From Fuerstiella sp. (GTDB lineage: Bacteria; Planctomycetota; Planctomycetia; Planctomycetales; Planctomycetaceae): DNA of 64,000 bases. Position 1 is the stretch's first letter. The number at the start of each line of letters is the position of its first letter. The notes beneath the pieces are model-generated. The model was given only the letters and a program-made list of their open reading frames with translations, did not search any database and was not told where the DNA came from. The translations under genes were made by a program, and so were the position numbers. The DNA is taken from the NCBI GenBank assembly GCA_022447225.1, contig JAKVAZ010000007.1, positions 360,475 to 424,474 of the forward strand, in the 5' to 3' direction. Shown one piece after another: positions 1-64,000 of the stretch.

Positions 1-1363
1 TCGAACGTTCCTCGGGGCCGCCTGCCTGAACCACCTTGTCTGCTCTATCCGGAGTTGGATTAACCAGTGGATGAGGAATTCCGGTCCATTCTATTCCCAT
101 TAATTTCAGGCCAAAATCGTCAGTGGCGTTCAAGGAAAACGTAATCACGTCGGTTGAAAGTACAACGTGAAGGGGATCGTTCTGCACACAGGACACCTGA
201 GGTTCACGATCATCGACAGCTCGAACGTTCAGCGGAAACGGTTCGCGGGAAGATAATCCGAGATGATCTGTCCATTCGAAACGGAGCGTGGACGATTCGT
301 TCACGATGAGTTCGGTCGTACGAACGGTGGATCCGTTCACCGAGGCTGATCCGGAAGATACGGCAGCATCTTGCAGGTTTCGAGACACCTCAACTTCAAA
401 AGCAACGCTGGATCCTTTCACCACAGATACAGAGCCGCTGCGGACATCTTTGGTCTGTTTTGTGTGATATTGCAGGTATTCAGGCAGAGTGACACTGGAG
501 GTGATCATCGTCAGTTCGGGACGCGTTACGGGTTGTACGGCCACTGATTCGCGGACGTCTCCGATCCGAATTCTGAGCCCCTCGTCGGTCGTCAGTGGCG
601 GCAGAAAAAAATCATAGGCCCGTTCTCTTTGAGCCGCCTGAACATCCGGCTGTCCGCTCAGCACGACTTTACCGAATTCGGGCGCCCACTGGGTTTCTTC
701 CGTGAGTCGAGCTGTCAACTGAAACTCTTCTGCGTGGGGAACCACAATATGGTCCGGCAGTTTTTCTATCTGTGTGAATGTGAACCGATCGATATCACGC
801 CACGGCATTAGCCAGCGTTCGGCTGCATTCCATACTGCATCGGGAGTAACAGCGACCGCTAGCAGAAGCAGAGATGTCGGGCCGGCAGCCGCAATTGCCC
901 ACTGTCGACTTCGATGTGTCGGAACGGCATCGCCAAAGTCTTGGTCGCGTACTGCAATATCGACCTGTTCAACTGCAGCAGTCGCCAGACTGTAACTTTC
1001 ATCAGGATCTCTCGTCCCCTGGGCGAGTTCGACAACACCCAGCAGTTGGTCTCCCAGGTTCGGATATCGGTGAGTCAGTAATCGCGCGACCTGCCGCATA
1101 GTGCGAGTTCCCCACACCCAGCGGTGACATTTCAGCGGAAAGAACAGTCCAATTCCAAGGCATCCTGCCAGGAGGATGATGGCTCGCACGACAGGTGCTG
1201 TATCGACAAATCGATCGGTCCCGAGCACCACGACCCAGGAAAGCAACAGTCCGAAGAGACCGGAGAGAATCCCTTCTGCGACTTTAATCTTTCGGACCTG
1301 TGCCTGGAATTCGGCGAGTTTCGCCTGTGTTGTTTCGGGTAAACGGACTTCCTGCGAGGACAT
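1..1363 (-). CDS. DUF4175-like large membrane protein, C-terminus outside the window
   Basis: The reading frame is open from the ATG at 1363 to the left edge, about 454 codons, so the gene is partial at its 3' end. It starts MSSQEVRLPE. Two hydrophobic segments lie near residues 26-45 and 54-73 and a third near 150-170. After them comes a long beta-rich, probably extracytoplasmic part rich in V, T and S. This resembles the DUF4175-type proteins that planctomycetes carry beside MoxR/VWA gene sets; I assign it by architecture and context rather than by a catalytic motif. It diverges from moxR at 1712, and the two may share the intervening control region. Its molecular function is unknown; involvement in envelope assembly together with the VWA proteins is inferred. 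Confidence 0.75.
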   Translation of the reverse strand, partial: MSSQEVRLPETTQAKLAEFQAQVRKIKVAEGILSGLFGLLLSWVVVLGTDRFVDTAPVVRAIILLAGCLGIGLFFPLKCHRWVWGTRTMRQVARLLTHRYPNLGDQLLGVVELAQGTRDPDESYSLATAAVEQVDIAVRDQDFGDAVPTHRSRQWAIAAAGPTSLLLLAVAVTPDAVWNAAERWLMPWRDIDRFTFTQIEKLPDHIVVPHAEEFQLTARLTEETQWAPEFGKVVLSGQPDVQAAQRERAYDFFLPPLTTDEGLRIRIGDVRESVAVQPVTRPELTMITSSVTLPEYLQYHTKQTKDVRSGSVSVVKGSSVAFEVEVSRNLQDAAVSSGSASVNGSTVRTTELIVNESSTLRFEWTDHLGLSSREPFPLNVRAVDDREPQVSCVQNDPLHVVLSTDVITFSLNATDDFGLKLMGIEWTGIPHPLVNPTPDRADKVVQAGGPEERS

Positions 1364-1711
1364 TCCGTGGATTCCGGATAAAAACTGGACAGGTACCAAC
1401 GGTGTGCAAACGCCGCAGAGTATATGCCTGGAACTCTTACCAGGGCAGGTTCGTTTTCAGCCTTTAGAGCTTATCTGTCAAATTACTGATTCGATGAACA
1501 CGTTCACTTGTTTCGCTCATCATAATTTATGATGAGATACCTTACTGAATTTTGGACGATTGTCTCTTGGAATTGGTCCGGTCTGGTTCAGCAGGAATGC
1601 GAACTTGATGGTCCGGGCCGCAGACAAAGACCCCGCCAGCTTAGATGCAGTGACTCCCCAGTCGTTCGCAGCAGAAATTATTTCTCCTTTTTATGAAGAC
1701 TGCTGAATTCT
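1364..1711. other. Divergent intergenic region between the DUF4175-like gene and moxR
   Basis: This 348-base stretch has no credible coding sequence and must hold the promoters of both divergent genes. A perfect inverted repeat lies at 1516-1536 (listed separately). No tRNA or clear intrinsic terminator is visible. Confidence 0.6.
1516..1536. promoter_or_regulatory. Perfect inverted repeat, candidate operator
   Basis: The arms CTCATCATA and TATGATGAG are exact reverse complements, nine bases each, separated by three bases. The element sits 152 bases before the divergent membrane-protein start and 176 bases before moxR. A dyad of this size without a following T tract is more like a protein-binding site than a terminator. 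The bound factor is unknown. Confidence 0.4.
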
Positions 1712-2737
1712 ATGTCCACAACAGAAGCTCACGGCGACCTGCACTCGAACGATGTTAATGCAATCGATGAACTTCGTGAAATCTGGCAACGATTGCGCCG
1801 TGAACTGGGCAAAGTGATTGTGGGTCAGGATGACGTTGTGGAACAACTGGCGGTCTGTCTTTTTGCCCGCGGGCACGCGTTGCTGATGGGGGTGCCAGGA
1901 CTGGCCAAGACGCTGCTGGTGAGTCGTTTGGCTGAAACGATGTCGTTGAACTTCAGTCGTATTCAGTTCACACCGGATCTGATGCCAATGGATATCACCG
2001 GGACCGACATTCTGCAGGAGACTCAGACAGGACGACGCGAATTTGAATTCGTAAAGGGACCGGTTTTCGCCAACATCGTTCTGGCGGACGAAATCAACCG
2101 GGCTCCTTCGAAGACTCAGGCGGCGATGCTGGAAGCGATGCAGGAGCATCGAGTGACTGTCATTGGTCGCACCTATCAACTGAACCCTCCTTTTTTCGTT
2201 CTGGCCACACAGAATCCGATTGAACAGGAAGGGACTTATCCGCTGCCCGAAGCCCAGCTTGATCGATTCATGTTCCTCATTAATGTGGATTATCCGTCGC
2301 GCAGCGAAGAAATTGAGATTGCCCGCACTACGACGGGCGGCGACCATCCCCCGCTGGAGATGGTGATGTGTGCTGACGATGTATTTCGATTTCAGGAACT
2401 GGTGAGACGGATTCCCGTGCCACAGCATATTTATGAGTTTACCGTGGACTTGGTGCGGCGTACGCGACCATCCGTTGATGTGGCTCCGGAATGGCTAAGG
2501 CCGCTGGTATCATGGGGCGCGGGGCCTCGAGCAGTGCAGTATCTTATTCTCGGAGCGCGTGCCCGTGCTGCCATGGCCGGTAGTTATATGACACGACTGG
2601 AGGACGTTCTGGCCGTGGCTCGGCCCGTACTGAGCCACCGGGTTTTGACAACATTCAATGCCGAATCAGAAGGCATCACCAGTACGGATGTGATTCAAAG
2701 ACTGATCGACGAACTGCAGACAGAACTGAATGCATGA
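1712..2737 (+). CDS. MoxR-family AAA+ ATPase
   Basis: MoxR-type AAA+ proteins are chaperone-like ATPases that work with VWA-domain partners to mature or assemble protein complexes. The 341-residue length is typical. The Walker A motif GVPGLAKT is at residues 60-67, the Walker B motif IVLADE at about 122-127 followed by INRAPSKTQAAML, and sensor 1 ATQNP at 165-169. It is the first gene of a plus-strand series followed by DUF58, BatA-like and VWA genes, the classic MoxR neighbourhood. The specific client is not known. The start at 1712 is the first ATG before the conserved N-terminal helix. Confidence 0.93.
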   Translation: MSTTEAHGDLHSNDVNAIDELREIWQRLRRELGKVIVGQDDVVEQLAVCLFARGHALLMGVPGLAKTLLVSRLAETMSLNFSRIQFTPDLMPMDITGTDILQETQTGRREFEFVKGPVFANIVLADEINRAPSKTQAAMLEAMQEHRVTVIGRTYQLNPPFFVLATQNPIEQEGTYPLPEAQLDRFMFLINVDYPSRSEEIEIARTTTGGDHPPLEMVMCADDVFRFQELVRRIPVPQHIYEFTVDLVRRTRPSVDVAPEWLRPLVSWGAGPRAVQYLILGARARAAMAGSYMTRLEDVLAVARPVLSHRVLTTFNAESEGITSTDVIQRLIDELQTELNA

Positions 2738-2812
2738 CGTCACTTATTGGCGGACTCCGGTCCGTTGTGCGTTGTTGGGTGAGTTCTTACCTGCAGGGTG
2801 CGTTAATATTTA

Positions 2813-3706
2813 ATGCGACACTTCATAGAACCAAGCGTTATTTCCCGTCTTTCGGGACTCACACTGGACGCACGAATACCGGTGTCCGGAAGTGTGTCAG
2901 GTCGGCATCGCAGTCTTACGCGTGGGTCCAGCCTGGAATTCTCGGAATATCGGAATTACGTACCCGGTGACGACACTCGTCGACTGGACTGGCGAGTCTG
3001 GGGACGCAGTGACCGGTTTTACATCAAGGAATTTGAAGCCGACACCAACCTTCGCCTGTGTCTGGTCATTGATGTCAGTGGTTCAATGGCCTACGGTCCG
3101 CAGGGCAGTCGGCAGGAAGGGAGCACGAAGCTGGACTTTGCCCGATTTCTTTGCGGGACGCTGGCTTACCTTGCGGCAGGTCAGGGGGATGCCGTGGGAT
3201 TGTCGTGTGCGGGTGCCGACTTTCAGCTGGAGATTCCGCCTCGACGGAGTGCTGCTCATCTCAGGCACATTCTTGACGAAATGTCCGCAATGAAGGCTGA
3301 AGGTGAAACGGGGTTGTCGGAAGCTTTGCATGCTGTTGCAGAAAAAGTTCCGCAGCGTGCCCTGGTCGTGATTGTGTCGGATCTGTTTACCAATACTGAT
3401 TCACTTGGCGACGCATTTCAGCATCTTCGGTTCCGGCGTCATGATGTGGCAGTGTTCCACCTGCTGGAGCAGAATGAAGTCGAATTCGAATTTGACCGCC
3501 CCGTCAGATTCGTCGATCTGGAAGGGGCGCCACCGATGCTGGTGGATCCTGCGACCATGGCCGGACAGTACCGCAACGCGGTACAAACATGGCTGGAAGA
3601 CGTCAAACAGATCGTCAGGGATACGCTCGTTGACTACCACCGAGTCAGCATCGAAGAGCACTATGCCGAAGTGTTGACGCGTTTTCTGCTGGCAAGAAAG
3701 AAATAG
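2813..3706 (+). CDS. DUF58 domain-containing protein
   Basis: DUF58 proteins carry a VWA-like fold and are the usual partners of MoxR ATPases. The 297-residue protein has the DUF58 signature EYRNYVPGDDTRRLDWR at about residues 45-61, followed by KEFEAD and the MIDAS-type DVSGSM at 87-92. An in-frame stop at 2804 makes the ATG at 2813 the most upstream start. There is no signal peptide or membrane segment, so the protein is probably cytoplasmic and contacts MoxR directly. The 75-base gap to moxR is compatible with co-transcription. Confidence 0.92.
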   Translation: MRHFIEPSVISRLSGLTLDARIPVSGSVSGRHRSLTRGSSLEFSEYRNYVPGDDTRRLDWRVWGRSDRFYIKEFEADTNLRLCLVIDVSGSMAYGPQGSRQEGSTKLDFARFLCGTLAYLAAGQGDAVGLSCAGADFQLEIPPRRSAAHLRHILDEMSAMKAEGETGLSEALHAVAEKVPQRALVVIVSDLFTNTDSLGDAFQHLRFRRHDVAVFHLLEQNEVEFEFDRPVRFVDLEGAPPMLVDPATMAGQYRNAVQTWLEDVKQIVRDTLVDYHRVSIEEHYAEVLTRFLLARKK

Positions 3707-3852
3707 AATGATGTTCAGTGATTCAGGGTTCCGTATTTGAGTTTGCCGGTTGATATGAGAGAGATTGTCAGCATCAGATCTGTGTCAGCTCCATCAACGT
3801 TTGATATCCAACTCACCGGATACCGAACACCGCACAACGAAAACCATCATCC

Positions 3853-5871
3853 GTGACATTTCTCCAGCCATTTTTGCTGTTTGCTCTGCCTCTGATGGGA
3901 TTGCCTGTTTTGATCCACTTCGTGAATCAAAACAGGCATCGGACAGTAAACTGGGCGGCTACTATGTTTCTGGTCCAGGCGAAACGTATGGCGCGAGGAA
4001 TGGCGAGGCTCCGGTATCTGTTGATCCTGCTGTTTCGTATGCTGGCTATCGCCGGTTTGATCTTTGCCGTCAGTCGTCCGATGACGGCCGGCTGGCTGGG
4101 ACTGACCGCGGGAGGAGCACCTGAGACAACTCTGATTCTGCTGGACAGGTCTGTCAGTATGGAAGCACGCGACCCCCGTACGCGTCGCTCAAAACGTGAA
4201 ACCGCACTGCAGAAACTTTCACAACTCCTTCAAGATATCGGTCGTAACACAGAACTTGTACTGTTTGACAGCGTCTCTTCAGATCCTCGAATCGTCGATT
4301 CTCCTGCTGATCTAGCTGATATTCCGCAGACAGGCCCAAGCGAGACGGCTGCAGACATACCCGGATTGTTGCAGCGGGCGGTTGAGTACATTGCTGCCGG
4401 CGAAACAGGTCGCACCGATGTGTGGATCTGTTCTGATCTGCGAAAGTCTGACTGGGATTCTTCCAGCGGCCGATGGGACACCATTCGACGTCAATTGGAG
4501 CAGCGGGAAGGAGTTCGTCTGTATCTGTTGGCGTATCCGGATCAAGCCGCCGCAAACATGGCTGTCAGTGTGAGTGGAGTTCATCGCAGGGAGACATCAG
4601 AAGGCGCTGAATTACTCATGGACATCCGTGTGAATCGGACCGCGGACACTGATATGGATGTCAACGTGCCGTTGAGTGTGGTGATTGACGGAGCGCGTTC
4701 AACTTTGAACATTAAGGTTTCGGGAAGTGAGTTTGTGAGGAATGGCCACGCCATTGCGATTGATCGTGAGACACTCTCAGGCTGGGGACGGGTTGAGCTT
4801 CCTGACGATTCGAACACCGCTGACAACAGCTATCGGTTTGTCTATGCCGAAGCTCCAATTCAAAAGACAACGGTCGTTTCAGATGCGTTCAGTCACGGTG
4901 AATACCTGCGACTGGCTGCCGGAACGAGCAGTGATCACCGTCAACTGGCTGAGGCGGAACTGCTGACACCGGATCAGGTGGAAGCCATTGACTGGGAACA
5001 GACAGCTTTGCTGATCTGGCAGGCCCCGCTTCCTGACAGTCGGAAATCCCTGCTGATTCGGGAATTTGTGAATTCCGGACGTAGTGTGATGTTCTTTCCG
5101 CCGCATCAGCCGACATCAAATGAACTGTTTGGCTGCCGCTGGACTGTCTGGAAGTCGAATGCGGTTCCTTTAAAGATCAGTCGATGGCGCACCGAATCTG
5201 ATTTGCTGTCCAGTACGGGCAGCGGGATGCCGCTTCCGCTTGGCAAAATCAACGTTTACCGACATTGCGGCCTCGAAAGCGAACGTGCAAACGTTCTTGG
5301 TTCATTTAACGGGGGCGACAGTCTGCTGCTGCGAGCATTTACCGACCGTGGTGCGGTTTACTATTGCACGTCTTTGCCAGGCACCGGTCACTCTACATTC
5401 ATTGATAACGGCGTCGTGTTTTACGTCATGATTCAACGTGCACTGGCACGAGGGACTGCTGCTCTTGGGAATGCACGACATCTGGAATGCGGAACACTGA
5501 CGGAATTCGAGGGAAACCGGTGGCAGCCCCTGGATGAACTCTCCGAACGTGTGCTCATGTCCGCACGCAGTTCGCGAGCCGGCCTGTATTCAATTGACGA
5601 CGTTCACTACGCATTTAATCGTCCGTTATCAGAAGACCTGCCACAGATCATCACTGAAGAAAACGTTGAAGCCCTGTTTGACGGAATTGACTTCACCCGG
5701 CTGAATGATTCTGCCGGCAGCGCAACTGCGCTCGCCAGTGAAGTGTGGCGAATGTTTCTGGTGCTGATGATTGTGGCGTTGATTGCCGAAGCGGTGTTGT
5801 GCCTTCCGTCTCGCCGAACGGCTAAATCTGCAGCATCGAACGCGGTTGCTGATTTTTCCTACACAGGCTAA
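3853..5871 (+). CDS. BatA-like membrane protein with VWA domain
   Basis: The N-terminus (MTFLQPFLLFALPLMGLPVLIH) is the characteristic BatA/aerotolerance-regulator N-terminal membrane segment, followed by a second membrane helix at about residues 52-74. A VWA-type MIDAS sequence, DRSVS, lies at 98-102. The rest of the 672 residues is a large extracytoplasmic region ending in a hydrophobic helix near residues 628-648 (VWRMFLVLMIVALIAEAVL), so the mature part is probably anchored at both ends. Members of the family are placed with MoxR and DUF58 and are thought to act in envelope integrity or stress tolerance; the exact substrate is unknown. It lies 30 bases upstream of the next VWA gene, suggesting one operon. 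Confidence 0.87.
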   Translation: MTFLQPFLLFALPLMGLPVLIHFVNQNRHRTVNWAATMFLVQAKRMARGMARLRYLLILLFRMLAIAGLIFAVSRPMTAGWLGLTAGGAPETTLILLDRSVSMEARDPRTRRSKRETALQKLSQLLQDIGRNTELVLFDSVSSDPRIVDSPADLADIPQTGPSETAADIPGLLQRAVEYIAAGETGRTDVWICSDLRKSDWDSSSGRWDTIRRQLEQREGVRLYLLAYPDQAAANMAVSVSGVHRRETSEGAELLMDIRVNRTADTDMDVNVPLSVVIDGARSTLNIKVSGSEFVRNGHAIAIDRETLSGWGRVELPDDSNTADNSYRFVYAEAPIQKTTVVSDAFSHGEYLRLAAGTSSDHRQLAEAELLTPDQVEAIDWEQTALLIWQAPLPDSRKSLLIREFVNSGRSVMFFPPHQPTSNELFGCRWTVWKSNAVPLKISRWRTESDLLSSTGSGMPLPLGKINVYRHCGLESERANVLGSFNGGDSLLLRAFTDRGAVYYCTSLPGTGHSTFIDNGVVFYVMIQRALARGTAALGNARHLECGTLTEFEGNRWQPLDELSERVLMSARSSRAGLYSIDDVHYAFNRPLSEDLPQIITEENVEALFDGIDFTRLNDSAGSATALASEVWRMFLVLMIVALIAEAVLCLPSRRTAKSAASNAVADFSYTG

Positions 5872-5900
5872 TCAGCGTCTGAGGCCCTGAGATCTTCTTT

Positions 5901-8090
5901 ATGACGTTTTACTGGACACCAGTTTCACTGACTTTGTCAGCTGTCACAATGATCGTTGCTGCTGCCTGTTGCTTTGTCAGCTGGAATCGCAGCGGATTCG
6001 CCCGCTCAATGGGGTTTCTGGAGCTTTTTCGTTTGCTCCTCATTGGACTCGTTGTTTGTTCACTGAACCAGCCGGAGATCATCCGGACAGTCCGTCCGGA
6101 CGCACAGCCGGTTCTGGTTGTGCTGCATGACCAGTCAGGAAGCATGCAGACACGTGATGTGCTTCCGGCGAACGTCGGCAGGTCGGCAGTAAAACCCATA
6201 TCTCGTGCTGATGCCGTGCAGCCACTGCTTGTCGACGGTCTGTGGAGTCCGTTGAAAAAAAACATGAAGTTGATTTTTGAACCGTTTTCATCGGACCTCC
6301 CTGTTTCGACGGCCGGAACGGACCTGAATTCAGCGTTGGCGTCGACTCCTGACCGTCATAAAGGTCTGCGAGCCGTGGTCCTGTTGTCAGATGGTGACTG
6401 GAACACGGGAAGCTCACCGCTGTCGGCAGCAACGGACCTGCGTATGCATAATATTCCGATCTTTTCTGTCGGAATAGGCAGTGAAGACCACCTGCCTGAC
6501 ATCGAGCTGACCAGCAGCGGGGCTCCCACTTTCGGTCTGCCAGGCAAGACGGTTCGAATTCCGTTCCAACTAACAAACTGGCTGCCTGAAGATCAGGTGA
6601 TGGTTGTCTCTGTTGGTGGTTCGGAAACTGATGTCGTGGAGAAGACCGTTCGTGTGTCCGGGATGGGGCAGTTTAATGACATTATCGAATGGAAACCGGA
6701 GAAGACCGGCGAGTACGAACTGACACTATCAATCCCGATTATTCCGGAAGAAACGATAGCGGACAACAATGTGGTCAGTCTGCCGATGACTGTTCGTAAT
6801 GAAGCGTTGCAGGTGCTGGTTGTCGAATCGTATCCTCGCTGGGAATACCGCTATTTGAGAAATGCTCTGGAACGAGATCCCGGCGTTCAGGTGACTTGTC
6901 TGTTGTTTCATCCGGGACTTGGTCGTGTGGGTGGCGGGCGAGGTTACCTGGACCGGTTTCCCGGTGAAACGGAACTGTTCAGGTACGATGTTGTGTTTCT
7001 GGGGGATGTTGGAGTCAGTACAAAACAGCTCAGTCAGTCAGATTGTGAAAACGTTCGACAGTTGGTTCGCAGTCATGCAGGCGGGCTTGTCTTTCTGCCC
7101 GGTTTTCGTGGCCAGCAGAAAACGCTTTTTACCACGGAACTCAATGAACTCTATCCGGTGATTCCGGATGCTACACAACCTCAGGGTGTGGGTGTGGCGG
7201 AACCTGCTCGGTTCTCGCTGACGGACTCCGGACGTCGCAGTCTGTTGACACGACTGGAGCCGGACAATGAACGCAATGAAGAGATTTGGCGGTCATTGCC
7301 CGGATTTCAGTGGTACGCGGCTACGGTACGTGCACGGATCGGTACCGATGTTCTGGTTACGCACGATTCGGATTCCACTCGATTTGGTCGCGTCCCTCTG
7401 ATCGCCACCCGTACATCGGGTACCGGTAAGGTTCTGTTTATGGGGACCGATGGCGCCTGGCGCTGGCGAAAGGGACTGGAGGATCTCTACCACTACCGGT
7501 TTTGGGGCCAGGTGGTGCGCTGGATGGCTTACCAGCGAAACATGTCTGCCGGTGAATCGATGCGCCTGTTTTATTCACCCGATCGTCCGGAAGCTGACCA
7601 TGTGCTGACTCTGAATGCCAACGTGATGAAAGATACTGGTGAGCCGCTGAGCGACGGTACAGTTTCTGTTCAGATCACAGCACCTTCCGGACAGACGGAC
7701 TCGGTGCGACTGGCGTCCGCGGGCGATGATTCCTGGGGCCTGTTCACGGGAACGTTTACACCCCAGGAGGGTGGTCGGTACGAGTTGATCACGACCTGCA
7801 CTGAGACGGGCGCTCGTCTTGAGACATCAATCTCGATTCAGGGACAGGAGCGGGAACGTACGGGACAGCCGGCCAGGTTCGAGGTGTTGAAAGAGATTTC
7901 GGAGATCAGTCGCGGCAGTCTGACAACCGTCTCGGAAGTTGAAGAACTGGTTGGTCAGTTGTCCGGCCTGCCGGATCCGGATTTGATCACACGACGTGTA
8001 CGTCTTTGGAGCCATCCTGCCTGGGGAGGGGCCTTGATTCTGTTGCTGGGATGCTTCTGGTGCGTCCGAAAGCTTGCCGGACTGGCCTGA
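5901..8090 (+). CDS. Membrane VWA / glutamine amidotransferase-like protein
   Basis: A 729-residue protein with two N-terminal membrane helices (about residues 8-27 and 38-55), a MIDAS motif DQSGS at 77-81 and a second VWA strand VVLLSDGDWNTG near residue 160. The middle region from about residue 305 (VLVVESYPRWEYRYLRNAL) resembles the class I glutamine-amidotransferase-like fold found in planctomycete VWA proteins; a catalytic triad is not evident, so it is probably a binding module. A final hydrophobic helix is at about 703-725. It is the last gene of the MoxR cluster and converges with the gene ending at 8135. Confidence 0.87.
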   Translation: MTFYWTPVSLTLSAVTMIVAAACCFVSWNRSGFARSMGFLELFRLLLIGLVVCSLNQPEIIRTVRPDAQPVLVVLHDQSGSMQTRDVLPANVGRSAVKPISRADAVQPLLVDGLWSPLKKNMKLIFEPFSSDLPVSTAGTDLNSALASTPDRHKGLRAVVLLSDGDWNTGSSPLSAATDLRMHNIPIFSVGIGSEDHLPDIELTSSGAPTFGLPGKTVRIPFQLTNWLPEDQVMVVSVGGSETDVVEKTVRVSGMGQFNDIIEWKPEKTGEYELTLSIPIIPEETIADNNVVSLPMTVRNEALQVLVVESYPRWEYRYLRNALERDPGVQVTCLLFHPGLGRVGGGRGYLDRFPGETELFRYDVVFLGDVGVSTKQLSQSDCENVRQLVRSHAGGLVFLPGFRGQQKTLFTTELNELYPVIPDATQPQGVGVAEPARFSLTDSGRRSLLTRLEPDNERNEEIWRSLPGFQWYAATVRARIGTDVLVTHDSDSTRFGRVPLIATRTSGTGKVLFMGTDGAWRWRKGLEDLYHYRFWGQVVRWMAYQRNMSAGESMRLFYSPDRPEADHVLTLNANVMKDTGEPLSDGTVSVQITAPSGQTDSVRLASAGDDSWGLFTGTFTPQEGGRYELITTCTETGARLETSISIQGQERERTGQPARFEVLKEISEISRGSLTTVSEVEELVGQLSGLPDPDLITRRVRLWSHPAWGGALILLLGCFWCVRKLAGLA

Positions 8091-8134
8091 ATCAATGACA
8101 GGTGTTTTCACGGATGCCTTGAACCTGGCAACTC

Positions 8135-9139
8135 CTATCGCTGATAGATTGGCAGATAACCTTTTTCAAGCTGAAGAATAATACAATTGATGGCGGTAAC
8201 GTAAACTTGTCCAATGTCTGAATCGGTCCAGTATCCACCTGGTTGAATCCGTCGGGTAAGTTCTTCGTTTATCTGCTGACGATATTCCTTCCAGCGTTTG
8301 CCACCCTGTCGATAGATCACCTGTGAATAATAAAAGTGCGTATAATGCCAAAAGGATGCTCGATGGGATACGGGCCGTCTCGGCCAAATGGTGTTATCAC
8401 AGTAGTCCCTCATCTTTTTGGTCAGATCTGTATCATATTCTCCCGCATTAAACAGAGCTGCCAGTGCGGCAGCTGTGATCGCCGGACGTTCCCCGCCACC
8501 TTTAATGCTGTACTCCACTCCCCCGCGGGACGTTGTGCAATCGGCAATATATTTTTTGGCTCGCTGGATGATTTCGACTGAGACGGGAATCCCGGCATTG
8601 CGACAGGCGCGGAGTCCCTGGACCTGTGTGATACACGTCGATCCTTCGTCAAAACCACCCCCTTCTCTGGCTGACACGTAACCCCATCCGCCGCGTGATG
8701 TCTGTGCGTCCGCAGAAAAACGGACGGCTCTGGTCAGCACCTGCCGGATCTGCTCGCGTCGATTAAGATCTTCTTCCTCACCAAAGACCTGACTAAGAAA
8801 CAACATCGAAAAACCGTGCCCATAGGTGTAATGGAAGTCCTCGCGAAAACCAATCAGGCCATTGGGACGACTCATCGAAACCAGGTAGTCTGTGGCATTG
8901 CTGATCGCTCTGGCGTAACGACCGGTGGTGGCTGTGGATCCTTCCGCAAGGAGTGCCGTACCTGCCAGCGCTGTCATGGCGACGCGATATTGACCTTCAT
9001 TGGCGATCCAGTAACCCTGGCGATTTTGCTGTGATACCAGATAATCGAGTCCCTGACGTACGGTCTGATCGATATCGTCATCTGCAAAAAGATCAGCGGG
9101 ACATATGACCAGACTCAGAAAACAGATGAACAAACGCAT
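8135..9139 (-). CDS. Secreted prenyltransferase/squalene-oxidase repeat protein
   Basis: The chosen ATG at 9139 begins MRLFICFLSLVICPADLFA, a clean signal peptide; an upstream in-frame ATG at 9190 would add 17 polar residues before it. The mature part (about 315 residues) is an alpha-helical repeat protein with tandem GG-W motifs such as TSRGGWGYV and TTSRGGVEYS, typical of the terpene-cyclase / prenyltransferase alpha-toroid fold. The DxDD motif of squalene-hopene cyclases is not seen, so cyclase activity is unlikely. Planctomycetes have many secreted proteins of this kind and their role is unknown. It converges on the VWA cluster, 44 bases away. Confidence 0.8.
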   Translation of the reverse strand: MRLFICFLSLVICPADLFADDDIDQTVRQGLDYLVSQQNRQGYWIANEGQYRVAMTALAGTALLAEGSTATTGRYARAISNATDYLVSMSRPNGLIGFREDFHYTYGHGFSMLFLSQVFGEEEDLNRREQIRQVLTRAVRFSADAQTSRGGWGYVSAREGGGFDEGSTCITQVQGLRACRNAGIPVSVEIIQRAKKYIADCTTSRGGVEYSIKGGGERPAITAAALAALFNAGEYDTDLTKKMRDYCDNTIWPRRPVSHRASFWHYTHFYYSQVIYRQGGKRWKEYRQQINEELTRRIQPGGYWTDSDIGQVYVTAINCIILQLEKGYLPIYQR

Positions 9140-9688
9140 CAATCGTCTTTTCGACGGAGGAGTTGACACTGACGTCCGGAACGGAACCAATATGGGGTAT
9201 CATACCTGATAGTAGTTGCTGCGACGAGAACACTCCCTGCATGATGCATTGCGGTTCTGCACATTGGCTGCTGGTCGACGGCACGTGGTATCCCCGGTTT
9301 AACGTGATTACCACAGGGAACACTGTTCCGGAAATTACTGTCACATGAAGCCTGACTTCAGGTTCCGGATCGAAATAAAGTTTTTATATGGTTTTCGGCA
9401 GGTCATCATGGTGATCCCCCAACGACCAGGGCAGGCTTCGGTGGATCGTCCATGTTTTGAACGAGTGTCCCACACGCGACAGTCAAACTAGTCTTCATGC
9501 ACAGTTTTGATCGTTTTGTGCGGCGGTGATCAGAGGCCTTGATTGTTCCGTTCAACAGTGGGATGTCGTCAACGGACAATTCGTACGCTGTTCAGGAACC
9601 ATCTTAGAATTCGGGAAACGACAGACGCAGTTTTGTGAGACGCTGTTGACTTTGTACGTGACGCAACATTCAGATGAACCGGGCTGAA
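9140..9688. other. Intergenic region upstream of the repeat-protein gene, downstream of purH
   Basis: About 550 bases without a convincing gene on either strand. It presumably contains the promoter for the minus-strand gene starting at 9139 and the 3' end of the purH transcript. A small perfect dyad GGAACA-C-TGTTCC lies at 9317-9329. No RNA gene is recognisable. Confidence 0.5.
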
Positions 9689-11260
9689 TCAATGTCGGAA
9701 ATGCCGACGCCCTGTGAAGATCATGGCCATGTCCTGTGCATTACAGGCAGCGATGACTTCTTCATCGTTGCGAGAACCTCCGGGCTGAATAACGGCCCGG
9801 ATGCCTGCCTTTGCTGCCTGGTCGACGCCATCACGAAACGGAAAGAAAGCATCGCTGGCGACGACTCCGTCAGCCGCCCGATCGCCGGCTTTCATTGCGG
9901 CGATGAATGAACTGTCCAGACGGCTCATTTGACCTGCTCCGGCCCCAAGCAGCATGTTGTCTTTGGCGAACACGATTGCATTGGATTTGACATGCCGGCA
10001 CACGATCCACGCGAAACGCAAATCAGCCGATTCTGCCGGCGTCGGTCTGCGTTTGGTCGGGATGGTCCATTCGGAATCGTCCTGGAATTCATCGTCTCGA
10101 TCCTGAACCAGCAGTCCCCCGGAGACTCGGCGGTAGTCAGCAGCGCTTCGGCCACTGGTCGAGAACTGAACCTGCATCAGCCGAACATTTTTCTTCCATT
10201 TTGGTCGGGTGGTCAGTATTTCCAGTGCATCAGGGTCGTATCCCGGGGCAATCACGGCCTCAATAAATCGGCCCGGTTCGCACATGATCTCAGCTGCCGA
10301 TGCATCAACGGTGCGATTAAATCCGACAATCGATCCGAATGCACTCACAGGATCTCCCGCGTACGCATTGGTGAACGCAGTGGACAAATCTGATGCAACC
10401 GCACAACCACACGGATTGGTGTGTTTTATGATGCAGACAGCCGGATCAGAGAAGTCGGCGACAGTCGCTCGCGCCGCATCAAGATCCATTAGGTTATTAT
10501 AGGACAGTTCTTTCCCATTGAGTTGTCTGGCACAGGCCAGTGATGTCGGATGCGGTGAGGATTCCACATAAAACGCTGCTTTTTGATGAGGGTTCTCGCC
10601 GTAGCGCAGAGTCGATTCGAGTTTCAGTGTTGGCGTTAAGGTAGACGGCCAGGCTGAGTCCTCATCCGCATCACATGTAATGGTCGCCATATAACCGGCG
10701 ATTGCCTGGTCATAACGTGCAGTTAGTTGAAACGCAGTTGCGGCGAGTTTGCGTCGTAAGTCATCGTTAAACGAGCCGTCCTGCAGACTTCGCAGCACGT
10801 CTGCATACTGCGACGGACATGTGACAATGCCTACGTGAGCGTGATTTTTAGCCGCGGATCGCACCATGGAGGGGCCACCAATGTCGATTTGTTCGATCGC
10901 TTCCGGAATTTCGACATTGGGTTTGGCAATGGTCTCTTCAAACGGATACAGATTCACGACCACCAGTTGAATGGGAATGATGCCGTGTTCGAACATTGCC
11001 GCAGCATCGGACTCCAGAGTCGGACGCCCCAGAAGGCCTCCGTGAATCCTGGGATGCAGCGTTTTGAGCCGACCATCCATCATTTCCGGGAACTCGGTGT
11101 AGCTGGCAACATCGATTACCGGGATTCCTGCATCTTCCAGAAATCGCCGGGTCCCGCCCGTCGACAGGATCTCAAAGCCAATTTCTGTCAAACCACGAAC
11201 GAATACGTCCAGTCCCTGTTTGTTGCTGACACTGACCAATGCCCGTTTTGGCTGTTCCAT
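9689..11260 (-). CDS. purH: Bifunctional AICAR formyltransferase / IMP cyclohydrolase
   Basis: PurH catalyses the last two steps of purine biosynthesis: formylation of AICAR using 10-formyl-tetrahydrofolate, then cyclisation to IMP in the cytoplasm. The 523-residue length is normal. The N-terminal cyclohydrolase (MGS-like) domain shows [20 protein letters not shown] and [15 protein letters not shown]. The C-terminal transformylase domain shows the K-H pair in IIKHTNPCG near residue 275 and a terminal [10 protein letters not shown]. It stands alone, with no other purine genes nearby. The start at 11260 fits the family N-terminus exactly. Confidence 0.97.
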
Positions 11261-11352
11261 GATTGTTGCCTTGTGGCTTAAACCGCAAATCCATTGAAAA
11301 AGCCGCGAACACGCGTCCGAAGACGAGTCTGTTCACGGCTGGTCAAATTTAC

Positions 11353-11373
11353 TGACCGGACACAGGTCGGTCA
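11353..11373. promoter_or_regulatory. Small dyad upstream of purH
   Basis: TGACCG and CGGTCA are perfect six-base arms separated by nine bases, located about 93 bases before the purH start in the purH / membrane-protein divergent region (11261-11549). It could be an operator or a hairpin in the leader. It is short enough to arise by chance. Confidence 0.2.
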
Positions 11374-11549
11374 AACCCTGGCAGGCGGTTCCGGGCCGTG
11401 GAAATGGATTCTCCGTATCCAAAGTCCGACCATTTCCGGATGTCAGAATCAAAATTACACAGAATTCAATGCTGAACAACTCGCTCGTGGTACGCCGGGT
11501 TTGGTGACATTCGTTGTGGCATATTCGTACCGCAGAGTAAGCTGATGAA

Positions 11550-11999
11550 ATGGTTTCGGATGAGCGGGGAAGAGACTTGACACTAACGAGCATCGATTTG
11601 CCTCTGGTGAGACGCGAGCTACTTCAGCGATCGCAGCGTCGGCGTACCGATGTGATCAGCTGTGCTTATACTGTCGTTTTCTTCATCATTCCGCTGATCA
11701 GCCTGCTGACGATGCTGTTCATCTGTTTCGGCCCAATAATCTTTAGTGTTTTTCTGTTGCTGAACACAAATGTCTATGCCAAGTCTATATCGATGTTTTG
11801 TTTCATGTCGCCGATTGTGATTGAAGTTTTAAATCAGCTTGATGGTTTGCCTGCGGTCTACCACAACAATTTGTTTCCCGAATCTGATGTGTTGGTGATC
11901 CTGATGAACTTTCTGGTCTACGGTGCACTGGTCATTGGGCTGAGGGAATTCGTGTTGAACACCCTGAACGGGCTGCTGGACCGCGTTGATGATCTGTAG
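11550..11999 (+). CDS. Small integral membrane protein of unknown function
   Basis: A 149-residue protein with an N-terminal cytoplasmic-like basic stretch (RRELLQRSQRRRTD) and hydrophobic segments at about residues 41-73, 78-92 and 112-133, ending in an amphipathic acidic tail (LLDRVDDL). Its strong membrane pattern and charge bias near the first helix support a real gene. No family is recognised. It lies 164 bases before the diadenylate cyclase gene on the same strand, but that gene appears to have its own promoter. An alternative ATG lies at codon 70, but the first gives a better topology. Confidence 0.6.
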   Translation: MVSDERGRDLTLTSIDLPLVRRELLQRSQRRRTDVISCAYTVVFFIIPLISLLTMLFICFGPIIFSVFLLLNTNVYAKSISMFCFMSPIVIEVLNQLDGLPAVYHNNLFPESDVLVILMNFLVYGALVIGLREFVLNTLNGLLDRVDDL

Positions 12000-12129
12000 C
12001 ACTTCCCTTGATCTGCGGGCTGAGCTGGCCGGGATTTGACTGCGGAGGATGTCGGACTCGTGTCAATCTTCCAACGCAGACAAATCTGTGCAAGGTTTCG
12101 AATCTGCATGAAACCCTGAATCACAAATG

Positions 12130-12157
12130 TTGACCACGTCGCTGCTTCTCCTACACT
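12130..12157 (+). promoter_or_regulatory. Sigma-70-like promoter implying a leaderless transcript
   Basis: TTGACC (12130-12135) and TACACT (12152-12157) are separated by 16 bases and match the sigma-70 -35 and -10 consensus at five and four of six positions. The next gene's ATG begins at 12164, six bases after the -10 box, about where transcription would start. No Shine-Dalgarno-like sequence is present before that ATG. The match is visual and untested. Confidence 0.4.
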
Positions 12158-12163
12158 CTTGGC

Positions 12164-13102
12164 ATGAAACGCAGGATAATTGGTCCTCAGGTTGAACAAC
12201 TTCTAAAGTCTGCTCAACGGCTGGCAGACTTGGCCGACGCGGCTGCTGTGGTTCTGCTGACAGATGAGACCGTGAATTTCAAAGCCGTCCGCAAACTGCT
12301 GCGAGGCACGCGACTGGTGGTGGCAACGGACGATGTGTCTGTTCAGGAGGCTGTGCGCGAGGACGAAGTTGATCTGGTACCGATTCTGCATGAGCCTCAG
12401 ACCAGAAGTACTCAGGTGTCTCAGGTCCTGCTTGAAGCCATTGCTGATGAAATCCTGCAGTCCGGTGACACGATCGTGGCCGTCTATTCGTCGTATGACA
12501 ATGATCGCTGTGATACGATCAGCGTTATCGAACTGTCTGAGCAGCTGGCGAAGCTCACGTCCCGGGACTTACAGCGTTTGGAGACACAGGTGCCACTTGA
12601 TACTTTGCGTCAGGTGGTGGACCTCGCGTGCGAGATTGGTCGTGAAGGTCGGGAAGGCAAAACGGTCGGAACGATTTTTGTGGTGGGTAACCACCGCAAG
12701 GTTCTGAATCTGTCTCAGGAACAGGTTCATGATCCTTTCCGTGGGGGAGCCTATCCCAGAGAGGAGCGACTGGTCCGTAATCCTCGCGTGCGGGAAAGCA
12801 TCAAGGAGCTGGCTCAGGTTGACGGCGCGTTCATTATCTCGTCCGATGGAGTGGTTTACGGATACGGACGACATCTGCGGGCGTCTGCGGACGGACTGGC
12901 GCTGTCTAAGGGACTGGGATCACGTCATTGGGCAGCTGCGGCTGTTTCCAAGGCGACTGAAGCCGTTGCGGTGGCTGTTTCCGAATCCACCGGCACTGTG
13001 CGAGTCTTTCAGGATGGTAAGGTTGTACTTCGCATCGAGCCTCTGCATGCTGCCATGAAATGGCATGATGTGGCCACAGAATCGCCTCCGGAACAGTCGT
13101 AG
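12164..13102 (+). CDS. Diadenylate cyclase (c-di-AMP synthase) homologue
   Basis: The C-terminal part (about residues 168-291) matches the DAC domain that condenses two ATP to c-di-AMP: GTIFVVGNHRKV, then DGA at 220-222 (adenine/metal site), GLGSRHWAAAAVSKATEA at 250-267 and SESTG at 273-277. The usual RHR motif reads RHW at 254-256. Residues 1-165 contain alternating hydrophobic strands and helices (AAAVVLLTDE, TRLVVATDD, DTIVAVYSSYDND) that resemble the pyruvate-kinase C-terminal-like domain found in archaeal DacZ-type cyclases; this is a visual judgement. No transmembrane segment is present, unlike CdaA. A GTG or later start is not needed. The reaction is expected from the family; the motif change leaves activity open. 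Confidence 0.8.
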   Translation: MKRRIIGPQVEQLLKSAQRLADLADAAAVVLLTDETVNFKAVRKLLRGTRLVVATDDVSVQEAVREDEVDLVPILHEPQTRSTQVSQVLLEAIADEILQSGDTIVAVYSSYDNDRCDTISVIELSEQLAKLTSRDLQRLETQVPLDTLRQVVDLACEIGREGREGKTVGTIFVVGNHRKVLNLSQEQVHDPFRGGAYPREERLVRNPRVRESIKELAQVDGAFIISSDGVVYGYGRHLRASADGLALSKGLGSRHWAAAAVSKATEAVAVAVSESTGTVRVFQDGKVVLRIEPLHAAMKWHDVATESPPEQS

Positions 13103-13142
13103 CCCGACTGCAGCCTGAATGGTGAAGTCCAACGTAGCAATG

Positions 13143-13637
13143 TTACTCACCGCCGGCTGCCGTCGCTCTCTGACGTCCGTCCAGCCAGTTCTGCAGGAGA
13201 ATCTGAGCCGCAAGTTTGTCGATTCGAGCCTTTCGCTGTTTCTTCGTGAGCTCTGTTGCAGAAAGGAGCACATCTGCCTGGACACTGGACAGGCGTTCGT
13301 CCTGAAAAGTCACCGGAAGCCGGGTAACCGAATTCAGCCACTGACCATATCTTCGGGCTTCAGAGGAAATACGGCTTTCGTCGCCCTTCATGTGTAACGG
13401 AAGACCGACGACAAACCCCGCGATTTTGTATTCCTTCACCTGTTTTCGAAAAAACTGTTGATCCGCCTGGCGACTCACTCGCTGGTAGTTGTGCAGCGGA
13501 CTTGCAAGTTGCTGATTCTCATCACAGACGGAGATACCGACTCGTACGGTTCCGTAGTCGATGCCCAGCAGGCGACCTTTCTGTGGAACGTTTGCCGTGT
13601 GTTGCTGAGGAAGAAGGTCGGGGCGCTGATTATTCAT
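13143..13637 (-). CDS. ruvX: Putative pre-16S rRNA nuclease / Holliday junction resolvase RuvX (YqgF)
   Basis: YqgF/RuvX proteins have an RNase H-like fold and process the 5' end of 16S rRNA; a resolvase role has also been proposed. The 164-residue protein shows the first catalytic strand LLGIDYGTVRVGIS (Asp near residue 26), VVGLPLHMKGDES, and QDERLSSVQAD, with a final helix beginning ARIDKLAAQILLQNWLD. The N-terminus carries about 20 extra polar residues before the conserved core, so an internal start is possible, though no other Met lies before the core. It overlaps the 3' end of the upstream NHLRC2-like gene by eight bases, indicating translational coupling. Confidence 0.92.
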   Translation of the reverse strand: MNNQRPDLLPQQHTANVPQKGRLLGIDYGTVRVGISVCDENQQLASPLHNYQRVSRQADQQFFRKQVKEYKIAGFVVGLPLHMKGDESRISSEARRYGQWLNSVTRLPVTFQDERLSSVQADVLLSATELTKKQRKARIDKLAAQILLQNWLDGRQRATAAGGE

Positions 13638-15729
13638 CAGGTTTTTCCCTGTTCGTGATCATATTGAGTTTGATGACGGTCTGGGAGTCAGCATCCGCGC
13701 GAACAGAGAATCTCCAGGTCGACGTTGCCAGTCGACACAGAGAATCGTCTTTTTGACAGTAGCCACAGGATACTCGGATTCCGAGTTCACCCGCAGTGGC
13801 CGAAGCAGCAACGGGCAGTGAAAACTGTGCCAGCGAGTCTTCAACGGCTGCAGTTCCGGAAGCACCGTGCCGGAAATCCAGAATTTGTCCGGATATGTTT
13901 TCAGCCTCCCAGGACACCGGGGCAAGTTCATTGAGGTGTCCGCCGTCGGGAATCGCCAGTTTGACCCGGACCGTGACCTCTTTTCCTCGCTGTACGCTCT
14001 GTTCGGTGATCTGTGTTGCATGACTCAGATCGAGTGGCTTCCGCGGGGATACCGGATGAGGTGGCGTCAGGCCGCTTAGCGGCAGGACTCGCATCGCACG
14101 CGAATCCAGATCGACAGCACAGATACGATGACTGTTGGTGTCTGCAACATACAGGGTGTCATTTGCGACACTCAGTCCTGCAGGCTCATTCAACCGTGTT
14201 GTTGACCCTGGATCACCGGCGGTGCCATCACCCAGCCAGGTCAAAACATCGCCCGTTTTGGCATCGACGGTACGAATCTTGTGATTATAGGAATCTGCCA
14301 CATACAGCAGGTTGCCACGTCGTGCCACACCGATGGGGTGCTGGAATCTGGCGGAATCACCGTTGCCATCAACGTCACCGAATGCGAAAAGGGATCTGCC
14401 TTGGGGCAGTTCGGACGTACCTGCAATCGTTGTAACACGGCCATCTCCAGCGAGCGGCACTTTACGAATCGATGATCCTTCGCTGTCAACCACGAAAAAT
14501 GCTGTCTGGTCATGATTCACGGCCAGACCCGACGGTTGAGCAAATGAGGACTCCTTCAACGGACCGTTGATAACGTCTTCGCGAGCATTGCCTGCAAAGA
14601 CACCGATGTCACTGGTGCCCAGTTGGTGGAACCAGATTTGATGCGGACCTGCCATGGCAATGTAGAGTGTCCCGTCCACATGGCAGACGGACCAGGGACT
14701 GTTGAGCGGGGTTTCACGCAGAGTCGTGGTAGAATCTTGTGGCCGCCCCTGTTCACCGGTTCCCGCAAGAGTCGAGACAGTCCTGGTTTTAAAATCAATG
14801 GTACGAAGCAGATGATTCTCGGTGTCCGCAACGTACAGCGTTGTACCCACTAGGCAAAGACCCTGCGGGTGATCAAATTCCGCTTCGGTGAACTGTCCGT
14901 CGGAACTGCCCGGCCGTCCGGATCCAATCACCTCCTGGACCTGACCGTCCAGGTCGGCGACCACAATTCTATTGTGGCTGGTGTCGCTGATAAACAACCG
15001 GCCTGACTCTGCATCGGCGAGCACTTTTCCTGGGTATTTTAGTGGTGTTGCTGCGGCTCTTCCGGATTCAAGATCGAAAACGACCGGATTCTCGTTCAGC
15101 TTACCGATGGCGCGATGATATTCGATCACTCGTCCAATCACGTCGTCAAACAGTTCGCGGTTTCCTTCCCCACTGCGGGAGCCCAGATACCGCCCCTGAG
15201 GATCAATCAGTGCCAGTGTCGGCCAGGCTCTGACCCCGAATTTCCGCCAGATCAGCATTTCGCTGTCATTGACGACGGGGTGCACGATCCCGTAGCGCAT
15301 GATCGCGTGACGGATGGCTTCCGAATCTTTTTCATTATCAAATTTTGCAGAGTGAACACCAATCACCACCAGTTCACCAGGATATTTCTCTTCCAGATAT
15401 TTCAAATCGGGAAGTACGTGCATACAGTTGATGCAGCAGTAAGTCCAGAAGTCAAAAAGTACGACTTTTCCTCGCAAATTTTTCATCGTGATCGGAACGG
15501 ACGTGTTCAACCACGTAGTACCGCCTTCCAGAATTCCATCAGGTACGTGAAGAGCTGAGGGGAACGGATCTTCAGGAGACGCCGAAGTTTCTGCGGCGGA
15601 ATCCAGGGCGGGGCCCTCATTCGCCCATGCCATCAGGCTGCACACACAGATGACACACGAGGTCAACACAAATACAAACAGTTCAAATCCCCGGCAGAAG
15701 CGACGTAAGCTGAACGAGATTATCATCAT
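13630..15729 (-). CDS. NHLRC2-like secreted thioredoxin-fold / NHL-repeat protein
   Basis: A signal peptide or anchor (about residues 14-36) precedes a TlpA-like thioredoxin domain (about 70-210) with the active-site sequence FWTYCCINCMH (Cys at 98, 99 and 102). A six-bladed NHL beta-propeller follows (about 225-555, with repeated LYVADTxNH motifs such as LYVADTENHLLR and LYVADSYNHKIR), then a C-terminal beta domain (about 565-690). This is the same domain order as animal NHLRC2. The CCINC sequence differs from the standard CxxC thioredoxin motif yet is characteristic of NHLRC2. It probably works outside the cytoplasmic membrane; the substrate is unknown. It sits between a HAD phosphatase gene and ruvX. 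Confidence 0.88.
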   Translation of the reverse strand: MMIISFSLRRFCRGFELFVFVLTSCVICVCSLMAWANEGPALDSAAETSASPEDPFPSALHVPDGILEGGTTWLNTSVPITMKNLRGKVVLFDFWTYCCINCMHVLPDLKYLEEKYPGELVVIGVHSAKFDNEKDSEAIRHAIMRYGIVHPVVNDSEMLIWRKFGVRAWPTLALIDPQGRYLGSRSGEGNRELFDDVIGRVIEYHRAIGKLNENPVVFDLESGRAAATPLKYPGKVLADAESGRLFISDTSHNRIVVADLDGQVQEVIGSGRPGSSDGQFTEAEFDHPQGLCLVGTTLYVADTENHLLRTIDFKTRTVSTLAGTGEQGRPQDSTTTLRETPLNSPWSVCHVDGTLYIAMAGPHQIWFHQLGTSDIGVFAGNAREDVINGPLKESSFAQPSGLAVNHDQTAFFVVDSEGSSIRKVPLAGDGRVTTIAGTSELPQGRSLFAFGDVDGNGDSARFQHPIGVARRGNLLYVADSYNHKIRTVDAKTGDVLTWLGDGTAGDPGSTTRLNEPAGLSVANDTLYVADTNSHRICAVDLDSRAMRVLPLSGLTPPHPVSPRKPLDLSHATQITEQSVQRGKEVTVRVKLAIPDGGHLNELAPVSWEAENISGQILDFRHGASGTAAVEDSLAQFSLPVAASATAGELGIRVSCGYCQKDDSLCRLATSTWRFSVRADADSQTVIKLNMITNREKPDE

Positions 15730-15771
15730 GCATGAATGTCCGTGAATTGGAACGGAGAGATCAGTGACAGG

Positions 15772-15793
15772 ACAACTGATCTCAAACAGTTGT
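15772..15793. repeat. Inverted repeat between the HAD gene and the NHLRC2-like gene
   Basis: ACAACTG and CAGTTGT are perfect seven-base arms with an eight-base loop. The repeat lies in the 208-base interval between the two minus-strand genes, 43 bases ahead of the NHLRC2-like start. It could form a leader hairpin. No T tract follows it in the minus-strand direction. Confidence 0.3.
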
Positions 15794-15937
15794 GACGTCC
15801 GTTACCCCCGGTCACCGTCTTTTTTTCAAAGTGCCGGTTCCCCCATCGGAACAGGTGCATTGCAGGGATCTTTTTATTTGTTGTCAATGTTGTATTAGGC
15901 AGTAACGAGCAAGCTGCTGATCCGATCACACCGTGAA

Positions 15938-16564
15938 TCATTTTGCAGTCGGAGCCAGCCTGACTCCCAGAGAACGCAGTGTTTCCCGTGTCGTTACCGC
16001 ATCTTTGAAAACGTGTGCCTGAATACCCATTGATACGGCCTGCGTGACGTAGGCTTCGATATCATCAGTATAGAAGCAGTTCGTGGCATCGCACTTTGCC
16101 TGAGCCAATGCTGATTCATAGATCAGAGGATCCGGCTTGAGTGCTCCAACTTCCCAGGAAGTTGTGATGTCGTCAAACAGGTTCAGAAAAGTCCAGCGGC
16201 TGCGCACAAATTCAATGTGAGTCACACACGTGTTTGACAGTAACACCAGACGGATACCCTTAGATTGTAGTTCTTCGAGCAGAGGAATCATTGGGGCGTT
16301 GAGTTCAAAGATGTTACCCACCGCCAGCCGCATCTGATCGATTCGAACGGACGCGCCGGTGAATGATTCAAACTGAAAATGAAACTGTTCTTCAGTCATT
16401 TTTCCGGTTTCAAAGGCGCTCTGCATGCTGTTGTCAAACAAGAATTCACGTACAGCCTCTTCGGAGACGCCGCTGGCCAGCACAATGTTTTGCACCATGC
16501 GGTCGTGTGAAAAAAAGACAAGGACGTTTCCCAGGTCAAAAATACAGGTTTGGATCGGTATCAT
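15938..16564 (-). CDS. HAD-superfamily phosphatase, YihX-like
   Basis: A 208-residue HAD-IA protein. Motif I reads FDLGNVLV (residues 9-16), the variant found in YihX-type alpha-D-glucose-1-phosphate phosphatases where the second Asp is replaced by Gly. Motif II is LLSNT near residue 109, motif III is the Lys in GALKPDPLIY near 140, and motif IV is FYTDDIEAY near 165. The expected reaction is hydrolysis of a small phosphorylated metabolite in the cytoplasm; the substrate is not predictable from the motifs. It lies 35 bases downstream of the large membrane-protein gene and upstream of the NHLRC2-like gene on the same strand. Confidence 0.87.
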   Translation of the reverse strand: MIPIQTCIFDLGNVLVFFSHDRMVQNIVLASGVSEEAVREFLFDNSMQSAFETGKMTEEQFHFQFESFTGASVRIDQMRLAVGNIFELNAPMIPLLEELQSKGIRLVLLSNTCVTHIEFVRSRWTFLNLFDDITTSWEVGALKPDPLIYESALAQAKCDATNCFYTDDIEAYVTQAVSMGIQAHVFKDAVTTRETLRSLGVRLAPTAK

Positions 16565-16599
16565 GTTTCAACACCCCGTTAATGAGGCCACTTCGATTG

Positions 16600-19500
16600 T
16601 CAGAAATGACGCAACAATGACAATCTGGCGGATTGAACACAGGCGAGCGGCAGGTGACCTGCTTCGGGAGATTCCGAATTCGTCTGCCAAAGTTGTGCCC
16701 AGTCATACCAGTCTGTACTGGATCGGCAAAACAGCACGTTCTCCACAGACGACGTGCCGATTCCGTAGGTGATTGCCAGCGGGGCGGGTGACGGTCGAAC
16801 CCGATGGGGCCGGTGCATATCGATGTTCACCTCTCGATCGAATCGGGCTTCGGGCCAGACGATGAGTCCGGCGGAACACACATCATAGGGATGAACCGTT
16901 GTCAGGTTGCGTTCGATCTGCTCCCGTACAATTTCCGCGCCAGCCTTGCGATAAAAACCCAGAAGAGCTGTGTCAAAACTGTGCAGCTGTGCGGGACTCA
17001 CGTTACGTAACAGCCCCCGTTGCCCAACCGTTACAACGATCCAGTGACCTTGTTCCTGCATCAGGATCTGAATTGGCGGGCCATCAATTGAATCACTGTT
17101 AAGTGTGATGAGAATACTGTTGCAGGATATCCGGACACCGGCGAGATGCAGATCTGCGTCCCGCCACACCGGACAGGACTTGAGCAGCCGCAGCAGATCG
17201 CGCTGCACGAATCGACACAGATCGCGTTCTGCCCGATGAAGTGTATCCTGCCATGCGCGCCGCTCACTGAACCGCCTGAACGAAGCCGGCTGTCTTTCCA
17301 GTTGGCGCAGTCGCGCAAACGCTTTCGGAATTGTGCCGGAATGGAACCCGGGTCGTATCAGACGACCAACCGTCTCTCCGTAACTGCCAACGGGAATCGG
17401 CTGCAGTCGTGTCACACGGTTTGCCTCATACAGCCGCCAGTTTCCCTTCAGTTCCCAGACGAGAAAACCAAAGACGCCGGGAAACAGAAACCAGGTGGCT
17501 CCCACCACGAAATCCGCCTGGACCGTGCCAATGAAGTTGCTGAGGAGTCCTCCTGCCTTTTCGATCACAAAGGGTGTCAACGGCAGGATGATTTTATGAG
17601 CGACAGTGACGACCGGAAAATGCTTGATCGGGTTGACCTGCGGTTCAATCAGCAGGTTCACGTAAATTCGTATCAGGAAAACGATGAACGACCAGACGAC
17701 TCCTACGACAGCCTTCACGATGACTGACAGCCAGGACTCCTCGCTGTGAAAACGTAACCATTCATCAACCGCATAGATCAGCCTTTCGACGCCGGAAAGC
17801 GCCCATTTAAAGAAGTCAACAATCCAGTCGAATGCGGCCATCACAATCCGTGCGCGGAGGTTGTGCCAGGTGCTTCCCAGCCATTCTGCAACCAGCTCTT
17901 CAGTATCACGGCCCAAACGGGAATTGATTGCAATGCTAAGAACAACTGTTACGGCGACCACCATCCAGATGTTCCATGAAGCCAGATAACCCGTCGCCCC
18001 GGCAACAATGCCGGGGTTGACAATGTAACGTCTGGCAGCCATGGTCAGCCTGCTGCGCCAGATCCCGCGAACAAGCGGCATTTTCAGTACTCGCTCCGGA
18101 AACTGCCAGGCAACCAGATGAACGACACTCCAGGCTGACCGCAGCAGAGCGACCAGAGTACGTCGGAAAGCCGGAAGGTGAATCAACGCCATTAGTGCCA
18201 GCCCGATTGCCACGATTAGTGGGAAATGAGTGGATGGCTCAGACGGATAGTTATCGTGTGTCCCCGGCGTCGCGGGACGTTCAGTGATCTCAGTCAGCTT
18301 GCTGTGATCGTGTACAGCATCAATCGTTCCCGCAACATCTGTCCGATCGGTCTCATCTGTGGACGGATCATCATTGCTCTCAGATGTATCCGGAGTCCGT
18401 TTGGTTCCGGGGACCTCAGGCGGGGCCGTGGTTAGAGAAACGTCAGATTCGGAAACTGAGGTGTCTACTCTGTCTGCATCAGACATTCCGGTGGAAGTGT
18501 CGCTGATTCCTTCGATCACATGGCGGGCACCTTCCACAATGATCAGCGATCCGCCAAACGGGATAACCACAAACAGGGTCAGGAAGCGGCCGACGTTTGT
18601 TCCAAACGCCAGAGAACTGACTCGCTGCAGCCCTCGGAGATAAAACTCGCCCCGGCGATAGACGCCGTCCAGTGCGACATCCAGTTCATCGTCTGTACGC
18701 AGCAGGTGGTCGCCCCGAAACAATTCCCGCAGATGAGTGAGATCGGCAAGTTTCAGATCATTACGACTGATTGCGTCACGCAAATAGCCCATCGTGAGAT
18801 AACCACGGTGAGCGATACAGTCGAGTGATTCTTCGATAAGTTTGTCAAAGGCAACCTCTTCCGGAATATTACCAGGCCGGAAACCAACTTCGCGGAGAGT
18901 CTGACGAAGTGTGGGGCGAATACGATGACGCATTTGATCTTCCGCCAGATCCGCAGCTTCATGCAGAAGGTTGGTCAGTTGTTCCCTTTCCCTGCCGGAC
19001 AGACGGATGTAGACCAGTCTCGCTGCCGAATTAGCCAGATGTTTGGCCATCATCACTTCGCGAATGTTGGTGAGAGGGCGTCGCAGCGAACGTTGTCCTC
19101 GCGAAACGATCCACTTAACGAGATCTACCTGATAAGTGACCCGTTCGTAATCCATACAGACCTTTTGAAGGTCATGCAGTAGCTTCTTATCGGTATTCCA
19201 GAATCCATGTGTTGCGTTGCGGAAAAGTTCCCGAAGTGACTCGTGCCATGCATCTTTGTCGTTCACATCAAATTTCAGCGCCCGCTGCAGGCGGGCCACC
19301 AGTGTCCCAATGTCTTCTTCTGCCGATTCCAGAGCATTCTCACGCAGTTCATTTGTGGTGGCAGATTCCGCTCCGTACATCGCAGCGAGTCCGGCCGCCA
19401 CTGTATTGCCTCTCTCAGTTGCACGTTGGCGACGGCGTCGGAGTCTTTGAAATCGGCGTTCTGAGGGGCGGACCGGGCCACTTTCAAACCAATCCTGGCG

Positions 19501-20229
19501 AACACCCGACAGCTGGGCTTCGTCCAGCACGACCTGAGATGTTGTATCGGGGTCCGGTGCGCCGGTCAGACGCGTAACCTTGTACATCAAATCCGGGTCG
19601 ATCCGGACGTCGGAAATTAACTCCTCCGGGCTGCGCCGGGTTAGTGAGGGAAACCAAATCGGAATCAGGTCTGGTGCAAATCGGTTGAATTCCCACCAGA
19701 TCGCCATGAATTCACCAAAAGCCTCCATCCGTGATTCCGGATCGATCAGTCGGTTTTCGCTGGCCAGCACAGCATGGACTTCGTCAAACTCGACCTGGCC
19801 AATACGGTCGATGTGCGATTGAATCTGCGCTCTTGTCAGCTTTCCGGAATCCATCAGAGCACGGACGGCCCGGTCAATCGCTCCGTGGAAAAGCCGTCGC
19901 CAGACGAGAATCATCTGGTCCTGTGTAGAGGTTCCGGTCACCTCATGTTCTTCAGGAACTGCAATGAGCAGGACCGGGTCGGGCAGTGATTCAAAGGAAT
20001 CCAGCCCCAGTTCGTCCGGATGGGTGAGTTCACGTACGTCATTTGCCGAAACAACACAGACTTCTGTGTGTGGAATGCGGGGTAACAGACGTGCAAAGTT
20101 GCCCAGTTCCCGAACCAGTCTTCGAGTCACCCGGGGTTCAACTAAAAACGTACCGGTATCCGCCTGTCGAACGGCCAGCCGAAGTTGCGACGTTGTATTG
20201 TCATCAAAATGTGTGAGATCCGGAGTCAC
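16600..20229 (-). CDS. Very large multi-pass membrane protein of unknown function
   Basis: About 1209 residues from the GTG at 20229 (alternatively the adjacent GTG at 20232). I prefer these over the in-frame TTG at 20265 because GAGGAA lies four to seven bases ahead of them. The first half (to about residue 540) is hydrophilic, helical and rich in Arg and Glu. Hydrophobic segments are near residues 550-565, 668-685, 740-763, 835-860 and 905-923. A low-complexity acidic Ser/Thr/Asp-rich linker lies between the first two. The tail of about 280 residues is soluble. No catalytic motif or Walker site is seen. I do not recognise the family, though similar long proteins occur in planctomycetes. It appears to head the unit ending with ruvX. 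Confidence 0.85.
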   Translation of the reverse strand: MTPDLTHFDDNTTSQLRLAVRQADTGTFLVEPRVTRRLVRELGNFARLLPRIPHTEVCVVSANDVRELTHPDELGLDSFESLPDPVLLIAVPEEHEVTGTSTQDQMILVWRRLFHGAIDRAVRALMDSGKLTRAQIQSHIDRIGQVEFDEVHAVLASENRLIDPESRMEAFGEFMAIWWEFNRFAPDLIPIWFPSLTRRSPEELISDVRIDPDLMYKVTRLTGAPDPDTTSQVVLDEAQLSGVRQDWFESGPVRPSERRFQRLRRRRQRATERGNTVAAGLAAMYGAESATTNELRENALESAEEDIGTLVARLQRALKFDVNDKDAWHESLRELFRNATHGFWNTDKKLLHDLQKVCMDYERVTYQVDLVKWIVSRGQRSLRRPLTNIREVMMAKHLANSAARLVYIRLSGREREQLTNLLHEAADLAEDQMRHRIRPTLRQTLREVGFRPGNIPEEVAFDKLIEESLDCIAHRGYLTMGYLRDAISRNDLKLADLTHLRELFRGDHLLRTDDELDVALDGVYRRGEFYLRGLQRVSSLAFGTNVGRFLTLFVVIPFGGSLIIVEGARHVIEGISDTSTGMSDADRVDTSVSESDVSLTTAPPEVPGTKRTPDTSESNDDPSTDETDRTDVAGTIDAVHDHSKLTEITERPATPGTHDNYPSEPSTHFPLIVAIGLALMALIHLPAFRRTLVALLRSAWSVVHLVAWQFPERVLKMPLVRGIWRSRLTMAARRYIVNPGIVAGATGYLASWNIWMVVAVTVVLSIAINSRLGRDTEELVAEWLGSTWHNLRARIVMAAFDWIVDFFKWALSGVERLIYAVDEWLRFHSEESWLSVIVKAVVGVVWSFIVFLIRIYVNLLIEPQVNPIKHFPVVTVAHKIILPLTPFVIEKAGGLLSNFIGTVQADFVVGATWFLFPGVFGFLVWELKGNWRLYEANRVTRLQPIPVGSYGETVGRLIRPGFHSGTIPKAFARLRQLERQPASFRRFSERRAWQDTLHRAERDLCRFVQRDLLRLLKSCPVWRDADLHLAGVRISCNSILITLNSDSIDGPPIQILMQEQGHWIVVTVGQRGLLRNVSPAQLHSFDTALLGFYRKAGAEIVREQIERNLTTVHPYDVCSAGLIVWPEARFDREVNIDMHRPHRVRPSPAPLAITYGIGTSSVENVLFCRSSTDWYDWAQLWQTNSESPEAGHLPLACVQSARLSLLRHF

Positions 20230-20365
20230 CACATTATTCCTCGTTGAATCCGTCCGGAAACACAATATCCGACGCAGCCAGGCAGCGTCCAGTTGTCAGG
20301 GCAGGAATACTATGGTTGGGGAGAGTCAAGGGAGACTGAGGATCGTGATATCGCCCGTTTGGTGT

Positions 20366-20394
20366 TTGACAAACGCGTCTCTCGACGGGTAAAA
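20366..20394 (+). promoter_or_regulatory. Weak promoter candidate upstream of the Cys-rich protein gene
   Basis: A perfect -35 hexamer TTGACA (20366-20371) is followed after 17 bases by GTAAAA (20389-20394), a poor -10. It lies about 150 bases ahead of the gene at 20542, in the divergent region 20230-20541. Only the -35 box supports the call. Confidence 0.25.
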
Positions 20395-20456
20395 CAAAGG
20401 ACTCGGTTGTGCGGGGATGCCTGATTGGTGTGACCTGCGGGGTGGATTTTTCGTTG

Positions 20457-20487
20457 CCAGCCTCTCAGTGGTTCTGAGTGTGGCTGG
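20457..20487 (+). promoter_or_regulatory. Stable hairpin in the leader of the Cys-rich protein gene
   Basis: Outer arms CCAGCC (20457-20462) and GGCTGG (20482-20487) and inner arms CTCAG (20464-20468) and CTGAG (20474-20478) pair around a five-base loop TGGTT, with a small asymmetric bulge. It ends 54 bases before the ATG at 20542. There is no T tract, so it is more likely a 5' leader structure than a terminator. Confidence 0.4.
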
Positions 20488-20541
20488 GACAGAGGCCTAT
20501 CCACTCTGTGTCCTGCGCCGGATATTAGATGTGAGGTCAGT

Positions 20542-21540
20542 ATGAGGTTTGTGACAACAGTTGCTTTTGCGGTCTGTATCGGTGTCTGTGGATTTCCGAC
20601 GAATGCCGTCGCGGGCTGGTGTTTTCCGGTTCCTTTTTTTGGAGCCTGGGGGGCCGGCTATGCGCCATTCTATGGGAATTGCTGCGGGGGCAGTGGCTGT
20701 GGTCCGATGGGCTATGCCGTTCCCTGTCGTGTCGGTTATTACGGGGGCTCTGTATGCTGTTCATCGGCTTGCAATTCTTCCTGTGGCGTCGGATGCGGGG
20801 CTGATTGTGGTGCGGCCTGTGGGACTTCCAACGGCTCCGATAAGCTGCCGGATCCGGCCCGCGATCCGGGTTTTCCGGATGGTGTTGACGACGATGAGCG
20901 AAGTAAAGCAGACCCTGGTTGGGACAAACAGGATAACAACAGTGACAAAACCCGGAACCGTGACGGATCCGGACGTAACGGACAGGAACAACTACGTTCG
21001 GATGAGGATAAGCCCGAGTTTCTTCGGCGAGGTAGAGGTAACAGTACTCCGAAGGATGCCGGGAGCCTTAACGGACTGGAAGCTGAGGACGAGCGGTCAT
21101 CGGCCGACGATGATTTCGGCGTTGACGGTGGATATGGTCGGAGATCACCCTTCGAAGCACCTGCCGAGAACTTTAATTTTGATAGCGATGATGCGATCGA
21201 CATTGATACGCGGAAACCAAAGCAGAATGAACCGATTTACGACACGGAGTCAACAGACGAAGGTGCCGAGTCTGAATCCACAGAAAATAGGGATGACGAT
21301 GTTTTCGCCCCTCCTGCTGATGCCGAGACACGAATCCGGGGTGACCTGTTGCGTGGCGTCCTTTCAGAGTCTCAGGCTCGTGTAAAACACGACATGTCAA
21401 CTGCAGATTTGCGACTGACTTTACGAATTCGTCGCGCTCGACAATCGCCTTCGGTCCTCTGGACAGGCAGGCAGAGCACACGGCAACGGTCGTTGAACTG
21501 GATCGGGGCACCGGTGCAGGATGGTCGCATGAGACTCTGA
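20542..21540 (+). CDS. Secreted Cys/Gly-rich protein with acidic disordered domain
   Basis: A signal peptide (about residues 1-25, ending NAVAG) is followed by a Cys/Gly/Tyr-rich part (about 26-93) containing CC, CGxGC, CCSSAC and CGVGCGADCG clusters. A long acidic region rich in Asp, Glu, Ser and Arg follows (about 95-270), then a short basic C-terminus ending LNWIGAPVQDGRMRL. The Cys clusters suggest a disulfide-linked, surface or matrix role; this is inferred. Homology to a named family is not recognised, but planctomycetes contain secreted Cys-rich proteins with a similar Trp-containing C-terminal motif. The start is preceded by GAGGTCAGT. Confidence 0.75.
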   Translation: MRFVTTVAFAVCIGVCGFPTNAVAGWCFPVPFFGAWGAGYAPFYGNCCGGSGCGPMGYAVPCRVGYYGGSVCCSSACNSSCGVGCGADCGAACGTSNGSDKLPDPARDPGFPDGVDDDERSKADPGWDKQDNNSDKTRNRDGSGRNGQEQLRSDEDKPEFLRRGRGNSTPKDAGSLNGLEAEDERSSADDDFGVDGGYGRRSPFEAPAENFNFDSDDAIDIDTRKPKQNEPIYDTESTDEGAESESTENRDDDVFAPPADAETRIRGDLLRGVLSESQARVKHDMSTADLRLTLRIRRARQSPSVLWTGRQSTRQRSLNWIGAPVQDGRMRL

Positions 21541-21805
21541 CCGACATGTCTGATGTTTCCGCAGACGTTGTGTCACGTGATAAGTGAATTCTGCAGTGAC
21601 TGCAGTGTTGTCGGACATTGCTATGTGAAACTGATTCGGCCATCGGGTCAGGTTTCGGCAGTACTTGGCCCAGAAGTGGCCGGTCTGCAAATCCAGTCAC
21701 TGGGAGAAAACGGGGGGCCTGAAACAGACGTTCCCGTGAACTCAGACGTACTCCGGGCCGGATCGTATTTCCGGAAAATGATGTTTTTGGGCCAGGAGAT
21801 TCCGC

Positions 21806-24184
21806 ATGAACCGTGTACACCGAACTTTGATCAGCGTGGTACTCGCGATGATCATGCCGGCCTTGGCATGCGCACAATCGGTGGTCAACCGTAAATACGG
21901 TCAGTCCGACAAATTTCGACAGTTAACAGAAGTGCTGCCCACGCCCAACTCAGTGCGGACTGCTTCAGGTGCTCCTGGTCATCAATACTGGCAGCAGAAA
22001 GTTGACTATGACATTAATGTGACTCTGGATGATGAACACCAGCAAATTTCCGGTGAGGAAACGATTACTTACCGTAATAACTCTCCCGATACGCTTAAGT
22101 ATCTGTGGCTTCAGCTGGATGCCAACAGGTTCCATCCTGACTCGAACAGTAACAGGCATCAGTCCGCAGTAATCCGGGACCGAATGACATTCGATCGGCT
22201 CCGCGCAACATTATATACGCGTCGATTCAGGGGGGGGTGTCGCATCAGATCGGTGACGAGTGCTGTGAATGGAACCAGACTCGGGTATCAGGTCGTCGGC
22301 ACACATATGCGTGTTGATCTGTCTGAGTCTTTGAAACCTGACAGGGAGTTCCGGTTCACTGTATCCTGGAAGTACAATATTCCGGACGCAGGGATAATCC
22401 GAACTCGTGGCGGGTTCGAATTCTTTGAGGACGACGGAAACTATATTTACGAAATTGCCCAGTGGTTCCCGCGTCTCTGCGCCTATTCCGATTCGGAGGG
22501 CTGGCAACACAAGGAATTTTTGGGCCGAGGTGAATTCTCACTGGAGTTTGGTGACTACGTCGTTCGAATCACAGTGCCGAATGATCACATTGTGGGGGCC
22601 ACGGGTGAGTTGCTGAATTCTGAGCAGGTCCTCACAAAAAAACAGCGCAAAAGACTGGAACAGGCACGCAGCGCAGATGCTCCGGTATTCATAGTGACCC
22701 CGGATGAAGCAAAGGCTAATGAAGCAGAACCCGGCACAGGGTCACGAACGTGGATCTATTCTGCAAACAACGTTCGTGACTTTGCATTTGCCAGTTCGCG
22801 TAAGTTTATCTGGGACGCCTGGGGCCGCAATATTCATGGCAACATCGTGATCGCCATGTCGCTGTATCCGAATGAAGGAGAACCGTTGTGGAGTAAATAT
22901 TCGACACATGCGATTGTTCATACTCTGAATGTGTACTCCAGGTATTCATTTCCATATCCGTATCCCGTGGCCTATTCGGTGAACGGTCCGGTCTACGGGA
23001 TGGAATACCCGATGATCTGTTTCAATGGTCCGCGGCCGGAAAAGGACGGAACCTATTCAGCACGTACCAAATACAGTCTGATTTCCGTCATCATCCATGA
23101 AGTGGGACACAACTATTTTCCAATGATCGTGAATTCAGACGAACGTCAGTGGACATGGATGGATGAAGGTATCAACACGTTCCTGCAGTATCTGGCTGAA
23201 GTCGAATGGGAAGACAGATATCCGTCGCGGCGGGGCGAACCGAAAGACATTGTCCGTTACATGGCCAGTAAGAATCAGGTTCCGATCATGACCAATTCTG
23301 AATCGATTCTGCAGTTTGGCAGCAATGCTTACAGCAAACCGGCCACGGCCCTGAATATTCTTCGTGAATCCGTGCTGGGTCGGGAATTATTTGACTTTGC
23401 TTTTCGTGAGTTTTCTCAGCGATGGATGTTCAAACGTCCCGGTCCGGCAGACCTGTTTCGCACGATGGAAGACGCTTCGGGTGTGGATCTGGACTGGTTC
23501 TGGCGCGGCTGGTTCTATACGACGGACCATGTGGATATCGCCGTCACCAGTCTGCGACGTTTTAACATAGACTCGGGGGACCCCGAAGAAAACAGTCGGC
23601 TGAATAAGGAAACACGGGAGGCGGAACCGGAGACGCTTTCTCGCCGGCGCAATGCCGATTTGTCAAAACGAACGGATCTTTATCCCGATTTGTCGGACTT
23701 CTACAACGCGTTCGACGAGCTGGATTTTACGAAAGAGGAACTGCAGGAATACAAAAAGATGTTCAGTGATCTGGAACCTGACAGGAGGACACTGCTTAAG
23801 AACCGTCAGAATTTTTACCTGATCGATCTTGAAAATCGCGGCGGGCTGGTCATGCCGGTTGTGCTGCAGCTGAACTACAAAGACGATACAACCGAAGAGC
23901 TGCGACTTCCGGCTGAGATATGGGTCCGAAACTCGAAAAACGTGTCGCATCTGGTTGTGAGTGAGCGGGAAATTGTATCTGTACAGCTGGATCCTCGTCT
24001 GGAATCTGCTGATACCGATCTTTCCAACAATATCTATCCACCTGAAATTAGCAGGAGCCGTTTTCAGCTCTACAAAGAGAAAAAAGAAAAGAACGAAATG
24101 CAAAAGGCAGGATCTGGCTCAGATGACGACAGCGATTTAGAGGCAGAAGAAAACTTATCGGATGAGGAGAGTACAGGGTCGTGA
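21806..24184 (+). CDS. M1-family (gluzincin) metallopeptidase, secreted
   Basis: A 792-residue protein with a signal peptide (about 1-23, ending ALACA). The zinc site is HEVGH at residues 431-435 with the third ligand Glu at 454 in WMDEGIN, giving the HExxH-18-E spacing of M1 aminopeptidases. The GxMEN-like substrate motif reads GMEYP upstream. N-terminal beta-sandwich (about 50-270) and C-terminal helical parts fit the family. The last hundred residues are highly charged. It is exported, so it probably trims extracytoplasmic peptides. CAGGAG precedes the ATG by about six bases. It overlaps the next gene by four bases. Confidence 0.92.
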   Translation: MNRVHRTLISVVLAMIMPALACAQSVVNRKYGQSDKFRQLTEVLPTPNSVRTASGAPGHQYWQQKVDYDINVTLDDEHQQISGEETITYRNNSPDTLKYLWLQLDANRFHPDSNSNRHQSAVIRDRMTFDRLRATLYTRRFRGGCRIRSVTSAVNGTRLGYQVVGTHMRVDLSESLKPDREFRFTVSWKYNIPDAGIIRTRGGFEFFEDDGNYIYEIAQWFPRLCAYSDSEGWQHKEFLGRGEFSLEFGDYVVRITVPNDHIVGATGELLNSEQVLTKKQRKRLEQARSADAPVFIVTPDEAKANEAEPGTGSRTWIYSANNVRDFAFASSRKFIWDAWGRNIHGNIVIAMSLYPNEGEPLWSKYSTHAIVHTLNVYSRYSFPYPYPVAYSVNGPVYGMEYPMICFNGPRPEKDGTYSARTKYSLISVIIHEVGHNYFPMIVNSDERQWTWMDEGINTFLQYLAEVEWEDRYPSRRGEPKDIVRYMASKNQVPIMTNSESILQFGSNAYSKPATALNILRESVLGRELFDFAFREFSQRWMFKRPGPADLFRTMEDASGVDLDWFWRGWFYTTDHVDIAVTSLRRFNIDSGDPEENSRLNKETREAEPETLSRRRNADLSKRTDLYPDLSDFYNAFDELDFTKEELQEYKKMFSDLEPDRRTLLKNRQNFYLIDLENRGGLVMPVVLQLNYKDDTTEELRLPAEIWVRNSKNVSHLVVSEREIVSVQLDPRLESADTDLSNNIYPPEISRSRFQLYKEKKEKNEMQKAGSGSDDDSDLEAEENLSDEESTGS

Positions 24185-24786
24185 GATGTTTTCTGACGCT
24201 TATTCTGCTGGTTGTCGCGGGGGCCGCAAAGACGGACGCACATCCGGGGCACACACAGTTGACGGAAGTCGAATGGAATCCTGTCTCGGAGCGTTTTGAA
24301 GTGGCCATGAAGCTGGATGCGGCCGGACTGGAAGACAGTCTGTCTGTTCAGACCGGTAAGCGGTTTCGGCTGGATATGTCAGAGGATATCGACAAAAAAC
24401 TTGAAAAGTGGATGTCGAAGCACTTTCAAATCACGGACCGTGATTCCACCCGTGTTGGACGGGTCCGGTGGATCGGACGCGAACTGCAGCGTCAGACGGT
24501 ATGGCTGTATTTTGAATATCTTCCGGCCAGAGGGGGCACACTGACACGACCTGCGGATATCGCGGAAAATGACGGCATCGGAGGAATTGACATGTCTCAG
24601 CTTCGGCTGCAGAATTGGTGTGTTTTGAACGTTCGACCGGAATCGGTTCACTACGTCATACTACGTGACGGAAAGAATGTCAGGTACGGGCACTGCAGTC
24701 TCGATCAGCCCGTTCTGGAATTAACTGCTCAGCCGTATCCTGTCTCCGGAACGCAGCGCTCACCAGTCATGATTCAGGGGCACTGA
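24181..24786 (+). CDS. DUF6702-like secreted protein
   Basis: A 201-residue protein beginning with GTG at 24181, which overlaps the peptidase stop as GTGA, a sign of translational coupling. It has a signal peptide (MRCFLTLILLVVAGAAKTDA) followed by HPGHTQLTEVEWNPVSERFEV, the N-terminal pattern of DUF6702 proteins. In other phyla DUF6702 genes also accompany M1 peptidases, supporting a functional pair. No catalytic motif is visible, and the biochemical role is unknown. It may be a periplasmic accessory to the peptidase; this is inferred from the coupling only. Confidence 0.72.
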   Translation: MRCFLTLILLVVAGAAKTDAHPGHTQLTEVEWNPVSERFEVAMKLDAAGLEDSLSVQTGKRFRLDMSEDIDKKLEKWMSKHFQITDRDSTRVGRVRWIGRELQRQTVWLYFEYLPARGGTLTRPADIAENDGIGGIDMSQLRLQNWCVLNVRPESVHYVILRDGKNVRYGHCSLDQPVLELTAQPYPVSGTQRSPVMIQGH

Positions 24787-24939
24787 CCGACCAGCGATTG
24801 CGATTCTTTAGTTAGCCGCTAGGCTGTTGTCTCTGACCGGATCCTTTTGACATTTGACCGGTTTTCACTTATCCGGTGTTTCTTTGATATGAGTTTCTGA
24901 AGCTACGCCGTGACCGTGGAAACAGGGGCGTAACAATAT

Positions 24940-24955
24940 GTCCGGATTACCGGAC
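24940..24955 (+). promoter_or_regulatory. Hairpin just upstream of trpA
   Basis: GTCCGG and CCGGAC are perfect six-base arms around the loop ATTA, ending 20 bases before the trpA ATG. It would overlap the region immediately upstream of the ribosome-binding site (GCAGGA). A tandem-Trp leader peptide is not seen, so classical attenuation is not supported. Confidence 0.35.
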
Positions 24956-24975
24956 GGTTCGCAGGATTTTAATCT

Positions 24976-25794
24976 ATGCCATCTGCATCTGATGTGTTTG
25001 CTGCCGCATCCGAACAGGGTCGGATGACATTTATGCCGTTTATCACTGCGGGCGATCCGGATTTGGACACAACGGCTTGTGTTCTGCGGGGACTGGCCGA
25101 TTGCGAAGTCGATTTGATTGAACTTGGGTTCCCGTACAGTGACCCGATTGCTGATGGTTCCGTGATTCAGGCTTCATATACCAGAGCGCTCAGTACAGGA
25201 ATCACAATCGATGGGATCTTTCAGATGCTTGACGGTCTTCCCACCGATACAATGCCACCGGTTTTTTCGATGGTGTCGTTTGCCATCGTCTATCGTTATG
25301 GCGTCGATGATTTTCTCTGCAAAGCCCGGGACTCCGGTTTCAGCGGGTTAATCATTCCTGATCTTCCTGCGGATGAAGCCGGGGATTTTTCACAGAAGAC
25401 ACAACAATACAATTTGGATCTCGTTCAGCTGATTGCTCCAACGACGACAACTGACCGTACCAGTACAATTCTGAGTGCAGCCCGTGGCTTCGTTTATTGC
25501 ATCTCAGTGGCTGGTACGACCGGTATCCGTAACGAATTACCCGACGAACTGGCAGGTCAGCTCAAAGAGCTGCGTCGACAGACTACGCTTCCTCTTGCTG
25601 TGGGGTTTGGGATCAGTAGTCCGATACAGGTTGCGAAGCTGGAAGGATATGCAGACGGAATTATTGTGGGATCAGCGATCGTGCGGCTTATCTCTGAAGC
25701 GAATTCGTCCTCTGCTGCTGTGGATTCTGTCAAAGAATTCGCTAGAGGTATGAATGCCGCTGCCGCTGCAGTTCAACCGTCCTCAGGTCGTTGA
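24976..25794 (+). CDS. trpA: Tryptophan synthase alpha chain
   Basis: TrpA cleaves indole-3-glycerol phosphate to indole and glyceraldehyde-3-phosphate, passing indole to TrpB. The 272-residue protein shows FMPFITAGDPD near the start, the catalytic Glu in DLIELGFPYSDPIADG (about residues 46-61), IIPDLPADE, and the phosphate-binding GFGIS and GSAIV segments near the C-terminus. It is not next to trpB or other trp genes in this window. The upstream peptidase and DUF6702 genes are on the same strand but 189 bases away. Confidence 0.96.
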   Translation: MPSASDVFAAASEQGRMTFMPFITAGDPDLDTTACVLRGLADCEVDLIELGFPYSDPIADGSVIQASYTRALSTGITIDGIFQMLDGLPTDTMPPVFSMVSFAIVYRYGVDDFLCKARDSGFSGLIIPDLPADEAGDFSQKTQQYNLDLVQLIAPTTTTDRTSTILSAARGFVYCISVAGTTGIRNELPDELAGQLKELRRQTTLPLAVGFGISSPIQVAKLEGYADGIIVGSAIVRLISEANSSSAAVDSVKEFARGMNAAAAAVQPSSGR

Positions 25795-25855
25795 AGGTTC
25801 GGTCGCTGCAGTCGGCTCACGGTCCGTTTGCAACTACCTGGTCCAGCCGGGTTCG

Positions 25856-27400
25856 TTACTCTCCGCTGCCAATCGGGACGGAGACGAACCGTGACAGCAT
25901 GTCGCCATCGCCACTCCTGGTTCGCACAAGCATCAGCACCTTATCAGAACCTGTCACTGTCTGAGCGGACCGTTCCAGATCGTCTACGTTTGTGATACTG
26001 GTGTTGCCAATTCGACTAATCAACATGCCGGGTTCAAGTCCGGCCTTTTCTGCCCCGCTGTCGGGTCGCACGGAGGTAATCACGACACCTGCAGCCATTG
26101 TTCCGAGCTGTTCTGCAAGTTCGGCGGTGATGTTCTGAGCAGTCAGGCCGAACTCGTTGAATCGGGCTGTTGCATCAGATTCCACAGGTGTCTCTGTTTT
26201 CAGAGGAAGTGCAGCCAGGTCATTCGGTTTGACAGCCACTGTAATACTCAGTTCGATTTCCTGGTTGTTTCGCAGAACACGAACAGAATACGTCTGCCCG
26301 GCTCGCAGTCGTTCAACAAGTCCAATCAGATATCGATAGTTCGTGATCGTTTTGCCATTTACGGAAATCAGCACGTCCCCAATCTGAAAGCCTCCTTTTT
26401 CTGCAGGACTGTCGACGATGACGTCTGTGACAAGGATTCCCTGCGGAACCGAAAGATTCAAATGTTCAGCCAGAGTGGCGTCGATCTGCTGCATACGGAT
26501 TCCCAGATACGCTCGTTGTACGCTTCCGGATTCCACCAGCTGGTCGGCAACCCAGCTGGCTGCTGTGATCGGGATCGCAAAACCAACTCCGTCGTATCCT
26601 CCTGATGCGGTGGAAATTGCCGTATTGATACCGATGACCTGTCCATGAAGATTCACAAGCGGACCGCCACTGTTTCCTGGGTTAATCGCTGCGTCGGTTT
26701 GCAGGAATTCCTGTGTGGTTTGAGATCGCTGCAGTCCACGTGATTTAGCACTGATAATGCCCTGAGTCACAGTTCGGTGTAGTCCGAAGGGGCTACCGAA
26801 TGCGAGAACCCAGTCACCGATTTCCATTCCTGCATCATCGCCGAGTTCCAGAAAGGGCAATTGTTCATCCACTGTGATTCGGACGATTGCCACGTCGGAG
26901 TCATCATCGGTACGAATATCGGTAGCGGAGAACTCTCGACCGTCACTGAGTCGAACAACGACTTCTTCTGCATCCCGTACCACGTGACTGTTGGTCATGA
27001 TCACGCCGTCGGCCGATATAATGAATCCGGAGCCTTTTCCACCAGGTAATCGTCGCCGACGCTCCATGGGGCCCTGTTCCAGAAACTCACGAAATTGCGG
27101 ACTATCACCGAAAAATCGTCTGAACAGTTCGTCGTCTCCGAATGGATTTCTTCGGTCAATCGTTTCACGGATGAGCTTACCGGTTGTGGCAATGGAGACA
27201 ACAGCCGGCATGGATCGTTTCGAGACATGTCGAAATGCGTTGGACAGTTCCAGTGCATGGTCTGTTCCTGGAACCTTTTGAAGTCCGGATTGGGCAATCG
27301 CATGACCACCAGGTCCCAGCTGAATCCAGGTGACCGCCGACAGGACCAGTGCCGCACACACGGCGGAAAACACAGATGTTCGAGTCGTTCGAGTTGTCAT
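25856..27400 (-). CDS. HtrA/DegQ-type serine protease with two PDZ domains
   Basis: Start ATG 27400 is preceded by GGGGAG seven bases upstream; a longer in-frame start at 27523 would add a non-conserved 41-residue extension. The 514-residue product has a signal peptide or anchor (about 9-36), a trypsin-like domain (about 50-260) with catalytic His139 in TNSHVV, Asp169 in DDSDVAIVR and Ser244 in GNSGGPL, and two PDZ domains (about 275-365 and 395-500). HtrA proteases degrade or refold misfolded envelope proteins. It diverges from rnc and may be stress regulated through the intergenic region. Confidence 0.94.
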   Translation of the reverse strand: MTTRTTRTSVFSAVCAALVLSAVTWIQLGPGGHAIAQSGLQKVPGTDHALELSNAFRHVSKRSMPAVVSIATTGKLIRETIDRRNPFGDDELFRRFFGDSPQFREFLEQGPMERRRRLPGGKGSGFIISADGVIMTNSHVVRDAEEVVVRLSDGREFSATDIRTDDDSDVAIVRITVDEQLPFLELGDDAGMEIGDWVLAFGSPFGLHRTVTQGIISAKSRGLQRSQTTQEFLQTDAAINPGNSGGPLVNLHGQVIGINTAISTASGGYDGVGFAIPITAASWVADQLVESGSVQRAYLGIRMQQIDATLAEHLNLSVPQGILVTDVIVDSPAEKGGFQIGDVLISVNGKTITNYRYLIGLVERLRAGQTYSVRVLRNNQEIELSITVAVKPNDLAALPLKTETPVESDATARFNEFGLTAQNITAELAEQLGTMAAGVVITSVRPDSGAEKAGLEPGMLISRIGNTSITNVDDLERSAQTVTGSDKVLMLVRTRSGDGDMLSRFVSVPIGSGE

Positions 27401-27808
27401 TAGGATCTCCCCATATTGAAAGGTTTTATGTTTATGCATGAATTTCCCACTGAGACTGCGGGGAAAACCGATGGCTGGCCGGTAATACCAGTCAGTTGCC
27501 GAATCCACGGGGTTCCGTGTCAATTTTTCCGCGGGGTTCGGGATACTGATGGCTGCAACACTGTGGGACTTCTTCTATTCTTTTCGTAAAATTAAACAGA
27601 AACCCGTCAATTCGTGCCGCATTGCGCATCCGCGATGCGCAATTGTTCGAAGTCTGGCTGCTGTTCAGAGCCGTCGAATAGCTACAGCCGTTGGCCAGCG
27701 GATTCACAAAGCTATCGAGTACCAGGCCCGAATTTTGCAGAATCAGTCATCGTGTGGCTTAAGGACAGTTGCAGACCCGTTCATTTCCCTTATTTGACCG
27801 CAGGAAAA
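27401..27808. other. Divergent region between the HtrA gene and rnc
   Basis: About 408 bases containing both promoters. A perfect ten-base-arm inverted repeat lies at 27621-27643 (listed separately). No convincing ORF is present, although the rnc frame remains open upstream without conserved sequence. Confidence 0.55.
27621..27643. promoter_or_regulatory. Perfect 10+10 inverted repeat
   Basis: ATTGCGCATC and GATGCGCAAT are exact reverse complements separated by three bases. The element lies 165 bases before the rnc start and about 220 before the protease start. It could be an operator, or on the rnc side a leader hairpin that RNase III itself could cleave, as known for rnc autoregulation in E. 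coli. It has no T tract. Confidence 0.5.
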
Positions 27809-28528
27809 ATGTCGACCGATCTCTCCAGTTCTGAACAAGTGATCAGGCAGATGAAACTGTGCGAGGAACGCATCGGTTACGAGTTTCGCAGTCAGACACT
27901 GCTGCAACAGTCAATGACTCACAGTTCCTGTGCGTCATCCCGACTGGATTGCAATGAACGCCTTGAATTCCTGGGTGATGCAATACTGGGAATGGTGATT
28001 TGTCGTTATCTGTATGAACAGTTTCCGGATCGACGTGAGGGACAGTTGACTCAGCAAAAATCAAGCCTGGTCAGCCGAACAACCTGTGCACGTGTGGCCC
28101 GTCGGTTGGGGGCAGCGGATCTGATTCTGGTGGGACGCGGACTCCAGGCAATTCCGGAATCCATTGATGCTGCTCTGGTCGAATCGCTGATTGCAGCAAT
28201 CTACCTGGATGGCGGTATTGAGGCGGCTACAGCCTTTATCCTGAGGAGTTTTGACGAAGAGCTAAAAATTTGTACCAGCGGTGAGCCGGAGAATTACAAG
28301 AGTATATTGCAGGAAGAAACTCAGCGCAGACGCAGCATCGGGCCCACATATGTGGTCGTCGATCAGCGGGGGCCGGATCATGCACGGGAATACTGTAGTG
28401 TTGTTGAGTTCGACGGCCGGCAATTTGAGTCAGCCTGGGGACGAACCAAGAAGGAAGCAGAACAGAAAGCTGCCATGAATGCGTTACAGATAATCAATCC
28501 TGAGTTGCTGGTGGTGGATCCGGATTGA
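27809..28528 (+). CDS. rnc: Ribonuclease III
   Basis: RNase III cuts double-stranded RNA during rRNA and mRNA processing. The ATG at 27809 is preceded by CAGGAAA and gives MSTDLSSSE, 239 residues. The catalytic domain (about 10-155) holds the signature NERLEFLGDAIL with its Glu and Asp ligands. The second metal-binding pair normally reads S-I-L-A-D-x-x-E; here it is SIDAALVE, so the Glu is kept but the usual Asp position is Ala (an Asp sits two residues earlier). A dsRBD follows (about 165-232), starting NYKSILQEE and ending TKKEAEQKAAMNAL. Confidence 0.93.
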   Translation: MSTDLSSSEQVIRQMKLCEERIGYEFRSQTLLQQSMTHSSCASSRLDCNERLEFLGDAILGMVICRYLYEQFPDRREGQLTQQKSSLVSRTTCARVARRLGAADLILVGRGLQAIPESIDAALVESLIAAIYLDGGIEAATAFILRSFDEELKICTSGEPENYKSILQEETQRRRSIGPTYVVVDQRGPDHAREYCSVVEFDGRQFESAWGRTKKEAEQKAAMNALQIINPELLVVDPD

Positions 28529-28577
28529 ACAACAGCAGAATCCAGACCGTACCAGAGATCGAGTCGACAACAATGTA

Positions 28578-28594
28578 CAGTACGCTCGGTACTG
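28578..28594 (+). repeat. Hairpin between rnc and the SMP-30-like gene
   Basis: CAGTAC and GTACTG pair across a five-base loop, 33 bases before the ATG at 28628. It could be a processing or leader structure. No T tract follows, so termination is not indicated. Confidence 0.3.
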
Positions 28595-28627
28595 AGTTCA
28601 CTTACGTACTGAAACACAGGAAACACT

Positions 28628-29596
28628 ATGAATCGAAGACCCTGTAAAATCCTCCTGCGTCCGGATTCCGACGCTTTCCGATTTCTTCCGGAAGGTCCCT
28701 ATTCGTGCCCTGACGGTCGACTCAGCTGGGTGGCTATTCAACATGGCTCTGAGTCGACCTGCGGTTCCATTCATCTGCTGGATCCGGTGACCTCCCGGGA
28801 CGAATCATTTGAACTTCCGGGACGTCCCGGATTTGCGTTTCCTGCTGACCGACCGGGAGTGTTTGTGTGCGGTGCCGAACGATCACTGGGACTGTTCGAC
28901 ATATCCACCGGCATCTGGACAGAATTTGCATCCGGCATCGATACGGCGGTTGAAAATACGATCATCAACGATGGTGTTGTGTACCGCGGAAATTTAATCT
29001 TTGGCTGCAAAGACCTTGAGTTTGCATCTCCCAAAGCGGGGCTCTATCTCTGGCGTGCGTCTGACCACCAGTTGGTACAGTTGCGCAATGACCAACTGTG
29101 CTCGAACGGAAAGGCTGTCATTCAGAACGATGAGGGATTGTTGCTGTTTGATATCGATTCGCCGCGCAAAACAATTACTGTCAGTGAACTTGATATTCAG
29201 TCCGGTCAGACTGGTGAACCGACAGTGATCGTTGATCTGACGTCGGAGGATGTGTTTCCGGACGGAATGATTCTGACTCCGGACCACAAGAGTCTGATCG
29301 TGGCCATGTATAATCCTCAGGATGCCGCCTGTGGCGAAGCTCGTCAGTATGCAATCCACGATGGAAAGATGGAGTGTCTTTGGGAGTGTCCGGGAGCGGT
29401 CCAGGTCACGTGTCCCCAGTTGCTGCAGATGGATTCCGGTGTCAAACTTGTACTGACGACAGCGGTGGAACATTTACCGTCAGAACGGCTCAACCGTCAG
29501 CCAAACGCAGGCTGTCTGTTTATCGGTGACACGGAATTCGAAAGTATCGGAAATCAGCCCGTATTTCCAATCGGGACGCTTCTGCAGGAAGCTTGA
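28628..29596 (+). CDS. SMP-30/gluconolactonase-like (LRE family) protein
   Basis: A 322-residue six-bladed propeller resembling SMP-30/gluconolactonase enzymes, which hydrolyse sugar lactones using a divalent metal. The first metal-binding Glu fits LPEGPYSC near residue 22, and the DG of VFPDGMILTPD near 213 fits the late metal Asp. An internal N ligand is likely in SNGKAV near residue 158. There is no signal peptide, so the protein is cytoplasmic. AGGAAA precedes the ATG by four to five bases. Substrate assignment is not possible from the motifs; a lactonase role is inferred. Confidence 0.75.
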   Translation: MNRRPCKILLRPDSDAFRFLPEGPYSCPDGRLSWVAIQHGSESTCGSIHLLDPVTSRDESFELPGRPGFAFPADRPGVFVCGAERSLGLFDISTGIWTEFASGIDTAVENTIINDGVVYRGNLIFGCKDLEFASPKAGLYLWRASDHQLVQLRNDQLCSNGKAVIQNDEGLLLFDIDSPRKTITVSELDIQSGQTGEPTVIVDLTSEDVFPDGMILTPDHKSLIVAMYNPQDAACGEARQYAIHDGKMECLWECPGAVQVTCPQLLQMDSGVKLVLTTAVEHLPSERLNRQPNAGCLFIGDTEFESIGNQPVFPIGTLLQEA

Positions 29597-29802
29597 GCTG
29601 TCGTACTCCTTACGCTGTATTCGGAGAAATACGTCATTGCATCATCTAAATGTCTTTAACGGCTGATTGCCGGAGACCATCAGATTCCGGATCTCCGTGA
29701 CCTGTGTGGAGGTGGATGATGTGTACGTCCGTTACTATGGATTCTGCGTCGTAATGCAGTAGAACTGTGACACAACAACCCTGTGACTGTCGGTAGAGGC
29801 GG

Positions 29803-32748
29803 CTAACGCAAAGTTCCCAGATACGTCACAAGATCGGCGACCTGCTGAGCCGTCATGTCTCGAAACAGCAGATCCGGCATCATTGATTTCTCCTGCGAAA
29901 GTAGCTCTTCGATGTTTGTTGCCGGAATGTGATTAAGTTTGTTTGAGGCATCTTTGAGGACCACCTCATTTTCATCCTTACTGATCAACAGTCCTGTGAT
30001 GACCAGACCGTCTTTGGTTTCAGCGAGATAATTGATGTACTTTTGGTCAATTTGTCTGGACGGATCGAGAATGCTTTCCAGTAACTGACCAGCGTTGAGT
30101 TTCTTTCCGATGGCTGTCAGGTCGGGACCCACTTCCCTGCCCTGCTGTTCGATGCGATGGCAGTTACGACACGATACGCTGTCTGACTGCATGAACAGCT
30201 GTCTGCCGCGAACCGGATCGCCGGTAAGTGACAGGATTTGCTCGGGTTTTACGACATTACCAAGTCGTTTTACACGATTGTCGACTGACAAAAATCGTTC
30301 AAACAGATCACGAACTTCCGGTTTACTGTGCCGTGTACCCAACTGAATCGTGGTTGCCGCGACTGTTGCAGATAACTCACCGCGATCCACAGACCGCAGC
30401 AGCTGGAGTGCCCCGGTTGTAGAAGAGAACAGTTGAATCAGACCTTCGGACTGTTCTGTCGCTGAATCGGCCTGCCGGAGCTGTTTGAGGTGCTTTGCAT
30501 TTTGGATGCTGAACGGAGCCGGAGACTTTACCGTATCTTCCCGGGGCAGCTGACTCAGCCATTCCTGTATCAGAGCAATACCGTTGAGGTCGACCTCGGT
30601 TGAGCCAATTTTTGGCATTCGTCCACTGCCAAGCTTGGTGATGCGGTAAAACAAAACTGATCGGAACGGATCACCAGGAGTGATCACTCGGGCCCCATGG
30701 ATGCCGAAAGTTCCCTGGGAAGGGCGGGCGTTGATCATCTTTGTATTGTCGAGTGGAAGGTCGAACTGCATTTCTGACAGGACCGAACCGCCTGCATGCA
30801 TGCGGTGACAATGGGAGCAGTTGGTGTGGAGATACGCCCGTGCTCGATCCTCGACAGAGGCTGTCGTGTCAACCGGATTCGTCAGTTGGGGACTGTTCTC
30901 TGAAGGCGCGAGGGATTCGATAAGTCCAATATGTGTGTAAGTTTCCAGTTGAGAAGCTGAAACCCGACCATAGTTGTGATGTCGATTCAGTTGTGCTGTA
31001 TTGAAGCCCAGAGGTGGACCGGACCAGCTATTGTGACATCGCTGGCATTCTGCTCGTCCCGCGAATCTCCAGGTCTGTTTTCGAATTCCGGCCGGAGCAT
31101 CGGAATCGGCAATTTCGAGAGTGAATTCGGAACCGGACGCACCGACCAGCGTGGCATCTGTTTGTTCGATGTTCCACTTGTAGGTGTAAGGATTCCATAC
31201 AGTGCCATCGAAGTGCAGAATCTGAGTTTCCACGCGGTGACGTGTAGCGGGATCTCCCTGCTGCATCTCGATTGATAACGTTCTGGCCAGTACGGAATCC
31301 TCTGGAAACAACCATTTTGCCCCATCGGGGCGGATGGAAAGGTCATCCGGAATGCCGACATGTCGTTCGGCCACAGCAAAATCAGCCCAAGGTTCGGCAT
31401 TGATCGAATAGGGAATGACACCCGTTTCCGGCAGCAGTTGGTCGGTGGATCGAAACAGACCTGTTTCACTGAGTTTGTGCGGAAATTTTTCGGAAATGTC
31501 CGGCCGGGGATTGGGTACCAGTCGATTGATGGTTCCCGCCGCGTGATCCAGGAAATACATCTCTCCATCGTGATCTTCCCCAAATCCGGCAATACGGTGG
31601 GTTGTATCTGCGATCTCCTGATGTTCGACGACGTTTCCGTTTTCGTATCGTAAGCTCCAGAATTTACCGGTGTCGTAGTCACCGTAGATGTGATGACCGT
31701 AGAGCTCTTTTAGACGCGAACCGTAGTACGTGAGTCCATCTGTAATCGACGATGATTCGGAATGGGGATGTGCGATCGTTGGAGGCAGGATTGGTGTGGG
31801 CCCGCGCTGCCACTCCGGATTAGTTGAGGCTGGTCCTTCTTTGATAGCCCAGCCGTAGTTTCCTCCTCGTTCGACATGGTTCATGCTTTCCCACAATTCC
31901 CATCCCACATCTCCGACCCACAGGTCACCTGTTTTGCGATCAATGCTCATTCGCCACGGATTGCGAAAACCATATGCCCATATTTCACCGCGAACGTTTG
32001 GTAGACCGACAAACGGGTTATCCGCCGGGATGCGATAATTTTTTCCATCTTCAGCGTGGTCGATATCCAGACGCAGAATGTTTGAAAGCAGGTTGCTGAC
32101 ATCCTGGCCGGCCTTTTTCGGATCCGGTGGATTAGGTGCCCCGCCGTCCCCGGTGGAAATGTACAGGCATCCATCGTGACCAAACTTCAGACAGCAGCCG
32201 TTGTGCCCACCCGACCACCAGGTGAGGATTGTTGTTTCACTATTTACGTCGATTGTTGGTGGATCGGTGTCCGTCATCCGAAATCTTGCAACATGCGTTC
32301 CATCGTCCTGGTTCGATGCTTTGATGTAGCAAACGAAACAATAGCGGTTCTGCTCAAAATCCGGATGAAACGCGAGTGCATAAGTCTGCTGCACACCATC
32401 AATTTCTTTGGCAAGATCAATGACCAGATTCGCTTGTTTGACATCGGGATCATTGGGGAAAGAAAAGATTTTTCCGGACTGTTCAACGATGAAAATGCGA
32501 TTGCTGCCAGGGGCGACGGTGATGTCAAGACAGCCGCTGAATTTGAGCGCTGGAAACGCACGTTCACCGACGTAGGGGAGTGGGGGGAGCGGTGAGCCTG
32601 TGATTCCTGACGTGGTCCAGTTCGCACGCTGCGGAATTCCGTATTCCGATATCTCGGCTCCTGACAGCTCTGTGGAGTTCAGTTGTGAAAACAGAGTGCA
32701 CAACAGTAACAACACGCCTGTGATTCGAAACACAAAGACCTCACGCAT
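29803..32748 (-). CDS. PQQ-dependent sugar dehydrogenase-like / cytochrome c fusion, secreted
   Basis: A signal peptide (about 8-30) precedes a glucose/sorbosone dehydrogenase beta-propeller (about 60-420) with GGHNGCCLKFGHDGCLYISTG and AYGFRNPWRMS, typical of soluble PQQ aldose dehydrogenases. The C-terminal half carries three CxxCH motifs: CQRCH near residue 570, CSHCH near 647 and CRNCH near 860, the last in a planctomycete-type cytochrome domain (SVSCRNCHRIEQQGREVGPDL). Periplasmic oxidation of a sugar-like compound with electron transfer to cytochrome is expected. It is the last gene of the minus-strand series beginning at 40187. Confidence 0.87.
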   Translation of the reverse strand: MREVFVFRITGVLLLLCTLFSQLNSTELSGAEISEYGIPQRANWTTSGITGSPLPPLPYVGERAFPALKFSGCLDITVAPGSNRIFIVEQSGKIFSFPNDPDVKQANLVIDLAKEIDGVQQTYALAFHPDFEQNRYCFVCYIKASNQDDGTHVARFRMTDTDPPTIDVNSETTILTWWSGGHNGCCLKFGHDGCLYISTGDGGAPNPPDPKKAGQDVSNLLSNILRLDIDHAEDGKNYRIPADNPFVGLPNVRGEIWAYGFRNPWRMSIDRKTGDLWVGDVGWELWESMNHVERGGNYGWAIKEGPASTNPEWQRGPTPILPPTIAHPHSESSSITDGLTYYGSRLKELYGHHIYGDYDTGKFWSLRYENGNVVEHQEIADTTHRIAGFGEDHDGEMYFLDHAAGTINRLVPNPRPDISEKFPHKLSETGLFRSTDQLLPETGVIPYSINAEPWADFAVAERHVGIPDDLSIRPDGAKWLFPEDSVLARTLSIEMQQGDPATRHRVETQILHFDGTVWNPYTYKWNIEQTDATLVGASGSEFTLEIADSDAPAGIRKQTWRFAGRAECQRCHNSWSGPPLGFNTAQLNRHHNYGRVSASQLETYTHIGLIESLAPSENSPQLTNPVDTTASVEDRARAYLHTNCSHCHRMHAGGSVLSEMQFDLPLDNTKMINARPSQGTFGIHGARVITPGDPFRSVLFYRITKLGSGRMPKIGSTEVDLNGIALIQEWLSQLPREDTVKSPAPFSIQNAKHLKQLRQADSATEQSEGLIQLFSSTTGALQLLRSVDRGELSATVAATTIQLGTRHSKPEVRDLFERFLSVDNRVKRLGNVVKPEQILSLTGDPVRGRQLFMQSDSVSCRNCHRIEQQGREVGPDLTAIGKKLNAGQLLESILDPSRQIDQKYINYLAETKDGLVITGLLISKDENEVVLKDASNKLNHIPATNIEELLSQEKSMMPDLLFRDMTAQQVADLVTYLGTLR

Positions 32749-32862
32749 TGGTTTAGCTTCGGCTAAAGGAAAATAGGAACTGGCCGTAAGAAGACCACTT
32801 CACCACCAGCGTCTGAGGGGTACAGCATGCGGGGTATCGAGGATTACTTTGGTTCCAGCTGA

Positions 32863-33987
32863 CTATGGCAAAGTCACATCCCAGACCTTTGCGAGTCGTG
32901 CTTTGCCGGCCGGTCCCTGGACCCGAAGTGTCACGACAAACTGTCCCGGTTTTTCGAATTGATGGATTGGATTACGTTCGTTCGACGTTTCGCCGTCGCC
33001 AAAATCCCAGTTCCACGATGTGATCTCCCCCCAGGAGTGATCATGAAATGCTACCGTCCGTTCCTGCCAGCTGATCACGTTGAACGACCAGTCTGCCTCA
33101 ACCGGTTTGCGGAGATTCTTTTCGATCGGCATCAGACGAAACGCAACCAGATCCGAGGCGTTGCCGTACATTGTTGTCTTGTGTGAGAGGTTCCAGAATC
33201 CAGCGTATTGATCTGAATTTTCATCATCATAGTCCAGGACAGCCCACGACAGACCTAACACCTGATCCTCCGTAAGTTTCGTTTGCACGGCCCGGGAGGG
33301 GTCGGGTGGCGCGTAGTCAAAGGGGGTGATGAAAAACTCGAGAATCAGGCGTCCGCTTTCAGCGTGTTTGAAGTTGTATTTGTAAGCAGCATTGGCATAT
33401 GGCAGATCTTTGATCCACGGCTGGCATCCCCACACCATCGTCCAGTCCTTACCTTCGGCAGGCGTATAGATGTGGTAGTTTTGGGCATGAACTCCGTGGA
33501 AGAGGAAATGCGTACTTAAATCGGCGCGCAGCTTTTTATTGGGATGCATAGAGCGGATAAATGGTCCGCCTGACAGGTCCCCGTCGACAACAACTTCAAA
33601 AATATCGTTGTGCAGATCGGTACGCCCGAAATCCCAGTAGTCGTCGGTGGCGTCATAAAGAAAATACAGTTGATTAAGTCCCTTGACCCAGCCGACTTTG
33701 ACCGATACCTCCAGATTCGTTGGGTCATGACGGTCTTCGAGACCTTTTACGGTTTCACGGAGCTGCCGTTGTCCGATCTGGTACGAATCAGGAACGATAT
33801 CCCAGTCCTGGGGGTCGCCGTCAATCCTCGGAATCCTGTCAGACGGAAACTGGAAGATTCTGAATTCAACGTCCGGTCTTGCCAGTGTGCGGAGTTTCTC
33901 AGGAGCATCCTGCGCTAATACATGGTTGGTACACACAAAGACGAACAGTGCGCAGACTGCCGTCGTTCCCATAGCCGTATGTCGCAT
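32863..33987 (-). CDS. Secreted DOMON/CBM9-like and PKD-domain protein
   Basis: The ATG at 33987 begins MRHTAMGTTAVCALFVFVC and gives a clear signal peptide. A TTG at 34002 would overlap the upstream stop codon as TTGA. The N-terminal domain (about 35-285) contains PRIDGDPQDWD and FEVVVDGDLSGGP, like DOMON or CBM9 carbohydrate-binding folds. The C-terminal domain (about 295-374) is a PKD repeat with ITSWNWDFGDGETSNERNPIH. PKD and CBM9 modules usually mediate binding or spacing at the cell surface, and no catalytic motif is seen. It lies directly after the DUF1501 gene. Confidence 0.82.
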   Translation of the reverse strand: MRHTAMGTTAVCALFVFVCTNHVLAQDAPEKLRTLARPDVEFRIFQFPSDRIPRIDGDPQDWDIVPDSYQIGQRQLRETVKGLEDRHDPTNLEVSVKVGWVKGLNQLYFLYDATDDYWDFGRTDLHNDIFEVVVDGDLSGGPFIRSMHPNKKLRADLSTHFLFHGVHAQNYHIYTPAEGKDWTMVWGCQPWIKDLPYANAAYKYNFKHAESGRLILEFFITPFDYAPPDPSRAVQTKLTEDQVLGLSWAVLDYDDENSDQYAGFWNLSHKTTMYGNASDLVAFRLMPIEKNLRKPVEADWSFNVISWQERTVAFHDHSWGEITSWNWDFGDGETSNERNPIHQFEKPGQFVVTLRVQGPAGKARLAKVWDVTLP

Positions 33988-33998
33988 GTTCAGTCTCG

Positions 33999-35327
33999 TC
34001 AAAGCAACTCATAAATCGGTCGACCGCTGCCGACGATGCTGACGGGGCGTCCACTGGCATCTTTGAAGTGTGTGTCGAGTGAGATGCCGAGTGTATGGTA
34101 GATGGTGGCCAGAAGATCCAGTGGAGTAGTCATACGCTCCTGAACGGCACCGCCCCATTTTTCACTGGCACCAACTATACGACCTCCCTGAATTCCCCCG
34201 CCTGCCAGCAGGACGCTGAAGCAATTGGACCAGTGGTCTCGTCCTGCATGTCCGTTGATTCGCGGTGTACGGCCGAATTCACCTACGCAGTAGATAATGA
34301 CGTCATCCAGCATTCCCCGATTGTCCAGATCCTGAACCAGTGTTGCGATGGCGCGGTCAAGCGGAGGCAGATGCTCTTCCAGTCCTTTTTCGACGTTGTC
34401 ATGGTGGTCCCAGTTGCCGGTGTTGATGTTCACGCACCGGGCGCCGGCCTCAACCAGTCGTCGGGCAAGCAGGGCACTTTGTCCGTAGCGATGGCGTCCG
34501 TATTGATCTCGCAACGCTGTTTCTTCGGCGGTCAGATCGAATGCAGCCCGCATATGATCCCCGGTTACCATTTCCAGTGCCTGTGTCTTGAACGTATCGA
34601 GCCCCTCCATAATGCCGCTGTCATCGACGTCGCGACGAAGGGTATCGAATATGCTGAGAAGGGAACGCCGAGAATTAACGCTGTTCGATGTCAGACCGGC
34701 GGGCAGCGACAGATTTGGAACTTTGAAGTTGGCGGCATTGGGATCAGTACCCACTTCGAAAGGGTTATGAGCCTTGCCCAGATAGACCGCTCCCTGATAT
34801 CCGAACGCTTCAGACTTTGGAATGCTGACGTAGGCTGGCATGGGAGGCTGCCGCGACCCGAGTGAACGCCCGATAACAGATCCGAATGACGGCTTTTGGG
34901 CCGCATTTCGTGCGAGTGTGGGGCCAAAGTAACCTGTCAGCATCCAGTGTGCGGACGGTGCATGAATCCCGTTCTCGTGATGAACCGATCGTACGATCGA
35001 AATCCGATCCATCACGCTGGCCTGCATTGGAATGCGTTCGCTGAAAATGACCCCGGGAACCGCTGTCTTAATCGGGTTGTAGAATCCTCGATAATCGACC
35101 GGGGATTCCGGCTTCATATCCCATGTGTCCTGCTGACTGATACCACCATCCGTCCAGAAGACGATGATTGACTTATTGCTTCCGGGATGTCCGGATTCTG
35201 CAGCCTGCGCTTCCAGTCTCAGCAGGTCGGACAGTCCGAGTCCAAGGACAGGTGCACCAATCTCCAGAAAGTTTCGACGAGTGACGCCCGAACAATTTCT
35301 AAATGAGTTGCCTGGGATTCGCAGCAT
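33999..35327 (-). CDS. DUF1501 domain protein, Tat-exported
   Basis: A 442-residue protein with a twin-arginine signal TRRNFLEIGAPVLGLGLSDLL near residues 15-35. It has the DUF1501 (sulfatase-like, alkaline-phosphatase fold) pattern: SIIVFWTDGGISQQDTWD at about 53-70, VHHENGIHAPSAHWMLTGY, and DNRGMLDDVIIYCVGEFGRTPRINGHAGRDHW. DUF1501 proteins are abundant in planctomycetes and usually sit next to DUF1549/DUF1553 genes. Their enzymatic activity is unproven. Here the gene follows that partner by 22 bases and precedes the PKD protein. Confidence 0.93.
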   Translation of the reverse strand: MLRIPGNSFRNCSGVTRRNFLEIGAPVLGLGLSDLLRLEAQAAESGHPGSNKSIIVFWTDGGISQQDTWDMKPESPVDYRGFYNPIKTAVPGVIFSERIPMQASVMDRISIVRSVHHENGIHAPSAHWMLTGYFGPTLARNAAQKPSFGSVIGRSLGSRQPPMPAYVSIPKSEAFGYQGAVYLGKAHNPFEVGTDPNAANFKVPNLSLPAGLTSNSVNSRRSLLSIFDTLRRDVDDSGIMEGLDTFKTQALEMVTGDHMRAAFDLTAEETALRDQYGRHRYGQSALLARRLVEAGARCVNINTGNWDHHDNVEKGLEEHLPPLDRAIATLVQDLDNRGMLDDVIIYCVGEFGRTPRINGHAGRDHWSNCFSVLLAGGGIQGGRIVGASEKWGGAVQERMTTPLDLLATIYHTLGISLDTHFKDASGRPVSIVGSGRPIYELL

Positions 35328-35349
35328 GGCCGGTTCTCCGGTGCCGGGT

Positions 35350-37719
35350 TCAGTGATTGAGCAAGAATTCGTTGGTTGCCAGTAATGACCACAGCAAATC
35401 TCGGCATGCTGTGGGGCGATCTTCCTGAGAATCTATAAATGACACGGCTGCTTCCCGTTCTGACGCAAGAGGGTACCTTGCCAGCATCGTCAGAAAACAG
35501 TCCGTGACCACGTCTTCGGTAGTGAGTTCGCCGGAAGCCAGCTGGCTGGCGTACCCGGGCTCTGCGGTCAGTTTACGCTGGATTTCCGTTGAATTAACAA
35601 GCTCGAGTGCCTGTGCGAGAGAGGGGGAATCCACCCGCTCACATTCGCAGGCCGACATGCGTGACGGCCGACCGAAGACATCAAGGAAATGCGCTGCGAC
35701 ATTTTCATCCGGCAAATCGATCGCTCGGATACCGGCAGGCATCCCTGGAAAACTGGTTGGCACTTCCAGTGCCTGGCTGATGCCGTCCAGCAGCACTTCA
35801 GCGGTCATTCGCCGGGGATAGAATCTGGCAAACGACTGTACGTCACCGGCGTTACCCTCATTGGGTGATGAATCCAGCAGATACACATAGCAGCCCGTGA
35901 TGGTACGAATCAGCTGTTTAACATCGAATCCGCTGGCAATGAAGCCATCCGACAGGGCGTCAAGCAGTTCGGGATTACTGGGGGGATTCGTACTGCGGGC
36001 ATCATCGATTGGGTGCACAATCCCACGACTTAGAAAGTGTGCCCAGATGCGATTGACCATCGTGCGAGCGAAGAACGGATTGTCGGGACCGGTCATCCAC
36101 CTTGCCAAATGAACACGAGGATCTGAAAAACCATCTGCTTCAAATGCAGCTGCGCCGAGAGGTTTCGGACTGAGCAGCTCACCGGAGCGCGGATGTTTCA
36201 TTGTTCCGTGCGACTTTACATAGATGATTTCGTTGGTCGGAACTTCTGCATCTGCGAATCCACCCTTTCTCCCCACACGTGAAAAGACCGCGGCCAGGCC
36301 GTAATAGTCTGACTGCGTCCAGCGCTCGGTTGGATGATTGTGACACTGTGCACACTGAATACGGACACCCAGAAAAGCCTGAGCCACAGATTCAACGTAC
36401 TCCGGCGTCTTTCGCACGGTGCGGTACCAGATCGTGGGAGGATTCTCGTTCTGGCTGCCACTGGCGGCGATGATCTCTGCGACGAACTGGTCATATGGTT
36501 TATTGGCGGCAATCGAGTCACGAATCCAAGCGCCAAATAACGTTGTGCCGGGCCGTTGTTTACTGGTCGAATAACCGGCGCCGCGGTTTTGCAGAATGTC
36601 GGCCCATTTCAGGGCAAAATAGCTGGAATACTCAGGACGTGCCAGAAGTCGATTGACCAATCGATTACGCTTGTCCGGACGATCGTCATTCAGGTACTCA
36701 GTGACTTCGTCCTTTGTTGGCAGTGTCCCGCAGATGTCTATCGTCAGTCGGCGGATCATTGTAGCGTCGTCTGCAGGTGTAGACGGAACAACTCCCATGC
36801 GTCGCCACTGCTGAAGCAACAGCCGGTCGATCTCCGAATTGCTGAATTTTTGTTCCAGGACGTCTAGTTGTTTTTGTACAGCAGCCATTTCGGAATCACT
36901 CCGTGCGAACGGAAGTGCTGCGTCAAACGTTACAATCTTTTCTCCAAACCGAGCCATCACCGACACCAGGCCTGATTGTGATGTTGTTGACACGAGCCCG
37001 CTGGAATCAACGGTTGCCACATCGGGCTGGTTCGATTCGTAGACAGTCTGGCGGGTAACATCACGGGACGTTCCGTCGGAAAAGAACGCGGTCACATTCA
37101 GTTGAATCAAAGACTCGGCACGGAGCGTTTTGACTGGGGATGCCAGTTCGATTCGAACCAGTTGCGGATCATCAGATTTTGGTTTAGCCGCACCCTGTGC
37201 AATCCAGGCAAGAAGGACGTCGTAGTCCTCACTGGATTTTTCCAGTCGCTGACCGCCGCCGTGTGGTGTTTCTGATGTTGCTTTCATCATCAGAAGACTG
37301 TGCTCCGGTGAGGCCGGAAGCAGCCGACGTCCTCGGGCGGCCTGGACAATTGCCTGGTGGTCGAATTCAGGATCGAATCCGAAAAGAGACAGTTTGAAGC
37401 CGTTTTGTCCGGTCGCTTTACCGTGACATCCCCCGCCGTTGCAGCCGAGTTTCGTGAGTATCGGAACCACATCCGTGGCAAAATACACCGGACGTGAGGA
37501 ACCGACTGACGGCAGCGGTTCACTGGCGTGCGTCACAAGGTGCGTGCTGCACAGCAATACGGTGACAGACAGGACTAGCGAAAAGATTTTCCAGCTGCGG
37601 ACATGTCGCTGAAACTGTTGCGGCACACAGAAACCCCTGTGAACCCGAAACACCGGAGCAATTGGTACCACCGCCTGGTCAGGAATCCGGCATTCAAAAT
37701 GTCGCATCGGTTTCTGCAT
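35350..37719 (-). CDS. DUF1549/DUF1553 protein with N-terminal CX4CH and BIG2-like domain
   Basis: A 789-residue exported protein. The ATG at 37719 overlaps the upstream stop in TGATG, supporting this start although it leaves about 40 residues before the hydrophobic segment at 42-62. Cys93-x4-Cys98-His99 (LGCNGGGCHG) resembles a non-standard haem-binding motif of planctomycete cytochromes. A BIG2-like domain (about 190-270) precedes DUF1549 (about 295-500, with CAQCHNHP near 460) and DUF1553 (about 530-770, with FFARTMVNRIWAHFLSRGIVHP). Function is unproven; electron transfer or binding of a polymer at the surface is proposed from the motifs. Confidence 0.92.
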   Translation of the reverse strand: MQKPMRHFECRIPDQAVVPIAPVFRVHRGFCVPQQFQRHVRSWKIFSLVLSVTVLLCSTHLVTHASEPLPSVGSSRPVYFATDVVPILTKLGCNGGGCHGKATGQNGFKLSLFGFDPEFDHQAIVQAARGRRLLPASPEHSLLMMKATSETPHGGGQRLEKSSEDYDVLLAWIAQGAAKPKSDDPQLVRIELASPVKTLRAESLIQLNVTAFFSDGTSRDVTRQTVYESNQPDVATVDSSGLVSTTSQSGLVSVMARFGEKIVTFDAALPFARSDSEMAAVQKQLDVLEQKFSNSEIDRLLLQQWRRMGVVPSTPADDATMIRRLTIDICGTLPTKDEVTEYLNDDRPDKRNRLVNRLLARPEYSSYFALKWADILQNRGAGYSTSKQRPGTTLFGAWIRDSIAANKPYDQFVAEIIAASGSQNENPPTIWYRTVRKTPEYVESVAQAFLGVRIQCAQCHNHPTERWTQSDYYGLAAVFSRVGRKGGFADAEVPTNEIIYVKSHGTMKHPRSGELLSPKPLGAAAFEADGFSDPRVHLARWMTGPDNPFFARTMVNRIWAHFLSRGIVHPIDDARSTNPPSNPELLDALSDGFIASGFDVKQLIRTITGCYVYLLDSSPNEGNAGDVQSFARFYPRRMTAEVLLDGISQALEVPTSFPGMPAGIRAIDLPDENVAAHFLDVFGRPSRMSACECERVDSPSLAQALELVNSTEIQRKLTAEPGYASQLASGELTTEDVVTDCFLTMLARYPLASEREAAVSFIDSQEDRPTACRDLLWSLLATNEFLLNH

Positions 37720-40187
37720 CAGTCCGTAATCTCCATTCTCACGAAGTGACTGCCATGATAAACCACTTCATCTTCAACAACTCCGACTGCAAACAACCTG
37801 AGAAACTGCTGGTCACCGAGAGGGGCGTCGTTATTGACTTCGATCTGAATTGAAGCCCGGTCCGCCTGACCGGTAGACGTTACTCCGCGACCCCTGAGAC
37901 CTGGCACGTTTGTGATGACTCCTGCACTTGCCAGTTCTGTGTGCATCTTACCAATAAAACCGTTCAAACGCCTGACATGATAAGGGACCTGAACGATTTC
38001 ACCCCGTTTAACCTGTGTATCAGCAAAAGGGGCAATAGTCAGCAGCAGAGCTGGTGGATTAACCTCAATCGTAACTGGATTACTGAAAATCGTGACGGTT
38101 TGGGGAGTTTTGTCAGCGTTGGGAACGGTTGTTGTTGCTTTGATCGCAAAGGAATAGTTGCCCACCGGCAGGTTGGCGGGAAGATAGAAACTTAGATAAC
38201 CGAGTGACTGACCGGCTGGAATTGTCACGGTTTCATTCCTGATTGAATCCGGCATTCCCACACCGATCAATTTCACAGGGGATTCGTGAGTGGCGTCCTG
38301 TCGGTCAATCTGTACCGCAATATCGACAATTCCTCCAGGTGAATGTTTCGGTGAAAGCATTCCATAAATGTGATGGTCAACCGGCTGGTGTGCGTCGGCG
38401 GTGATCCGGATTTTTGCCTCTCCCGCAACAGCCATTTGCAGGTTCGAAACGATGCGCCCGCGCGGATACGGAGTCACCGGTGAGGTGACTGCGCCACCCA
38501 GTACGCGACGGGATACGGCAGGAGTGAATTCGGACAGAGTTTCAAGCTGCAACTGATCACGAGTTACGCTGGCGTTACGGTCGGCAGAGACCACACCAAC
38601 TGTTCGGCAAACTCCCGGGCCGAACCACACATCCGGAAAATCGATACCAGGCGGGAGGTGAGAGGCCGTCACTCGGATGGAGCCATCGAGACCGCGTTGT
38701 CTGATGGCAATGAGGTCCAGCAGAAAACGACCGTTATGGCGAACATTGATTGCTGCTCCCGGACTTTCATGTGGAACGGCAACAACCTGCACATCGGGTT
38801 CCTCACGTCGGATACTGAGGCGGTAGACGCGTCGAGGATCTGCAGAGACGCCTCCGGTGACATTACGGACGACGATGAGGTAACGACCGTCCTGTGGGCA
38901 CACGAAGCGTCCGGCTGGATCCGTGTGATCTGTACGAAAGGCACCGCCAAGGTTCTGAACTTCATCTCCAAAGGTTGCCAGTTCACGGGGAACTGGGGAA
39001 CCCGATGCCTCAACGATACTGATTTGCAGATCCACGGGCGACTGCAGGCGGTTTCCAAACGCTTCTACGTGAATCACTTCACCACGATGAGCAGTAAAAC
39101 TGTACCAGTCCTGTTCGTCACCGACGACTAACTGACCACTCACTTCACACGGGACCGATAGTTTCTGTGCTGAACCGGTGGAGTGATTAGGGAGATCGTT
39201 GTGTGTGACCGGGACATCGGTGAGCCCAATTATCACCGGAGCATGACTACCCGGATAGTGGTAAGCAAAGGAATGTGCTGCAACCAGAGACTGTGCTGAA
39301 AGCAATCGAGCCGGTAGACGTTCTGCCGGCCATGTGAGCGAAGCCGGCAGATCCACCTCAATACTGTCCATTCCTGTCTCTGCAGAATCTTGGACATCCG
39401 AATGCAGATTCCAGCCGTACAGCCTGACACGTGATGCTGTACCCCGCTCCACAACGCAAGGAATCGCAAAGGCCACTCGCGGACCGCAGTCAACGGCTAG
39501 GCGGTAGATATGACGTTCATTTTCTGAGCCGGTCAGATCGCTAACCGAGACCACATACGCTCCGTCCCTGGGGACATGAAAGTCGATGAGAGGATCTGTT
39601 GAGAAGTAGCCGCGGTTTACGGCCAGGCGTTGTCCCTTAGTATCCATAACCTCCAAAACAGCCCGAAGGGTTGAGTCAATTCGTTCAGCGTGACACTCGA
39701 TAACCACACGTTGTCCTGCCGATGCCGTGAAAACGAATCTGTCCGCATCGTTTTTGCTGTTGATCCGGCCATTGATCACACAATTCAGCGGAATCGACTG
39801 AGGCTCTGCAACAGCATCATTGGGTTCAACTTCAGTGAACTCATCACGGTTACCGATCATAAATGTCCAGGGAACGCTGATCCCGTCTTTGCTGACGGCC
39901 TGGAGATCACAGTGCCCCGTAGGTGCATCCGGCGGAATCGTCAGTTGGAACCGAGATTCGCCCAGAGCCACACTGACTGCACCGGGAAGGCTGCAGTTCA
40001 AAGATGCCTGGTTCTGCAGATGGTCACCGCTGACTGTAATTTCGACGGTTTGACCGACCTGGCAGCCTGCCGGAAAACAGGACTGAATTGACGGAGCCGA
40101 CTGCGCGACTGCGCGTTCCTGAATACACAGGAGTGACACAACGGACGCGAACAGCACTGTTCTCGCTATAAAACCGGAATACATCAT
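37719..40187 (-). CDS. Secreted PPC-domain protein
   Basis: An 822-residue protein with a signal peptide (about 8-28, ending AVAQ). It contains at least two pre-peptidase C-terminal (PPC)-type beta domains: EVEPNDAVAEPQSIPL to about residue 230, and a second from about 330 to 455 (AQKLSVPCEVSGQLVVGDEQDWYSF). The rest is beta-sandwich sequence without catalytic residues. In planctomycetes this protein typically precedes DUF1549/DUF1553 and DUF1501 genes, as here, and is probably a surface adhesion or binding component. It is the first gene of the operon. Confidence 0.88.
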   Translation of the reverse strand: MMYSGFIARTVLFASVVSLLCIQERAVAQSAPSIQSCFPAGCQVGQTVEITVSGDHLQNQASLNCSLPGAVSVALGESRFQLTIPPDAPTGHCDLQAVSKDGISVPWTFMIGNRDEFTEVEPNDAVAEPQSIPLNCVINGRINSKNDADRFVFTASAGQRVVIECHAERIDSTLRAVLEVMDTKGQRLAVNRGYFSTDPLIDFHVPRDGAYVVSVSDLTGSENERHIYRLAVDCGPRVAFAIPCVVERGTASRVRLYGWNLHSDVQDSAETGMDSIEVDLPASLTWPAERLPARLLSAQSLVAAHSFAYHYPGSHAPVIIGLTDVPVTHNDLPNHSTGSAQKLSVPCEVSGQLVVGDEQDWYSFTAHRGEVIHVEAFGNRLQSPVDLQISIVEASGSPVPRELATFGDEVQNLGGAFRTDHTDPAGRFVCPQDGRYLIVVRNVTGGVSADPRRVYRLSIRREEPDVQVVAVPHESPGAAINVRHNGRFLLDLIAIRQRGLDGSIRVTASHLPPGIDFPDVWFGPGVCRTVGVVSADRNASVTRDQLQLETLSEFTPAVSRRVLGGAVTSPVTPYPRGRIVSNLQMAVAGEAKIRITADAHQPVDHHIYGMLSPKHSPGGIVDIAVQIDRQDATHESPVKLIGVGMPDSIRNETVTIPAGQSLGYLSFYLPANLPVGNYSFAIKATTTVPNADKTPQTVTIFSNPVTIEVNPPALLLTIAPFADTQVKRGEIVQVPYHVRRLNGFIGKMHTELASAGVITNVPGLRGRGVTSTGQADRASIQIEVNNDAPLGDQQFLRLFAVGVVEDEVVYHGSHFVRMEITD

Positions 40188-40913
40188 CAGGAAATCTCAT
40201 GGATCGTCGGTATTCCGACGGTCTGTGGTCTCACGTGAAAACGCCAGCCAGATGAATCACGGTCAAGGATAACACACTTTACTTAGTGTCCCGTGACCAG
40301 TTCTAAAACCATCAATTCAAATCTGTGACCCGGTCTGCTGCCCGGGAGAATTGTTTGCCTGCTTATTATTGAGTTTACGGTCCCGACAGCACACCACAAT
40401 CTGGTAGAAAATCTTTTATAGTACTGACTTATATGATATCGCACTGTGCTCCGGAGCACCAGTACTGACCTGTTTTTCTGTGTGTCCCTGTGTTCAAAGA
40501 TTTGAATCTCATGAATTTACCGCCCGCTGCTTGTGGCTGACAACGAGAGCGCGTGAGAAAAAGGAGCGGCATACGGAAATTCACACAAATCATGGCTTAG
40601 TTATTATCCGTACAACCTGCACCCGTCACGGGAATTGACTGACGAATAAGGTTTCCCGACGCAGTTCGTCCCGTCGGCATTCAAGCACTGGAATGAGACA
40701 TGGTTCCGGAAATGTGTTTTTTGACGAATCATTGCTTTGGGGTGATGGAACTTTGTTCCTGTGTTGACTGGTGGGACCAAATCCGGTGCTCTTGACCGGA
40801 AGTCATTGGCACATCTATACTTTTTTGCATCCTATAAAGGATGATGTGGTGTTCGCGGTGTTCGCGGGTACTTGGTTGATCAATTTAAATCAGCAGCGCA
40901 GTTCCCCCATTTT
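40188..40913. other. Divergent intergenic region before the PPC operon and the rluA-family operon
   Basis: A 726-base stretch, the second-longest non-coding interval apart from the decayed region, without a credible gene. It contains a 14-base palindrome within a nine-base direct repeat (listed separately) and, at about 40789-40807, arms TCCGGT and ACCGGA around seven bases. A small RNA cannot be excluded. No tRNA is visible. Confidence 0.5.
40420..40469. repeat. Palindrome flanked by a direct repeat
   Basis: AGTACTGAC occurs at 40420-40428 and again at 40461-40469. Between them lies the 14-base palindrome GTGCTCCGGAGCAC (40446-40459), which extends into a larger hairpin with ACTG and CAGT and one bulged base. 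TTTTT follows at 40472-40476. It could be a hairpin of a short transcript or a binding site. Confidence 0.35.
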
Positions 40914-41798
40914 ATGTCGGACAAGCAATACACTCATCAGAGCAACGCAACTCATCTCGAACTCGCACTTCGCCGTGCGAAACCTTGGTTTGAGGCAAAT
41001 GCTACATTTCTGATTTATGGTTTGGCGGCGGTGCTTGCAGTTGCAGCGGTGGTGGTTTGGTTTGGTCGTCAGCCGGAAGCAAATACGGGTGTTTCAACGC
41101 TGCTGATGGATGCAAGTTCACCGGAGGATTTTCAAGACATAGCGGACCAGTACGACGGAACGCCGCTGGGAATTCTGGCTCGACTCAAACAGGCGGAAGA
41201 ACGACTCCAAAGTGCCTTCAGAAAGATGTTTACTGATCGAGCTGCAGCCAATATCGAGCTCGCTGATGCTGAAGTTGCGCTCGGCCGTCTGGGTGACCTG
41301 AAACAACTTGATTCCATTGTGCGCCAACGTGTTCTTCTTGGACTGGCACGTCTTGCTGAAATTCGTTGTGATGGAACGGCAGATTCACTGCAGTCGGCCG
41401 CTAATGCATGGCAGAACGTTCTCGACCAGGAAGGTGTGTCCATTGCTGCAGATTATGCGGAAGGACGAATGGAAGCGATGAAGGATCCTGCGACTGCCAC
41501 GTTTTACGCCTGGTTTCACGGTTTGGATCCCAAACCCGCAGATGATCTCGATGTTCCCGCATTTTCCGGTGGTTCATCTTTCGGACCAGGCACGCCCGTG
41601 CCGGCAGTGCCAAATGAGGGTACCGGCAGTCTGCCTGATCTGAGTCTGCCGGTACTGGATGAAATTGGGATTGATGAGTCTGCTGAAGCTTCCGGGACAG
41701 ATTCTGACTCTTCTCAGCAACCCTCCGGCGACGATGTGGATGCTCCCGAACCCGCAGCTGAACAACCGGTCGAACCTGATACTGAAACGGGCGAATGA
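40914..41798 (+). CDS. Single-pass membrane protein with helical repeat-like domain
   Basis: The ATG at 40914 begins MSDKQYTHQSNATHLELALRRAKPWFEANA; an in-frame TTG at 40872 would add 14 residues. One membrane helix lies at about residues 31-50, followed by a helical region (about 60-205; PLGILARLKQAEERLQSAF, IELADAEVALGRLGDLKQLD) resembling the TPR-like YfgM-type fold. The last 80 residues are low-complexity, acidic and Pro-rich. YfgM-like proteins assist envelope protein folding, but the resemblance is only in topology. Its stop overlaps the next start as ATGA. Confidence 0.7.
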   Translation: MSDKQYTHQSNATHLELALRRAKPWFEANATFLIYGLAAVLAVAAVVVWFGRQPEANTGVSTLLMDASSPEDFQDIADQYDGTPLGILARLKQAEERLQSAFRKMFTDRAAANIELADAEVALGRLGDLKQLDSIVRQRVLLGLARLAEIRCDGTADSLQSAANAWQNVLDQEGVSIAADYAEGRMEAMKDPATATFYAWFHGLDPKPADDLDVPAFSGGSSFGPGTPVPAVPNEGTGSLPDLSLPVLDEIGIDESAEASGTDSDSSQQPSGDDVDAPEPAAEQPVEPDTETGE

Positions 41799-42829
41799 CG
41801 GCTGATCCGGCTGATGATTTTCACAATCGTCACTCCGATTTTAAGAACGGCGAACCGGTTCATATTACAGTGGAGGCACGAGCCCACGGCTGGCGGCTTG
41901 ATCACTATCTCACTCGACTGTTCCCGAACCACAGCAGAGCTGCGCTTCAGCGAACAATTCAGAATGAACACACACTCCTGAACGGACTGGTCACACGTTC
42001 ATCGCGCAGACTGCGGGTTAACGACCGCATTGAGATACAGCTGCCGGACGGAGATGAGGGTCGGATACGTCCAGAGAACATCCCGTTAGACGTGTTGTAC
42101 GAAGATGATTCTCTTATCGTTGTGAATAAAAAACCAGGTATGGTGGTTCATCCTGGTCGTGGAAACTACTCCGGAACTCTCACGGCGGCCCTCCAGTTTC
42201 ACTTTGACACACTGAGTGATTCTGCGGGAAAACACCGTCCGGGAATCGTTCACCGACTGGATCGTGACACCTCGGGGGTGATTGTGGTGGCCCGGGATAA
42301 TCAGGTTCATCAACTTATTTCAAGGCAGTTTGAGCAGCGTAAAGTCCGTAAGGAATACCGAGCGATCGTACGAGGTGTTCCGGAACTGGCATGTGATACC
42401 ATTCGAACCCATGTTTGCGTGCATCCCCGTGTCCGTGAAAAAATGACTGTTTGTATACCCGGTGGTCGCTCACGTGAAGCGGTCACCGTGTATCGTACAG
42501 CTGAAGAATTTGGCCGGTGGGCTTTGATGGAACTGCATCCGCAAACCGGTCGTACTCACCAGTTGCGAGTTCACATGCTGCATATTGGAACTCCGATCCT
42601 TGCTGATCGACTTTACAGCGGGAATCAAACATTCACATCTGAGGATTTGTCGGGTGCAGCGGGATCGGAAAGTTCCGGTCCCCTACTTTCGCGACAGGCG
42701 CTCCACGCCTTTCGACTCACAATTCGACATCCTGTGAGTGGCATGCAAATGCAATTTGAAGCACCATTACCATCTGACATGCAGCAAACACTGTGTGCTT
42801 TGCGCAATTACCATCAGAACGGAACATAG
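41795..42829 (+). CDS. RluA-family pseudouridine synthase
   Basis: A 344-residue cytoplasmic rRNA-modifying enzyme. An S4 RNA-binding domain (about 32-80) is followed by the catalytic domain with the motif HRLDRDTSG (residues 153-161, catalytic Asp156), LIVVNKKPGMVVHPG and ELHPQTGRTHQLRVH. The RluD-like order S4-plus-catalytic domain suggests 23S rRNA uridine isomerisation, but the exact target (RluC, RluD or another) cannot be set from the sequence. It is translationally coupled to the preceding membrane protein by a four-base overlap. Confidence 0.93.
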   Translation: MTADPADDFHNRHSDFKNGEPVHITVEARAHGWRLDHYLTRLFPNHSRAALQRTIQNEHTLLNGLVTRSSRRLRVNDRIEIQLPDGDEGRIRPENIPLDVLYEDDSLIVVNKKPGMVVHPGRGNYSGTLTAALQFHFDTLSDSAGKHRPGIVHRLDRDTSGVIVVARDNQVHQLISRQFEQRKVRKEYRAIVRGVPELACDTIRTHVCVHPRVREKMTVCIPGGRSREAVTVYRTAEEFGRWALMELHPQTGRTHQLRVHMLHIGTPILADRLYSGNQTFTSEDLSGAAGSESSGPLLSRQALHAFRLTIRHPVSGMQMQFEAPLPSDMQQTLCALRNYHQNGT

Positions 42830-42841
42830 ACGACGAGGAAT

Positions 42842-43720
42842 ATGATGAAGCTGGCCAGAGTCAGAAAATCGGACGGAATCGTGGAGGTTGTGCAGGACTG
42901 CGGCGATCATGTACTCACGTTAGACCTTACCCAGGTCGAAACATGCGAGACACTTGCGGATGTTCTTCACTCTGAAGATCCGGTTGGACTGGCTCGCTTC
43001 CTGCTGCGTCCCGAAACGGCACCTGTTCCGGTTCAAAACGTGACCTTTCTGGCTCCGATTGATGACCAGGAAGTCTGGGCAGCCGGCGTTACCTACAAAC
43101 GCAGCCAGGTCGCTCGAATGGAAGAATCGGAAACCGGAGCGGATCATTACGATCGCGTCTATACAGCCGATCGTCCGGAACTGTTTTTTAAAGGAATGGC
43201 TTCACGAGTTTCCGGGCCCGGAGATCCGGTACGAGTTCGCAGTGACAGCAACTGGTCCGTTCCGGAACCGGAATTCACCCTGGTGATCAGTCCTGTCGGG
43301 AAGATTGTCGGCTATACCGTTGGAAATGACGTGTCGGCGCGCGACATTGAAGGTGAGAATCCTTTGTATCTTCCACAGGCCAAGGTCTATCGGCAGTGCG
43401 CTGCCGCCGGCCCTTCCATTCTGCTGGCCGGGGAACCGCTGGATCCGGCCGAGACAAAAATTCGACTCACGATCGAGCGGGGAGGTTCGGAATTGGTTTC
43501 AAGTGAGACAGCGCTGTCACAGATGGCGAGGGAATTCGAGGACCTTGTCTCCTGGCTGTTTCGCGAAGACGAATTTCCCAACGGCGCTCTCATGATGACC
43601 GGGACTGGTATTGTACCTCCTGACGAATTTACTCTTGAGGATGGAGATCAGGTTTCGATCGAAGTCACCGGAATCGGGACACTCACAAATCCGGTCGTTA
43701 AGAGTCATTCGGGAAGTTGA
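42842..43720 (+). CDS. FAH-family enzyme resembling 2-dehydro-3-deoxy-D-arabinonate dehydratase
   Basis: A 292-residue fumarylacetoacetate-hydrolase-fold protein (start 42842 or the next codon, also ATG). The core shows AAGVTYKRSQVARMEES, TADRPELFFKGMASRVSGPGDPV, the metal-ligand pair EPEFTLVIS and VGNDVSARDIEGENPLYLPQAK. These resemble KdaD-type dehydratases of oxidative pentose breakdown more than acylpyruvases, but I assign this by memory of the motif. It follows the pseudouridine synthase gene by 12 bases, though the two are unrelated in function. The role in sugar-acid catabolism is inferred. Confidence 0.8.
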   Translation: MMKLARVRKSDGIVEVVQDCGDHVLTLDLTQVETCETLADVLHSEDPVGLARFLLRPETAPVPVQNVTFLAPIDDQEVWAAGVTYKRSQVARMEESETGADHYDRVYTADRPELFFKGMASRVSGPGDPVRVRSDSNWSVPEPEFTLVISPVGKIVGYTVGNDVSARDIEGENPLYLPQAKVYRQCAAAGPSILLAGEPLDPAETKIRLTIERGGSELVSSETALSQMAREFEDLVSWLFREDEFPNGALMMTGTGIVPPDEFTLEDGDQVSIEVTGIGTLTNPVVKSHSGS

Positions 43721-43846
43721 ATTACCTGGCTAGTGAGAAGTTGATGATTGTTCTGTTCAGTCCCCGCTGTTCCCGTTTCGGGATTCGAAGTCGATTCGGA
43801 GATCTTTGGTGCACGAACCGGCCGGCTTTGTCCTGGATATGACTGA

Positions 43847-44233
43847 ATGAAGCACATTTCTGCGCACAGCGGGTCGTTCGTTCCGGCGTCTCACGAAGAT
43901 CCTGCCAGTCCTGGCGTTCTGAAACGCGTGATTGCCACTCATCGTGATTTACCGTCGGGGCAGGTGATGATGGTCAACTGGGCCAGACTTCCCGGCGGTT
44001 CGGCATTTCAGTCACATTATCACGAAGATATGCATGAGGTTTTTGTGTTGATTTCGGGAAGAGTGCGAATGACCGTCAGTGACGCTGTGGTAGAGATGGC
44101 TGCCGGCGATACCGTGATCGTGGAGCCTCTCGAAATTCACTCGATGCAGAACCTGATGGATTCTATTGCAGAGTACGTTGTCTTTGGGCTTTCCGTCGGT
44201 CATGGTGGCAGGACAGTTGTTGTAAACCAGTAA
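43847..44233 (+). CDS. Small cupin-domain protein
   Basis: A 128-residue single-domain cupin. Motif 1 appears in GGSAFQSHYHEDMHEVFVLISG (two His and a Glu that usually bind a metal) and motif 2 in GDTVIVEPLEIHSMQN. It is cytoplasmic, with no signal sequence. Such proteins include dioxygenases, isomerases and sugar-binding regulators; the substrate is not predictable. It may be co-transcribed with the upstream FAH-family gene (126-base gap). Confidence 0.85.
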   Translation: MKHISAHSGSFVPASHEDPASPGVLKRVIATHRDLPSGQVMMVNWARLPGGSAFQSHYHEDMHEVFVLISGRVRMTVSDAVVEMAAGDTVIVEPLEIHSMQNLMDSIAEYVVFGLSVGHGGRTVVVNQ

Positions 44234-44700
44234 GAAATTCCGAATGTGACAATCCAGCGGATTGTGTTTGCTGCGTCAGAGCAGGTCACTGTGATCATGA
44301 CTACAGCGCTGCTGTATTGTTTAGTAAATCAGGGTTTTAGGCGGTTGGAGATGATGGCTCCGCCTTTCCCCGTTTGGTGTTGAGTGAGGGTCAAATTCAA
44401 AACGTAGTGACAGTCGGTATCGAGTCCGGACGGTCGAAGGTCACAGTCTGCTGTGGAAAGTTTCATGTCAGTCCCGGGCTGACGTCGTCGGTCATCTGCC
44501 TGTGCTCTCTCAGATTTACGATGCCCTCACTAAAGGTCATCGACACAAACTGCCGACGGTGTCAGGAGTTACGTCAGGCGATTTGATGACTGAGTGTGAA
44601 ACAGTGTTTCACTCCAGATCTGAGAATCCGTCTGTGTTGGGGCGGCTGGAGTTTTCCGGACAGCCTCGCTGATTTAGATTTAACAGCAGGAGACCCTGTT
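44234..44700. other. Intergenic region downstream of the cupin gene
   Basis: 467 bases with no gene that I accept; a 70-codon frame at 44374-44586 has no protein-like composition. A hairpin at 44302-44316 follows the cupin stop, and another (GAAACA and TGTTTC at 44598-44610, with flanking GAGT and ACTC) lies about 90 bases before the small membrane-protein gene. Confidence 0.45.
44302..44316 (+). terminator. Weak candidate terminator after the cupin gene
   Basis: TACAGC and GCTGTA pair around GCT, 69 bases after the cupin stop codon, followed by TTGTTTAG. The T-rich run is weak, so termination here is only possible. Confidence 0.25.
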
Positions 44701-44982
44701 ATGATTTCTATCATTCGCCGCCTGGTTCTGGCTTTGGCTGTGGTCATTGCGATCGGAGCAGTTCCGATCGGAGAATCACAGATATTGGCGTGTCCGAACT
44801 GTAAGGCTGCCAATGAGACAGACAGCCTGAAACCTCGAGCCTATATGTACAGCATCCTGTTCATGATTGGGATGCCGGCGATGATCTTCACCGGATTCTC
44901 GGTGAGCTTTTGGCAAATGTCACGTAAGGCTCAGCTTGAACAGACGGACGAGGACTTAGTCATCCGGCAGGATGTCATATAG
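44701..44982 (+). CDS. Small membrane protein with CPNC motif
   Basis: The ATG at 44701 is preceded by AGGAG nine bases upstream; a longer frame from 44596 is not supported. The 93-residue product has a hydrophobic leader (about 6-26), then LACPNCKAANE with a CxxC pair, and one membrane helix at about 47-69. It ends in a charged tail (QLEQTDEDLVIRQD). Small planctomycete proteins of this kind are sometimes found near respiratory genes and may bind a metal or exchange disulfides, which is inferred. The neighbour downstream is a GH13 gene, apparently unrelated. Confidence 0.7.
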   Translation: MISIIRRLVLALAVVIAIGAVPIGESQILACPNCKAANETDSLKPRAYMYSILFMIGMPAMIFTGFSVSFWQMSRKAQLEQTDEDLVIRQDVI

Positions 44983-45007
44983 TTTTTCCCGATGATTCAA
45001 CGGGACG

Positions 45008-46462
45008 ATGTCGCCGATGTCAGACGACATGCCGGACTGGGTCCGTGACGCTGTTTTCTATCAGATTTTTCCTGATCGGTTTGCCCGTGGTTCTGCTGTG
45101 CCACCGGTTGCATATCTTGAAGACTGGGATGCTGCCCCAACCCCGCACGGATTCAAAGGGGGGACGCTCGACGGTATTACTGAACGGCTTGATTATCTGA
45201 CCGAGCTGGGAATCAATGCTCTATATTTGTGTCCGGTCTTCTCCTCTGCCTGCAACCATCGATACCACACGTACGACTACTATCAGGTCGATCCGTTGCT
45301 TGGCGGTAACAAAGCGCTGCGGAACCTGCTGGACAACTGCCACGCGCGCGGTGTCAGACTGATTCTGGATGGTGTGTTTAATCACGCGAGTCGTGGGTTC
45401 TGGCAGTTTCACCACGTGCTGGAGAATGGTGCTGCATCACCCTATCGCGACTGGTTCCATTTTGATCCCGCACGACTGTGCGGGCAGCGACGGTTTCAGC
45501 CGTATCCGTCCGAGTCGGTGACGGCAGAACTTGCTGGCGGTGCGGGTAGTCTGGAAACGATCGGCTATTCGGCGTGGTGGAATCTTCCTGCACTTCCAAA
45601 ATTCAATACGGACTGTACCGAAGCCCGTGAATTCCTGTTGAGGGTTGGGGAGTACTGGATCGAATTTGGTATTGATGGCTGGCGTCTTGATGTTCCGAAT
45701 GAAATTGATGATGGCGAATTCTGGCGGGAGTTTCGCCGGCGTGTGCGGGCGATCAATCCTGATGCTTACATTGTCGGTGAGGTCTGGGGAGATGCGGCAG
45801 TATGGCTCCAGGGAGATATGTGGGATGCCGTGATGAATTATCAGGTCACGGCTGCCTGCCTGGGTTTCTTTGGTGGTTCGCACCTTGATCTTGAACTGGC
45901 CCGGCAACCATCTTCGTTTGGTCACGTTCGCCGGTTGTCATCCATTGAGTTTGCTGATGAGATCAATCGGATTCTGAACAGTTATCCGCAGTGTGTGACG
46001 GAGTCGCAGTTGAATCTGCTCGACAGTCACGATATGCCGCGTTTTGTCAGCTGTTGCGGTGGTGATACGGCGGCACTTCGGATGGCGTGGTTGTTTGTTT
46101 GCCTGTTACCTGGAACGCCCTGTGTCTACTACGGTGATGAAGTTGGCCTTGTCGGAGGTCAGGATCCTGACTGCCGACGAGGATTTCCATGGGACGAATC
46201 GAAACAGGACCGAACACTGCTGGACTGGTACAGGCAGTGTATTGAGTGGCGGAGAACGAGCCGGTTGTTCCGTCGAGGCTCGGTGACAATTACGGCCGAC
46301 GGAGAGGGGCGTATTCTGATGACGTCCAATGGTGATCCGAAAATGGTGGCACTTTTCAATGTAAATGAAGATGCCATCTGTTTTGATCTGTCGCAGATGG
46401 CAGACCTGAAGGGAACGTTCGACATATCAGGTCGAACGGCCACCGTTGTTACATTATCGTGA
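45008..46462 (+). CDS. GH13 alpha-glucan hydrolase (cyclomaltodextrinase/neopullulanase-like)
   Basis: A 484-residue GH13 enzyme without a signal peptide, so cytoplasmic. Conserved regions are DGVFNHASRG (about 121-130), the catalytic nucleophile Asp228 in GWRLDVPNE, the acid/base Glu258 in IVGEVWGD and the third Asp in LLDSHDMPRF near residue 343. The N-terminal DAVFYQIFPDRFARG and short length suggest a cyclomaltodextrinase- or neopullulanase-type enzyme lacking the N-terminal starch-binding domain. It overlaps the 3' end of the convergent dehydrogenase gene by nine bases. It probably degrades intracellular oligoglucans. Confidence 0.9.
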   Translation: MSPMSDDMPDWVRDAVFYQIFPDRFARGSAVPPVAYLEDWDAAPTPHGFKGGTLDGITERLDYLTELGINALYLCPVFSSACNHRYHTYDYYQVDPLLGGNKALRNLLDNCHARGVRLILDGVFNHASRGFWQFHHVLENGAASPYRDWFHFDPARLCGQRRFQPYPSESVTAELAGGAGSLETIGYSAWWNLPALPKFNTDCTEAREFLLRVGEYWIEFGIDGWRLDVPNEIDDGEFWREFRRRVRAINPDAYIVGEVWGDAAVWLQGDMWDAVMNYQVTAACLGFFGGSHLDLELARQPSSFGHVRRLSSIEFADEINRILNSYPQCVTESQLNLLDSHDMPRFVSCCGGDTAALRMAWLFVCLLPGTPCVYYGDEVGLVGGQDPDCRRGFPWDESKQDRTLLDWYRQCIEWRRTSRLFRRGSVTITADGEGRILMTSNGDPKMVALFNVNEDAICFDLSQMADLKGTFDISGRTATVVTLS

Positions 46463-47416
46463 TTCGTCAGGCATCACGGTTTCAGAGAGGGCCTTCTGTG
46501 ATGTCCGGGATGACCGATTGACAGTGTCGGGTTTCGGATATCGATAAAAACCGCGACCTGATTTGACTCCTAAATGTCCCTGCGCCACATAGGATTTGAG
46601 CAACTTTCGATTTCGACGAAAGGTCGGATCCAGTCGTGGCAGATGCAGCAGCCGTTTACACCAAAAATCATTGATAGACAGTATTGTGTCCAGTCCCACG
46701 CGGTCCATGATACGGAACGGTCCGGCTTCTGACTTAAGTACACCGGTGAAGGCCTGATCAACCTCCTCCGGGGATGCAATATCCTGCGCTGCCATTGAAA
46801 GAGCCTCCCGAAAGACACCAAACAGGAAACGATTGATGACGTAACCTCGATATTCCCGATTGAACACAATTGGGTTTTGGCCAATAGCCAGGGCAAACTC
46901 ACGAAGTGTGTCAGTGAGTTGAGAAACGGCTGCTGCGGACGGCATGACATCGACGAAGTTGGAATCCCAGACATTGGGATGGAAATGCAGAGCGGCGAAC
47001 TGCTGCGGCCGTTTTGAATACTTTGCAAGATCCTTTGGCAGGAGTGTTGAGGTGTTTGTTGTAAACAGCGTGTGTGACGGACAAAAAGAATCGAATTGTG
47101 CGAATACGCGACGTTTAAGCCACACGTCTTCCGGAACGGATTCAATCAGCAGGTCGACATCTTTAGCTGCAGTGACGGGATTGGCAATCCATTCAATCCT
47201 GTCCAGTGCATGATTGATTTTTTCCTGCGGCAGCTGAAGTTCCGCAGCCATCTGAGCTGCAAATTTCAGCAATGAAGTCCGGGACAGTGAAAGCTGTTCA
47301 TCTGACACGTCATGCAGAACGACCGGAAACCCGTGTACGGCACACTGGAGACTGATCTGCTGCCCCATCGTTCCCCCGCCTGCAACCAGAACACGTTTGA
47401 TTTTATTGAACGCCAT
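46454..47416 (-). CDS. 3-hydroxyacyl-CoA dehydrogenase family protein
   Basis: A 320-residue NAD-dependent dehydrogenase. The Rossmann motif VLVAGGGTMGQQIS lies near residues 9-22, the catalytic loop TNTSTLLPKDL near 120-130 with the HFHPNVW segment (catalytic His), and the C-terminal domain has NRFLFGVFREAL. The His/Glu pair of typical enzymes is partly recognisable. The substrate is expected to be a 3-hydroxyacyl-CoA or a similar acid. It converges with the GH13 gene and is on the same strand as, but 340 bases away from, the epimerase-like gene. Confidence 0.87.
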   Translation of the reverse strand: MAFNKIKRVLVAGGGTMGQQISLQCAVHGFPVVLHDVSDEQLSLSRTSLLKFAAQMAAELQLPQEKINHALDRIEWIANPVTAAKDVDLLIESVPEDVWLKRRVFAQFDSFCPSHTLFTTNTSTLLPKDLAKYSKRPQQFAALHFHPNVWDSNFVDVMPSAAAVSQLTDTLREFALAIGQNPIVFNREYRGYVINRFLFGVFREALSMAAQDIASPEEVDQAFTGVLKSEAGPFRIMDRVGLDTILSINDFWCKRLLHLPRLDPTFRRNRKLLKSYVAQGHLGVKSGRGFYRYPKPDTVNRSSRTSQKALSETVMPDESR

Positions 47417-47758
47417 AACCTGCCTCTGCAGTCCTGATGAAGTCGTGAATCTGAACGACCGTGCTTACCAATCAAACCTGTTTCATTTGAGCAGATCATT
47501 CGGGTGGGAGCAGCGGAGGGCCGGTGCGGGGAATCAGCAGGTGAGACCGTCTGAGGGATCGTCTGGTTAAAGTTCTGGTACACCAGTATTCTCTGCACCT
47601 GAAGACGAATCAACGGTGATGTCCGATGATTTGAACGAACATGCACGGTGTCTCCGTATACACGGGACGGTGACGACAAACTCGATGTCCAGCCAGTCCA
47701 GTCAGGATTTGCGCAGTGAATCCATCGTTTTCATTAAGGGGCATTCGTTACCGGAACG
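47417..47758. other. Intergenic region between dehydrogenase and epimerase-like genes
   Basis: About 340 bases, no convincing ORF; it contains the upstream region of the dehydrogenase gene and the 3' end of the SDR transcript. A small dyad CTGGT-AC-ACCAG occurs near 47574-47585. Nothing else is recognised. Confidence 0.4.
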
Positions 47759-48823
47759 TCAGATGACGCGGAACAGGCCGGCATCAACAATCTGCTGAAA
47801 AAAATGTTTCAGTGATTCTTCGAACGGACGATAATCCAGACCCAGTTCACGCACACTTTTACTGTTGTCCGCACGCATCGGATGCCCGACATTTCTCCAT
47901 ACCATTTTTCGGGTTAACGTTTTATCCACGACCGGTCCGATCAGCCACACCAGCCATTTCGGCACTGTCTTTCGTGGAAACGGCCAGGTGTCACCAAAGT
48001 GATTCCGAAGTATTCGTCCAACCTCCGCGAAACTAGTGCTGTCTGCGGAAACAAGATAGCGTCCGCTGGCCGAGGGTGTGAATCCGGCTTTGATGTGAGC
48101 TTCAGCCACGTCCGTTACATCCACGGCTCCTATTCCGAAGTCGGGTACACCGGATTTTAGACTGCCGTCACCAAATTTTTTTATGAGTTCAAACGAAGCG
48201 GATGTCGCGTACGGACTGATTCCGGGACCGAGTACCATTGACGGGTTGATCGTAATCAGATCCCATCGTGTCTGCGTTCCCGCGATCTTCCATGCTTCGT
48301 GTTCTGCCAGTTGTTTGGAGTACGAATACGGCTGATGATTCAACGAAGAAGTCGTGTTCCAGTCTGCCTCAGTGAATTTGTTGTTTGCCGTGAATTCGAC
48401 ATCGGCCGAGTCTCCGTAGATCGCGGCGCAACTGCTGGTAACGACGACTCTTTTGACCGATTCTGTTCGACATGCTTCCTGCAAAACGTTGCGTGTTCCC
48501 AGCAGAGCAGGTTCGACCAGATCTTTCTGCGCGTCGTTAACGGACAGGAAACACGGTGACGCGGTGTGAAATACCAGTTCGCACGCCTGCATCGCTTCCG
48601 CATACGAACCGACTTCAAGCAAATTGGATCTGAAGAAGGAAAGACGACCTGGTGTACTGTCGGCCAGAAATTTCAGGTGTTTTAGTTTCTCCTCGTCATC
48701 GGGATTGCGGACTGCCGCGTGAACAGCGACTCCCTGTTCCAGCAGGCGTTTCACGATATGTCCGGCTATGTAACCGGTGGCTCCGGTGACCATTACCGGT
48801 CGACTTCTGTCAATCTGTCTCAT
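47759..48823 (-). CDS. NAD-dependent epimerase/dehydratase family (extended SDR)
   Basis: A 354-residue extended SDR. The nucleotide-binding motif is VTGATGYIAGHIV (about 12-24), with VVVTSSCAAIYGD, and the catalytic Tyr/Lys is in QPYSYSKQLAE near residues 164-174. The pattern resembles dihydroflavonol-4-reductase or cinnamoyl-CoA reductase-like SDRs, which reduce a carbonyl group with NAD(P)H. The substrate is unknown. The start overlaps the sulfatase stop by four bases (ATGA), so the two are coupled. Confidence 0.87.
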   Translation of the reverse strand: MRQIDRSRPVMVTGATGYIAGHIVKRLLEQGVAVHAAVRNPDDEEKLKHLKFLADSTPGRLSFFRSNLLEVGSYAEAMQACELVFHTASPCFLSVNDAQKDLVEPALLGTRNVLQEACRTESVKRVVVTSSCAAIYGDSADVEFTANNKFTEADWNTTSSLNHQPYSYSKQLAEHEAWKIAGTQTRWDLITINPSMVLGPGISPYATSASFELIKKFGDGSLKSGVPDFGIGAVDVTDVAEAHIKAGFTPSASGRYLVSADSTSFAEVGRILRNHFGDTWPFPRKTVPKWLVWLIGPVVDKTLTRKMVWRNVGHPMRADNSKSVRELGLDYRPFEESLKHFFQQIVDAGLFRVI

Positions 48824-50415
48824 TGTCGAACCTTCGCTGACTGGTCTCGATGCAATTCACGAAACTCCTGAGCGGTTGTTTCCCAGGCTGAGGCCAGATT
48901 CTGTGTGATTTGAGAGTTTTGTGTACTCAGGTCATGCTGCTCGCCGCGGTCCTCTGCAAGGTTGTACAGTGCCCAGGGCGCTCCTTTTGCAGCAACCAGT
49001 TTCCAGTTGCCTGCCCGGAACGCTCGATGTCCCTCATGCATCCACCACAAAGATTCGTGCCCTTCGATGTGAGGAGATTTAAATGCCGGTATCAGGGTTT
49101 TCCCCGGCAAGGCCGGAACCGGTCTTCCGTCGATTTCACTGATGGGGAGGATTTCAGCAATATCCAGAACTGTGGGCACAATATCGATCACATGTCCCAG
49201 TGTATGGCGAAGCTCATTCTTATGTTGAAATCCGTTGGGCCAGTGAGCAATCAGCGCTGTAGAAATACCGCCTTCGTGAACCCATGTTTTGTGGCGGCGA
49301 AACGGAGTGTTGCACATTGTTGACCAGCCCGGACCCAGGCACAGGTAGCTTTCAGCTGAGCCCGGTCGTGCATCTGGATTGTGTCCGTCACCTCGAACCA
49401 TAATCTCCGCGCTTGCACCGTTGTCAGAAAAAAACAGAACCAAAGTATTCTCCAGAGTACGCATGACACGAAGCTGGTCAATAACCTTTCCAATCTGTTG
49501 ATCCATGCGATCGATCATCGCAGCATGGACGGCCATCTTGCTGGCCTGAAATGTACGCTGTTGTTCGGTCAGTGACTGCCACAGCAACGGTCGGTTGACT
49601 TCACCAGATCCCAGAATGTCAAGATGCGCCGGAAAGTCGTACGGCGGACCAACTTCCCGTTCAACCGCTGAAAGCGGTACCGAAAACAATCCGAGGCGCC
49701 TTTGCTGATTTGCTCGTACTTCCCGGAAATATTCCCACCCCTTCAAGTAGCGGTCTTTGTATCGATCCACATCTTCTGGAGGGGCCTGCAGTGGGAAATG
49801 GGGAGCGGTAAACGCCAGAAAATGAAAAAATGGTTGGTCTGTATAGTGTTGCTGATGTTCCCGGAGGCAGTCGACCGCATGATCGGCGACTGCGTCTGAA
49901 ACGTAAAAACCTGTGCCTCGCGGGACCGGGGCAATTCGAACATCATCCTCGACCAGATGTTCCGGATTGAAGAATCGATTGTGGTCACGCACGATGTAGG
50001 ATCGGTCAAATCCATTCTGAACCGGCATTCCGTCGATATGCCATTTTCCTGAGTGATAGCTGCGGTAGCCGGCCCGTTTAAGTATTCTTGGAAGTAAAGG
50101 TGCCCAGCGGGGACGAGTGTTCTGTGTCCCACCCTCGAGACCTGGCAGAGAGTCTCGACGCACCTGTTGTGCGTAGTAGCCGGTGAGTAATGCAGCGCGT
50201 GTCGGCCAGCAGCGTGCCGTGTTGTAGAACTGAGTGAATCTCAGGCCGTTTGAGGCCAGTTTATCCAGATTTGGAGTTTGAATCTCGGATCCATAGCATC
50301 CGAGATCGGAATAGCCCAGGTCGTCGGCCAGAATCACCATAATGTTGGGACGTTCAGCAGAGTGGACTGCCGACAGGAAAAACATCGTCAACAGAACCGG
50401 ACCACAGCAACGCAT
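48820..50415 (-). CDS. Formylglycine-dependent arylsulfatase, exported
   Basis: A 531-residue sulfatase with a signal peptide (about 1-20). The metal pair is in ILADDLGYSDLGCYGSE and the active-site CWPTR (Cys69 in TARCWPTRAALLTG) fits the Cys-x-Pro-Ser/Thr-Arg motif that is modified to formylglycine. DNGASAEIMVRGDG and HKTWVHEGG further match the family. It hydrolyses sulfate esters, probably of algal polysaccharides, in the periplasm. GGGAG lies five bases before the ATG. It is followed by, and overlaps, the SDR gene. Confidence 0.95.
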   Translation of the reverse strand: MRCCGPVLLTMFFLSAVHSAERPNIMVILADDLGYSDLGCYGSEIQTPNLDKLASNGLRFTQFYNTARCWPTRAALLTGYYAQQVRRDSLPGLEGGTQNTRPRWAPLLPRILKRAGYRSYHSGKWHIDGMPVQNGFDRSYIVRDHNRFFNPEHLVEDDVRIAPVPRGTGFYVSDAVADHAVDCLREHQQHYTDQPFFHFLAFTAPHFPLQAPPEDVDRYKDRYLKGWEYFREVRANQQRRLGLFSVPLSAVEREVGPPYDFPAHLDILGSGEVNRPLLWQSLTEQQRTFQASKMAVHAAMIDRMDQQIGKVIDQLRVMRTLENTLVLFFSDNGASAEIMVRGDGHNPDARPGSAESYLCLGPGWSTMCNTPFRRHKTWVHEGGISTALIAHWPNGFQHKNELRHTLGHVIDIVPTVLDIAEILPISEIDGRPVPALPGKTLIPAFKSPHIEGHESLWWMHEGHRAFRAGNWKLVAAKGAPWALYNLAEDRGEQHDLSTQNSQITQNLASAWETTAQEFRELHRDQSAKVRQ

Positions 50416-51367
50416 CTCTGCTCCCTGAACAACTGCTGGACTTAAATAATACTGTCGGACGGCTGTATGACTGATCTGTTTTCGCCCGGTTTCGTAATCC
50501 GCAGGTGTCGGCGATGGTAAGAATCAGCAGCCAACTCCTCCCATCGTAGTACACAACATGTCGGCGAATGCACAGTACGTTTCCCAAAAATAATTCGACA
50601 GCATCGAAACCGCCGGTGGCCGGTCACTGCGTTGTTATCGAAGTCGGGTTGGTCCGGAATTACGGGGATCCGGAGCAGTCCTGATCTGGTGCACCGCTCA
50701 CAGTTTTTGCGGACAATACCTTTGAACGCGAACCTGAAAACCGATCGGTGGTGTCCGTTCAGTCAGGTCGGCGCTCTGCATTCGCAGCAAATGACCACTC
50801 TTCCCTGGTTAACGACGGGTACGGTCCATAACAGCACGGAGCTAGTTTACGTTTGTCTGATCGGACGTGCCGGAGTGGAAAATTGATCGATCCGGCAGTG
50901 GTGTGACTGATCGAAAGTTCTACTGCAGCAGCCCCAGGATTCGACAGTCGTTTCCCGTACAATACGGGCCGCAGAATCTTTGGCGAATCGAGTTCAGTTT
51001 TGCCCCCGATGATGTGCCGCGGAGTCGTGTGACTGACATTAATTATATTCGCCTATACGGGATCCGTTTTTTACTTGGTTGACATTAGGATCAGCGACCT
51101 TAAAAAGGGGGTGATTCTGATTGGTCACGAATTGGAAAAATCAAGGTAGTGACCTGTGACGTGCGAGACATTGATGCAATACGATTTGCCCCACGGCTGT
51201 TTCTCTCTTCCCTTCACGTGACTGCTTATCACGTAATCGGCCGGGCTTGTTGTTTCGTTTCTAACACTTGCGCTCGGGCTGCTGACGGTGCGGTCGTACC
51301 GTCATGATTTGCAGTTAACTGAGCGTTTCTTTCTGCAGTCCGATGCAGATGTTCTCTAGGTGCCGTC
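50416..51367. other. Long intergenic region upstream of the molybdoenzyme operon
   Basis: About 950 bases without a gene that I accept. The minus-strand stretch around 50770-50860 reads as LLWTVPVVNQGRVVIC in one frame and may be a fragment of a PQQ-propeller gene, but that is weak. A -35-like TTGACA lies at 51079-51084 with a poor -10. An inverted repeat at 51216-51234 and a smaller one (GACGGT and ACCGTC, 51284-51303) lie close to the next gene. Confidence 0.45.
51216..51234. promoter_or_regulatory. Dyad upstream of the molybdoenzyme operon
   Basis: ACGTGA and TCACGT are perfect six-base arms with a seven-base spacer, 134 bases before the Fe-S subunit gene. The GTGA...TCAC halves resemble sites of CRP/FNR-type regulators, which often control anaerobic respiration genes, but the spacing is not the textbook one. 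Purely suggestive. Confidence 0.3.
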
Positions 51368-52192
51368 ATGTCCGAGAAAAATCCCAATCGCCGTGAGTTT
51401 TTAAGCAGGTCATCTGTAGCCCTGCCGATTGTTTCCCTGTCGACTGAGGAATCCCCGACTGATTCGAAGCCCGACGATAAATTTCAGCCTGAAGAAAACT
51501 GGCGCGAGCGAATGAAGGCACCGGATGACGGCACGAAGTTCGGCTGGTTCGTTGATACGCGCCGCTGTTTCGGTTGTCACGGATGCGAGGTGAGCTGTAA
51601 GGCTGAAAATGATGTGCCTCTGGGAAATTATATTCGACAGACCATCTACAAAGATGTTGGAGACTACCCGAAGGTTGCTCGTGTGTTCCTGCCGATGTCG
51701 TGTCAGCACTGTGAGGATGCACCCTGTATTAAGGCATGCCCCTGTGGTGCCTTGCATAAGGAAGCGGGCGGGACTGTTGCGGTTGATTATGATGTGTGTT
51801 CGGGGCACGGTACCTGTGTGGACGTCTGTCCTTACGGCGCAATTTATCTCGATCCCGTGGCGCGGCAGGCCGTGAAATGTCATAACTGTTACCATCGAAC
51901 TGAGATCGGTATGGAACCGGCCTGCGTTCCAACGTGTCCTTCGGAAGCGCTTTATTATGGCGATCTCAATGATCCTGAGTCGAAAATCAACCGGGCCATG
52001 GCCGAGGCCGAGGCCGACGACGGTGAATTGAAGCAGTTGCGGCCCGAGAAAGGGACCAGTCCGCGGATGTGGTTTGCCGGACCTGCTCCCGTGGAAGCGG
52101 AAGAAGATGTACCGCGGGAAGGTGAGTCTTACAGCCCCGATGCGTACAGCATCTACAGCTGGAAGAAATCAGGAACGCAGGCTCATGAATGA
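51368..52192 (+). CDS. Four-cluster ferredoxin-like Fe-S subunit (DmsB/PsrB type)
   Basis: A 274-residue electron-transfer subunit with a twin-arginine-like leader (NRREFLSRSSVALPIVSL). The Cys groups are 67/70/73/77, 112/115/120/124, 144/150/154 and 171/174/186/190, giving four cluster motifs in the DmsB/PsrB/NrfC style. In the third, the usual CxxCxxCxxxCP reads CSGHGTCVDVCP, so His147 replaces a Cys. Trp at a similar position makes the NarH centre a [3Fe-4S] cluster, so the cluster type here may be altered. It is coupled to the catalytic subunit (eight-base overlap). Confidence 0.9.
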   Translation: MSEKNPNRREFLSRSSVALPIVSLSTEESPTDSKPDDKFQPEENWRERMKAPDDGTKFGWFVDTRRCFGCHGCEVSCKAENDVPLGNYIRQTIYKDVGDYPKVARVFLPMSCQHCEDAPCIKACPCGALHKEAGGTVAVDYDVCSGHGTCVDVCPYGAIYLDPVARQAVKCHNCYHRTEIGMEPACVPTCPSEALYYGDLNDPESKINRAMAEAEADDGELKQLRPEKGTSPRMWFAGPAPVEAEEDVPREGESYSPDAYSIYSWKKSGTQAHE

Positions 52193-55046
52193 TAATCAAG
52201 AGTCACGGCGTCGTTTCCTCGAACTCGGTATGGCAGCCGGTACCGTAGCCGGTCTGGCCGCATTCGGTTGCCGGGACGGGAAACATCAGTCACAGCCGGG
52301 GCCTGGGACTCGGGAGGATGCCTCCGCGACGTCTCCGGCGGGCGACCTTGAAACATGGAAGAAATTGAAAGGCACTCCTTACGAAACGGGTGACTTTAAA
52401 ACGATGCCGGGAGTATGTCAGTTACCCGGTCCGCTGGCCAGGCGCAACTGGCCGGATCGCAACAAGTACAAAAATGCCCGAAAGGTACCGGGCATGTGTC
52501 AGCTGTGCAGCACTGTTTGTGGCATTATCGGATACGTAAAAGACGGCCGCGTCCTCAAGATCGAAGGCAATCCGAATGATCCCAACAGCCGTGGACACCT
52601 CTGCGCCCGCGGCCAGGCTGGTTTGAACCATCTGTACCATCCCGAACGCCTGCTGTATCCCCTGCGGCGTGTGGGGAAACGTGGCGAGGGAAAATGGAAG
52701 AGGATTACCTGGGACGAGGCTCTGGACGAAATCGCCACGCGACTGAAGGTCGTTCGCGAAAGCGGCCGGCCGGAAGAGTTTGCTTTTCATCAGGGCCGTC
52801 AGCGGAGCAAAGACGCCCTGGCTCGGTTCCTCAATGCTTTCGGAACCAAAACACAGTTGAGTCATCGAGCGCTTTGTTCCGGTAACCGACGTGCGGCCAA
52901 TCTGACCTATCTGTGGGAGAGTGACTGGGATCTGAACGACGTTGAGCATTCAAAATATATCCTCAACTTTGGCTCAAATGCCTTTGAAGCACACCAGGGG
53001 CACGTCCCGTTTGCGACGCGGATTCAAAACGGCCGTTTCCGGAACGGTGCCAAGCTGGTCACATTCGATGTGCGGATGTCCAACACGGCTGGTGGCAGCG
53101 ACGAATGGTTTGCGCCCTTTCCAGGGACAGATGGTGCGATTGCGCTGGCCATGAGCCATGTGATCCTCAGAGAGAATCTTCATGACGCCGATTTCATTGA
53201 AGGCTGGACGAATGTCACAGTCGATGAGTTGCGGGAGCATCTGCAGACGTACACTCCCGAATGGGCCGAACAGATCAGCGGTGTCTCCGCCAAGGATATC
53301 CGACGCATTGCCATTGAGTTTGCGGAGGCCGCTCCGGCATGTACGACGATGTGTAACCGGGGAAGTTCGGCCCACATCAATGGTTTCTACAACGATCGAG
53401 CTATTAATTTATTGAACGCTGTCGTAGGCAGCGTCGGCAGGAAAGGCGGCTGGTGCTGGTCACCGTGGGGCGGACTTGATCCGCTGGTCAAAACACCTCC
53501 GATGCCGCCCGGTGCAAAGACATGGAGCGTATTGGAAGATCCGCCTGAGTACCCGCTGGCCAATGTTTGGCGGAGGATGCGCGTAGGGGAGGTGATTTAC
53601 CTGTATTTGCTGCAGGGGCGGGCAAAACTTCAGGCCTACATGACTTACAACCTCGATTCGCCGCTGACCTGGCCGGAAGAAAGTCTGACGCAGAAGGTAC
53701 TGACCGACGAAGACTCAATCGGGTTTCATGTCTGTATTAACTGTTTCTACAACGAAACGGCCCACTACGCTGACATCGTCCTGCCGTGGGCTACGTATAT
53801 GGAACGCTGGGATCTGGATGCCCGTGCATCCTACAACCTGAGGCCGTATGTTGGTTTGCGGACACCGATGATTGAGCCTCTGGGTGAATCGAAAGACGTT
53901 CGTGAGTTCTTCCCCGAACTGGCCCGGCGGATTGGCGGCGGCATGGAACAGTGGTATCAGGAGTCGACCGAAGAATACATGGAACAGTGGGCATCGAATG
54001 TTCCGAAAAATCCTGTAACCGGAAAGCGGGGACTGGCGCGATTGCTTGAGGAAGGCGCCTGGGAAGGTGACAGAGAACCCTTTTATGAACCGTATAATAT
54101 TCCACTGAGTGAAGACGACATGCACGGAGCCGGTATCGATGAATCGACCGGAGTGATTACGAAAAACGGCGTTGGCATCGGTATCATCAAAGATGGCAGA
54201 CCCGTACGGGGTTTTGCCACTCCCAGCCGCCGTTTCGAAGTCCGCAGTCTGTTTGTCCAAAAGATCGGGCTTAATGAGGATTGTTCAGATCTGATCGCGG
54301 CCAGCGGCGTCACCAGGACGAAGAACCGAAACGAAAAACATCATGGTCACGAAGTTAATATCGACCAAATGCCGATTTGGTTCCAGCCGCAGGAGCATCG
54401 TGACCTGGGAGAGAATGAGTTGGTGATGACCAGCTTCAAGTGGAATGTTCACAACCATGGACGCACCATGAATCTGAAATGGCTGGCCGAGATTGTCCAC
54501 TCGAATCCGGCTTGGATTAATCCTCAGACGGCGTCCCGATTTGGATTGAAAAACGGCGACTGGATTGAAGTGACATCGTACTATTCACAGGAAATCGAGA
54601 AGCAGTCGCCGCACTTAAAACGAGACGATCTGCAGGTTGATAACGGACGGCGTGTGGTGGCGACAATGAGGGTTCCGATTGTGTTAATGGAGGGCCTTCA
54701 TCCGCAGGCGCTGGCGATGAGTAACAGCTGCGGGCACTGGCAGTACACGAATGTTGCTCAGGCGCGGCCAGGCGGTGTCGGTGTGCCTGACGAACCAAAC
54801 GAATCGACAGTGGACCAATCAGCGACATATCTGGCAGGCAGCGATCCGGTGACTTATCGTGACGCCGACTGGGAACGGAACATGTGGTGGCAGGACACAT
54901 CCGGCGGCGACCCGGAACGATGGACAGCGAATACCGGTAACGGCTGGAATCAGAACCGACTGATACCTATCACTCCGGATCCGGTCAGCGGGCAGCAGGC
55001 GTATCACGATACGGTCGTTTCGATCCGGAAGGTGGGCCTGACATGA
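52185..55046 (+). CDS. Molybdopterin-dependent oxidoreductase, Tat-exported catalytic subunit
   Basis: The ATG at 52185 gives MNDNQESRRRFLELGMAAGTV with a Tat signal, 953 residues. A [4Fe-4S] site is formed by Cys105, Cys108, Cys112 and Cys140 (MCQLCSTVCG and HLCARG). Cys231 in HRALCSGNRRA is the probable molybdenum ligand, which fits the polysulfide/thiosulfate reductase-like subgroup of the DMSO-reductase family. The C-terminal cofactor-binding domain begins near NHGRTMNLKW. The substrate is unknown. It overlaps the Fe-S gene by eight bases and the chaperone gene by four. Confidence 0.93.
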   Translation: MNDNQESRRRFLELGMAAGTVAGLAAFGCRDGKHQSQPGPGTREDASATSPAGDLETWKKLKGTPYETGDFKTMPGVCQLPGPLARRNWPDRNKYKNARKVPGMCQLCSTVCGIIGYVKDGRVLKIEGNPNDPNSRGHLCARGQAGLNHLYHPERLLYPLRRVGKRGEGKWKRITWDEALDEIATRLKVVRESGRPEEFAFHQGRQRSKDALARFLNAFGTKTQLSHRALCSGNRRAANLTYLWESDWDLNDVEHSKYILNFGSNAFEAHQGHVPFATRIQNGRFRNGAKLVTFDVRMSNTAGGSDEWFAPFPGTDGAIALAMSHVILRENLHDADFIEGWTNVTVDELREHLQTYTPEWAEQISGVSAKDIRRIAIEFAEAAPACTTMCNRGSSAHINGFYNDRAINLLNAVVGSVGRKGGWCWSPWGGLDPLVKTPPMPPGAKTWSVLEDPPEYPLANVWRRMRVGEVIYLYLLQGRAKLQAYMTYNLDSPLTWPEESLTQKVLTDEDSIGFHVCINCFYNETAHYADIVLPWATYMERWDLDARASYNLRPYVGLRTPMIEPLGESKDVREFFPELARRIGGGMEQWYQESTEEYMEQWASNVPKNPVTGKRGLARLLEEGAWEGDREPFYEPYNIPLSEDDMHGAGIDESTGVITKNGVGIGIIKDGRPVRGFATPSRRFEVRSLFVQKIGLNEDCSDLIAASGVTRTKNRNEKHHGHEVNIDQMPIWFQPQEHRDLGENELVMTSFKWNVHNHGRTMNLKWLAEIVHSNPAWINPQTASRFGLKNGDWIEVTSYYSQEIEKQSPHLKRDDLQVDNGRRVVATMRVPIVLMEGLHPQALAMSNSCGHWQYTNVAQARPGGVGVPDEPNESTVDQSATYLAGSDPVTYRDADWERNMWWQDTSGGDPERWTANTGNGWNQNRLIPITPDPVSGQQAYHDTVVSIRKVGLT

Positions 55047-55627
55047 AGCCGGCGGTGAACGAACTGGCCTCACTGGCCGGCACATACCGATTGTTGGCGC
55101 GACTGTGGATTCGGGAAGTCGACGGGCAGCTCCTGAAATCGCTTCAGGAGCCTCCGCTTTGCCAGGTCTTCACTCAGGCAGGAGGTCGGTTGCCTGACAG
55201 TGCCGCTTCATCGACGCTGGAAGAGCTGGCTGTGGACTACTGCCAGTTGTTTCTCGGACCTGCGAACCATCTGCCCCCGTTCCAGTCGGTCTGGCAGCGA
55301 GGCCAATTTCAGAGTGACTCGGCTGAATCAATGCGATCCTATGTTTCTCTTTTGGGTTGCGAAACGGGAGACCAGATGGACGATCATTTTGGTATTCAGC
55401 TCGAGGTGATGGGGCATCTGCTGGATTTTTCGCTGAGCACCGTTCAACACTCCGATGGTGTTCCGGATTTGCCTGGCACTTACTTCGCTGAACACCTTAC
55501 CTGGGTGTTTCCGCTGTTTGAGGCCGCCGTCATACGGGCGAAGACAGAGTTTTATCGATCGACAATCTGCATGACTCGCGAATTTTTGAGTTCAGAAAAG
55601 GCAATATGGTCCGGCGCACGTTCTTAA
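55043..55627 (+). CDS. TorD-family molybdoenzyme chaperone
   Basis: A 194-residue alpha-helical protein with the TorD/DmsD pattern DYCQLFLGPANHLPPFQSVW near residues 66-85 and HLTWVFPLFEAAV near the end. TorD chaperones bind the Tat signal and help insert the molybdenum cofactor before export. The four-base overlap with the catalytic-subunit gene shows translational coupling. No membrane-anchor subunit gene follows; the next element on the opposite strand is a decayed sulfatase. Confidence 0.88.
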   Translation: MKPAVNELASLAGTYRLLARLWIREVDGQLLKSLQEPPLCQVFTQAGGRLPDSAASSTLEELAVDYCQLFLGPANHLPPFQSVWQRGQFQSDSAESMRSYVSLLGCETGDQMDDHFGIQLEVMGHLLDFSLSTVQHSDGVPDLPGTYFAEHLTWVFPLFEAAVIRAKTEFYRSTICMTREFLSSEKAIWSGARS

Positions 55628-55805
55628 AGGGAGTGCTGTCGGACCTTATTGAGTTCCGGGGAAGCCATTTTGTCCGGTTCGGTTTCAACTGCTTTAGTTT
55701 TTGTAAAACCGGTTCAATTTCGTGACTAATAAAACGATGTGGCATGCTTCCATCTTACGATCGGGTGTGCACGTCGCAATGGTTTCGGAGTCACCAGCGG
55801 ACCGC

Positions 55806-56588
55806 TTACACAACCTCGGTACGGTTTCCTGTACAGGGACGGTACGGTGTATCGAACCCTCGATTGCCGGGAACGACGTTCAGCTGCTCGTGGAGTTGTG
55901 TGCATTGCTGCTCCCGGTCTTCTCTGAGTCGGCGGAGGTCGCTGCACCAGCCTGCCTCACTGCAACTGCGATGGCCGAGGACGTTGTTTAGTTCCAAGGG
56001 ATCAGCCAGCAGGTCGTAAGCTCCGTCGCCGTATTCCGTGTCGCTCAGGTAAGCATGAGTTGTCGTTCGTACACCCTGTACCAGTTCTTTGCGTCGTCCG
56101 GCGCTGCAGGTGCCGGTGGGAAACGTGTTATGTCCCAGCAATTCTCCCCTGTAATTTCCGACCTGTGCGAACACCGCCTCGTGAAGTGGCTGTCGGGTTC
56201 CCGCACGTAACCATGCCAGCAGGTCTTTGCCCTGTGCGTAGTCGGGAACGTTCAGTCCTGCCAGGTTCAGCATGGTCGGAAACAGATCGACTGACTGAAC
56301 CAATCCCTGGACCGTTTCATTTCGCGGTGCAGTGATTCCCGGTGAGGTGCGCTGAGAAGTGGTACATGCAGCAGACACTCGTACGGTACCTCGCACTTTT
56401 CGAACAGACCTTTTTCGCCCATGAAGTTTCCATGATCGGAGCTGACCACATACGCATCGCGGAACACAATCGCCTTATTCGCGAGGCCCCGTGTCGCGGG
56501 GCACTTGACCAGAAGGTGCACCGTACACACCGGTTGCCGACACTTTCTGCCGTCCCGGTGTGATGTAGAGAATGTTGGGTTTCGGCAT
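55806..56588 (-). pseudogene. Decayed sulfatase with internal deletion and frameshift
   Basis: Reading leftward from the ATG at 56588, the first 37 codons read MPKPNILYITPGRQ and SATGVYG, a clear sulfatase N-terminus (normally PNILYIMTDQQ), ending at a stop at 56475-56477. In another frame at about 56460-56335 lies VVSSDHGNFMGEKGLFEK and HVPLLSAP, from the later half of sulfatases. From about 56335 a third frame continues with VQSVDLFPTMLNLAGL and the C-terminal region to 55806. The middle of the gene, including the formylglycine Cys, is missing. It lies 51 bases downstream of the propeller glycosidase-like gene. Confidence 0.85.
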
Positions 56589-56639
56589 TACTGCATCGGA
56601 ACCAGTGAAATACTGTTTGAGTGTTTCACTAGTGCCGTA

Positions 56640-58157
56640 TTATTTTTGAAACTGAAACGCATACAGTTTGCAGTCCTGCAGGTGAAAACGCAGACGGACT
56701 GCCCGGCCGGCAAGTTGGTCGAGGTCGTCTCCTGTCTGCCAGCGCACCGGCATCCGTACAGAGTTACCGTTGATGGCAACTGCATCCGCTTTGGTGAATC
56801 CTTCAACGGGCCTGTTCTGTTCATCGAGCAGTTCGACGCGGACCGACCCTCCTCCGCTGGTTTCCACGTTCAGTTCCAGATGCCGACCCGAGAATCGGAT
56901 TAATGGTGTGGTAATCCGGCCTCCACGGTAGTCTGCGTCCGCCGAGACAAAGCCATCCAGTCGAAGTACGGCTCTTCCAATACCGGTCAGATGAACTCCT
57001 TCTGCCGCCTCGTCGATGATTCCGTCGTGATCTCGATTGGAACCTACATAGTAGATCCACAACTCATCGCCCATGCGAACAGGATGCGGCATCGCCCAGA
57101 CGTATCGTGAGTCGAACGTTCCGTCCGGGCCTGTGGACATGAATGGTTTTCGCCCGCCGACCCGCTGAAAATCCTTTCCATCCCGACTGACAGCCAACCT
57201 GACATCGAAGCCCGAAGGTCCCGGTCCTTTGGCCGAACGGGATTGCCAGTGCCAAAATGCTTCGGCCAGCATGATGTAGACATCTTCAGCGCCCATACAG
57301 GGAAACACGTCAGCTCCGTAGAAGTCAACCGGTGGCTGTGGTGTGTCGGTCTCATAAGTTTCCAAATCGATTTTATCGGCTTCCATCACAATCTGTTCGT
57401 TGTCCCAGTGCTGCAGGTCATCGGATTCCAGCCGTCGTACCGTTCGATAACTGGCCTCACGTGGTGTTTTACGGAACCACTTTCGCGTGTACATAGCATA
57501 GCGCCGGATGTTTGGATCCCAGAAGACGACGGTCTGCGTGTCCCAGCCCCCAGGACCCGGATTGAGTGTGGCGAATTTCTTCCAGTGAATTCCGTCCGGC
57601 GAACTGTGCATATGCAGCTCTTTACTGGGATAAACTTTCGCCTGGTTCTTGAAGCGTTGTTCGGGAGGAGCTAGGGGGTCAATCCACACCGAACTGCCCC
57701 CGATGGGCCCTGGCAGCACCACAGAGTTTTCTTTGGAACCGTCGAGGTTGTACAGGCCGACGTTTAGCTTTTTGAAGTGGAGACCATCAGTCGATTCCGC
57801 ATAACTGATGCGAAGGTCCTGCCAGGGATCTGTAGCAACCGGCTGGCGAAAGTCATACCAGATTTTTACCTTGTCATCGTGTTTGAGGACGCTGGAATAG
57901 ATTCCGATGATATTGCCCTGTTCCCACGCCTGATCCGTTCTGAGTAATACCTTCCCGTCGCGCCGCGGAGTGTTCATGACCAGTTCAACACCCAGGCTTG
58001 AAGCGATAAAACGATCATCGACGAACAATTGTTTTCGAGTACCGATGTCGATGGCAGTTGCCGGATTTGCCTCCGCGCACGGAGCCGGGATTCCATTTAG
58101 GAACACCGGTACAAAGAATGAAATTAACAGCAAGCTGACAGATCCGCGTTTCGGCAT
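56640..58157 (-). CDS. Secreted five-bladed beta-propeller glycosidase-like protein
   Basis: The ATG at 58157 is preceded by AAGGA eight bases upstream and starts MPKRGSVSLLLISFFVPVFL, a signal peptide. The 505-residue product has a propeller fold typical of GH43/GH117-like or DUF-type sialidase/arabinanase relatives: KIWYDFRQPVA, LRISYAESTDGLHFKK, LHMHSSPDGIHWKK and ESDDLQHWDNEQIVM as successive blade motifs, then a jelly-roll C-terminus (about 415-505). No definitive catalytic triad can be read, so activity is uncertain. With the adjacent decayed sulfatase it fits a polysaccharide-degrading locus. Confidence 0.78.
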   Translation of the reverse strand: MPKRGSVSLLLISFFVPVFLNGIPAPCAEANPATAIDIGTRKQLFVDDRFIASSLGVELVMNTPRRDGKVLLRTDQAWEQGNIIGIYSSVLKHDDKVKIWYDFRQPVATDPWQDLRISYAESTDGLHFKKLNVGLYNLDGSKENSVVLPGPIGGSSVWIDPLAPPEQRFKNQAKVYPSKELHMHSSPDGIHWKKFATLNPGPGGWDTQTVVFWDPNIRRYAMYTRKWFRKTPREASYRTVRRLESDDLQHWDNEQIVMEADKIDLETYETDTPQPPVDFYGADVFPCMGAEDVYIMLAEAFWHWQSRSAKGPGPSGFDVRLAVSRDGKDFQRVGGRKPFMSTGPDGTFDSRYVWAMPHPVRMGDELWIYYVGSNRDHDGIIDEAAEGVHLTGIGRAVLRLDGFVSADADYRGGRITTPLIRFSGRHLELNVETSGGGSVRVELLDEQNRPVEGFTKADAVAINGNSVRMPVRWQTGDDLDQLAGRAVRLRFHLQDCKLYAFQFQK

Positions 58158-58339
58158 TTCCTGATTCCTTAAGAGTTCACCCGTCAAAAACAATCCCTGA
58201 CAGTTCCCTGTCAGGCACTCATGTCATCGGATCCGTTCGGTCAGTCCTCCGGCGCTGGAACCGGTGACCGGGGCAATGTTGTCGGTATGGATACGATCGA
58301 CTGATAGGATTTTTAGGTGTGTGATTGAGTTGATCGCAT

Positions 58340-59065
58340 TCATTGTTCCGGACGGTCCTGTTGCATCAGCAGTTCGGCCAGCTTGTCCGGAGCGGTAATC
58401 ATGGCATCGTGTCCGGTTGCCAGTTCCGAATACGTCCACGAGTTATCGTGCTGAACGCGGCCGGCAAACTGGTCGAAAACACCGACTGCCGGATCACTGC
58501 AGTAGATGTAACTGTTCGCAATGTGCGACGTTTCGGGATTGCCCAGCTGGACAGTGTCACTTTTGGTTTTCAGTGGATGCGGTGTTAATCTTGGGCGGAC
58601 CCAGGCCAGATCCTCCTCATCGGTTACCCCAAACGCTTCTACCGGAAAAATGCACGGCAGCCGAAAGCCATCACCGTCTGTTTCTGTCTTTTCCTCAAAC
58701 AGCTGCCAGACTTCCGGTGGTTGATAGTCAGCGAGCGATTTGCCGTCTTCCGGTACAAATGCGTCCAGGTAAACCATACGGGCGATGCGATCAGCAGCCC
58801 TTGTAGCCACACCCGCGATGACCATTCCCGCGTAGCTGTGTCCGACCAAAATCACCTGTCGCAGGTCTTCAAACTCCAGTACTCCCAACACGTCCTGGAT
58901 GTGTGTTTCCAGTCCGACATCTCTGGTCATCAGGTGCTGACGTTCTCCCAGTCCGGTCAGTGTCGGCGTGAAGACGTCATGACCCGCTGCTTTCAACAAC
59001 GATGACACTCGTTTCCAGCACCATCCTCCGTGCCAGGCACCATGTACCAGCAGGTAGGTTGACAT
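58340..59065 (-). CDS. Alpha/beta-hydrolase fold protein
   Basis: The ATG at 59065 is preceded by AGGAGA five bases upstream and begins MSTYLLVHGAWHGGWCW, 241 residues. HGAWHGGWCW forms the oxyanion-hole region, the nucleophile elbow is GHSYAG near residue 82, an acid in the FDQFAGRV region and a late His in ATGHDAM near residue 222. The pattern is like plant salicylate/methyl-ester hydrolases and related bacterial esterases. No signal peptide is present. Substrate unknown. Confidence 0.87.
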   Translation of the reverse strand: MSTYLLVHGAWHGGWCWKRVSSLLKAAGHDVFTPTLTGLGERQHLMTRDVGLETHIQDVLGVLEFEDLRQVILVGHSYAGMVIAGVATRAADRIARMVYLDAFVPEDGKSLADYQPPEVWQLFEEKTETDGDGFRLPCIFPVEAFGVTDEEDLAWVRPRLTPHPLKTKSDTVQLGNPETSHIANSYIYCSDPAVGVFDQFAGRVQHDNSWTYSELATGHDAMITAPDKLAELLMQQDRPEQ

Positions 59066-59832
59066 GCTATTCTCCTTAATGTGCATTGAAATCAGGGATC
59101 CCGTATTGAATCGCTGTCGTTGAGAAACTCAATCTCCACGATGGAGACGTCCTGCAACAAAATACAGTCCGTCCACTGGTGGCTGAAATGATCGACAGTG
59201 ATGTCTTTGATTTTTCCGGTCATTTCCCAGCGTTGTGTTAATCCATGGGCCGATTTGCGGTGTTTCCGATTTCGTTCTGAGTCTAACAGACTGGATTGAC
59301 ACACTGGATATCTCAGGCCACCTTTATGCTTTGCAAGCAATCACGATAATTTCAAACGGCCGGTGTTTGAGTGGTCCTGGATCCCGTGGACCTGAATTGG
59401 ATTTTTTACCGGAGTTCGCCATCACCGGTTTCTGTATGGGTACGTGAGAGAATGAAACAGGCGATGAACTGTTGAGAGAACACCCTGAGAACGTTTGTGG
59501 GATTCCATTTTTGGAAAGCCGAGGGGAAAATATACGTGACACAAAACTCGTTTTCCCCGCCACGTTTTTCGCAGACTGTCCCGGAGAGTAACGAATGTCA
59601 CTGGCCCGGGTGATGTTCGCTTCCACAGCAAAAGATTGTCGAACGCCGACTGTTGCCGGAAAAGAACCGGTCGGACAATCAGTGATCGTGTTAGTTGCCA
59701 CTGGATTTTAACGCCGGTATCCTGCCGGCTCGTGTGACCGTGTTCTGCGTGGTTCCAACCGTTACTTCCGGGACTCACAGTGATTCAGGTACCGGTGTCA
59801 GTCGATTCGGCCCGAGGTGAAAGAACGTCTAC
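59066..59832. other. Intergenic region before the Gfo/Idh gene
   Basis: About 770 bases. Candidate frames at 59092-59340, 59324-59701 and 59422-59778 on the minus strand have no protein-like composition, so I leave them out. Nothing else is recognised; the promoters of both flanking genes must lie here. Confidence 0.4.
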
Positions 59833-61038
59833 ATGGACATCGAAACAACAAATGGTTCACTCTGTCGTAAACTGAGAATGGCTCTGGTCGGAGGAGGACA
59901 GGGAGCGTTTATTGGCCGTGTTCATGCGACGGCAGCAGTGCTGGACAACCGGGCATCACTGGTTGCCGGTGCGCTCTCGTCGAATGCTGAACGTGCTAAA
60001 GCATCAGCTGCATCGTACGACATCAGTGAATCGCGAGCCTATGAGTCCGTCACTGAATTGATTAACAGTGAATTGTCGCTGCCCGCAGATGAGCGTGTTG
60101 ATTTTTTGAGTATTGCGACTCCGAATCATACTCACTTCGATATTGCCAGGTCTGCAGTTGAAGCGGGCTTTAACGTAATCTGCGACAAGCCAATGACATT
60201 TGATTTTGCTCAGGCGGAAGAGCTTGTGCAAGCTGTGGAAGCCAGCGGTGTCGTGTTTGCAGTGAGTCACAACTACACGGGTTATCCACTTGTTCGCCAG
60301 GCTCGCGAAATGATCTTGAACGGTGAACTGGGAGAGATTCAGGCCATCCGTTCCAGTTACATTCAGGGCTGGCTCAGAACACGGCTGGAAGATGAAGACC
60401 AGAAACAGGCAGCATGGCGCACCGATCCCAACAGGTCGGGGGCAGCCGGAGCGTTCGGTGATATTGGAACGCATGCCTATAATCTTGGTCGCTACATGAC
60501 CGGGTTGCTGCCGGAAGAACTGTCGTGCCATCTGAAGATATTCGCTCCGGGGCGCAAACTGGACGATTACGGTCATGCCGTCATCCGTTATGAAAACGGA
60601 GCATTGGGCACGGTTACGGCGAGTCAGATCTCCCATGGTCGCGAGAATGATCTGTCTATCGAGGTGGATGGCACGAAGGGAGCTTTGTTCTGGAGGCAGG
60701 AAGAGCCGAATATGATGATTGTTCGCCGGAACGGCGAGCCTCACAGGATGTATACACGCGATCCGAATGCTCCTTTCATGAATGATTCAGGTGCCAGTGC
60801 GTGTCGTCTGCCGTCCGGACATCCGGAAGCGTTCTTTGAAGCATTTGCCAACGTGTATCGCTCAGCCTACGACGCTATGATTAACCGTGCCTCGGGGGCA
60901 GCCGTTGAGCCAAAGGATACGATTTATCCTAACGTCTACGATGGAGCGGAAGGTATGCTGTTCATTGAGAAGTCTGTTGCCAGCAGTGCTGACAACGGTG
61001 CGTGGGTTTCCTGCAACTATCCAGGCTCCCGACGATAG
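59833..61038 (+). CDS. Gfo/Idh/MocA-family oxidoreductase
   Basis: A 401-residue NAD(P)-dependent oxidoreductase. The Rossmann motif [12 protein letters not shown] is at about residues 17-28, the conserved CDKPMTF near residue 118, and [13 protein letters not shown] near 210. There is no Tat signal, unlike many planctomycete relatives, so it is cytoplasmic. Members act on sugars or inositol-type polyols; the substrate is not predictable. The neighbour downstream, on the opposite strand, is a Tat-exported orphan. Confidence 0.93.
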
Positions 61039-61204
61039 TTTGTGTCGGCATGGGAAATGTTTGGTCATCGTCAGTCAGCACTGTTTACATATCTGATCAG
61101 TCGGTCGGCACCAGCCATGCTGTGAGGATTAAGATACAGTCAATTACGGCGACCGTAAAAAAAGAGTGGGAGTCGTGAAGGCCGGGCAATACTCAATGCC
61201 AGTC

Positions 61205-62494
61205 CTATGTTCGGGCATAAGTGGACTCACGCGGCGTCTGATACCTTACATTCAGGTGAGGTGTTTCCAGTTGTTTTTGTCCTGTTCCCAAAGATCGGCA
61301 CCCCGCTTCAACCAGTCCGCCTGTTAGCAGTGTTCTCTCTATCGGATATGGTGCCGTGCCGGTCAGGAAGGTTTGCTCAGCTTTGGACATCAATGCCGCA
61401 GAATAAGTCACATTCGGTTTGGCTGGCAGATAGAACAATGTTGACAGCGGTTCAGTCTGCCCTCTGAGTCTGGCAGCGAATGTGAAATCACTGACCAGGC
61501 CATTCATTAGTAGCATCGTTGCCCTGACACCATCTGCATATTCAAATCGGTACAGGATGGGATCACTGACCCACTTGCGAATCTGATCGGGGGTCGGGTA
61601 TCGATGGCTGAAGGAATCCGGCTGGGCCAGTGTCTGGCTTCGCGACAGACAAGCTTCAAACAGTTGCGGATCCCATCCCCCGTCAACCCAGTTTTCATTT
61701 TTCATTGCCTGCCAAACCGAATCACCCTGCAGTGCCTGTATGGATACGACACCCGTTTCACCTCCGCGTCGTCGCTCAGCCATACACTGTATGACTTCGA
61801 GTGCGTGAAAGTCATAGCTGTCAATCCTTCCTCTGGCGACACACATCAATTCCTGCACCTCTGCCCCGTAAGGAAGATCGACGTCCGGCATTCGCCAGGT
61901 TACCGGTAATGAGGATCCGGCATTCAAAGCAAAGTCCAGTTCGTGCGAGACGTCCACCATTTCTTTTGCCCAGTCCCATTTCCACGACAGGTGCTTGTCA
62001 TTAAAGACGGGCAACGATCGGCCTTCCTGCCGAAAAACATCCGTCACCTGGCTGAAGAATTCGTAGCGAGGGTACTGAGTCTGCTGATATTCATTTTTAG
62101 GATAGTCGCCGTGTTCGCCGATGATCAGCACTGCATCGACGGCCAACTCCGGGCCGCCACATCGCAGCGTTTCTGCGATACTGGAATAGATCGGGAATCC
62201 GAATTCCTGAGATCGCTGACGACTGAGGTCACTCTTTGGTGTCTGATCAACATAAGCGCTAACCACATCAAACGGTGGATGATGCCAGCGGCCATTGACC
62301 GGGTAGCCCACGAGGAAACGTTCTGCCATGTGCCAGGCATGGGAGGGGTACCGCCATACGGTCGTGACAACCGCAAGACGCTTCCTGCGAGTCATCAGGC
62401 TGCTTTCGGTAGCGCGCATTGATCCGGCGGCAAAGAGTCCGGCGGCAGTGGAGCCCAGAAATTTTCGTCGTGTGACCATCGTCAGTTGTTTCAT
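61205..62494 (-). CDS. Tat-exported conserved protein of unknown function
   Basis: The chosen ATG at 62494 gives MKQLTMVTRRKFLGSTAAG, a twin-arginine signal, and about 429 residues; the ATG at 62479 is also possible. The mature part contains VVTTVWRYPSHAWHMAERF, YVDQTP, LIIGEHGDYPKNEYQQTQYPR, VFNDKHLSWKWDWAKEMV and GSSLPVTWR, which I recall from uncharacterised planctomycete proteins. No fold or catalytic motif is assigned. It lies 166 bases from the Gfo/Idh gene on the opposite strand, and both may belong to a sugar-related pathway, which is inferred. Confidence 0.8.
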   Translation of the reverse strand: MKQLTMVTRRKFLGSTAAGLFAAGSMRATESSLMTRRKRLAVVTTVWRYPSHAWHMAERFLVGYPVNGRWHHPPFDVVSAYVDQTPKSDLSRQRSQEFGFPIYSSIAETLRCGGPELAVDAVLIIGEHGDYPKNEYQQTQYPRYEFFSQVTDVFRQEGRSLPVFNDKHLSWKWDWAKEMVDVSHELDFALNAGSSLPVTWRMPDVDLPYGAEVQELMCVARGRIDSYDFHALEVIQCMAERRRGGETGVVSIQALQGDSVWQAMKNENWVDGGWDPQLFEACLSRSQTLAQPDSFSHRYPTPDQIRKWVSDPILYRFEYADGVRATMLLMNGLVSDFTFAARLRGQTEPLSTLFYLPAKPNVTYSAALMSKAEQTFLTGTAPYPIERTLLTGGLVEAGCRSLGTGQKQLETPHLNVRYQTPRESTYART

Positions 62495-62994
62495 TACATT
62501 GAAGGATACAGGCAAACTGATCTGACCTGACTGCAAATGTTTGAACACTCAGCCGGCGAACCAGTCCGGAATCATTGAGTACAAATGTGTTCAATCGGTG
62601 CCGCATTATCGGAACCGGATTTGTGGAACACATAGATATGCACAGCAGGTGCCCGGTGAAAACCCGGGTGACAACTTATTATAAGGCCACTGTACGACAG
62701 TCGGACACCCGCAGGCCATTCCGGATCTGCAGGTACCGCATTTTTTTATCTCACATAATTTCTGAATCCGTGACATCCTGGTGAGGATTTTTTCGAGCCG
62801 ATATTGCATAGCGCTGGAGCGAATGGTGCGACAATTGCTGTTCCAGTGCACCCCCTGACTTGTGTTGCTCCCGAACCGTCCTCGTCCGGGACTGACCATG
62901 CGATGTCAAACCGGCGTGCAATTTGAACTCAACCGTCGTCAATTACTCTGGGGATCTCGACATCTGTCGGACGATCGATCCTGCGGCGTTGTGT
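62495..62994. other. Intergenic region before the last membrane-protein gene
   Basis: 500 bases on the upstream side of the Tat-protein gene. No convincing ORF, RNA gene or terminator is recognised. Confidence 0.4.
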
Positions 62995-63984
62995 TTAAAA
63001 CACACTGTCCGGAAGTTGACGTTCGTCAGCAGTCGCCGCTGATTCAAGCTGAAGCAGGGTTTCCCGGGGCGTTTCCATGTGGACACCTTCGAATGAGGGT
63101 GAAACCGGTAACCGTGTGAGTTGGTGTGACCGCTGACTGCGATTTGCGGCGTCACTGGCCGTAAAACTCCAGATAACCAACCCCAGTGTTCCACATGTAA
63201 TCAGGGCCAGCCAGACCAGCCACGGTGTTAACCGATCGGCCCGGGAACCAGCGGCGCCGGGAAGTTGTACTCCTGAAATCGTTCCTGCCAGGAACAGCGG
63301 AGCAATGCTGAGTCCGCTGTCCGTACCCGACGCATAAGCCTCTCGCTTAAAAAAGTAGCCCGAAACAGTTACCTCAGGCGGATGCTGTTCAAACTTCGTT
63401 GAAAACGGAAGATCGGCTGTGGCAGAACGAGCCACCACATGAACCAGCCCGTCACCGGAATCCTGCAGGGTTATCCAGGCATCAACGACTTCACCATACT
63501 CCGCTGACGGATTTGTCAGTGTTTCTCTGGTTAGACGCCGAAGCGTTCCGGTTAGTTTCCATGGACGTCCCCGACATTCTTCGGGGGCGTCCATGAATTG
63601 TGCATACCGTGCTTTTGGAAGTGTGCGAATTTGTTTTTCAGTCAGTCGGTTGGCAAGCTCCATGGAAACAAACCATGCCGTGGTTTCATCCGAACTCACC
63701 CCAATCTGGTTGTCTGAGATGGAACGAATCAGATCCTCGCGAAGAACCTGGACCTCAGCTTTGCCCGGTTCCGGACGAAAAACGGTATGATTCAGTCTGG
63801 GGTGATCGTCGGCTGTTGTGTTGGCCGCGGAAGTGTCCGGGAACAGCTTTGCCCAGAATTCGGCCTTTCCGGCAATCCGACTGCCAATCAGGACCAGGCC
63901 AAGAGTCATCAGCATCAGCATCAGCCGAAGCTGGTGCTTCCGGGTAATCAGGCCCCTTGGCCGTTCTTTCGTTCGAAACCGCAA
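62995..63984 (-). CDS. Two-pass membrane protein of unknown function
   Basis: A 329-residue frame starting with TTG at 63984, directly limited by an in-frame TAA upstream; an ATG-start further in (codon 22, MLMLMTLGL) is possible. Hydrophobic segments are at about 19-39 and 252-275, with a large extracytoplasmic-type domain between (LITDQLHP-like stretches are absent; it includes YAQFMDAPEECRGRPWKLTG and VDAWITLQDSGDGLVHVVA). The C-terminus is cytoplasmic and Arg/Glu-rich. The family is unrecognised, though similar proteins occur in planctomycetes. Its upstream context lies outside the window. Confidence 0.75.
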   Translation of the reverse strand: MRFRTKERPRGLITRKHQLRLMLMLMTLGLVLIGSRIAGKAEFWAKLFPDTSAANTTADDHPRLNHTVFRPEPGKAEVQVLREDLIRSISDNQIGVSSDETTAWFVSMELANRLTEKQIRTLPKARYAQFMDAPEECRGRPWKLTGTLRRLTRETLTNPSAEYGEVVDAWITLQDSGDGLVHVVARSATADLPFSTKFEQHPPEVTVSGYFFKREAYASGTDSGLSIAPLFLAGTISGVQLPGAAGSRADRLTPWLVWLALITCGTLGLVIWSFTASDAANRSQRSHQLTRLPVSPSFEGVHMETPRETLLQLESAATADERQLPDSVF

Positions 63985-64000
63985 CCCGACTTACCCTGTG

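Follow-up and report, generated by a model that had tools for sequence, protein, structure and literature searches.

A His-for-Cys exchange at one iron-sulfur cluster motif of a planctomycete PsrA/ArrA-like molybdoenzyme for which no membrane anchor was found

Iron-sulfur subunits related to the planctomycete protein

By both sequence and fold, the closest solved relative of the Fe-S electron-transfer (beta) subunit described here is PsrB (2VPW chain B), to which the available part of the source assigns four [4Fe-4S] clusters and an NrfD-like partner, PsrC (PMC8076601). The same text ascribes one [3Fe-4S] relay among four clusters to ActB of alternative complex III and to QrcC (PMC8076601); FeS1 of ActB is described as a [3Fe-4S] cluster at +140 mV (PMC5928083), and both proteins work with NrfD-type quinone subunits according to the available extracts (PMC8076601, PMC5928083, PMC6303296). 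Ethylbenzene dehydrogenase, a soluble periplasmic enzyme that includes a heme b gamma subunit, belongs to the type II DMSO reductase family; crystal structure and EPR titration identify its FS4 as a [3Fe-4S] cluster with an Em of +70 mV, as excerpts of the report state (PMC8840923). In NarH, Cys196, Cys217 and Cys223 are given as the ligands of the FS4 [3Fe-4S] cluster (PMC5338063), and the alpha subunit with which it belongs is, like those of type II enzymes, described as Asp-ligated (PMC8301774). Single-ligand loss at FS4 is already known in type II enzymes, namely in NarH and in EbdB (2IVF chain B) of ethylbenzene dehydrogenase. NarH works with a membrane subunit, NarI, and Cys102 of DmsB was reportedly the subject of earlier work (titles by Rothery and Weiner). 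Among the homologues read, the nearest sizeable group is a set of planctomycete beta-NrfD fusions (L021-L041) with 39-47% identity to our beta subunit.

What would be new in the locus described here is an FS4 ligand loss that, as far as sequences tell, appears fixed in a Cys-ligated, PsrA/ArrA-like planctomycete lineage for which no anchor was found. A literature search, with subscription papers outside its scope, found no account of FS4 ligand loss in such a lineage. Seemingly novel Cys-ligated lineages near PsrA have been reported, in the part of the text available (PMC10100899).

A planctomycete operon for an alpha-beta enzyme

The window, a stretch of 64,000 nucleotides from Fuerstiella sp., holds three overlapping genes in the order beta-alpha-TorD, with the beta gene first (Table 1). 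The N-terminal RR motif of beta is RREFL.

Table 1. Positions in the window of the three genes and of the cluster motifs of the beta subunit
Feature	Position	Strand	Evidence or remark
Fe-S electron-transfer (beta) subunit, 274 aa, RR-type (Tat-like) N-terminus	51368..52192	+	Fer4_11 79.5 bits; fold matches PsrB
Cluster motif I, C67-FG-C70-HG-C73-EVS-C77	51566..51598	+	Cys in 90/90 orthologue loci covering the motif
Cluster motif II, C112..C115..C120..C124-P	51701..51739	+	NarH alignment
Cluster motif III, C144-SG-H147-GT-C150-VDV-C154, then P	51797..51829	+	sequence, orthologues
Codon CAC, His147, place of the fourth FS4-type ligand	51806..51808	+	aligned to NarH W220 and the EbdB His
Cluster motif IV, C171..C174..C186..C190	51878..51937	+	all four Cys intact
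Molybdopterin oxidoreductase catalytic (alpha) subunit, PsrA/ArrA-like, RR-type signal	52185..55046	+	8-base overlap with the beta gene
TorD/NarJ-type chaperone, 194 aa	55043..55627	+	4-base overlap with the alpha end

The original prediction for this stretch had read the third motif of beta as C144-S-G-H147-G-T-C150-V-D-V-C154-P and held the remaining cluster motifs to be intact. Translation of the reading frame bears out both statements: 15 of the 16 Cys expected for four cubane clusters are present, and the absent one is the second of motif III, the single place at which beta departs from the four complete four-Cys motifs of PsrB/ArrB/TtrB-type subunits. When beta was aligned to NarH, H147 fell on W220 and C124, C144 and C150 fell on Cys196, Cys217 and Cys223, and the comparison that had been drawn with NarH, of a Trp at the equivalent place of a [3Fe-4S] cluster, stands in the light of the available part of the source (PMC5338063). 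C124 of motif II is accordingly a predicted ligand of the altered cluster. In the same alignment column EbdB, like our protein, has His; PcrB has Ala; and PsrB, which keeps all four Cys of motif III, and ArrB have Cys. The protein thus resembles NarH in having the fourth Cys replaced and differs from it in the residue that replaces it.

An AlphaFold model of beta (mean pLDDT 88), computed from a 79-row alignment drawn from 79 of 108 rows and carrying no cofactors, has the four-cluster CISM beta-subunit fold. Its matches are PsrB (Z 25.3; 1.9 A over 190 residues), ArrB (Z 22.3), PcrB (Z 19.9), EbdB (Z 18.7) and NarH (Z 16.3). Scores against NCBIfam equivalogs were all under their cut-offs, with 153.9 bits for TtrB (cut-off 416), 137.3 for NrfC (377.6) and 137.6 for ArrB (450), as were those against the type II beta model TIGR03478 (99.7 bits, cut-off 480.7) and the EbdB model (92 bits, cut-off 740). 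With His147, beta shares with type II beta subunits a residue other than Cys at the fourth FS4 place.

In the alpha subunit, numbered from one residue after Met, the FS0 residues Cys104, Cys107, Cys111 and Cys139 as well as Cys230 are kept in 66 of 66 aligned alphas. In the alignment Cys230 falls on the Cys known as the Mo ligand of PsrA and ArrA and takes its place here. By alignment, alpha has the Cys Mo ligand and all-Cys FS0 that mark the PsrA/PhsA group (Mo ligand types are set out by family in the available part of PMC10100899). Of the curated models, alpha scores highest with PhsA, where its 362 bits fall short of the cut-off of 694, and the closest among solved structures is 2VPW A, the large chain matching PsrB. 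Because FS0 is all-Cys and Cys230 aligns with the Cys of PsrA and ArrA, alpha is not of type II; membership of the type II DMSO reductase family is ruled out by these two features and by low model scores. In the Mo ligand and FS0 the enzyme is unlike that of EbdB, and its host genome has no EB_dh match. The signal region of alpha (window 52185-52271) ends in a lipobox-like Cys28, which is present in 39 of 66 orthologues, and some alphas may for this reason be lipoproteins.

Of 78 named loci, 72 have alpha following beta: an automatic count gave 70, to which L043 and L059, with overlapping open frames, were added. In four others the contig stops before an alpha could be reached, and the remaining two have no alpha match in the available DNA. 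These two, L101 (9911-10795) and L102 (9686-10825), have a His-type beta, and their next frames resemble, by eye, a glycosyltransferase and a CoA-ligase-like protein. A TorD match was found in 52 of the 78 loci, downstream in 46 and upstream in 6, and 12 of the 26 loci with no such match have more than 6 kb downstream of beta; the chaperone is either not always present or too diverged for the search used. On the minus strand of the window, an ORF at 55806-56396 resembles, by eye, the C-terminal part only of a sulfatase, and is possibly a broken or misread gene.

Residue 147 and membrane anchors among homologues

Homologues were drawn from a related set of 59 genomes (11 with a match at E<=1e-20), a phylum set of 392 genomes (129 with a match at E<=1e-30) and a GTDB contig scan that gave 79 loci, and the position of His147 was read in 120 loci overall. 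Of well over 100 places in the phylum set, 29 (L013-L041) were examined residue by residue in addition to that of the window. The same His was looked for in planctomycete orthologues, and so was a Cys at position 147: among 91 orthologue loci (at least 58% identity, and including the window's own copy and four re-fetched genomes), 85 have His at this residue, 5 have Ser, 1 has Asn and none has Cys, and the other 15 cluster positions are Cys wherever covered. When identical, X-holding and partial rows were set aside, every one of which was His, 80 distinct rows remained, 74 with His, 5 with Ser and 1 with Asn. A non-Cys residue 147 is a family trait, common to a large planctomycete group. Among the 29 farther homologues, Cys stands at this position in 28 and Asn in one (L020). 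The claim that relatives have CxxCxxCxxxCP therefore holds for PsrB, ArrB and 28 of 29 farther homologues, and does not hold for the direct orthologues (Cys in 0 of 91) or for the type II beta subunits NarH (Trp), EbdB (His) and PcrB (Ala). In type II-like beta loci of planctomycetes (L125-L154) Tyr occupies the open corner of FS4: all 27 pattern-parsable loci of the 30 fetched have it, and in that sample 63 of 294 genomes matched, none over the TIGR03478 cut-off. Some of the planctomycetes bearing orthologues come, by record title, from ocean surveys (TaraRedSea, ALOHA).

In the tree, the 80 His, Ser and Asn rows group together to the exclusion of the Cys rows (support 99/97). A single change accounts for Ser at 147 (support 70/84), whereas Asn, in L103 and in the outgroup L020, requires two. 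A single ancestor for all non-Cys rows, L020 included, was neither rejected nor established (AU p 0.378, with long branches and an unsettled bootstrap); the alpha of L020 is 55.6% identical over 446 residues. One Cys-bearing locus that is cut short (L012) was left out of both the tree rows and the anchor count.

A fused or adjacent TM-rich anchor accompanies 26 of 27 Cys-bearing homologue rows. All 21 of the beta-NrfD fusions have Cys at position 147, unlike our beta subunit, and continue into a part of 292-345 residues with 5-7 predicted TM segments, which the NrfD model matched in 5 of 5 genomes tested (G259, G414, G309, G109, G116). Four further loci (L007, L009, L010, L011) adjoin an ORF with 8-9 TM segments and an ORF with four CxxCH motifs, and L008 adjoins an ORF with 8 TM segments, by hydropathy only in all five. 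The counterexample is L120, a Cys-bearing row whose 6.4-kb record shows no TM-rich ORF.

Searches with PF03916 (NrfD), whose control matched in 4 of 14 known genomes, found nothing in any of the six same-family genomes that carry the His protein, one of them 79% complete. In the host genome (97% complete), which has one Fer4_11 match, profile searches found no NrfD, DmsC or EB_dh, and the genome thus lacks a match to the NrfD or DmsC anchors that quinone-linked CISM enzymes have in operon or genome; the controls of an NrfD_2 profile were silent. A hidden anchor or cytochrome subunit near beta was looked for and rejected, no such family occurring in more than a few of 79 neighbourhoods (the window and L042-L119, by crude longest-ORF calling that can miss or misframe genes); an ORF with at least 6 TM segments or CxxCH lay within 7 kb in 19 of the 79, at scattered distances and on either strand. 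NrfD genes are present in 7 of 7 deeper-branching genomes with the His protein, and in six of these (G256, G209, G159, G115, G230, G252) the NrfD match lies beside a further beta-like frame, 530-689 aa long, so that to judge by the frames a putatively anchored paralogue coexists there with the anchorless copy. The genome of the Asn outgroup L020 (G253) has one NrfD match, on another contig.

Residue 147 separates anchorless rows from anchored rows with one exception, L120. A link between its state and anchor loss is suggestive only, because NarH, ActB and QrcC pair a [3Fe-4S] cluster with quinone-linked membrane partners. The two groups offer a natural test of whether an exit cluster is tuned to its electron acceptor or not, and they mark a conserved planctomycete operon for study.

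Cluster type and the exit of electrons

One of the four beta clusters most likely holds three irons instead of four, judging from homology. In the one measured case, EbdB, a three-iron cluster accompanies a His at precisely this position (PMC8840923, whose available part does not take up the His itself), and a His here is thus compatible with such a cluster. The original prediction had left open whether His147 ligates the cluster or changes it; the orthologues with Ser or Asn and the case of EbdB favour a changed cluster. Loss of the fourth iron at the FS4-position cluster is likelier than ligation by His147, because Ser and Asn are tolerated in orthologues and the precedent for His has a [3Fe-4S] cluster. 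By analogy, the redox potential of the altered cluster would be raised, a tuning of a kind known from other enzymes.

The account that we hold to be probable, taken as a whole, is that of an anchorless alpha-beta enzyme of the PsrA/ArrA lineage with a [3Fe-4S] cluster at the FS4 position, a non-ligand His147 and a soluble, high-potential electron carrier. The RR-signal-bearing molybdoenzyme would probably be periplasmic and would work with no anchor. Its FS4-position cluster (C124, C144, C150, with H147 at the open corner) would be [3Fe-4S] and not [4Fe-4S], and His147 would most likely occupy the corner without acting as a ligand, perhaps with a hydrogen bond to the cluster. The Mo site, FS0 and the beta clusters would exchange electrons with one another, and the FS4-position cluster would be the exit. 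In anchored cousins a four-Cys exit cluster would face a quinone site; a three-iron cluster would give the last relay a higher potential and would suit a soluble carrier, for example a cytochrome c. In outline this would resemble ethylbenzene dehydrogenase, where the exit cluster would exchange electrons with a soluble carrier. We infer the type of cluster at the FS4 position from sequence, and infer too its potential and the export, partner, direction and substrate of the enzyme. The soluble carrier is the weaker part of the proposal, and three irons would be no proof of a soluble partner because ActB and QrcC work with NrfD-type quinone subunits and NarH with NarI.

The conservation of His in 74 of 80 distinct rows is more than a space-filler needs and speaks against a non-ligand role. 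It favours a reading in which three Cys and His147 together hold a [4Fe-4S] cluster, an arrangement that would tune the potential without iron loss; clusters of this kind occur in FS0 of type II alpha subunits, in the available parts of the reports (PMC8840923, PMC8387239). We regard such ligation as unlikely, given the five Ser and one Asn among orthologues, the Asn of outgroup L020 and EbdB, which has His at the same place and a [3Fe-4S] cluster in the excerpted source (PMC8840923). Residue 145 (window 51800-51802) bears on the matter as well: it is Cys in 53 of the 80 rows, Ser in 21, Asp in 5 and Gln in 1, and the five Ser147 rows all have Asp145. This covariation is the main reason why readings with another ligand stay alive. 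Ser at 147 could itself be an iron ligand; that His147 ligates the fourth iron and an oxygen ligand does so in the Ser147/Asp145 group, as a ligand swap alongside anchor loss and the use of soluble carriers, is more doubtful still.

Less credible again is a shifted 4Fe motif in which residue 145, Cys in many orthologues and Asp in the Ser group, is the fourth ligand. Cys145 in 53 rows and Asp145 in all five Ser147 rows would fit, but Ser stands at this place in the window protein and in 20 further rows, and Gln in one. The original prediction had named such a restored Cys as a point against it; because the window has Ser145 and 27 of 80 rows have no Cys145, no shifted motif restores the fourth ligand family-wide, and for the window protein Ser145 rules one out. 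In addition, by ferredoxin geometry, the residue directly after C144 (i+1) is poorly placed to reach the open corner. A degenerate site with no cluster, at which the relay would stop one cluster earlier, has the loss of one ligand in its favour and nothing more direct; every one of the 91 orthologue loci keeps C124, C144 and C150 where it covers them, and three Cys are enough for [3Fe-4S] in NarH as the available text gives it, and we consider this reading very improbable. The chance of a sequencing or assembly error at H147 is negligible: the CAC codon differs from TGC at two bases and from TGT at all three, more than a single miscalled base could account for, and the same His recurs in many separate assemblies, so that codon distance and orthologues together rule it out.

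Ligand loss is also seen elsewhere among the homologues. In NrfC-like proteins of same-family planctomycetes, the second Cys of motif I is replaced by Thr in L007 (1000-1902), by Ser in L009 (682-1902), by Ala in L010 (635-1567) and by Ser in L011 (1015-1914), a further apparent single-ligand loss, at a different cluster.
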